A stretch of 26,968 bases of DNA. Origin: a virus. Of the stretch, positions 1 to 26,968 are shown piece by piece. The stretch is from positions 1 through 26,968 of the IMG/VR virus record IMGVR_UViG_3300009604_001711. The stretch is one strand, 5' to 3'. The notes under the pieces were generated by a model, which saw nothing but the letters and a program-made list of their open reading frames with translations, was not told the DNA's origin and ran no database searches. Within the stretch, counting starts at the first letter, position 1; every line of letters begins with the position of its first letter. The translations under genes and the position numbers were made by a program.

Positions 1-145
1 CCGAGCAGAACACGCCATGCAAATCTCCATACTCCCCTTGCACCCATACCCCGTGGTCATCACAAACTGAGTGCCACTTAGCCTCGCTGTCATATTGAAA
101 TATGATGCGCCCCAGTTGTCTATCACACTTATCTTCATTTGCCAT
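1..145 (-). CDS. Hypothetical protein, truncated by window edge
   Basis: The first 48 codons of a leftward gene run off the left edge without a stop. Its ATG shares the A of the upstream stop (TAATG), so it is translationally coupled to the RusA-like gene before it. The visible part starts MANEDKCDRQLGRI and continues with a charged, Trp- and Cys-containing stretch (KWHSVCDDHGVWVQGEY). I recognise no domain. It is the last visible member of the long leftward operon, and its reading frame and overlap are the only support for it. Confidence 0.6.
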   Translation of the reverse strand, partial: MANEDKCDRQLGRIIFQYDSEAKWHSVCDDHGVWVQGEYGDLHGVFCS

Positions 146-501
146 TATCCTAATTTCTCCACTTCTATGATTGTGTTATCCCTTGTGCCTCGCTCATACC
201 TGAGAGAGTAGCTTACGGCCTCGGCTGAATCGTCAGCCAGTAAGCCTGCTTCCACAAGGCCGTCAATGTATGCCTTCATGGAAGCGAACAGGTTGTCTAT
301 ATCCCTGCGCCTCTTGTCTTTGGCTATCCATGTGACAGTAATGTGGGCCTTGGTGTACGGCTGTGCAGGTTTGCCCTGTGCCAGGACAAGCATGACCGCA
401 TCCATCTTGGCAGCCGCCTTAGCCTTGTAGAGGTTCATGTAGTGGAGCCTCTTGTTAGGACTCAGGTTGCTGTCAGGTAGCCGGTCCAGTTCTATCTTCA
501 T
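145..501 (-). CDS. rusA: RusA-like Holliday junction resolvase
   Basis: 118 aa, the normal size for RusA-family endodeoxyribonucleases. These cut Holliday junctions and other branched phage DNA before packaging. The signature RRRDIDNLFASMKAYIDGL lies at about residues 64-82. The acidic residues D67, D69 and D90/D91, with K76, match the spacing of the catalytic Asp residues and Lys of E. coli RusA, which works as a homodimer with Mg2+. The start overlaps the preceding PP-loop gene by 4 nt (ATGA), and the stop overlaps the next gene (TAATG). Its own Shine-Dalgarno is weak, which fits coupled translation. Its place at the end of a recombination/replication operon is typical for phages. The family call is firm; activity is inferred from conserved residues. 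Confidence 0.9.
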   Translation of the reverse strand: MKIELDRLPDSNLSPNKRLHYMNLYKAKAAAKMDAVMLVLAQGKPAQPYTKAHITVTWIAKDKRRRDIDNLFASMKAYIDGLVEAGLLADDSAEAVSYSLRYERGTRDNTIIEVEKLG

Positions 502-1292
502 GCGTACTCACAGAAGCAGGAGATGCTGTCTGAATCACCGTCCCACTCCAGGGTGAACAGTGGCATCTGCTTAGTGTTGTATTTTTCTTCCAGCTCAGAC
601 AACGAGAGGGATGTAGTCTCGGCCCCGGACTGATCCTTTGCAATTGTATAGGTAGCCCTTGCTCCCCCCTGCGCCTGCTGTTCTGCTTCCCACTCGCGCA
701 CTTCGGCAAAGCGTTGCGGAAACATCTGGGCGAGGCGCACCCACTCCTTGATGCCCTGCTTAACGCATCTTCCACCACAGTTGTTGTGTGGAAACCCCAT
801 GTTGTACAGGCGAGGGGTGTGTATGCCCCAGCTTTCTGTGACCTGACGGTGGGGTGGGTTGGCAACAGGTTTCCACATGAGGGGTAGGTCTACCGTGACA
901 CCCTCTATTGCTTCGTATTCCAGCTTGGGTCGTTCAGCCCTGTGCATCTCAGTCCAGTCAAGGCCAAGGTGTACAGTAACTGGCTTGGGCAATGACGCTA
1001 CGAACTTACGAAACGGGTACACCTTGAGTTCCAGGGAGCATGGAGCGAACTTGTTGTTTGGGATAATCTTGCGCTGTGCTGCTACCTCGAGAGGGGTACG
1101 CCCATCAACGTACCGTTGAATGGGAATATCAAAGAAGTTCTCAAGGTCGTTTAGAAACCTGTACAAATCCTCGTCTTCCCAGCTTGTGTCTGCAAACCAT
1201 AGCGCTGTGTTCTCCTTGCCGTATCGTTCTATGACACGGTGTGCTGCGACGGCTGATGCCGTTCCACCTGACAGGCTGACAATGTGTTGCAT
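498..1292 (-). CDS. PAPS reductase / PP-loop ATPase family protein
   Basis: 264 aa. The N-terminal SLSGGTAS (residues 6-13) is the PP-loop (SGGxxS) of the adenine-nucleotide alpha-hydrolase superfamily, which includes PAPS/APS reductases and the phosphorothioation protein DndC. Further landmarks are C85, the pair C172/C176 in NNCGGRCVKQG, and a C-terminal CFC (C259/C261). These Cys could carry an Fe-S cluster or metal. I chose ATG 1292 because GGGGAG lies 8 nt upstream; an in-frame GTG at 1301 has no usable spacing to that site. The gene starts 1 nt after the upstream stop and overlaps the resolvase gene by 4 nt. Such proteins are common in phage replication operons, but their role is not settled. 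Sulfur assimilation, nucleic-acid modification or nucleotide chemistry are all possible, and no other dnd gene is visible. Confidence 0.85.
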   Translation of the reverse strand: MQHIVSLSGGTASAVAAHRVIERYGKENTALWFADTSWEDEDLYRFLNDLENFFDIPIQRYVDGRTPLEVAAQRKIIPNNKFAPCSLELKVYPFRKFVASLPKPVTVHLGLDWTEMHRAERPKLEYEAIEGVTVDLPLMWKPVANPPHRQVTESWGIHTPRLYNMGFPHNNCGGRCVKQGIKEWVRLAQMFPQRFAEVREWEAEQQAQGGARATYTIAKDQSGAETTSLSLSELEEKYNTKQMPLFTLEWDGDSDSISCFCEYA

Positions 1293-1293
1293 C

Positions 1294-1803
1294 CTATACA
1301 CTCCCCTTTACGAGGCCGGGAAAGGCCTCAAGTTTCTGCATGGCTGCCTTCTGTACCTTCAGAATGTACTGTCTAGTATAGCCCAGGGTATCTGCAATGG
1401 CCTGTAGGGTTGTTCCACTCTCGTCATACAGGCTGAACCTCTGCGATATCACCGCCCTCTGTTGTTCGTTAAGCACTCCAAGTATCGAGTCTGTCTGTTC
1501 GCGTAGGATACTCGGATCTGGTTGCACTCCTATCTGTTGAAGAAAGAACATTCTCCTCGAGTCCAGAAGACTTACCTGGCCCGCATCCAGTGGTGTGGAT
1601 ACAAGAGACAGGTGTCGTGACACCGGAGACAGGTACGCACCACACTCACAGGCCACCTTGTAATACACAATGTTAGACTTGGTGGGTGAGGGTGACTTAC
1701 TCACCTTGAATCCCTGCACCCTACCCTGATGTTGCTGATGCCTGGAGTACCGCTCGTTCTGTAGTATGACAGTATCGCCGTAGTAAAACTTCTTATTTCC
1801 CAT
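1294..1803 (-). CDS. Sigma-70 region 4-like HTH protein
   Basis: 169 aa from ATG 1803, which has GGGAAGAG about 8 nt upstream; a longer GTG start at 1821 is less likely. The C-terminal part (about residues 103-160) reads as sigma region 4: a helix containing LNEQQRAVISQRFSL, then TTLQAIADTLGYTRQYILKVQ and KAAMQKLEAF. This is the -35-recognition helix-turn-helix fold. The N-terminal half has GDTVIL and a Gly-Val turn suggestive of a small SH3/KOW-like beta barrel, and a CEC motif at 52-54. No region 2 is present, so it is not a full sigma factor. It overlaps the upstream gene by 11 nt. It is probably a phage transcription regulator; an RNA polymerase-binding role is inferred only. Confidence 0.7.
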   Translation of the reverse strand: MGNKKFYYGDTVILQNERYSRHQQHQGRVQGFKVSKSPSPTKSNIVYYKVACECGAYLSPVSRHLSLVSTPLDAGQVSLLDSRRMFFLQQIGVQPDPSILREQTDSILGVLNEQQRAVISQRFSLYDESGTTLQAIADTLGYTRQYILKVQKAAMQKLEAFPGLVKGSV

Positions 1804-2248
1804 TTGTACTCTTCCCTTCACAGGCCTTGCAACACGCTACCGCGTCCGCTGGGCAACCATTCTCTCCCCCGATACATCCTGTATCGTCTGAGAAGAGAAG
1901 GCGGTAGACCTTTTCAAGCCTATCCCAGAGGTCAAGGTAAGTAAAGAGTTTCTCGTTGTGGTTAGCCAGTTGTCGTTGTGACTGTACAAGGACATCCCGT
2001 ACTGCGGTAGGATTCCCGGTGATAGCTAACAGTTCCTCTTTACCCCTGCCAAGCATACTCACGATTCGCTCGGCCTGTTCCTTATTATAGTTCTCTGCTT
2101 GTGGGTCACGCCTAACGTCCAGCTCCCTGCCGTTTGGAACAAGTCGTAACCCGTTAATGTGTGCCAGCTCTATGGCCTTCACCCCCCTCTCGAGAGATGC
2201 CAGGTTCAAGAACACTAATGCCTCTTCCCTGTTTACACTATTTTCCAT
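1793..2248 (-). CDS. TubC-N-like protein with C-terminal Cys cluster
   Basis: 151 aa. Residues about 24-78 (KAIELAHINGLRLVPNG, RELDVRRD, then a helix ending KEELLAIT) follow the TubC N-terminal docking-domain pattern: helix, beta hairpin with a Gly turn, helix ending in a KxELLAL-like motif. That module is often seen beside or fused to phage and plasmid primase/helicase proteins. The C-terminus holds five Cys (C125, C132, C139, C140, C143), suggesting metal binding. It overlaps the end of the ATPase gene by 16 nt with a clear AGGGGGTG site. The position suggests a partner of the replication ATPase. The TubC resemblance is by eye and moderate. Confidence 0.6.
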   Translation of the reverse strand: MENSVNREEALVFLNLASLERGVKAIELAHINGLRLVPNGRELDVRRDPQAENYNKEQAERIVSMLGRGKEELLAITGNPTAVRDVLVQSQRQLANHNEKLFTYLDLWDRLEKVYRLLFSDDTGCIGGENGCPADAVACCKACEGKSTNGK

Positions 2249-3597
2249 GAGTCACCCCCTTCCGATGCGACAGGTTCTTCCCACGACCGTCGCACAGGCA
2301 GGGCGTACTGTTGCTTGCCGTCGTTGTCCCTGTCTTCCGGTCGCTTCATCAGCACACCCTGGTTAAACAGCCGTGACATGGCAGTCCTGACAACTTCCTT
2401 GCTGACAGGTTTATCCTCAGCCCATATCTCCTCTGTCACATCATCCACGGTCATCTTGCCATCGCCCCTGTTCTGCCGGAAGGCGTTCAGTATCCGGTCC
2501 GGTACAGACTGGTGGTGCGACAGGTCAGTATCACGCACATCCTGACGTGCTACGGTAACCTGACCTTCCTGCGAGAAGTCCAGTTGGAACCCTATGTCCT
2601 TGATGAGCTTGGAGTTATTCGCTTTCTTGTGGAACAACCCGAACACCAGCTTATCTTCTCCGGGCTTCTGGTCTTTCTTTATCTCGAATATCTGCCTTGC
2701 GGAGTTGAACTTGTAGACAGATCCGAACAGTGTACCTTCCTTGTTGGTGTGATCTATGCACAGGCTTGTCACCTTGAGGCTTCTCAGGCTTGAGAAGAGG
2801 CGTAGCACTACCTCTGCCGACTCCGGTTCGCCTGCTGAAGCAGAGCCTAGTGAATCAAGGACAATAAAGGATATGTTTCGGTTGAGTACAATCTTCCTTA
2901 CTGTCTCCAGGTCGCTCGCAAGACCCTGGCTCATGGCCTTGTACCACACACCGGACTTTCCCTCAAGTCCCATGCCCTTGCGTAGCATGGTGATCCTTGC
3001 ACCCAGTTCATCCTGCGATGTTTCCCAGTCCAGTACCAGTGTATTGGCAGGCTCTACTGTCAGGCCACCGTGGCTGATGCCAGCGTCTACCAGTACTGCA
3101 AGGTATTGTCCAAGCCAGCTCTTACCTGACGAGCCTGGACCAAAGATCATGGTGGGGTTGTACTCCTGTAGTATAGGTTCTATCAGCCACTTGGACTGTG
3201 CTATCACATCCATGTCCCCGGTAAGCATCACCTCGGGAGAACCTTTGCGGTAGTCCGCGATGATAGTCTTGCATACCTGTTCCATCACGGCATCCCAGTC
3301 TACCTGGCTATCCCTGTCTTCCAACAGCTTTGCCATAGACTTCTTGGCCGTTGGTGATGTTACCAAGATCCTGCCGTGGCGGAGATGGCCTGCACTGGTC
3401 GGGCGTTCCGAGGTAAAGTTCAGGTCCGCCTTGACATCGTGGTCAGTAGACTCACGCATCCTCTCCACGTCACAGGTAATGTGTAGTGAAGGCCAAGTCA
3501 AACGGTACTGGCCGTCACTCCCTTCCATCGTAAAGTCATAGAGGTCACTCTGTACTTCTTCATCCTGATCCAATAGAAATTCCCCCCTTCTTACCAT
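2233..3597 (-). CDS. RepA/RecA-like ATPase with C-terminal winged helix
   Basis: 454 aa from ATG 3597. Walker A GPGSSGKS is at about residues 153-160, a Walker B-like FIVLDSLG at about 244-251, and a DHTNKEG motif follows. This is the AAA_25/RecA-like fold of RepA-type replicative helicases and related phage ATPases. The last ~90 residues (SVPDRILNAFRQNR... VSKEVVRTAMSRLFNQGVL) look like a winged-helix DNA-binding domain, a common fusion in this family. Longer in-frame starts lie inside the proline-rich end of the upstream gene and would add a His-rich tail with no SD; GGAG lies 10 nt before 3597. It overlaps the upstream gene by 38 nt in another frame. The likely job is DNA unwinding or loading at the phage origin. 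It could instead be a recombination ATPase. Confidence 0.85.
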   Translation of the reverse strand: MVRRGEFLLDQDEEVQSDLYDFTMEGSDGQYRLTWPSLHITCDVERMRESTDHDVKADLNFTSERPTSAGHLRHGRILVTSPTAKKSMAKLLEDRDSQVDWDAVMEQVCKTIIADYRKGSPEVMLTGDMDVIAQSKWLIEPILQEYNPTMIFGPGSSGKSWLGQYLAVLVDAGISHGGLTVEPANTLVLDWETSQDELGARITMLRKGMGLEGKSGVWYKAMSQGLASDLETVRKIVLNRNISFIVLDSLGSASAGEPESAEVVLRLFSSLRSLKVTSLCIDHTNKEGTLFGSVYKFNSARQIFEIKKDQKPGEDKLVFGLFHKKANNSKLIKDIGFQLDFSQEGQVTVARQDVRDTDLSHHQSVPDRILNAFRQNRGDGKMTVDDVTEEIWAEDKPVSKEVVRTAMSRLFNQGVLMKRPEDRDNDGKQQYALPVRRSWEEPVASEGGDSWKIV

Positions 3598-3823
3598 ATT
3601 GTTGAGGCTCCCTGGTTGGCGCTGGTGGCGGTGGCGGTGGCACATACCGTGGCCTTGGCCTGCCACCCTGTTCCAGTTCCCACTCCCTAATGTCGTTGGA
3701 TCTCTTCAGTTCAAAGAGGTGTTGTTCCTGTAGCGTCACCTCTCTCGCCCTTCTGGTATCCTCCCAACAGGCAGGACACCAGACCGGGGCGTGGTCGTAG
3801 TCGTACATCGCACAGTACCCCAT
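3560..3823 (-). CDS. Small CPAC-motif protein with proline-rich tail
   Basis: 87 aa. The N-terminus has C4 and a CPAC pair (C16/C19), half of a zinc-ribbon-like site. Next comes a charged helix (REVTLQEQHLFELKRSNDIREWELEQ) and a low-complexity tail with seven prolines in a row. The start is TAATG-coupled to the upstream gene with AAAGGAG 8 nt before ATG. The end overlaps the ATPase gene by 38 nt. Function unknown; possibly an adaptor that binds protein through the polyproline segment. Confidence 0.7.
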   Translation of the reverse strand: MGYCAMYDYDHAPVWCPACWEDTRRAREVTLQEQHLFELKRSNDIREWELEQGGRPRPRYVPPPPPPAPTREPQQYGKKGGISIGSG

Positions 3824-4119
3824 TAGTTACTCTCCTTTGGAGATCGTTTCTTTTTCTCACTCCCCTGTTTATCGATAGAAGCAAGCTTCTCGTTTCTTCC
3901 GTTCACAGATTGCACCTGCACATACCACTTGTTAACTGCCTCAAAATACCTCTTTTCGTTGTCGAGCATTAGCCTGCGTTGTGTACTAAGCTGTTCCTTC
4001 TGTCTGTTTAGTTCGCGTAATAGCTTGTGATTTCTTTGGGCTATTAAATCTTCTATTAAGGCATTGAATCCCTTTGCCCAAATCTCTATTGCCGTGACGG
4101 CTTCATCACTTAACTGCAT
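3823..4119 (-). CDS. Small coiled-coil hypothetical protein
   Basis: 98 aa from ATG 4119, TAATG-coupled to the previous stop and preceded by a GGGGGG tract. A longer in-frame start would lie inside the upstream gene. The middle (IEDLIAQRNHKLLRELNRQKEQLSTQRRLMLDNEKR region) is a continuous charged helix, probably coiled coil, and the C-terminus is Lys/Ser-rich. The first residues (MQLSDEAVTAI) resemble those of the next upstream protein (MQLSAEEVQKI). That could mean a shared docking helix or local duplication. No function is recognised. Confidence 0.65.
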   Translation of the reverse strand: MQLSDEAVTAIEIWAKGFNALIEDLIAQRNHKLLRELNRQKEQLSTQRRLMLDNEKRYFEAVNKWYVQVQSVNGRNEKLASIDKQGSEKKKRSPKESN

Positions 4120-4442
4120 TATCGCCCCCCTACAGTGAAGTGTTGTTGGCTCGCAAGAGTACGCAAGCGGCGTAAGGCTCTGAACTGTACCTGATGTATT
4201 CTCGTGCGATTGACACCGAAATGCTGGCCACATTGCTCAAGAGTCATGCCCTGCACCCTCATTTGTAGAAGGTTGATGGCCTGTTCTCCCCAGTTTACTT
4301 GTCCCGGTAAGGCATTGAACGGTGATTTGTAGTACCAATCATTGCCATGCAGACAGCGAGCCAATAGTTCCTCATCAATAGTACCGTACCAATTGATTTG
4401 TTCCTTAATTTTCTGTACTTCTTCTGCACTTAACTGCATCAT
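4119..4442 (-). CDS. Sigma-70 region 4-like HTH protein (second copy)
   Basis: 107 aa. Residues about 60-95 read MRVQGMTLEQCGQHFGVNRT then RIHQVQFRALRRLR. This is very close to the region 4.2 consensus of bacterial sigma70 proteins (GMTLEEIGxxFGVTRERIRQIExxALRKLR), so it should be a DNA-binding helix-turn-helix. Nothing like regions 1-3 is present in 107 aa. The start overlaps the previous stop (ATGA) and the end overlaps the next start (TAATG). It is the second region-4-like protein in the same operon. It probably controls phage transcription by binding a promoter or RNA polymerase, but no partner is shown by sequence. Confidence 0.75.
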   Translation of the reverse strand: MMQLSAEEVQKIKEQINWYGTIDEELLARCLHGNDWYYKSPFNALPGQVNWGEQAINLLQMRVQGMTLEQCGQHFGVNRTRIHQVQFRALRRLRTLASQQHFTVGGR

Positions 4443-5212
4443 TCACCATCCTCTATGGATTCCTCATCAAGAATATTTATCATCCCGCCATCTTTCAACT
4501 CAAAGGATTCCTTTTTACAGAACTGGCATACTTTTTCCCCTGATACCAGGTAGTTTTCCTGCCCTACATGAAAGCCCCCGAACCGTAGACCGCACCACGC
4601 ACAAAGAGGATGATTGTCCTGCCAGTCGGATAATACCCCATTCAGTTTCCTCTCCCATGACAGGTGGATCGGCCATGGAAAGTATTGCTCAACGTATTTA
4701 GTGCTTTCTTTCTTAATGATAGAGGTATACTCACCCAGGTCTGCTGTGAGCTGATTGATTTTCGCAGGCACTTTCTCTATCAATACTCCATAACGCTTTA
4801 TCCGCTGTCCCAGCCGTGTAATTTTATCTGCTACTAACTGTTCTGGATCTGAGGTCACTATTGCGGACAACCTTTGATTGCGTTGTTCGAACCATGCCCG
4901 AACTTTGCTTTTGTTTTTGCGCCACTGGCGTTGCCGGGTTTGTAATCTTCTTTGCCTGCGCCCTAATTCCCGTATTACACCGGGAGATATCCTCGTCCAC
5001 CGCTCAAGCGCGAGCTGACATACTTGCTGGTCCTTGATATGAGAAGTGTTGTTGCTCCGCCATTGGGCATATAACCTCTTCTCTTCTTTAGCGATATGCT
5101 TATGGAATTGCCTAACCCTTTCGCCCAGCCAATCTATTTTGGCACATATAAGACAGGCCTCTGCGCTTTCCGGTGGCCCTATTGTCAATGCCAATCTTGT
5201 TGTTCTTCCCAT
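4439..5212 (-). CDS. Basic helical protein with zinc-ribbon motifs
   Basis: 257 aa. There is an N-terminal CLIC pair (C20/C23). A long Arg/Lys/Gln-rich helical middle (about 30-170) includes GRRQRRLQTRQRQWRKNKSK. A C-terminal four-Cys site follows, CAWC (about 204-207) and CQFC (about 229-232), 21 residues apart, ending in an acidic tail (DEESIEDGE). The four-Cys site fits a zinc ribbon or HNH-like treble clef. No H-N-H catalytic residues are clear, so I do not call an endonuclease. The basic body suggests nucleic-acid binding. It is TAATG-coupled upstream and ATGA-coupled downstream. Confidence 0.7.
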   Translation of the reverse strand: MGRTTRLALTIGPPESAEACLICAKIDWLGERVRQFHKHIAKEEKRLYAQWRSNNTSHIKDQQVCQLALERWTRISPGVIRELGRRQRRLQTRQRQWRKNKSKVRAWFEQRNQRLSAIVTSDPEQLVADKITRLGQRIKRYGVLIEKVPAKINQLTADLGEYTSIIKKESTKYVEQYFPWPIHLSWERKLNGVLSDWQDNHPLCAWCGLRFGGFHVGQENYLVSGEKVCQFCKKESFELKDGGMINILDEESIEDGE

Positions 5213-5442
5213 TAGCGTATGCCGTCCTTTCGTTTGCGTCTTTCCCTATCCACACCGCTGGCCCAATGCCCATTGAGGCGCAGCAGGCCATCGTATTCCT
5301 CTGGCACGGGGTACCACTTCTCCACCCGGCTACACGCATAGCACAGAGATATAATGCGACCGGAGAGCATCCCTACCCTCAACTCATCTTTGTGAGTATG
5401 TCTCTTAACTGGTGATACACAATCCTGTTCTGTTGTTATCAT
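5212..5442 (-). CDS. Small CYAC-motif hypothetical protein
   Basis: 76 aa. C34/C37 (LCYAC) plus C8 and His 15/17 could bind a metal, and the C-terminus is very basic (DRERRKRKDGIR). The start overlaps the nuclease gene's stop by ATGA, and the stop overlaps the next start by TAATG. It is one of a run of small Cys-pair proteins in this operon. No family recognised. Confidence 0.65.
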   Translation of the reverse strand: MITTEQDCVSPVKRHTHKDELRVGMLSGRIISLCYACSRVEKWYPVPEEYDGLLRLNGHWASGVDRERRKRKDGIR

Positions 5443-6146
5443 TCCTGATCTCCTTCTGTTAGTAAGAATAATTCTCTGGATGCCGTGAACAGCTTCAGTC
5501 CATGCCGTAGGTCTGCTTCTATGACCACGGCAGAGCTGGCATCACGCAACACATAGGTAATGTATCCCCTGGTAGGAACCCACACAGATCCCATTGCCCT
5601 GAGTGCATCGGCGTAGGCTGAGAGTTGTGCGGTATCCTTGTTGATCCGCAGGCTTGGTCCATACTTATGCCAACTGTCAGCGTTGACCGTCTTCCAGTCG
5701 TGTATGGAAACGCCACCACTACTGCTTAACGAGAAGGCATCCGCAGTACCGCCGTATTTCAGTCGTGGGTGGTACAGGAACTTCTCAGAGCCTATGAATT
5801 GTAGAGTCTGGCCTACCTTGAACCATGCCAGGAACAAAGGATCATCCTCTGTGATTGTGCCGTGCTTGATATAGTTATCAATGGCCTCATGCAAATTGTT
5901 ACCTATCGTTTGGCTATCCTTGGTAGCCTTACGAGGGGCATTAAGGTTGCCGTTGTTCTCTCGTACCACCTTAAGCGCCCAGTTCATACCAGCCCCGAAC
6001 GCATCGCCACCATCTATGTACTTGACAATACTGGTAACGCTCTTCATCCTGGGGCCATCATCAACCCAGTACTGGTGGTTGCCGTTACGACTGATGTCGA
6101 CTGATGCGCCGTTGGCGAGCGGATGCTGTTGTACTTCAGTTGGCAT
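5439..6146 (-). CDS. PD-(D/E)XK exonuclease, RecB/Cas4-like
   Basis: 235 aa from ATG 6146, which has GGAGG 6 nt upstream; the ATG at 6152 directly abuts that SD and is rejected. The motifs of RecB-family nucleases are in order: H86 in GNNLHEAI, E121 in SEKFLYHP, D136 in YGGTADA, D150-W-K152 in SIHDWKT, and the QxxxY box Q174-LSA-Y178. Together these form the Mg2+-dependent active site that trims DNA ends. In phages such proteins act in recombination or host-DNA degradation. Lying directly after an SSB-like gene suggests a recombination or replication-repair pair. There is no four-Cys Fe-S cluster as in true Cas4. Family call firm, direction of digestion unknown. Confidence 0.88.
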   Translation of the reverse strand: MPTEVQQHPLANGASVDISRNGNHQYWVDDGPRMKSVTSIVKYIDGGDAFGAGMNWALKVVRENNGNLNAPRKATKDSQTIGNNLHEAIDNYIKHGTITEDDPLFLAWFKVGQTLQFIGSEKFLYHPRLKYGGTADAFSLSSSGGVSIHDWKTVNADSWHKYGPSLRINKDTAQLSAYADALRAMGSVWVPTRGYITYVLRDASSAVVIEADLRHGLKLFTASRELFLLTEGDQE

Positions 6147-6813
6147 CGTCATCCTCCGCGCTCAGTACACCGAGCGACTCCTCTGGGGCATTTGGGAATG
6201 GCTCTTCATCCTCTGGTTCCAGAGGGGCTTCCTCTACTGGTGTTGGTCCCCTACGGATGAGGGCATATACGTCTCGTGCTAAAGCATCTACCTCGCTGAG
6301 CCAGTTAGGTCTGTAATAGGCTTCTCCATCTTCAGTCATATTGCTGATCCACGGAATGGCAGTAACGGCATTGTTTATCGCTGAGTTCCACATAATGCGG
6401 TCATCCTTGCTACCCCACGACGCAGAGGTAGGTGTAGTAGCGGTAGGTGCGAACTGTACGCCCTCTTGCGTAGATGTCTGTGCCTTCGGCGCTACACCGT
6501 TGAGTACCTTGAATGTCGCGGCACTACCGTACTGCCGGGTTCCTTGGTATGTTTTCTGGTATACTGCTGCGATCTGCACCCTAGCCCCAACCAGGTTATC
6601 CAAGTCCAGAGCCTCATACCATGCTGGCATCTGGATGGGTTCAAAGGTCACGCCACTCTCATAATCGCCTTTAGGAAATTGCCCAAGCCTGACTGTACCC
6701 TCAGTGGTTGCGATGTATATGTTGGCTGGCCGCCACTTCCCCTCGTCATTCTTGTTAGGCGGATAGGCTTCTGTTACCTCTCCCTCAATGATCTCTACTT
6801 GTTTATTAGCCAC
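6136..6813 (-). CDS. Probable ssDNA-binding / replisome protein
   Basis: 225 aa from a GTG start at 6813 (GTGGCTAATAAA) with GGAG 10 nt upstream. The N-terminal ~105 residues are beta-rich (VEIIEGEVTEAY... NIYIATTEGTVRLGQFPKG ... GARVQIAAVYQKTYQGTRQYG) as expected for an OB fold. A linker follows, then a helical segment (DDRIMWNSAINNAVTAI). The tail is strongly acidic (EDEEPFPNAPEES, ending EDDDAN), as in SSB proteins that recruit partners. It overlaps the nuclease gene by 11 nt and the helix-turn-helix gene by 8 nt. The OB/SSB call rests on architecture and context, not on a recognised family. Confidence 0.6.
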   Translation of the reverse strand: MANKQVEIIEGEVTEAYPPNKNDEGKWRPANIYIATTEGTVRLGQFPKGDYESGVTFEPIQMPAWYEALDLDNLVGARVQIAAVYQKTYQGTRQYGSAATFKVLNGVAPKAQTSTQEGVQFAPTATTPTSASWGSKDDRIMWNSAINNAVTAIPWISNMTEDGEAYYRPNWLSEVDALARDVYALIRRGPTPVEEAPLEPEDEEPFPNAPEESLGVLSAEDDDAN

Positions 6814-7057
6814 GATAAATTATCTCCATATTCTTGTATTGGTCTTCTTTGCGGAGTTCCCTCGCGCATGACTCCAACTGGTCCTGTGTATACAGGTAAC
6901 CACGCCCGAACTTGTGACCCTGGAGAAAGCCTTCTTCCCTGTATCGATTGAGGGTAGGCTCGCTGATCCCAAGGATAGCACGGGCTTCAATAGGTCGTAG
7001 GAATTGTGTGGTTGTGTTGGTATCACACCCCTTGCACCGGATCTTAACCTCTATCAT
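6806..7057 (-). CDS. MerR/excisionase-type HTH protein
   Basis: 83 aa. FLRPIEARAILGISEPTLNR (about 19-38), then YREEGFLQGHKFGRGYLYTQDQLE, is the winged HTH_17/MerR-like fold of excisionases and small DNA-binding regulators. C8/C11 before it could bind a metal. AAGGAG lies 7 nt before ATG 7057. It overlaps the upstream stop by 14 nt. It may be a directionality factor, but no integrase is in the window, so a regulatory role is equally likely. Confidence 0.75.
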   Translation of the reverse strand: MIEVKIRCKGCDTNTTTQFLRPIEARAILGISEPTLNRYREEGFLQGHKFGRGYLYTQDQLESCARELRKEDQYKNMEIIYRG

Positions 7058-7283
7058 GTGTTGTCTCCTTCCCTGTTTGACATTCCACGCATTCTACAAT
7101 GGCGTGATCTCGGCAACTGGAACAGTAGCCAGAGATAGCATCTAGTCCTACCATGTTATTCAGAATTGTATTGGCACTATCTCCCCAGTAGTCTACCTCG
7201 CTCCCTTCCATGATGGGTGACTCGCAACAGATCGACAGGTAATAGTGTTGGTGTTGTGGCTGAACATAAAATGTAGCTTGCAT
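7044..7283 (-). CDS. Small Cys-rich (zinc-ribbon-like) protein
   Basis: 79 aa from ATG 7283 (GGGAG 7 nt upstream, TAATG-coupled to the previous gene). It carries an ICC pair near the N-terminus and two CxxC pairs, CSSC and CVEC, near the C-terminus, enough to hold one or two zinc ions. The N-terminus is aromatic and Gln-rich (MQATFYVQPQHQHYYL). No family is recognised. A longer frame reading back to 7400 runs through the neighbouring gene and is rejected. Confidence 0.65.
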   Translation of the reverse strand: MQATFYVQPQHQHYYLSICCESPIMEGSEVDYWGDSANTILNNMVGLDAISGYCSSCRDHAIVECVECQTGKETTHDRG

Positions 7284-7432
7284 TATGCATCTCCCTTCAG
7301 TTTTGATTTGCAGTCCGGGCATACCGTGATGAGTCCACCAGTAGGACTCTTGATCACGGTTCCACCCCAGATCACGAGGGTCTTGCGACCGCACCCACAC
7401 ATACTGTACATGGGGGGTAAAGTGTTACTCAT
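7283..7432 (-). CDS. 49-aa zinc-ribbon protein
   Basis: A short gene read directly from the minus strand: ATG 7432 to a TAA at 7283. The protein has CGCG near residues 12-15 and CPDC near 38-41, a compact CxxC-x23-CxxC ribbon with beta-hairpin-like sequence between (KTLVIWGGTVIKSPTGGLIT). GAGGTG precedes the start. It overlaps the upstream gene by 8 nt (ATGAGTAA) and shares the A of TAATG with the next gene. The Cys spacing and exact fit in the operon support a real gene. Role unknown. Confidence 0.7.
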   Translation of the reverse strand: MSNTLPPMYSMCGCGRKTLVIWGGTVIKSPTGGLITVCPDCKSKLKGDA

Positions 7433-7613
7433 TGTCCACACCTCTAAAGTTATAATTCCCTTGCCTGACGGCCTCGTTCTCTACCCTCTTCGCTTCGGCA
7501 TAACGTGGGTCTTGCTGTTCTTCTTTCTCGCACCCAAGGCAAATGATCTGAGTATTGAAATAACTCATAATGGTAACAGACGTTTCCTTGTAGCACCTCT
7601 CACATCTATTCAT
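7425..7613 (-). CDS. Small phage zinc-ribbon protein
   Basis: 62 aa. MNRCERCYKETSVTIMSYFN then TQIICLGC gives CxxC-x20-CxxC, a pattern I recognise as a widespread small phage zinc ribbon with SxTxMSxFN between the Cys pairs. GAGGAG lies 4 nt before ATG 7613. It overlaps the upstream gene by 8 nt. The charged C-terminal helix (EEQQDPRYAEAKRVENEA) may contact a partner. The molecular role of this family is unknown to me. Confidence 0.75.
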   Translation of the reverse strand: MNRCERCYKETSVTIMSYFNTQIICLGCEKEEQQDPRYAEAKRVENEAVRQGNYNFRGVDNE

Positions 7614-7803
7614 TGCTCTCCTCGTTTTCAGTTACCGTGTAGTCGTGGATGGCCAGGTAACGCTTCATAAATTCGACCGCGTACAATCTGTCAGTGCGGC
7701 ATGGCACTCCGGTCCCGTTGACATCGCATTCCAAAGACCCTCGTATTGTTGCACCGTAGTCAGCCAGTAATACCTTCTCTTCCTCAGTCAATACATTACT
7801 CAT
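7606..7803 (-). CDS. Hypothetical protein, first gene of long leftward operon
   Basis: 65 aa, starting MSNVLTEEEKVLLADYGATI. GAGGGAG lies 7 nt before ATG 7803. Two Cys (C26, C35) are too far apart for a ribbon. The middle (RLYAVEFMKRYLAIHD) is a likely helix and the end is acidic (ENEESNE). No domain is recognised. It is the first gene of the operon that runs left to the window edge, so its upstream DNA (7804-7965) should hold the operon promoter. Confidence 0.6.
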   Translation of the reverse strand: MSNVLTEEEKVLLADYGATIRGSLECDVNGTGVPCRTDRLYAVEFMKRYLAIHDYTVTENEESNE

Positions 7804-7820
7804 ACTTGCACTCCCTCTTC

Positions 7821-7849
7821 CTTATATTTGATATACCTATTGTATACAA
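7821..7849 (-). promoter_or_regulatory. Possible promoter over a 12-bp palindrome
   Basis: On the minus strand, TTGTAT (7849-7844) and TATAAG (7826-7821) are 17 bp apart, a sigma70-like pair. The -35 lies inside a perfect palindrome ATTGTATACAAT (7839-7850), and a second TGTATACA is at 7880-7887, so a dimeric repressor could act here. Weak point: the start point would fall at about 7814, inside the ribosome-binding site of the 7803 gene. The palindromic core also occurs by chance in coding DNA (6887, 8165). Confidence 0.35.
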
Positions 7850-7918
7850 TTCCCACCTCTATGTCCACTACTGACGTGCTGTATACATTGCGTCACCGAG
7901 TATGGAGTCAACCAACCC

Positions 7919-7936
7919 GTGTCCTTCGGTGTATAT
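7919..7936 (-). repeat. 18-bp leftward control element, copy 3
   Basis: The minus strand reads ATATACACCGAAGGACAC, matching 16 of 18 bases of the two copies at 9033-9050 and 9061-9078. It lies between the terminator at 7966-8004 and the first gene of the next leftward operon, 116 nt upstream of that start codon. It is probably a promoter element or operator. Confidence 0.55.
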
Positions 7937-7965
7937 GTAGCGCACGTCAGCGCCCAGGATCTGAA

Positions 7966-8004
7966 GACAAAAAGAGAGCTGGGACCAAACATCCCAGCTC
8001 TCTG
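7966..8004 (-). terminator. Rho-independent terminator
   Basis: A perfect 12-bp stem (arms 7973-7984 and 7992-8003, AGAGAGCTGGGA) with a 7-nt loop is followed on the minus strand by five Ts (7973-7969), partly in the stem base. It lies 10 nt after the stop of the leftward gene ending at 8015. This separates the 8015-8991 block from the main leftward operon. Confidence 0.9.
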
Positions 8005-8014
8005 GCTGTATTAG

Positions 8015-8308
8015 TTACTCGCCTTCTAAAATGGCGATGCACTCGGCATCGCACTCGGAGGTACAATTGATCCCTTGTAGGATCTTGACCTCGCACGATG
8101 CACAATGCTCACAAGAATCCGGTTCAAGACCCCATAGCTTTTCATGTGAGTCCTCTGCCATCGGTGTATACATATGGCCGTCAGCCGTGAAGCATTTGTC
8201 AGAGCAATAGATCGCCCGGCCATCCCAGATCGAATCCATTTTGCCTACGGCATTACACTCAGGGTCCAGACATTCGTTGCCATCAACCCACGCCACATAT
8301 TCAGTCAT
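8015..8308 (-). CDS. Cys-rich probable zinc-binding protein
   Basis: 97 aa with ten Cys, including CLDPEC, CSDKC, CEHCASC and CTSEC-DAEC. Two or more metal sites are likely. The CSDKC segment after a Trp-rich beta region resembles small phage zinc fingers of the kind YCSDKC. It starts by ATGA overlap with the gene upstream (GAGGTGAGCA before ATG) and is directly followed by a strong terminator. No function recognised; could bind nucleic acid or a host protein. Confidence 0.7.
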   Translation of the reverse strand: MTEYVAWVDGNECLDPECNAVGKMDSIWDGRAIYCSDKCFTADGHMYTPMAEDSHEKLWGLEPDSCEHCASCEVKILQGINCTSECDAECIAILEGE

Positions 8309-8541
8309 TGCTCACCTCTCAATGTATTATTTGTTGGAGCAAACTCCGAGCATCGGCCAGGGTTCTTGCCTTTGGCGTGAAGGTTCCAATGCTTTGGTAT
8401 GCACCTGGTATGTATGCCTACACCCTCGCGGACGGCATCGGTAATGCCATCCAGTATGCCAAGTGTACCGCCACAACATCGGCATGGCGGTATGTTTGGT
8501 GCGATCCTTTCGAGCCTGACGATCTGATCCTCTATGCTCAT
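8305..8541 (-). CDS. Small Cys-containing hypothetical protein
   Basis: 78 aa. PCRCCGG (about 19-25), a His-Thr-Arg-Cys (about 44-47) and a later Cys (64) could make a single zinc site; KHWNLHAKGKNPGRC follows. GGGG lies 8 nt before ATG 8541. It overlaps the next gene by ATGA. I have seen similar short KHW-containing proteins only as unannotated phage genes, so no role is proposed. Confidence 0.6.
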   Translation of the reverse strand: MSIEDQIVRLERIAPNIPPCRCCGGTLGILDGITDAVREGVGIHTRCIPKHWNLHAKGKNPGRCSEFAPTNNTLRGEQ

Positions 8542-8624
8542 ACTATGATCCCCTTCCTCTGATTTAAATTCCGGTGCTAGTTACACCGAGCCAGATCACG
8601 AAATGTATTCATGACCTGGAGCAA

Positions 8625-8852
8625 CTAACTAGCGTTAGCCCTCATAGCAGTCAACAGGCTTTTAGCCATCGTCTGTATGCTCCGAGGCGGATTTGCTATT
8701 GTGCCTTGGCCGTCCAGATAGACTACACCGTAGACTACTACGGCCTTGGCAAAGCCTAGCCTGTTACGCAATACCGTTTGCATAACTTGTGAATCCTCTT
8801 CACTACTTGTATCGGAGCCTTGTAGATTTTCTAACCATTCACCTATTGTCAT
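8625..8852 (-). CDS. Small hypothetical protein
   Basis: 75 aa. AAGGA lies 7 nt before ATG 8852, and the start sits inside the 3' end of the upstream 50-aa gene (14-nt overlap). It has an acidic N-terminal part (SDTSSEEDSQ), a hydrophobic core (FAKAVVVYGVVYLDG) and a helical tail. No motif is recognised. The 83 bp after its stop (8542-8624) hold only a weak 5-bp hairpin (CGGTG/CACCG near 8572-8588) and no gene. Confidence 0.5.
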   Translation of the reverse strand: MTIGEWLENLQGSDTSSEEDSQVMQTVLRNRLGFAKAVVVYGVVYLDGQGTIANPPRSIQTMAKSLLTAMRANAS

Positions 8853-8991
8853 TGTTGTATCCTTTCCTCGCGTCAGCCTCTTGTATCGTGATCCAGTACT
8901 GTCGCGATACCCCGTAAAACTTGAGCTTCCTACGTTGTGCCTTGTCTAGCTTCCTGATCCTACGTTGCCTGATGCTGTTCCGATTTGCCAT
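8839..8991 (-). CDS. 50-aa basic protein
   Basis: A short gene read from the minus strand: ATG 8991 to TGA at 8839. It starts MANRNSIRQRRIRKLDKAQR and is very Arg/Lys-rich in its first 25 residues, then aromatic (FYGVSRQYWITIQEAD). AGGAAAC directly precedes the ATG, with GGGG further up. It overlaps the next gene by 14 nt. It may bind nucleic acid. This is the first gene of its block, 42 nt after the tandem 18-bp elements. Confidence 0.6.
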   Translation of the reverse strand: MANRNSIRQRRIRKLDKAQRRKLKFYGVSRQYWITIQEADARKGYNNDNR

Positions 8992-9032
8992 GTTTCCTAT
9001 TCCCCTTTCTATTATTTAATCCTTGTCAGCTT

Positions 9033-9078
9033 GTGTCCTTAGTTGTATATGTTGTGGCTCGTGTCCTTAGTTGTATAT
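9033..9078 (-). repeat. 18-bp leftward control element, tandem copies 1 and 2
   Basis: Two perfect copies of GTGTCCTTAGTTGTATAT (9033-9050 and 9061-9078, plus-strand reading) have a 28-bp period. On the transcribed strand this is ATATACAACTAAGGACAC. They sit between the terminator at 9202-9233 and the first gene (8991) of the next leftward block, like the third copy at 7919-7936. Promoter element or operator is inferred from position. Confidence 0.6.
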
Positions 9079-9125
9079 CGTGCGATCGATGGCGTTAAGA
9101 TCCTGATGTATAAATTATTTTTTCC

Positions 9126-9168
9126 ATCCAGTGCTTCGATCCTGTATGCATTGCCTCAAGTACTGGAT
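9126..9168. repeat. Imperfect inverted repeat
   Basis: Arms 9126-9136 (ATCCAGTGCTT) and 9158-9168 (AAGTACTGGAT) pair over 11 bp with one mismatch and a 21-nt loop. The plus strand then runs into TTTTT (9174-9178), but no rightward gene precedes it. It could be a small structured RNA or an upstream regulatory site for the 8991 block. Confidence 0.35.
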
Positions 9169-9201
9169 TCTAGTTTTTGGTATGTGCAAGGATAAACAAG
9201 A

Positions 9202-9233
9202 ACACAAGCCCGGAATTTTTGCCGGGCTTGTGT
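9202..9233 (-). terminator. Intrinsic terminator hairpin after gp88 block
   Basis: A perfect 12-bp GC-rich stem (ACACAAGCCCGG at 9202-9213 with 9222-9233) and an 8-nt loop lie 10 nt after the stop of the leftward gene ending at 9244. The downstream tract on the minus strand (TCTTGTTTATCC) is only moderately T-rich. It closes the 9244-10434 block. Confidence 0.75.
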
Positions 9234-9243
9234 CTTGTATGTC

Positions 9244-9636
9244 TTACTCTATGACGGCATAACAGCCGTCATTTCTCATGTGTACCTCTGATAGTGGAAA
9301 TTCAACGGGCGCATCAGTATCGGACCAGCGGAATTCCAAGTGTCCGAGTTTGGGATTAATAGAAAACTTCCTAAGAGTCGCGCCCGGACCCGGGCGTTTA
9401 TCGCTAGGCGTACCAATTAACCACGCGCAGACGCTACGATATGCCCCATTATATATAGCAATCAAGGCGGACTTTTGACAGTTTGCCGTGACGTTAGTTA
9501 GTACGATATCATCGGAATAACCCGAGACTACGCCACGCCCGACATTGCCTTTAACGTCACCATATGAGTATATCCATTTTGACCAGTCTCGTTTTGCCTC
9601 GTTTAGGTTTCTATGTGCATAAATTCGATTAGTCAT
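9244..9636 (-). CDS. Hypothetical partner of the gp88-like gene
   Basis: 130 aa. ATG 9636 directly follows the stop of the gp88-like gene, with GAGG 7 nt upstream. The protein alternates charged helix (NLNEAKRDWSKWIYSYGD) and beta-type segments (DDIVLTNVTANCQ, HLEFRWSDTD) and ends in CYAVIE. The VLTNVT segment followed by CAWLIG resembles short unannotated phage proteins. No catalytic motif is visible. Its arrangement with gp88 and the shared promoter and terminator suggest they work together. Confidence 0.65.
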   Translation of the reverse strand: MTNRIYAHRNLNEAKRDWSKWIYSYGDVKGNVGRGVVSGYSDDIVLTNVTANCQKSALIAIYNGAYRSVCAWLIGTPSDKRPGPGATLRKFSINPKLGHLEFRWSDTDAPVEFPLSEVHMRNDGCYAVIE

Positions 9637-10434
9637 CTATTGGCCTCGCTTTACTACAAATCCGGTCGTATCTTTCCGGGCTTTGCCCTTGGCATACAAG
9701 TGAACGACCACGCCCGCCGGATCAAGAAACCTTAGATCGTTTTCATCTCCACTCACTACCTCGACTTGATCAAGCCCGTAATTCTTGAATGAGGTATTGG
9801 CATGATAACGTGGAATAATAGCATTGTAGTATTCTGGGATCGGATCGGTTGGTTTGCTATCGAATACGACTGCTACCCGTCGACCGTTGATCAAGTTTTC
9901 AAGTACCTCGATATCATTGGACTCAGATCTTGAAAAGGTTAGATCGTAGTTACTTGGTAGCGATTCGGCCGGGCGCTTGTGGTATGGGGCTTTAGTGTAG
10001 TCCATGAATTGTATATTCGGGAATAATTCCATGATGTTATTTGCCCGATCATCTCCAATAATGACCGGGGTTTTTTCCCATAGAACATCACTAACTCCAT
10101 TAAGTCGTGCGACCGGTATCATGTCTCGCTTGTGGGCTTGACGTTCTAAGCCCATTAGTTCACGGATAAGCTTTTCCCAATAGGCCTCACGATCGCTCAT
10201 GAATAGAACGGTGCGATTAATCCGGGCTTGTTGGACCGGAGCGAAACGACCATGCCCGGCCGTGATTAGACAACCGTTAACACAACCATCAGAAGCCCAT
10301 GGGCACATATTTATTGGTCTGCCTAACGCCTCGGATGCTTGCCGCTCATGTGCTAGATATTGAATACCCGTAAGATATCCACGTTTGGACCCTTTAACCG
10401 TTTTTGGATCTTTCTCAATTCCTATCAAATCCAC
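9637..10434 (-). CDS. gp88 / DUF7227-like phage protein
   Basis: 265 aa from a GTG at 10434 (GGAG 8 nt upstream). It matches the pattern I know from mycobacteriophage-type 'gene product 88' proteins: KGSKRGYLTGIQYLA (14-28), a Cys cluster CPWASDGCVNGC (C44, C51, C55), then ITAGHGRF, ARINRT, VARLNGVSDVLWE (108-120), IQFMDYTK (141-148), LTFSRSESN (165-173), GDENDLRFLDP (229-239) and AKGKA (248-252). Short motifs at strand ends plus an early Cys triad look like a TIM-barrel enzyme, perhaps related to radical-SAM folds, though the spacing is C-x6-C-x3-C, not CxxxCxxC. Function unknown. 17 of its 20 Arg codons are CGN, against 5 of 12 in the capsid gene, suggesting separate acquisition. Confidence 0.8.
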   Translation of the reverse strand: MDLIGIEKDPKTVKGSKRGYLTGIQYLAHERQASEALGRPINMCPWASDGCVNGCLITAGHGRFAPVQQARINRTVLFMSDREAYWEKLIRELMGLERQAHKRDMIPVARLNGVSDVLWEKTPVIIGDDRANNIMELFPNIQFMDYTKAPYHKRPAESLPSNYDLTFSRSESNDIEVLENLINGRRVAVVFDSKPTDPIPEYYNAIIPRYHANTSFKNYGLDQVEVVSGDENDLRFLDPAGVVVHLYAKGKARKDTTGFVVKRGQ

Positions 10435-10464
10435 TATTCACACTCCATAACTAGACGTGAGACC

Positions 10465-10493
10465 ATTGTCTCAAATACGCATGCATATGTCAA
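10465..10493 (-). promoter_or_regulatory. Sigma70-like promoter for gp88 block
   Basis: On the minus strand, a perfect -35 TTGACA (10493-10488), a 17-bp spacer and GACAAT (10470-10465; 4 of 6 to TATAAT) give a start near 10458, 24 nt before the GTG of the gp88-like gene. A dyad TGAGAC-CATT-GTCTCA (10458-10473) covers the -10 and start point, a likely repressor site. Confidence 0.7.
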
Positions 10494-10627
10494 CTAATGC
10501 TAGGCGTGGTGATAATGAATTTCGAGTGAATTTGTGAACCGGAATATATCGCCGAACCCGTTTAGGGTTCTAGATATATGCCGGAATTGTGGGCGGTCGT
10601 GGTAATTTTGGGTTAGTGTGGGATTTA

Positions 10628-10647
10628 GGAGCTCCAATTGGAGCTCC
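10628..10647. repeat. 20-bp perfect palindrome
   Basis: GGAGCTCCAATTGGAGCTCC is fully self-complementary with no loop and is itself built of two GGAGCTCC palindromes around AATT. It lies in non-coding DNA between the divergent gene sets. A dimeric protein site or a recombination site is possible. No T-tract follows, so it is not a terminator. Confidence 0.7.
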
Positions 10648-10966
10648 CGGGATTGCCCGAAAATAGAATCCAGAACTCCAAATAATGGACCGGGGGGAAT
10701 TCGTGGCGGTATCGTGGCGGTATGTGTTAGGTCTAGTTCGGATTATATAAAAAACGTGCCATACATTCGATTGTATAAACTTCTGGATGTTCTTTTCGCG
10801 TAATTCATACGCCACAGCATCGCAGTCGACAGAATCGAACGCATGACACACACACGCCACGCCTTGAGCGATCACGGGTTCCACGCTATGCCTTGCCCGG
10901 TGGCGGTGGGTGGATGGGCGATGGAGGCCGAAGGCCGACAACATTGATGGGGATGGGTGTCTTCTA

Positions 10967-11140
10967 ATGGTTATGATCTATGTGTGTCTGTTAATGGGTG
11001 ACAGGGATTGTGTGTGGGGGATTAGTGCGCTGATTGGTTACTGGCTTGTGATTGTGGTTGCGATGATGGGGGTGTGGTGTCTCTGGTGGGGGGATGGGTA
11101 TGGCTTAGGTGTTGTGGGGTATGTCGAAGGATACCCATGA
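10967..11140 (+). CDS. Doubtful small membrane protein
   Basis: A 57-aa frame beginning MVMIYVCLLMGDRDCVWG has one strongly hydrophobic stretch (ISALIGYWLVIVVAMMGVW, about residues 20-38), long enough to cross a membrane, and a Gly-rich end. It is the only rightward frame here. Against it: no clear SD, very G/T-rich DNA, and no overlap with a neighbour. Start uncertain (ATG 10910, 10967 or 10994). Confidence 0.3.
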   Translation: MVMIYVCLLMGDRDCVWGISALIGYWLVIVVAMMGVWCLWWGDGYGLGVVGYVEGYP

Positions 11141-11211
11141 CAGAATTTTTCCATTAAAGGCCTTGTTCTCCACTGTATGTTTTGTCCTGGTATAACACGG
11201 TTTGTTTTGTT

Positions 11212-11227
11212 ATATAACATGTTATAT
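11212..11227. promoter_or_regulatory. 16-bp palindromic operator-like site
   Basis: ATATAACATGTTATAT is a perfect palindrome ending 11 bp before the -35 of the rightward promoter. The same ATGTTATA core recurs downstream at 11282, 11294, 11341-11352 and 11356-11381, which argues for a family of binding sites. Confidence 0.6.
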
Positions 11228-11238
11228 CGGGGGAATTA

Positions 11239-11267
11239 TTGACATCTGATGGCTGTAAGTCTACTAT
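11239..11267 (+). promoter_or_regulatory. Rightward sigma70-like promoter
   Basis: A perfect -35 TTGACA (11239-11244), a 17-bp spacer and TACTAT (11262-11267) predict a start near 11274 and a 5' leader of about 190 nt before the terminase small subunit gene. Operator-like palindromes flank it on both sides. It is the best candidate for the promoter of the rightward packaging and structural genes. Confidence 0.65.
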
Positions 11268-11281
11268 GCCTGTGAAATGCA

Positions 11282-11303
11282 ATGTTATACGCGATGTTAT
11301 ACG
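11282..11303 (+). repeat. Two direct ATGTTATACG repeats
   Basis: ATGTTATACG occurs at 11282-11291 and 11294-11303, a 12-bp period, about 10-30 nt downstream of the predicted start of the rightward promoter. Same core as the palindromes around it; likely protein-binding half-sites. Confidence 0.55.
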
Positions 11304-11339
11304 GTAAAAACGTTACGGATGTAGTATTTCTAGGCGTAA

Positions 11340-11381
11340 TATAACATGTTATGCCATGTTATATAGCATGTTATATAACAT
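11340..11381. repeat. Cluster of ATGTTATA/TATAACAT half-sites
   Basis: Within 42 bp are the perfect palindromes ATAACATGTTAT (11341-11352) and ATGTTATATAACAT (11368-11381), plus a further ATGTTATA at 11356-11363. With the sites at 11191-11303 and 11408-11418 this makes about a dozen copies of the core in 230 bp. The array lies in the leader of the rightward transcript and could be an operator array or iterons. Confidence 0.6.
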
Positions 11382-11419
11382 AACACACAGGTATATATAA
11401 TACCTGTGTTATGTTATAT
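11373..11419. repeat. 20-bp-stem inverted repeat before terS
   Basis: Left arm 11373-11383 plus 11386-11394 pairs with right arm 11400-11419 over 20 bp, with one 2-nt bulge (11384-11385) and a 5-nt AT loop. The inner part is CACAGGTAT/ATACCTGTG. It is AT-rich with no U-tract, so it is not a normal terminator. As DNA it could be an operator or origin hairpin; as RNA it would sit 48 nt before the terS start. Confidence 0.65.
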
Positions 11420-11466
11420 CACATTTATAATGGTGATATAGGGAATGATATGGGAGGGATATATTA

Positions 11467-12006
11467 ATGGGAATTCCAAAGAAGCCTGCTAAGGAGCAGC
11501 CGTTGTTGAGGGACCGGTCGAATGCTGAACGCTCGGCGGATGTTGTTAAGAGGAAGGCGTTATACCTGAAGGCGTATGGTGAGTTTGGGAATGTGAGGGG
11601 AGCGACAGGGGCGATTGGCATTAGCAGGCAGACGTACCGAAGGTGGGTGCGTGAAGATCCTGATTTCATGAGGGATGTGGAGGATGCGAAGCAGGAGTTT
11701 GGTGAGTATCTTGAGGGTATCGCGTTAGAGAGGGTAAAGAACCCGGACAAGGGTAAGGGTTCGGATGTTTTGCTGATATTTTTATTGAATGGGACTATGC
11801 CCTGGAAGTACAGGCCGCAGATTGCCATTAGTGAGGACAGTGCTAAGGACTTGATACTGGAGTGGCGGAAGGCGGCGCAGGACGTGAAGGCGGAAGCGGT
11901 GAGTGAGCCTTTGCCTGCGGGGGTTGAGCAGACTCTTACGGAGTTATTGGAGAAGCGCGGCAGTGCGCCTGTGAAGGATGAGGAGACAGAGCGGGGTGAG
12001 CTATGA
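11467..12006 (+). CDS. terS: Terminase small subunit
   Basis: 179 aa, typical TerS size. After a basic N-terminus, a helix-turn-helix (about 43-61, VRGATGAIGISRQTYRRWVR) is followed by EDPDFMRDVEDAKQEFGEYL and LERV, the DNA-binding plus oligomerisation layout of phage small terminases. LLNGTMPWKYRPQ near 107-119 is also typical. The C-terminal ~55 residues are charged and probably contact TerL. GGGAGG lies 9 nt before ATG. TerS recognises the packaging site on phage DNA and feeds it to TerL. It overlaps the next gene by ATGA. First gene of the rightward transcript from the 11239 promoter. Confidence 0.85.
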   Translation: MGIPKKPAKEQPLLRDRSNAERSADVVKRKALYLKAYGEFGNVRGATGAIGISRQTYRRWVREDPDFMRDVEDAKQEFGEYLEGIALERVKNPDKGKGSDVLLIFLLNGTMPWKYRPQIAISEDSAKDLILEWRKAAQDVKAEAVSEPLPAGVEQTLTELLEKRGSAPVKDEETERGEL

Positions 12007-12443
12007 AGTGGGTGGAAGGTCCAGATAAGTTAGTTGGCCCGGTTAGTGAGGAATCCTTCGAAGTCGGCATCGGGGTACATGATCTTCTTCTTTGCCCGGT
12101 ATGCTTAAAGAACTATCCTGATGGTAGGGGGGTATGGTTACACCAGGAAGGGGTAGAAGGGTTCTTTAGGGAAGAAGACTCAGACAAGGGTATTCATGGG
12201 TATATAGCGGACACGGGATCATTTCTTGCTGTGGACGAGAACTGTGGGCGTAATGCACGGAACCCCAGCTCCCGGCGTGACGGACTGATTATATATTTTT
12301 CTTGTGAGTGGTGTTCCCCCCTATATACATTTGAGTTGCGTATTGCCCAGCACAAAGGGGTTACAATGATGGAGTGGCTTGTTAAGCAGTACCGCCAAAA
12401 GACAGATATGGAAGATTGGATCGAAGAAGCCTTAAAATCGTAA
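12003..12443 (+). CDS. Hypothetical zinc-type protein between terS and terL
   Basis: 146 aa. LLCPVC (about 29-34) and SCEWC (about 99-103) give two CxxC pairs that could form one zinc site, with beta-rich, Gly/Asp-rich sequence between and a helical tail (MMEWLVKQYRQKTDMEDWIEEALKS). It overlaps terS by ATGA and lies 9 nt before terL, so it is expressed with the packaging motor. HNH proteins are often found beside terminases, but no H-N-H residues are clear here, so I do not call one. It could be a packaging accessory factor. Confidence 0.65.
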   Translation: MKWVEGPDKLVGPVSEESFEVGIGVHDLLLCPVCLKNYPDGRGVWLHQEGVEGFFREEDSDKGIHGYIADTGSFLAVDENCGRNARNPSSRRDGLIIYFSCEWCSPLYTFELRIAQHKGVTMMEWLVKQYRQKTDMEDWIEEALKS

Positions 12444-12452
12444 AGGGGAAGA

Positions 12453-13805
12453 ATGACTACTGCTACCCGTAGTTCGCTTTTGAAGGAGTATTTATTTGAC
12501 AAGGTGGGATTTTATCCGACTGCGGAGCAGAGTTTTATACTTGATTCGGGGTACAGGTTTAATCTTGTGGCTGGTGGTGAGCAGGCCGGTAAGAGTCTTG
12601 TAGCGTCTAAGTATTTGCTTTCGAGGTTTGCGGACACGGATGAGCGCGGGTTGTACTGGCTGGTGGCTGCGGACTACGAGAGGACGAGGGCTGAGTTCGA
12701 ATATTTATTGCAGGACTTTTCGGTGCTCGGGATTTTGAAGGAAGCTTCTAAGAGGGTAGATCCCGGACACCTGGTTCTTGCGGATGGTACGAGGATAGAG
12801 ACTAAGAGTGCTAAGGACCCGAGGACGCTTGCGATGAGAGCGCCTAACGGGATACTGGGGTGTGAGGCAAGTCAGCTTGACCTCGAGACTTTTTTCAGGT
12901 TGATGGGAAGGTGTGCGCCGAAGCGGGGGTGGATGTTTCTTTCCGGTACTTTTGAGGGAAGTTTAGGTTGGTATCCACAGATGTTCACGGCGTGGGCATC
13001 GGGTGCGGAGCCTGACTCCAGGGCTTTCTCGCTTCCGAGCTGGACGAATGTACACCTGTATCCCGGTGGTTCGACAGACCCGGAGATATTGAGACTGAAG
13101 GAGGCATCTAGTGATGATTTCTTTATGGAGAGGATTGAAGGAAAGCCCAGCCCGCCCCGCGGTCTGGTGTTCCCGGAATTCAGACCTGATATGCACATTG
13201 CAGAACTGGAGTACGAACCGGGATCGCCCGTTCACTTATGGATGGACCCCGGGTATGCGGGGGCTTATGCGGTGGTGGCTGTACAGCTCAGGGGAGAGCA
13301 GATATGTGTCATAGACGAGATATACGAACAGGGACTCGTCACGGACGAGATCATCGATATTGCACGGTCAAGGACATGGTGGCCCGATGTCTCATTCGGA
13401 GTGATAGATATAGCGGGAACGCAGCACCAGGCAATGGCAGCGCCCACAGAGGCGTGGATGGACCAGACAGGGCTTTATTTATCTTCGCAGAAGATCAGGA
13501 TTAACGAGGGGACTGAGCGGCTGAAGGGCTGGCTGAAGATAGATCCTAAGACCCACGCACCGAGGATAGTATTCAGCCCCAAATGTCACGGTATACTTTC
13601 AGAGTTCGGCTCTGCGCCTAATCCTTTTGACGGACAGACAAAGGCTTACAGGTGGAAAACGGACAGGGAAGGCAATATAGTTGGCGAAGTGCCGGAAGAC
13701 AAGTATAATCATGCTATAAAGGCGGTCATATACGGACTGGTTGACCGTTTCGGGTACGGGTATATCGAGAACCGCGACCGTATCCGGGTTAAAAGGTGGA
13801 TGTAG
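12453..13805 (+). CDS. terL: Terminase large subunit
   Basis: 450 aa, the ATPase-nuclease motor that pumps DNA into the procapsid and cuts it. Walker A-like GGEQAGKS is at 41-48; a Walker B-type position is in ILGCEASQLD (about 134-143, E138 as likely catalytic Glu); the coupling motif is LSGTFEGS (163-170). The C-terminal RNase H-like nuclease begins at WMDPGYAG (D265), with D319 in FGVIDIAG, and ends near DKYNHAIKAVIYGLVDRFGYG (D416 or D431). AAAGGGGAAG precedes the ATG. It ends with TAG immediately before the portal ATG. All motor and nuclease landmarks are present, so it should be functional. Confidence 0.9.
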   Translation: MTTATRSSLLKEYLFDKVGFYPTAEQSFILDSGYRFNLVAGGEQAGKSLVASKYLLSRFADTDERGLYWLVAADYERTRAEFEYLLQDFSVLGILKEASKRVDPGHLVLADGTRIETKSAKDPRTLAMRAPNGILGCEASQLDLETFFRLMGRCAPKRGWMFLSGTFEGSLGWYPQMFTAWASGAEPDSRAFSLPSWTNVHLYPGGSTDPEILRLKEASSDDFFMERIEGKPSPPRGLVFPEFRPDMHIAELEYEPGSPVHLWMDPGYAGAYAVVAVQLRGEQICVIDEIYEQGLVTDEIIDIARSRTWWPDVSFGVIDIAGTQHQAMAAPTEAWMDQTGLYLSSQKIRINEGTERLKGWLKIDPKTHAPRIVFSPKCHGILSEFGSAPNPFDGQTKAYRWKTDREGNIVGEVPEDKYNHAIKAVIYGLVDRFGYGYIENRDRIRVKRWM

Positions 13806-15632
13806 ATGGTAAGACGTAAACCGGAAGAGATTGTCGAACTGGTGGAGTCGCACTACGACGCTACTGAACCGATGAGACAGAGAATGCAGGATGACCACGC
13901 CCTGTACAGGCTTGAGCCTTACGATGCGGGTGAGGGTTACCAGAGTTATACCTCCAATGATCCGCAGACATATGCCGAGAAAGTGATCGGATGGGTCACC
14001 GGGGCAGAGATGACTGTCAGGATACCCCACGACGGTGCAGAACCGGAACTCAGGGAACGGAACGACCTGAAGGAGAGGTTCCTTATAGGCATACTCAGGG
14101 CTGCCGACGAGAGGCTATGCTCCCTGATGCAGCCTACTTTGAGGGATCAGCTCGGGTGGTATGCGACTATACGGGGCTGGTGTGCAGGCAGGGCGCTCCT
14201 CGCCAAGCGTGAGGACGGCTCTACTTATGTGGACATCACACCCTGGGACCCGCTTCATACTTACTGGGGTCTTGGCCCTGAAGGTCTGGACTGGATATGT
14301 TACAAGGTTCCTAAGACAAAAGACCAGATATTCTCGCAGTACAACGTGAGGATAGACTGGGATGCCCCGCATAACGTGGACGGCATAGACGTGTACGACT
14401 TCTATGACAGGGAGATCAACACGATTATCATACACAACGGTTCAACAACCAATCCCCTGCTCAGGGTGGTAAAGAAACAGACCCGGCACGGCGCAGACCG
14501 CGTCCCGGCTTTTCTCGGTCCTATAGGAGCTAACCCGTACATAGTGGCACTTTCACAGTCCAATATGCAGGATACGATTGCAGACGTGGGTGAGAGCGTG
14601 TTCCGTGCATCCAGGGACCTTTATCCCAAGCAGAACCTTATGATGAGTACGATGCTAGAACTGACCGCAAGGTCACGGAGACAGGGACTGATAGTACGGT
14701 CAAGGGACGGTACAAAGACACTGGATGAAGACCCCTACTTAGAGGGTTCGGAGATTGCGCTCTCCCAGAACGAGAACGTGGAACCCCTCGGACTCCTCGA
14801 GATGGCGAAGGAGACGGGTGCGTTTATGCAGCTCGTCTCGGGAGAGATGCAGAGAGGAACTATACCCCACTCGGTATACGGGGAGCTCCAGTTCCAGCTC
14901 TCGGGATTTGCCATCAACACGCTCCGGCAGGGAGTGGAAACCGTGGTCAGCAAGTATCTCAGGGGGGTGGAGAAGGCTTACCAGATGATATTTAACCTGG
15001 TGTCCGATCAGTACGCTTCCGGTGCGTATAAGTCAATGGAAGTTTCCGGTATGGACAGGAACAGGGTGTACTTTACCGAGGACATAGAAGCAGATATGAT
15101 TAAAAATACCGGGTCACCGGTCGTGAACCTTGTGGGTCAGCTACCGCAGGACGACATGACCCGGTACTCTATGGCACAGATTGCAAGGGAAGGCCCGACA
15201 CCGCTGCTGTCAGACAGGGCGATACGGGACCGTATCCTTGCAATACAGGACGCAGACCAGATGGACGATGCCATCAAGGAGCAGTTGGCAGAACGGATGC
15301 TGCCGGAAGCGGCACTCTGGACACTGCTCCGGGCTGCGGAACGACAGGGTCGGGAAGACCTTGTGCAGTTCTATGTGAACGAACTCATGTCCGTGATAAT
15401 GCAGAAACGACAAGCCGCAGAAATGCGGGATGCCGCCATGACAGCCCCGCCTCCGGGCGGTCCTCCACCCGGTGGACCTCCACTACCACCCAGGCCTGGA
15501 GGTCCGCCCACAACTAACCCGGCGGTGATGCCGAATGCCATGATGGGTGTTCCGCCACCGCAGCCCACGCCACAGGCAGGGCCTGTAGTACCGCCCGGGT
15601 CACCAAGACCCGGCGCACAGGGAGGTATCTGA
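13806..15632 (+). CDS. Portal protein
   Basis: 608 aa. It directly follows terL, with AGGTGG 6 nt before the ATG. The sequence has portal features: an N-terminal helical clip (EEIVELVESHYDATEPMRQRM), a central body with WDPLHTYWGLGPEGLDWICY, and a long stem helix (about 460-540) before the tail. The last ~60 residues are Pro/Gly-rich low complexity (repeated PPPGGPP), an extension absent from many portals. The dodecameric portal is the DNA channel at one capsid vertex and docks TerL and the tail. The call rests on position and overall pattern. TGATG joins it to the next gene. Confidence 0.82.
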   Translation: MVRRKPEEIVELVESHYDATEPMRQRMQDDHALYRLEPYDAGEGYQSYTSNDPQTYAEKVIGWVTGAEMTVRIPHDGAEPELRERNDLKERFLIGILRAADERLCSLMQPTLRDQLGWYATIRGWCAGRALLAKREDGSTYVDITPWDPLHTYWGLGPEGLDWICYKVPKTKDQIFSQYNVRIDWDAPHNVDGIDVYDFYDREINTIIIHNGSTTNPLLRVVKKQTRHGADRVPAFLGPIGANPYIVALSQSNMQDTIADVGESVFRASRDLYPKQNLMMSTMLELTARSRRQGLIVRSRDGTKTLDEDPYLEGSEIALSQNENVEPLGLLEMAKETGAFMQLVSGEMQRGTIPHSVYGELQFQLSGFAINTLRQGVETVVSKYLRGVEKAYQMIFNLVSDQYASGAYKSMEVSGMDRNRVYFTEDIEADMIKNTGSPVVNLVGQLPQDDMTRYSMAQIAREGPTPLLSDRAIRDRILAIQDADQMDDAIKEQLAERMLPEAALWTLLRAAERQGREDLVQFYVNELMSVIMQKRQAAEMRDAAMTAPPPGGPPPGGPPLPPRPGGPPTTNPAVMPNAMMGVPPPQPTPQAGPVVPPGSPRPGAQGGI

Positions 15633-17566
15633 TGGCTAACGTCTTTGGAAACTGGGGCTTTATACCGGGGATAGCTGGCAGTACATGGCTGGCACCCCCG
15701 GTTGAAACTATGTGGAGTATGTTTACTAACAAGAGCGGAGACCTTGACAAGGCAATGGATGAGTATGTTTCCGGGTCGGATATGTTCGGGGAATACGGTG
15801 ACGAGGGTATGCTGGAGGAAGAGGCATCTGATGCCGTCGATCAGGCGATCATGCAGCTCCACTCCCCTGTCCCGACAGCGGGACTTGTCCCCGGCTTCGG
15901 CCCTGCCCTGACTGACCAGGAACTACAGAACGTTGTGCAAAACTACCCCGGCATACAGGAACTGGCTACCGTGAGTTACGGTGATATGGACAATCTGTTT
16001 GACCAGGCACAGGACTTCATGGATGCGGGCGGAGAGGACTTTGATAACTTCGTGACAGACCTTGAGGATCTTGCAGAAGACAGCGGTATAGATTTGTGGG
16101 ACGCTATCAAGGGTGTGGGTAATGCGATAACGGATGCGGCCACGGATGTACTGGGATTAGCAGGTGAGGGTGCATTAACACAGGCTGAGGCGACAGTAAC
16201 ACAGGCTGATACAGTTGCTTCAATACTGAACTCGGGTGCTGACTGGATAGAAGATCGCGTGGAGGATTTGGGACAGGTTGTAATGGAGAATAGCAAGACG
16301 GAAGCCCTTGCAAGTCAAATGACATACGATCATATCATGGGTGACGGCATATCCAGCACTACCCAGAATATGGCCGACAAAATGGACCAGGAGTATCAGC
16401 AGGATATCCTGTTCGGGGAATTCGAGACTGACTGGGCAGAAGACCCGGCAGCCTTCCTGAGCTTCATTGGTAACGAGGATAACTATATGCCAGATGAGGC
16501 TGGCGGAGTAGCGATTGACCCGAATGCACTGGAAGCATGGCTTGCCTCACTGTTTGCAAGCGGCGACCCGGACCAGATAGAAATTGGTAATGCAGTACAG
16601 GCGCAGTACACATCACTCAACCTGGACGGGACAGGCCAGGCACCAGGCACTGGTGGGGAACCAACTCCTGAGCCAACCATGACCACCGATATACCCGACA
16701 CCACCGATATACCAGAAGAGATGGACATAAGTGATCTCCCGTTTGTAGACTATACGGATACCGGGATTGACACTCCAGAAGACCCTGGAGTTGAAATGCA
16801 GTTTGACAGACCCATACCGGGCATCGAGTACGACCCAACCATTGGCATTCCCGTGAGACAACCTTCCTACTGGGATCAGTTCAACAACGTATTTAACAAC
16901 CTGCCCGGTTCCGGTAGGTTTGAAGCACAGCAGCGCAAGGGCGACCTCTTTAAAGATGCCGAGACGCTATTCTATCTCAACACGAAATGGGAGGACAGGG
17001 ACTGGCTTAAGGATGCAGGAGCCGACCCGTTCAGCGCAGGTATGGTTGATGATGATTTGGGTGGGGATGGTTGGGTGCGCGGCAATATGCTTGAATCCGA
17101 TGCCGTAAACGAGGAAGCCCTGTTCTCGGACTGGCTTGAAGGTACATACCTACAGAAGCCCGGCGAGACACGTTCCGGGTTACACGATTCTGTCAGAAGT
17201 CTCCGTGATAATATGGAACAGTTTTCCGGCCTCAGCAATGCCCACGTCAGTAATATTGTCGGCCAAAACGCTGAAGGATATGACATGCTGATGGACAGGG
17301 CAGTATTCATGTCACCAAACACCCAAAGCGAGAATCGCCTGTCGAACTTGGTTGCGATGTACAACACGCATCCCGGCGCTGACACATGGGTGAGGAATTA
17401 TATGCAGAACTTCTTTCAGAATATGCTGTCCGACTGGACTAGCGCCGGGCGCAGTAAAGAGGACTTCCTAACAACATTTGTTAAGGATGCACCTGCGATG
17501 CAGGCACAGGCACCAAGGCAGCCAGCACCTAACGGCACTAGTTCGCCATCTCCGTATGGATGGTAA
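15632..17566 (+). CDS. Large acidic hypothetical virion-region protein
   Basis: 644 aa, coupled to the portal by TGATG. It is strongly acidic throughout (for example GEDFDNFVTDLEDLAEDSG). Ala-rich helices lie near 165-215, and a Pro/Thr/Asp linker near 345-400 contains a short duplication, TTDIP-D-TTDIP, from an 18-bp direct DNA repeat (16682-16713). It ends in a Gln/Pro/Ser tail. No enzyme motif or membrane segment is clear. Position between portal and scaffold suggests a structural, internal or accessory virion protein. I cannot name it. Confidence 0.75.
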   Translation: MANVFGNWGFIPGIAGSTWLAPPVETMWSMFTNKSGDLDKAMDEYVSGSDMFGEYGDEGMLEEEASDAVDQAIMQLHSPVPTAGLVPGFGPALTDQELQNVVQNYPGIQELATVSYGDMDNLFDQAQDFMDAGGEDFDNFVTDLEDLAEDSGIDLWDAIKGVGNAITDAATDVLGLAGEGALTQAEATVTQADTVASILNSGADWIEDRVEDLGQVVMENSKTEALASQMTYDHIMGDGISSTTQNMADKMDQEYQQDILFGEFETDWAEDPAAFLSFIGNEDNYMPDEAGGVAIDPNALEAWLASLFASGDPDQIEIGNAVQAQYTSLNLDGTGQAPGTGGEPTPEPTMTTDIPDTTDIPEEMDISDLPFVDYTDTGIDTPEDPGVEMQFDRPIPGIEYDPTIGIPVRQPSYWDQFNNVFNNLPGSGRFEAQQRKGDLFKDAETLFYLNTKWEDRDWLKDAGADPFSAGMVDDDLGGDGWVRGNMLESDAVNEEALFSDWLEGTYLQKPGETRSGLHDSVRSLRDNMEQFSGLSNAHVSNIVGQNAEGYDMLMDRAVFMSPNTQSENRLSNLVAMYNTHPGADTWVRNYMQNFFQNMLSDWTSAGRSKEDFLTTFVKDAPAMQAQAPRQPAPNGTSSPSPYGW

Positions 17567-17571
17567 TATAA

Positions 17572-17599
17572 TTGTTAACGAGCATAAGTTTAGTATAAT
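17572..17599 (+). promoter_or_regulatory. Possible promoter in a 45-bp gap
   Basis: TTGTTA (17572-17577), a 16-bp spacer and a perfect TATAAT (17594-17599) lie in one of the few gaps of the rightward operon. The predicted start would almost coincide with the ribosome-binding site (AGGGGG, 17601-17606), so it may be inactive or give a near-leaderless mRNA. Confidence 0.3.
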
Positions 17600-17611
17600 A
17601 AGGGGGAAATA

Positions 17612-18472
17612 ATGGCAGCAACATTTAATACCGTGACCGGAAAATGGACTCCGCAATCCGGGCCATTCGCGGGGATGGAATACGATGATGAACTATCGGC
17701 GTTAGCAGCCGAGGGAGGCACTGGTGTGACAGCTCAGCCGGTCGGACAGGGTGCGCCCGAGGTCGTGGGTGGTTATTCTCAGCAGCAGGATACAGCGATG
17801 CAGAATCTGTTCCAGGAGGCTGGACTACCGTGGAGAGATGTAACTCCGCAACAACAGTTCAGTCAGTATGCAGGGCAGCAGTTTCAACCCGGTGGGTATA
17901 ACCCGATGCGGGGCGCGTTCTACAATGCGTACAATCCCCTGATGCAGCAGTACTATCTGCAATCACCAACAATGGCACAGCCCGGAGGTTCGTTTGCTGA
18001 TTTTATGGGAAGCTATACTCAGCCAGGATTAGAGAACATGAGACAGCTCGCACAGCGAGCCTCGGCCATTGCCAACCTTACACCAGGGCAGTTCATGCAG
18101 TATGTAGATCCACAGACAGATTATACCGGACCAGCTATTGGGACAGCGGCGCTGGGGCAAATTGGGGCGTTGGACGATGCACAACGGCTCATGTACAGGC
18201 AGATATACGGCACTGGGGAAGGGTCAGAGCAGAACAGGAGACAGCTTGCCAATATGCTGGCGATGCAGCGCGGAAGTGGTGGCGGGATGTACGGCGGCAT
18301 TCTGGGACAGGCGATACAGGGAGCGATGAACGAGTTATATGATCAACTGATTGCCCAGCAACCCGGAGCGAATTTCCTTGACTGGTACCTTGGGCGCACC
18401 TCGGGTTTGGGAGGCGTGGCTGGCCGCCAAGCAACCCCAGCCGTGACCAACGGTAATGGAACACAGGTGTAA
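17612..18472 (+). CDS. Gly/Gln-rich hypothetical virion-region protein
   Basis: 286 aa. AAGGGGGAAATA precedes the ATG. It is rich in Gln, Gly, Tyr and Met (QQQDTAMQNLFQEAG, PQQQFSQYAGQQFQPGGYNP). Amphipathic helices lie near 135-215 (LENMRQLAQRASAIANLTP, EQNRRQLANMLAMQRGSGGG) and the end is Gly/Thr-rich. No catalytic motif or signal peptide is seen. The composition is typical of structural or DNA-ejection proteins. Its neighbour downstream has similar composition, so the two may assemble together. Confidence 0.7.
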   Translation: MAATFNTVTGKWTPQSGPFAGMEYDDELSALAAEGGTGVTAQPVGQGAPEVVGGYSQQQDTAMQNLFQEAGLPWRDVTPQQQFSQYAGQQFQPGGYNPMRGAFYNAYNPLMQQYYLQSPTMAQPGGSFADFMGSYTQPGLENMRQLAQRASAIANLTPGQFMQYVDPQTDYTGPAIGTAALGQIGALDDAQRLMYRQIYGTGEGSEQNRRQLANMLAMQRGSGGGMYGGILGQAIQGAMNELYDQLIAQQPGANFLDWYLGRTSGLGGVAGRQATPAVTNGNGTQV

Positions 18473-18483
18473 GGGAGTAATAT

Positions 18484-18840
18484 ATGGCTAACGGAAATAA
18501 TCCTTTCCTGGACTATTTATCAGGCGCAGGCGACTGGGGCAGCCTATTGTTGACCCAATTGCCACAGGCCGCGTATTACAGTTCTCCTGCCGGGACACAG
18601 TTTGGCGGGCAAAGCCCAAGGCAGGGACGTTACTTTCAGCAGGCATACCAGGATGTGTACAGCGACTACCTTGGTCAGATAGGCTCTGCCCTGAGAAGCG
18701 GACAAGAACAAGAACCCAGGTCCTTCCAGGAATTCCTTGAGACTGACCCGTGGACGGCACGGTACGGAAGACTTCCCCAGTATGAGCGCGGCGTAACACG
18801 CGCATACACTGATCCGAGAACGAGGTTTATCTTTTACTAA
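18484..18840 (+). CDS. Small conserved-looking hypothetical virion-region protein
   Basis: 118 aa. AAGGGAG lies 6 nt before the ATG. The centre (QSPRQGRYFQQAYQDVYSDY) and the end (FLETDPWTARYGRLPQYERGV then YTDPRTRFIFY) resemble small unnamed proteins I associate with uncultured phage structural modules. No enzymatic motif. Its stop shares the A with the next start (TAATG), so it is coupled to the 1944-aa protein and may help its folding or loading. Confidence 0.7.
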   Translation: MANGNNPFLDYLSGAGDWGSLLLTQLPQAAYYSSPAGTQFGGQSPRQGRYFQQAYQDVYSDYLGQIGSALRSGQEQEPRSFQEFLETDPWTARYGRLPQYERGVTRAYTDPRTRFIFY

Positions 18841-21800
18841 TGCCTTCTCAAGAAGAAATACAACGCCGCAGGGAGCGTAACGCGGAATGGGCCAGGCAGA
18901 GAGCGGCCAAAGCCACGCCTACTGGCGGGCTTGAACTTGGCCGTCGCGTCGTGGAGCCTGTATACAAGAAGGTTATAGAACCCTTGCTTATGTATCCCCA
19001 ACGCGCTGCCGGAGAAGTAGTTCAGCAGTTCGGGGAAACCCGTGAAGCTATCAGGGACCGTGGTGTTCTTGGTGGCATCGGTCACCTTGGACGGGAAACA
19101 TTAAGCACGGGGCTTGATGTAGCAGCAGACCTTACTCCCCTGCCCGAGTCGTGGGGGGAAAGGATGGACCCATCGGGTGAAACCGCTATGGGTGCAGAGG
19201 TGGAAAGGGCTAAGAGGCAGTTCGAGGCGGAGCAGGGGCGACGGCCTACGATGACGGAAGAGTACGACATCATGGCTACCATTCAGGACAGGGAGATGCC
19301 CTGGCTGACGGAGCGACAGAAAGTAGGACCCCTCGAGTTCTCAAACAGGATGTGGATCGAGGCTCCGACCGAGATAGCGTCGGCAGTAGGGGAGACGGCC
19401 TTGACGCTTGGTGTGGCTAGCGCGGGAAAACTGGGCGGTAAAGTACTCGGCAAGGTCGGACAACACGTCGCTGCGAAGTACGGCGCAGGAGAAGGGGCGA
19501 AGGCTACGACAGCCCGTGTAGCGGGCGGCGGTCTACAGCAAGTAGGCGGTGCGGTCGAGAAGGTACTGATGACCCCCAAGAAACTGGATGATCTGTTTGG
19601 CGTGATGGTGGCGAAGCCGTTAGGGTGGTTGTGGCAGGGTGGTGTAGCCAAGCCTGTCCTCTTTGGTGTAGGGGCCGTGAGTATCACAAAGGCACAGCTT
19701 AAAAATACTATTAACATATTCAGGAAGCGCGCTATTGAGGAAGGCGCTCCTGTGATGGAAGTGAATAAGAAGGCTCAGGACTTTTCACGGTCTGTGATTG
19801 ACCAGAATAAAGTAGAGAATATGAAACCAGGTCAGCAGTTACGGCTGTTTGATGATGAGATTGATACTGCCGCAGGACAGGCAAAGCTCATGAGTGAAGA
19901 GCCAGACCTGTCTGTCGGTACTGGGGGTAGGCCTGACGCAATGGAATCTCTTGCGCTACGCACAGCATCATTAACTCGCCTCGCAGAGAAATACCCTCTT
20001 CGCAGTGCCAGTGATCCTGCTATTATTCCGCAAGATATCTTGGGCAATATGTACAATGATGTTGACGCAATCGCGCGTTCAGCACAAGAAGGCATGGGCA
20101 TAGATGAGTGGTCTAAATTAAGCCCCGAAGCCAAGGTGTCCGAGGTCATGGATGGCGTTGGAGATATTAACCCACGAGATGGCTTAGAGGTTAACTATGA
20201 CATTGATCCGGGTAAGTTCGATGTACATGACATCATGGATGATATCGTGCATGACGTATTAGATACTCCGCAGTTCAAGGCTCCCCGTACACCTGTGGGG
20301 CCAGAGGTAGTTCCGCAGGATCGCGGTGGGTTCCATCATCCAGTGCATATGCTGAGCGTAGATTTCGCAAGTACATATACTGAACGAGGGCGGGATATTG
20401 TGCGGGGTTTATGGGATGACTATATACTCCCGCTAGAAAACAAGCTGAAAAGCAATATTCCTGAATCCTGGGGCAAGGCTCCGGTTGTCGGGGGCCTGTT
20501 CAGGAAACCAACACGCGTCATCACCCGTGCAGAGACACCGGAGGGACAGGCGGCTGCCAGGAGTGGACGCGACGTAGAACGTAAGTTGAATGATTTTAGT
20601 GATAAAGCTGATGAGGCCACCGAGGCTATGGCTAATAATGCGCGTGGCGATATAGCGTTTATGCTTGCCAAAATGGTAGACCAGGGTGTTATCAGGTTTA
20701 ACTCTGGAACAGCCAAGGTTATGAATGCCGCCCACGATGCGGATGATGCGGCAGAGATTATTACTGCAAGCGGTAGCTTGATAGAAGATATCCTTGAAGG
20801 TGCAGGGCGTGAAGGACAGGGCAACTACGTCTTCAGCGATGCCGTGCTAGAGGGGTCTGGTATGACCTTCAGGGGCAACACCCTGGTCAGCGAAGGGTAT
20901 CAGGGCGTTAGATCCAAAAATGCGAGGGGGGAGACTGTGGATGCTAACCTGCTCCCCGGCTTTGGTGATGTAGCGGAACGGCTTCCGCTATATGAGCAGC
21001 AGCTCAAGTCTGTCAAGGTACAGATCGGACAGGAGGTACGCGATGCGTATTCTCTGATGCAGGACATCACCGAATACACAGCTCGCATGGAGAACACACT
21101 TGTGGATATGGGTGTCAATATGCGAGGTCCATTACCTAAAGTGGCAGGCAAGGCGCAGCAGGGCGTTGCGAGAGGTGTGATGTACGGGGAAGGCGCACAC
21201 TACTTTCCACGCAATGCTTCTGGCGCTGTCGAGATAAACCCCGCTACGGGCAAAGCCGAGCTTGTGCTGAATGAGAAGCAGGCTCCGACGGAACTTACAT
21301 TTAACCCAGAGGGTGGTGGCAGGTGGGGAGTGCCTGCTATTAAGGGCAGGGTAGCCCTGTCTCAGGCTGAAGGCATGACAAGGGGTGAATGGTATGCCCA
21401 CCCCGCCGATGCGGTAGCAGACTATATCAAGTTCGTTGGGGATAAGAAGCGTAACGATGCTATTGGAGATTTCATAGTTCGGTATTCACAGGCGAACAAG
21501 GTGGAGTCAGGTACGGTTAAGCAGCTTCTCAAAAACTCCGATGAGTTCCAGAAGTTCGAGATGAACCTGGAGAAGGTACGCAACAAGATACGCAACATCA
21601 AGAATCGCCAGAAGCGCGCTACTGGCATGGGTCAGACGCGCCTGATAATATCCGCAGACGATGTTATGAAGGACATGAGAAAAGAACTACGCTTAACGCC
21701 CCTCACTAAGTTCCAGGGAACGGCAGAGGGTGTTGAAGAATACTTCCAGTACATGGATAAGAAGTTCGCGGAATGGCACAAAAAGGTCAAGAGTTTAGGG

Positions 21801-24674
21801 GGCCGTCAGAGCAAGAACAAAGAAGAGATGGAGCAGGTCTTAAAATTACTGGACAAGGCAAAGGCCAATTATGATATTGCGAAGAAGGATCTGTTGCGCG
21901 GTAAGGCAACAATGTCCGGTATGGGGTTAGGGTTGGAGGGAGTATATTTCCCCCATGCCTTCAGGGACGCTATCCTGAATGCGTCCGCGGCAGCAGAGAA
22001 ACGCCGACAACTACCCGGAGGGGGTCTCGTTGCGATTAACTCGCTTCTGCGTATGTACGGTGCAACGGGAGACATGAGCGCCATCGGCATACAGGGCAGC
22101 GCTGCGCTTATCAACGAAGCAGCGATGGGAACAAGAGCGACGAGGCTGGTTCCGGGGATTGGTCAGTTGGGCAAAGATGTCCGAGGAACACAGGAGCTGA
22201 AGATTAACCGTCAAGGGGATTCATGGAAGGCCTTTAAGTCAAGCCTACAGGCGTGGACGGACAAAGGCCCGGATATCGTTGGTGAGTACTTTTACATTGC
22301 CCGTCGCACAGCTATTAATAACGGGACACTCACCCCGGACGAATGGGCAAGTGCGGGTCTGGGTATCCTTGCCAACGCACCGGACTTTTATGTTAGTCGC
22401 AACAGACATATATTGACTAAGTTTGACCGTATGTTTACACAGTACGGCAACGTACTCAGGCACGGTCTGGCAGATGCAGAGTTACAACTTTTGATGGCTC
22501 AGACAGGCAAGACGGCACGACAACTTCTGGACAGCGGAGATGCTGCCAGGATAGCAGGGTTTACCAACGTATTTACAGGAGTGGGGCAGCGCAGGTGGGG
22601 TGGCAATTCCGCACAGTTCCTGCTCTTTGCCCCGCGGTTTTTCCACGCAAGGATGAAGGTGGCTTCGGATGCACTGAAGGGGGTACTGCCGGGAACGAAC
22701 AAGACGCTGGAGCGTCGCATCGCAGCCAAGCACATGACTCGCTATATGGGCTTTGCCTCGTTTCTTACCTTCGGCATTAATGAACTCAACGGTGAAGAGA
22801 CGGATATCAATCCGTTGATACAAAATCCCTCAACAGGTAAATGGCACTTTAACCCGAACTTCATGCGTATACACGCAGGTTCGTTGGATGTCAGCCTGTT
22901 TGGTCCCTTTGATTCCTTGCTGAGAATTTTTAGTTCATTGCCGCTGATGGCACTCAATCGCAAACACGGCGGTGAGATATTGCGGGACTTGCGGAGTAAT
23001 GTTAGCGCCCCGGTAAGCAGCCTTGGCCTCGATATTATTACTGGCTACAATTCCATAGGCGAGCGCACAAGGCCGCAGGACGAGGGGTTTATTGAAGGTG
23101 TGTTTAGCCCGGAGATGATGAATACGTTGTTGGAACACGCACTGCCGTTTTCATGGAACGATGTCTTCTTGGCCGATCCCGGTAAGCAAACCCTAGGTGG
23201 TCGGTTCAGCGAGGGCTTCCGAGAGATTGGCGAGGGGGATATCAAGGAAGGTGTCACGGAAACAGTCACTGCCGCAGCACAGTTTGGTTTCGGCATACTG
23301 GGTACTAAGAGTGCATACGAGAGTGTTAGTGAAACACTAAACAAGGCGTATGCGGACATACTGGAACTTGGCCCCGATGACCCGAGGCTACAAGAAGCCT
23401 TTGGGGTAACAGGCAAGAGCGATGCCAGGATGACGCAGGGCGAACTGAACGAGATATGGGCGAGTATGGGCAAGGACTGGTGGCACAAAATCGTCAACGT
23501 GGATGACGGCTTTGATATAAGCCTGTCGTTTGCGGCTATTGGTTCCGAGAAGACACCGACGTGGGACCAGGTAGCCAGTGATATACGCAAGAACATACAG
23601 CGGTCAGTGCGTGAAGGTAAATTCACGGAGATTATGACAGCAGAGGAACTGATCACACTTGAGAACCGCGTGAAGGAACGAATGGAGCAGAGTGCCACGG
23701 AATATTCTCGGTACGCTGTGGAGCGGGATGAGATCATAGCCGATGGGTTTACAAAGCTGCAAAAGGCAGAAGCGGACTTTCTGGAGAGTGGAGCTAAAGA
23801 CCTTGGGAAGTTTATGAAAGGTATGTCAGACATCCGCAAGGCGACAGCGTCAACCCTGCGAGCCTTAACGGGTCCTCATGGTACCTTTGAGGACATAGGG
23901 GAAGAACTATTCAAGTTCAGCCGTGACACAGCACTGGGCAACCTGTCTACCTTTGACAGGGATGTCTTTGACAGCGCACAGTCATGGTATTACACCCTGC
24001 TATACCCCGGTAAGGATGAAAAGGGGCCGGACGGCAAACTTCTTCGGGGGCCTGACAACAAGCCTCTTACTACAATTGTTACAGACGGTGGTTCGGTGGA
24101 CTGGGATCTGCGCGAGCAACGCCTCGAGATGTGGGAAGATGTGATGAAAAAGCAATTCCCTGCCCTGTCCGATACCAAGATAAAGAGTTACCGGAGAAGG
24201 CTGGAAGAACACCAGAAGCGTGAGTCTCCGCCAATCACAGGCATGATCCTGGACTTACAGGATGCCATCGCTGAGTCAGGGTACTACGATGTGCGTAAGA
24301 AAGGGGTAGAGTCATGGCTGTCCCGGTATGCGCCCGGTACAACGGCACAGGGCATGGAGATATACAAAGAATGGGATGCTTCAGATGCAACCATGAGGGC
24401 TACCCTGGAGAACAAGCATAGGTGGCTGGGTAATTTGCGTAGTGCAATGGATGTGTGGAGAGGGCCATTCTTCAGGAAGCAACCACATATTGATGCCATG
24501 CTGATGGTGCTGTCTACACGGAATACTCAGCCCAAAACCCCTGCCGGGCAAACAGTGTGGTATATCATGGAGCGGAACCGTCGCAACGTGAAGCCTATCA
24601 AGGACTGGACGGGCTTCCTGTCTGCCGTGCGTAACATAGAGGTCGATCCTGAAGCGATCAAGCGTTACCAGTAA
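18840..24674 (+). CDS. Giant 1944-aa probable internal virion protein
   Basis: One uninterrupted frame of 5.8 kb, TAATG-coupled to the gene before. The N-terminus is basic and helical (EEIQRRRERNAEWARQRAAK). Ala/Gly-rich hydrophobic stretches lie near 177-210 and 260-285. Charged helices, probably coiled coil, lie near 895-930 and 985-1020. A segment near 1255-1365 (FLLFAPRFFHARMKVASDAL then RYMGFASFLTFGIN, ending DVSLFGPFDSLLRI) resembles the LPD38-type module of very large polyvalent or virion proteins. No lysozyme, protease or polymerase motif was found by eye. Size, hydrophobic patches and place in the structural operon suggest a protein packaged and ejected with DNA, but neither this nor the LPD38 link is proven. 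Confidence 0.75.
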   Translation: MPSQEEIQRRRERNAEWARQRAAKATPTGGLELGRRVVEPVYKKVIEPLLMYPQRAAGEVVQQFGETREAIRDRGVLGGIGHLGRETLSTGLDVAADLTPLPESWGERMDPSGETAMGAEVERAKRQFEAEQGRRPTMTEEYDIMATIQDREMPWLTERQKVGPLEFSNRMWIEAPTEIASAVGETALTLGVASAGKLGGKVLGKVGQHVAAKYGAGEGAKATTARVAGGGLQQVGGAVEKVLMTPKKLDDLFGVMVAKPLGWLWQGGVAKPVLFGVGAVSITKAQLKNTINIFRKRAIEEGAPVMEVNKKAQDFSRSVIDQNKVENMKPGQQLRLFDDEIDTAAGQAKLMSEEPDLSVGTGGRPDAMESLALRTASLTRLAEKYPLRSASDPAIIPQDILGNMYNDVDAIARSAQEGMGIDEWSKLSPEAKVSEVMDGVGDINPRDGLEVNYDIDPGKFDVHDIMDDIVHDVLDTPQFKAPRTPVGPEVVPQDRGGFHHPVHMLSVDFASTYTERGRDIVRGLWDDYILPLENKLKSNIPESWGKAPVVGGLFRKPTRVITRAETPEGQAAARSGRDVERKLNDFSDKADEATEAMANNARGDIAFMLAKMVDQGVIRFNSGTAKVMNAAHDADDAAEIITASGSLIEDILEGAGREGQGNYVFSDAVLEGSGMTFRGNTLVSEGYQGVRSKNARGETVDANLLPGFGDVAERLPLYEQQLKSVKVQIGQEVRDAYSLMQDITEYTARMENTLVDMGVNMRGPLPKVAGKAQQGVARGVMYGEGAHYFPRNASGAVEINPATGKAELVLNEKQAPTELTFNPEGGGRWGVPAIKGRVALSQAEGMTRGEWYAHPADAVADYIKFVGDKKRNDAIGDFIVRYSQANKVESGTVKQLLKNSDEFQKFEMNLEKVRNKIRNIKNRQKRATGMGQTRLIISADDVMKDMRKELRLTPLTKFQGTAEGVEEYFQYMDKKFAEWHKKVKSLGGRQSKNKEEMEQVLKLLDKAKANYDIAKKDLLRGKATMSGMGLGLEGVYFPHAFRDAILNASAAAEKRRQLPGGGLVAINSLLRMYGATGDMSAIGIQGSAALINEAAMGTRATRLVPGIGQLGKDVRGTQELKINRQGDSWKAFKSSLQAWTDKGPDIVGEYFYIARRTAINNGTLTPDEWASAGLGILANAPDFYVSRNRHILTKFDRMFTQYGNVLRHGLADAELQLLMAQTGKTARQLLDSGDAARIAGFTNVFTGVGQRRWGGNSAQFLLFAPRFFHARMKVASDALKGVLPGTNKTLERRIAAKHMTRYMGFASFLTFGINELNGEETDINPLIQNPSTGKWHFNPNFMRIHAGSLDVSLFGPFDSLLRIFSSLPLMALNRKHGGEILRDLRSNVSAPVSSLGLDIITGYNSIGERTRPQDEGFIEGVFSPEMMNTLLEHALPFSWNDVFLADPGKQTLGGRFSEGFREIGEGDIKEGVTETVTAAAQFGFGILGTKSAYESVSETLNKAYADILELGPDDPRLQEAFGVTGKSDARMTQGELNEIWASMGKDWWHKIVNVDDGFDISLSFAAIGSEKTPTWDQVASDIRKNIQRSVREGKFTEIMTAEELITLENRVKERMEQSATEYSRYAVERDEIIADGFTKLQKAEADFLESGAKDLGKFMKGMSDIRKATASTLRALTGPHGTFEDIGEELFKFSRDTALGNLSTFDRDVFDSAQSWYYTLLYPGKDEKGPDGKLLRGPDNKPLTTIVTDGGSVDWDLREQRLEMWEDVMKKQFPALSDTKIKSYRRRLEEHQKRESPPITGMILDLQDAIAESGYYDVRKKGVESWLSRYAPGTTAQGMEIYKEWDASDATMRATLENKHRWLGNLRSAMDVWRGPFFRKQPHIDAMLMVLSTRNTQPKTPAGQTVWYIMERNRRNVKPIKDWTGFLSAVRNIEVDPEAIKRYQ

Positions 24675-24722
24675 CTCTTGACATTTCGGGAAAATAGAAG
24701 AAACTACATAAGGAGTAAGGAA

Positions 24723-25496
24723 ATGGTTACACCACTAGATGGGGTAGAACAACAGCAACTACCGCAACAGGCGGTAGAAATAGAAGACGTGGGGGAGGTA
24801 GATGTCTCTGGCGTTGAGCAGGATGCGCCCGTTGATAATATCAACGATGCTTCTGTAGACGTACAGCCAGAGGCTCCTATTGCTACAGCCCCCGTGGCGA
24901 CCGCTCCTCCTGTCGAGGAGCCTATGGTGGTTCCTACGCCGCAGCCACAGGTTGGACCAGAGGCTGTGGATGAACTTATGAAAAGAAGACAGGCTGATTC
25001 ACAGAGGCAATGGGAACAGCAGGTTTTGCAGAGGGCAAGGCAACTTGAGCAGAGGGCGCAGGAGCAGGGGACAGACCCGCAGTCCGCAAGGCAGGTTGCA
25101 CGTCAGTATGTGACACACCAGAAAGAGCTTAGGGACCAGGAGTCAAAGGCGATGGATCTCGTGGGCTTTGTGGAAGGGCGGTCCAATGCCGCCATGCACT
25201 TTGCCCAGAAGCATAAACTGGTGAACAAACAGGCACTTGAGGATATACAGACATTACTCAAGTTCAGAACTCCACAGGAGATGGAGCTGGAAGCTAGGCG
25301 TATGTCCCAGCTCCGCTCACAGGCTGCTGAGATCGCACAGCTCAAGCAGGGTCGGGTTGCACCGCAGACTTTCGACAATAGTCAGGGCGCAGCGGAAGCG
25401 ACATCCAATGACCAGAGGCTCCTGGATGCGTACAATAATGGGGATAGGTCGGATGCAGCGGTGCGGGCTGCGAGACGATTAGCGTTTGGTTCATAA
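24723..25496 (+). CDS. Probable scaffold protein
   Basis: 257 aa from ATG 24723 (AAGGAG 7 nt upstream); an earlier in-frame ATG at 24678 has no SD and is rejected. The N-terminal ~75 residues are acidic and Pro/Ala/Val-rich (disordered). A long Gln/Arg/Glu helix follows (about 80-145, RQWEQQVLQRARQLEQRAQE), then a helical, basic C-terminus. This is the usual layout of phage scaffolds, which guide capsid assembly and bind coat protein through a basic C-terminal helix. It lies immediately upstream of the capsid gene. Call rests on architecture and position. Confidence 0.75.
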   Translation: MVTPLDGVEQQQLPQQAVEIEDVGEVDVSGVEQDAPVDNINDASVDVQPEAPIATAPVATAPPVEEPMVVPTPQPQVGPEAVDELMKRRQADSQRQWEQQVLQRARQLEQRAQEQGTDPQSARQVARQYVTHQKELRDQESKAMDLVGFVEGRSNAAMHFAQKHKLVNKQALEDIQTLLKFRTPQEMELEARRMSQLRSQAAEIAQLKQGRVAPQTFDNSQGAAEATSNDQRLLDAYNNGDRSDAAVRAARRLAFGS

Positions 25497-25508
25497 AGGA
25501 GGTGTCTT

Positions 25509-26387
25509 ATGGCACAGACAGCAACAACGGGTAATTTAGAGAATGCCCAGAGGATTATCATAGCTTCGGCTAGGTACACAGAGGAGCATAACGCTCCAGC
25601 GCTTGCGCTCATTGAGCAGTTCAGTCTGCCCAAGGGTTCCAAGCAGGTTACTGTCCCCAAGGTAGGACAGATGTCTATGAGCGACCTTGTTGACGGTCAG
25701 GATATCATAGACGAGGAAGACATAGGGATGACCACGGTAGACCTCACCGCTTCAGAGGTCGGAGCCAAGGTTGTTCTCACGGATAAGCTGGTACGCCAGA
25801 GTGCAGACAACGTGTTCAGCATGATTGGCAGGCAGCTTGGTGACGGTATGGCCAGGAAGAAGGACACGGATGTTATAGCCTTGTGGCCTAACCTCAATGG
25901 TGGTACTGCTCTTAGTGCAGATAACCAGACATTCTCTACAGCGAATGTCCATGCTGCTATTTCCAGGGCTAAGGCAAACAAATTTGGCAATCAGCTTTAT
26001 ATTATTCATCATCCGAATGCGGTTGCTGAACTTTCTAAGGCATCTGCAACTACTGCTGACACAGCCGCAGCCGCAGGACTAACCAGCGGGTGGAGCGTGG
26101 ATCTGTTGGCGAACTTCTACAGTGGCCTACGCCCAATCAATGGCGTAAGCATATTTGAAGACGGAAACATAGATAAGATAAGTGGACAGGACTCCGGGTA
26201 TGGTGTCATCGCTGACAAGACTGCTATGGCAGCCCTGACAAGCGTAGACACACGGACAGAGCGACAGAGAGATGCTTCTCTCAGGGCTACCGAGGTTGTG
26301 ATGACAGCAGACTATGGCGTGTTTGAACTTGATGATAGCCGTGGTGCGTCCTTCATCGCTGAGATTGGTGATCTGTCCTTCAGCTAA
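25509..26387 (+). CDS. Major capsid protein (HK97-type fold)
   Basis: 292 aa. A near-perfect SD (AAAGGAGGTG) 5 nt before the ATG suggests high expression. The pattern TEEHNAPALALIEQFSLPKG, VPKVGQ, then EVGAKVVLTDKLVRQ and IGRQLGDGMARKKDTDVIAL (about residues 110-126) is that of a family of short HK97-fold coat proteins in uncultured phages. A C-terminal beta region with VVMTADYGVFELDDSRG follows. It forms the icosahedral shell. Immediately after the scaffold gene. No separate protease domain is seen, so maturation cleavage is uncertain. Confidence 0.88.
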   Translation: MAQTATTGNLENAQRIIIASARYTEEHNAPALALIEQFSLPKGSKQVTVPKVGQMSMSDLVDGQDIIDEEDIGMTTVDLTASEVGAKVVLTDKLVRQSADNVFSMIGRQLGDGMARKKDTDVIALWPNLNGGTALSADNQTFSTANVHAAISRAKANKFGNQLYIIHHPNAVAELSKASATTADTAAAAGLTSGWSVDLLANFYSGLRPINGVSIFEDGNIDKISGQDSGYGVIADKTAMAALTSVDTRTERQRDASLRATEVVMTADYGVFELDDSRGASFIAEIGDLSFS

Positions 26388-26409
26388 CAGGAATAGGAAG
26401 AGGTAATTA

Positions 26410-26793
26410 ATGGCAGGGATAACAGAACGTAACCAGCAAAAGAACGAACTGGCAAATGCAGGGTTCACTCTCCGTTACATTGATGAGTGGCAGCCTAAGA
26501 CGACCTTGTATCGTCACAAGCCGAGCTATAATATCGAGGGAGAGATCACGGAAGATGTGGGTACGACAGTGCGTGGAGTGCCGGGAAGCCCGGATTATGT
26601 GCTACGCAAGGCCAAGATAGGGTTATTCCCCTGGCCTCCAAGTGATACCTGTACCTGTCGGTGGTGTTCCGAGAGCAACCAGGTTGATGCCGTGGCTGAT
26701 TCGATCAGCGATGAGGCCGCGACTCAGCCAGTAGCAACAGCACAAGGAAGAGGAACGAGGCGAATGGGGCCTCATTTCAGGGTAGAAAGCTAG
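26410..26793 (+). CDS. Hypothetical protein after capsid gene
   Basis: 127 aa. AGGAAGAGG lies upstream of ATG 26410. It starts MAGITERNQQKNELANAGFT and has CTCRWC near 80-85 and a polar Ala/Asp/Ser-rich C-terminal tail. A head-completion or decoration protein would be usual here, but nothing in the sequence identifies one. The WQPKTTLYRHKPSYN segment is Tyr/Lys-rich and probably exposed. The 77 bp after its stop (26794-26870) contain no gene or clear hairpin. Confidence 0.6.
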   Translation: MAGITERNQQKNELANAGFTLRYIDEWQPKTTLYRHKPSYNIEGEITEDVGTTVRGVPGSPDYVLRKAKIGLFPWPPSDTCTCRWCSESNQVDAVADSISDEAATQPVATAQGRGTRRMGPHFRVES

Positions 26794-26870
26794 GTGTAAC
26801 GATTGCCGTGCCTAGCGATAAAATACTAACGGCATTCGCAGGACTTTGAGCCTGTAAAAAGGAGTTTGAG

Positions 26871-26968
26871 ATGGCGTTTCCAACGACGGTTTATTTGAGT
26901 TATGGACAAGAGAAAGTTGAGACTTCGGAGCAGAAGCAAAAGCTTGGCACAAGGGCTGTGCTTCCTGA
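26871..26968 (+). CDS. Hypothetical structural-region protein, truncated by window edge
   Basis: The first 32 codons of a gene with AAAAGGAG 6 nt before its ATG. The visible start, MAFPTTVYLSYGQEKVETSE, followed by KQKLGTRAVLP, resembles small conserved phage proteins encoded just after the capsid gene. It continues beyond the right edge. Function unknown. Confidence 0.65.
   Translation, partial: MAFPTTVYLSYGQEKVETSEQKQKLGTRAVLP

Follow-up and report, generated by a model that had tools for sequence, protein, structure and literature searches.

What are the two leftward genes that border the divergent control region of this phage: a separate accessory cassette or the ordinary beginning of a longer operon, and what might the larger of the two proteins do? 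The window, by which we mean the whole stretch of 26,968 bases analyzed here, belongs to an uncultured marine tailed phage; as a virus record in IMG/VR, it is not known to be complete. Genes on its left side, among them those for an exonuclease, a helicase-like protein and a PAPS-reductase-like protein, run leftward, and those on its right side (small and large terminase, candidate portal, capsid) run rightward. The gp88/gp82 pair is the first leftward unit and adjoins the 1-kb divergent control region. Both open reading frames of the two-gene unit described in the initial annotation, at 9244-9636 and 9637-10434, were borne out, and their junction has no gap: the TAG stop codon of gp88 directly abuts the ATG of gp82 on the same strand. 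Elsewhere in the window, the PAPS-reductase-like protein (phrog_424; 498-1301) is a further candidate nucleic-acid or sulfur-transfer enzyme, and positions 18840-24674 encode one 1944-aa protein between the short genes of the structural region and the capsid genes.

The upstream gene, gp88 (9637-10434, minus strand), has a GTG start and a GGAG ribosome site and encodes a 265-aa protein with a predicted Fe-S/radical-SAM-like barrel. Profile matches confirmed its membership in the GP88 family: residues 31-262 match the Pfam model GP88 (PF17338) with an E-value of 1.7e-38 and 133.2 bits, against a curated cutoff of 24.4 bits, and the match to phrog_1617 has an E-value of 2.6e-59. It is a full-length member, like gene 88 of mycobacteriophage Miramae in its cysteines and motifs, although only 33% identical to the mycobacteriophage form, and it has two extra loops (residues 126-135 and 207-224) that the main IMG/VR clade of the family does not have. 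Many phages of the ocean and of soil, as well as mycobacteriophages, encode a GP88 protein; among the carriers are phages of Pelagibacter, SAR116, rhizobia and mycobacteria, and jumbo phages. The domain also occurs inside bigger phage proteins, such as a 445-aa protein in Tunturi_5 (L085:2392-3729) and proteins of about 1000-1200 aa represented in BFVD (A0A6J5RS77, A0A6J5PHI3 and A0A6J5SA55); these large proteins are possibly multi-domain and virion-delivered. Nothing relevant on GP88 function was found in the literature that could be searched, and for that literature the earlier description of a family without known function stands; the present analysis nevertheless allows us to propose a fold and a likely chemistry.

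The downstream gene (9244-9636, minus strand) starts directly after the gp88 stop and encodes a 130-aa protein of the mycobacteriophage L5 gp82 family. Its match to Phage_L5_gp82 (PF25735, phrog_586) spans the whole length of the protein (residues 3-127) and is marginal (E-value of 4.7e-7, 30.2 bits, curated cutoff of 27 bits). In phage HMO-2011, gp82 is likewise found downstream of gp88, but it is only about 24% identical to the window protein. With the window protein as query, tblastn and pattern searches of phages and IMG/VR yielded no relative; the gp82 family was reached via HMO-2011.

The initial annotation credited this unit with its own promoter, operator and terminator. Best supported is the terminator, an intrinsic-terminator-like hairpin (9201-9234, minus strand) with a 12-13 bp stem and an 8-nt loop that closes the cassette. 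Its perfect 12-bp stem corresponds to 9202-9233, and its RNA fold is far more stable than in shuffled sequences (-28.8 versus -11.1 +/- 2.7 kcal/mol; z = -6.57); the T tail is weak (CTTGTTTATC). In the interval from this hairpin to the next leftward gene, a direct repeat of 22 nt, GCTTGTGTCCTTAGTTGTATAT, occurs in two copies 28 nt apart (9029-9078); it is a possible operator of the main leftward operon. Upstream of gp88, a promoter-like site (10465-10493, minus strand) reads TTGACA-17-GACAAT with a TG before the -10 element, and matches the consensus at 10 of 12 positions, with a perfect -35 element at 10493 and a 17-nt spacer. On the one hand, only 1.6% of 150-nt stretches drawn at random from the window reach this score (0.7% if a perfect -35 is required), and the nearest relative, L270, has a promoter-like TTTACT-17-AATAAT at the matching place. 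On the other hand, the 4-kb region shows no excess of such sites (8 observed versus 7.7 expected from shuffles), and TTGACA occurs 18 times in the whole window. A promoter of its own is plausible for the gp88 cassette. The proposed operator fared worse: the dyad TGAGAC-N4-GTCTCA, TGAGACAATGGTCTCA, at 10458-10473, which overlaps the -10 element, is at chance level, with 0.78 such dyads expected by chance in the 130-nt stretch examined and at least one present in 22% of random 150-nt stretches. A better candidate for an operator is the perfect 20-bp palindrome GGAGCTCCAATTGGAGCTCC (10628-10647) upstream of the promoter, the longest perfect palindrome in the window.

Further signals lie upstream of the small terminase gene, where positions 11207-11424 contain an array of ATGTTATATAACAT palindromes and a 10-bp hairpin, ACACAGGTATATATAATACCTGTGT. 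Both are retained in L270 (2596-2797), with paired base changes (ACACAGGTCTCTATAAGACCTGTGT), and the region upstream of the small terminase contains a C/G-run hairpin in L303 and L332. In its conservation, the region with the array and hairpin has the look of an operator, an origin or a packaging site. A rightward promoter-like sequence, TTGACA-17-TACTAT (11239-11267), has a counterpart in similar surroundings in L270 (TTGACA-17-TACCAT, 2627-2655).

Codon use sets the two genes apart. The counts given in the initial annotation were exact: 17 of the 20 arginine codons in gp88 are CGN and 3 are AGR, as compared to 5 CGN and 7 AGR in the capsid gene. The capsid gene is not a special comparison, because the remaining leftward genes (106 CGN to 92 AGR) and the rightward genes (172 to 143) are likewise mixed. 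The arginine bias of gp88 has Fisher p-values of 0.008 against the leftward and 0.009 against the rightward genes, for a single amino acid picked after the fact. A whole-codon, leave-one-out comparison with the other leftward genes gave the same picture: gp88 (z = -5.36) and gp82 (z = -4.82) are the two strongest outliers among 21 leftward genes, the next gene being at -3.13. The deviation thus survives a full count, and the codon use of the pair does not match that of the leftward genes.

These results bear on one alternative, namely that the pair is merely the first segment of an ordinary leftward early operon, is not regulated separately, and has only an incidental promoter signal. The chance-level dyad and the unremarkable regional number of promoter matches are as expected under such an arrangement, and in one relative, L303, other leftward genes precede gp88. 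However, a strong terminator separates gp82 from the next leftward gene, and gp88 and gp82 differ from the other leftward genes in codon use; we consider an ordinary operon rather unlikely.

An accessory cassette should also vary in its presence, and it does. Many relatives of this phage in IMG/VR share 80-100% of the large terminase, and the slot was scored wherever the sequence sufficed. The first leftward segment contains gp88 in L269, L270, L303/L304/L306, L315 and L332-L334, and gp88 is missing from the slot in L285, L291, L297, L322/L323, L336 and L341. Where it is missing, the slot is filled by a phrog_2554/DUF7227-like protein (L285, L291, L297, L322 and L336) or, in L341, by the antirestriction protein ArdC. 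The DUF7227-like slot proteins (e.g., L291:1788-2489, and those of L285, L297, L322 and L336) share an invariant pattern of CxxC...CYV, RxGxxGDP, YTH and CP...CxxCxLC. Like phage morons and T7-type early accessory genes such as ocr, the window cassette is early, variable, compositionally deviant and swapped with another gene, here ArdC; unlike in those systems, its promoter and function are putative.

The two genes do not vary together. We did not find gp82 in the gp88-bearing relatives L270, L303/L304/L306 and L332/L334, some of whose sequences end near gp88. In a tree of 96 GP88 sequences, the window gp88 groups with those of the gp82-less L270, L332 and L303 (support of 100/96), apart from the other gp82-adjacent copies. 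Since it is nested among gp82-less relatives, the simplest explanation is that gp82 joined gp88 separately here. Over the whole tree, the gp82-adjacent state needs three changes, and the starred branches force at least two. The arrangement recurs nevertheless: gp88 is upstream of gp82 also in HMO-2011 and its IMG/VR relatives, in L217/L220 and in L149, and also in mycobacteriophage Miramae and Stenotrophomonas phage RAS14, with 1-3 kb between the two genes. HMO-type loci were fetched by a gp82 query, and their share is inflated. In all cases in which the two genes are no more than 3 kb apart, including the window, gp88 precedes gp82 on one strand; in Limnohabitans phage DC31 they are 7 kb apart and in reverse order.

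Such constancy of order, together with the zero-gap junction and the more than one origin of the adjacency on the GP88 tree, is what a toxin-antitoxin or two-subunit pair, whose members need each other, might leave behind. Against it, 39 of 45 GP88 records have no gp82 match at an E-value of 0.01, the nearest relatives carry gp88 alone, and the gp82 family is found in 874 phage records as compared to 264 for gp88. An obligate pair of this kind is therefore very unlikely, and a toxin-antitoxin pair was dropped as the main reading because gp88 mostly occurs without gp82. The expectation that the pair moves as a fixed unit failed among the close gp88 carriers examined, and the co-occurrence of the two families held only in part: near relatives do not have gp82, whereas the gp88-gp82 order recurs in separate branches of the tree. 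We conclude that gp88/gp82 is best read as an accessory early cassette and not as a fixed two-gene unit. Of the moron proposed initially, the presence and absence in the slot, the foreign codon use and the terminator stand; the fixed pair and the operator do not.

What the main protein of the cassette may do is suggested by its conservation and predicted structure. Among 82 diverse homologs with 37-68% identity to the window gp88, the invariant residues are K11, C44, C51, C55, G60, R110, D116, D145, Y146, K148, Y163, S168, D233, L246 and K249. The three cysteines, spaced C-X6-9-C-X3-C, are also kept in distant phage copies. Two further motifs of the window protein are the turn R110-L-N-G-V-S-D116 and the strand M144-D-Y-T-K148. 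Structure prediction of each protein alone, suggested in the initial annotation, gave a confident AlphaFold2 model for gp88 (pLDDT 93.2, pTM 0.90) and a weaker, mostly beta model with one helix for gp82 (pLDDT 79.4, pTM 0.73), for which neither Foldseek nor VIA-align found a structural match in the PDB. In the gp88 model, the first barrel strand (20-24) is followed by the cysteine loop and helices, and then by strands at 106-110, 142-147, 163-168, 187-191, 224-228 and 243-247, with the R-L-N-G-x-S-D turn after the strand that follows the cysteine loop. As modeled, this order of elements fits the partial (beta/alpha)6 barrel that characterizes radical SAM enzymes, in which SAM is bound at a conserved turn after the second strand.

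Structural comparisons point the same way, each with a weak score. Searches of the GP88 and gp82 profiles against sequences of solved structures gave chance matches only, and Foldseek found no match of the gp88 model in the PDB below an E-value of 0.1. When the 1000 PDB candidates from Foldseek, originally topped mostly by sugar-enzyme barrels, were realigned with VIA-align, seven of the eight best entries (ranks 1-5, 7 and 8) were radical SAM enzymes: NifB (7bi7, Z = 6.2), QueE (5th5, 5.6), a viperin-like protein (9dfw, 5.3), TYW1 (6djt, 4.8), QueE (6nhl, 4.5), TYW1 (2yx0, 4.3) and chain C of Elp123 (8asw, 4.1), which is presumably Elp3. Even the best of these values, 6.2, is low, below the 7-8 typical of unmatched models. 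In BFVD, a separate library made up of viral models, the named matches after those to GP88 itself are weak (Foldseek E-values above 0.04); among them are a radical SAM protein from a Campylobacter phage, an Fe-S oxidoreductase of COG0535, QueE and DUF7227. The case for a radical-SAM-like protein is thus that two libraries agree in their ranking and that three cysteines are invariant. GP88 would resemble radical SAM enzymes, of which NifB, QueE, viperin and TYW1 are nearest, in its predicted barrel, in a cysteine loop after strand 1 and in a conserved turn after strand 2, but differs in its cysteine spacing, which is not the canonical CX3CX2C, in Z-scores of only 4-6 and in sequence profiles: no radical SAM profile in Pfam matched any of the 82 GP88 proteins at an E-value of 0.1, and none in NCBIfam matched the window gp88. 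For these reasons, the absent CX3CX2C motif and the absent profile matches, we do not place GP88 in any of the known radical SAM families, although its mode of action is probably similar to theirs.

The same features (non-canonical spacing, absent profile matches and low Z-scores) would also suit a GP88 that has retained the barrel with its cysteine loop, coordinates zinc or a structural Fe-S cluster without being a radical SAM enzyme, and serves as a binding protein, for instance by inhibiting a host enzyme; inhibitors are frequent among the early proteins of phages. We regard such a role as unlikely, given that the polar residues R110, D116, K148, D233 and K249 are strictly conserved too, which fits an active site, and that radical SAM proteins top both structural rankings. 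Two other families share a motif order with GP88: DUF5131 (Gp37/Gp68) and DUF7227/phrog_2554 have a cysteine cluster, a G-x-x-D turn and a YTK/LTK/YTH strand in the same order, and a MedDCM GP88 is annotated as Gp37/Gp68-like. Because hhalign comparisons of GP88 with phrog_2554 and DUF5131 were not significant (P = 0.12 for DUF5131, with a small alignment), we claim a resemblance of motifs only; PF07505 is absent from the window. The phrog_2554/DUF7227-like proteins of the slot probably form a further Fe-S barrel family, one that takes the place of gp88.

The genomic neighborhoods of GP88 suggest where such an enzyme might act. It is the first or nearly the first gene in HMO-2011, HTVC134P and Lo5R7ANS, and its neighbors in Sansa, HTVC134P, MedDCM-S42-C7 and Miramae include DNA methylases. 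No neighbor is universal among 96 GP88 loci; the commonest neighbor clusters, one with a terminase gene and one DUF932-like by eye, occur in 11 loci each, a C5-methylase-like gene lies within 4 kb in 9, and gp82 is a neighbor in 8, a count inflated by those loci that had been retrieved through gp82. From the early position, the methylase neighbors and the slot shared with ArdC, we infer a role in early takeover or counter-defense.

One cellular locus raises a more specific possibility. In a member of Hydrogenothermaceae (L357:374-7968), the gene order is NurA-like, HerA, DpdA, Cas4, GP88 and RlaP; DpdA (NF041059, E-value of 1.2e-105) inserts 7-deazaguanine into DNA, and GP88 is two genes downstream of it. 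This operon may be an undescribed DNA-modification or defense cluster; a DpdC-like fragment is found upstream of it. QueE, which is among the best structural matches of GP88, is itself a radical SAM enzyme of 7-deazaguanine synthesis. GP88 might then belong to a base-modification pathway, of 7-deazaguanine or a related base, that shields phage DNA from restriction; the C5-methylase-like neighbors and the ArdC protein in the L341 slot would agree with this, and 7-deazaguanines of phages are known to guard against restriction (PMC6884629). However, when DpdA was sought in 51 GP88-linked records, it was detected in this one cellular genome and not in the other 50, and 136 Aquificota genomes yielded one strong and one weak GP88 match, with no second strong one. 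As a single locus, the DpdA operon is a lead and not a pattern. We consider such a base-modification pathway decidedly unlikely.

Taken as a whole, the evidence leads us to hold, with evenly balanced confidence, that the locus is an accessory cassette of early genes and that its main product is a non-canonical radical-SAM-like enzyme, probably for counter-defense or takeover. The cassette sits in a swap slot beside the divergent control region, probably with a promoter and a terminator of its own. In the GP88 (beta/alpha) barrel, the three invariant cysteines, which follow closely on the first strand, would ligate a [4Fe-4S] cluster, and the site would be lined by the YDYTK strand and by the invariant R-L-N-G-T-S-D turn that comes after strand 2. 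The protein would act early; most likely, it would modify a nucleic acid or a nucleotide and thereby blunt host defense or aid takeover; gp82 would be a separately acquired partner, placed downstream of gp88 more than once. A bolder proposal, which we consider possible rather than probable, is that GP88 forms a new radical SAM family, with C-X6-9-C-X3-C as its non-canonical cluster loop, whose early-gene products chemically modify nucleic acid or nucleotides against host defense, with DUF7227-type proteins as functional stand-ins. What is new here is a radical-SAM-like predicted fold for a widespread phage family without an assigned function. The confident fold, the three invariant cysteines and a slot common to ArdC make the role of GP88 directly testable, through [4Fe-4S] and SAM binding and through phage protection.
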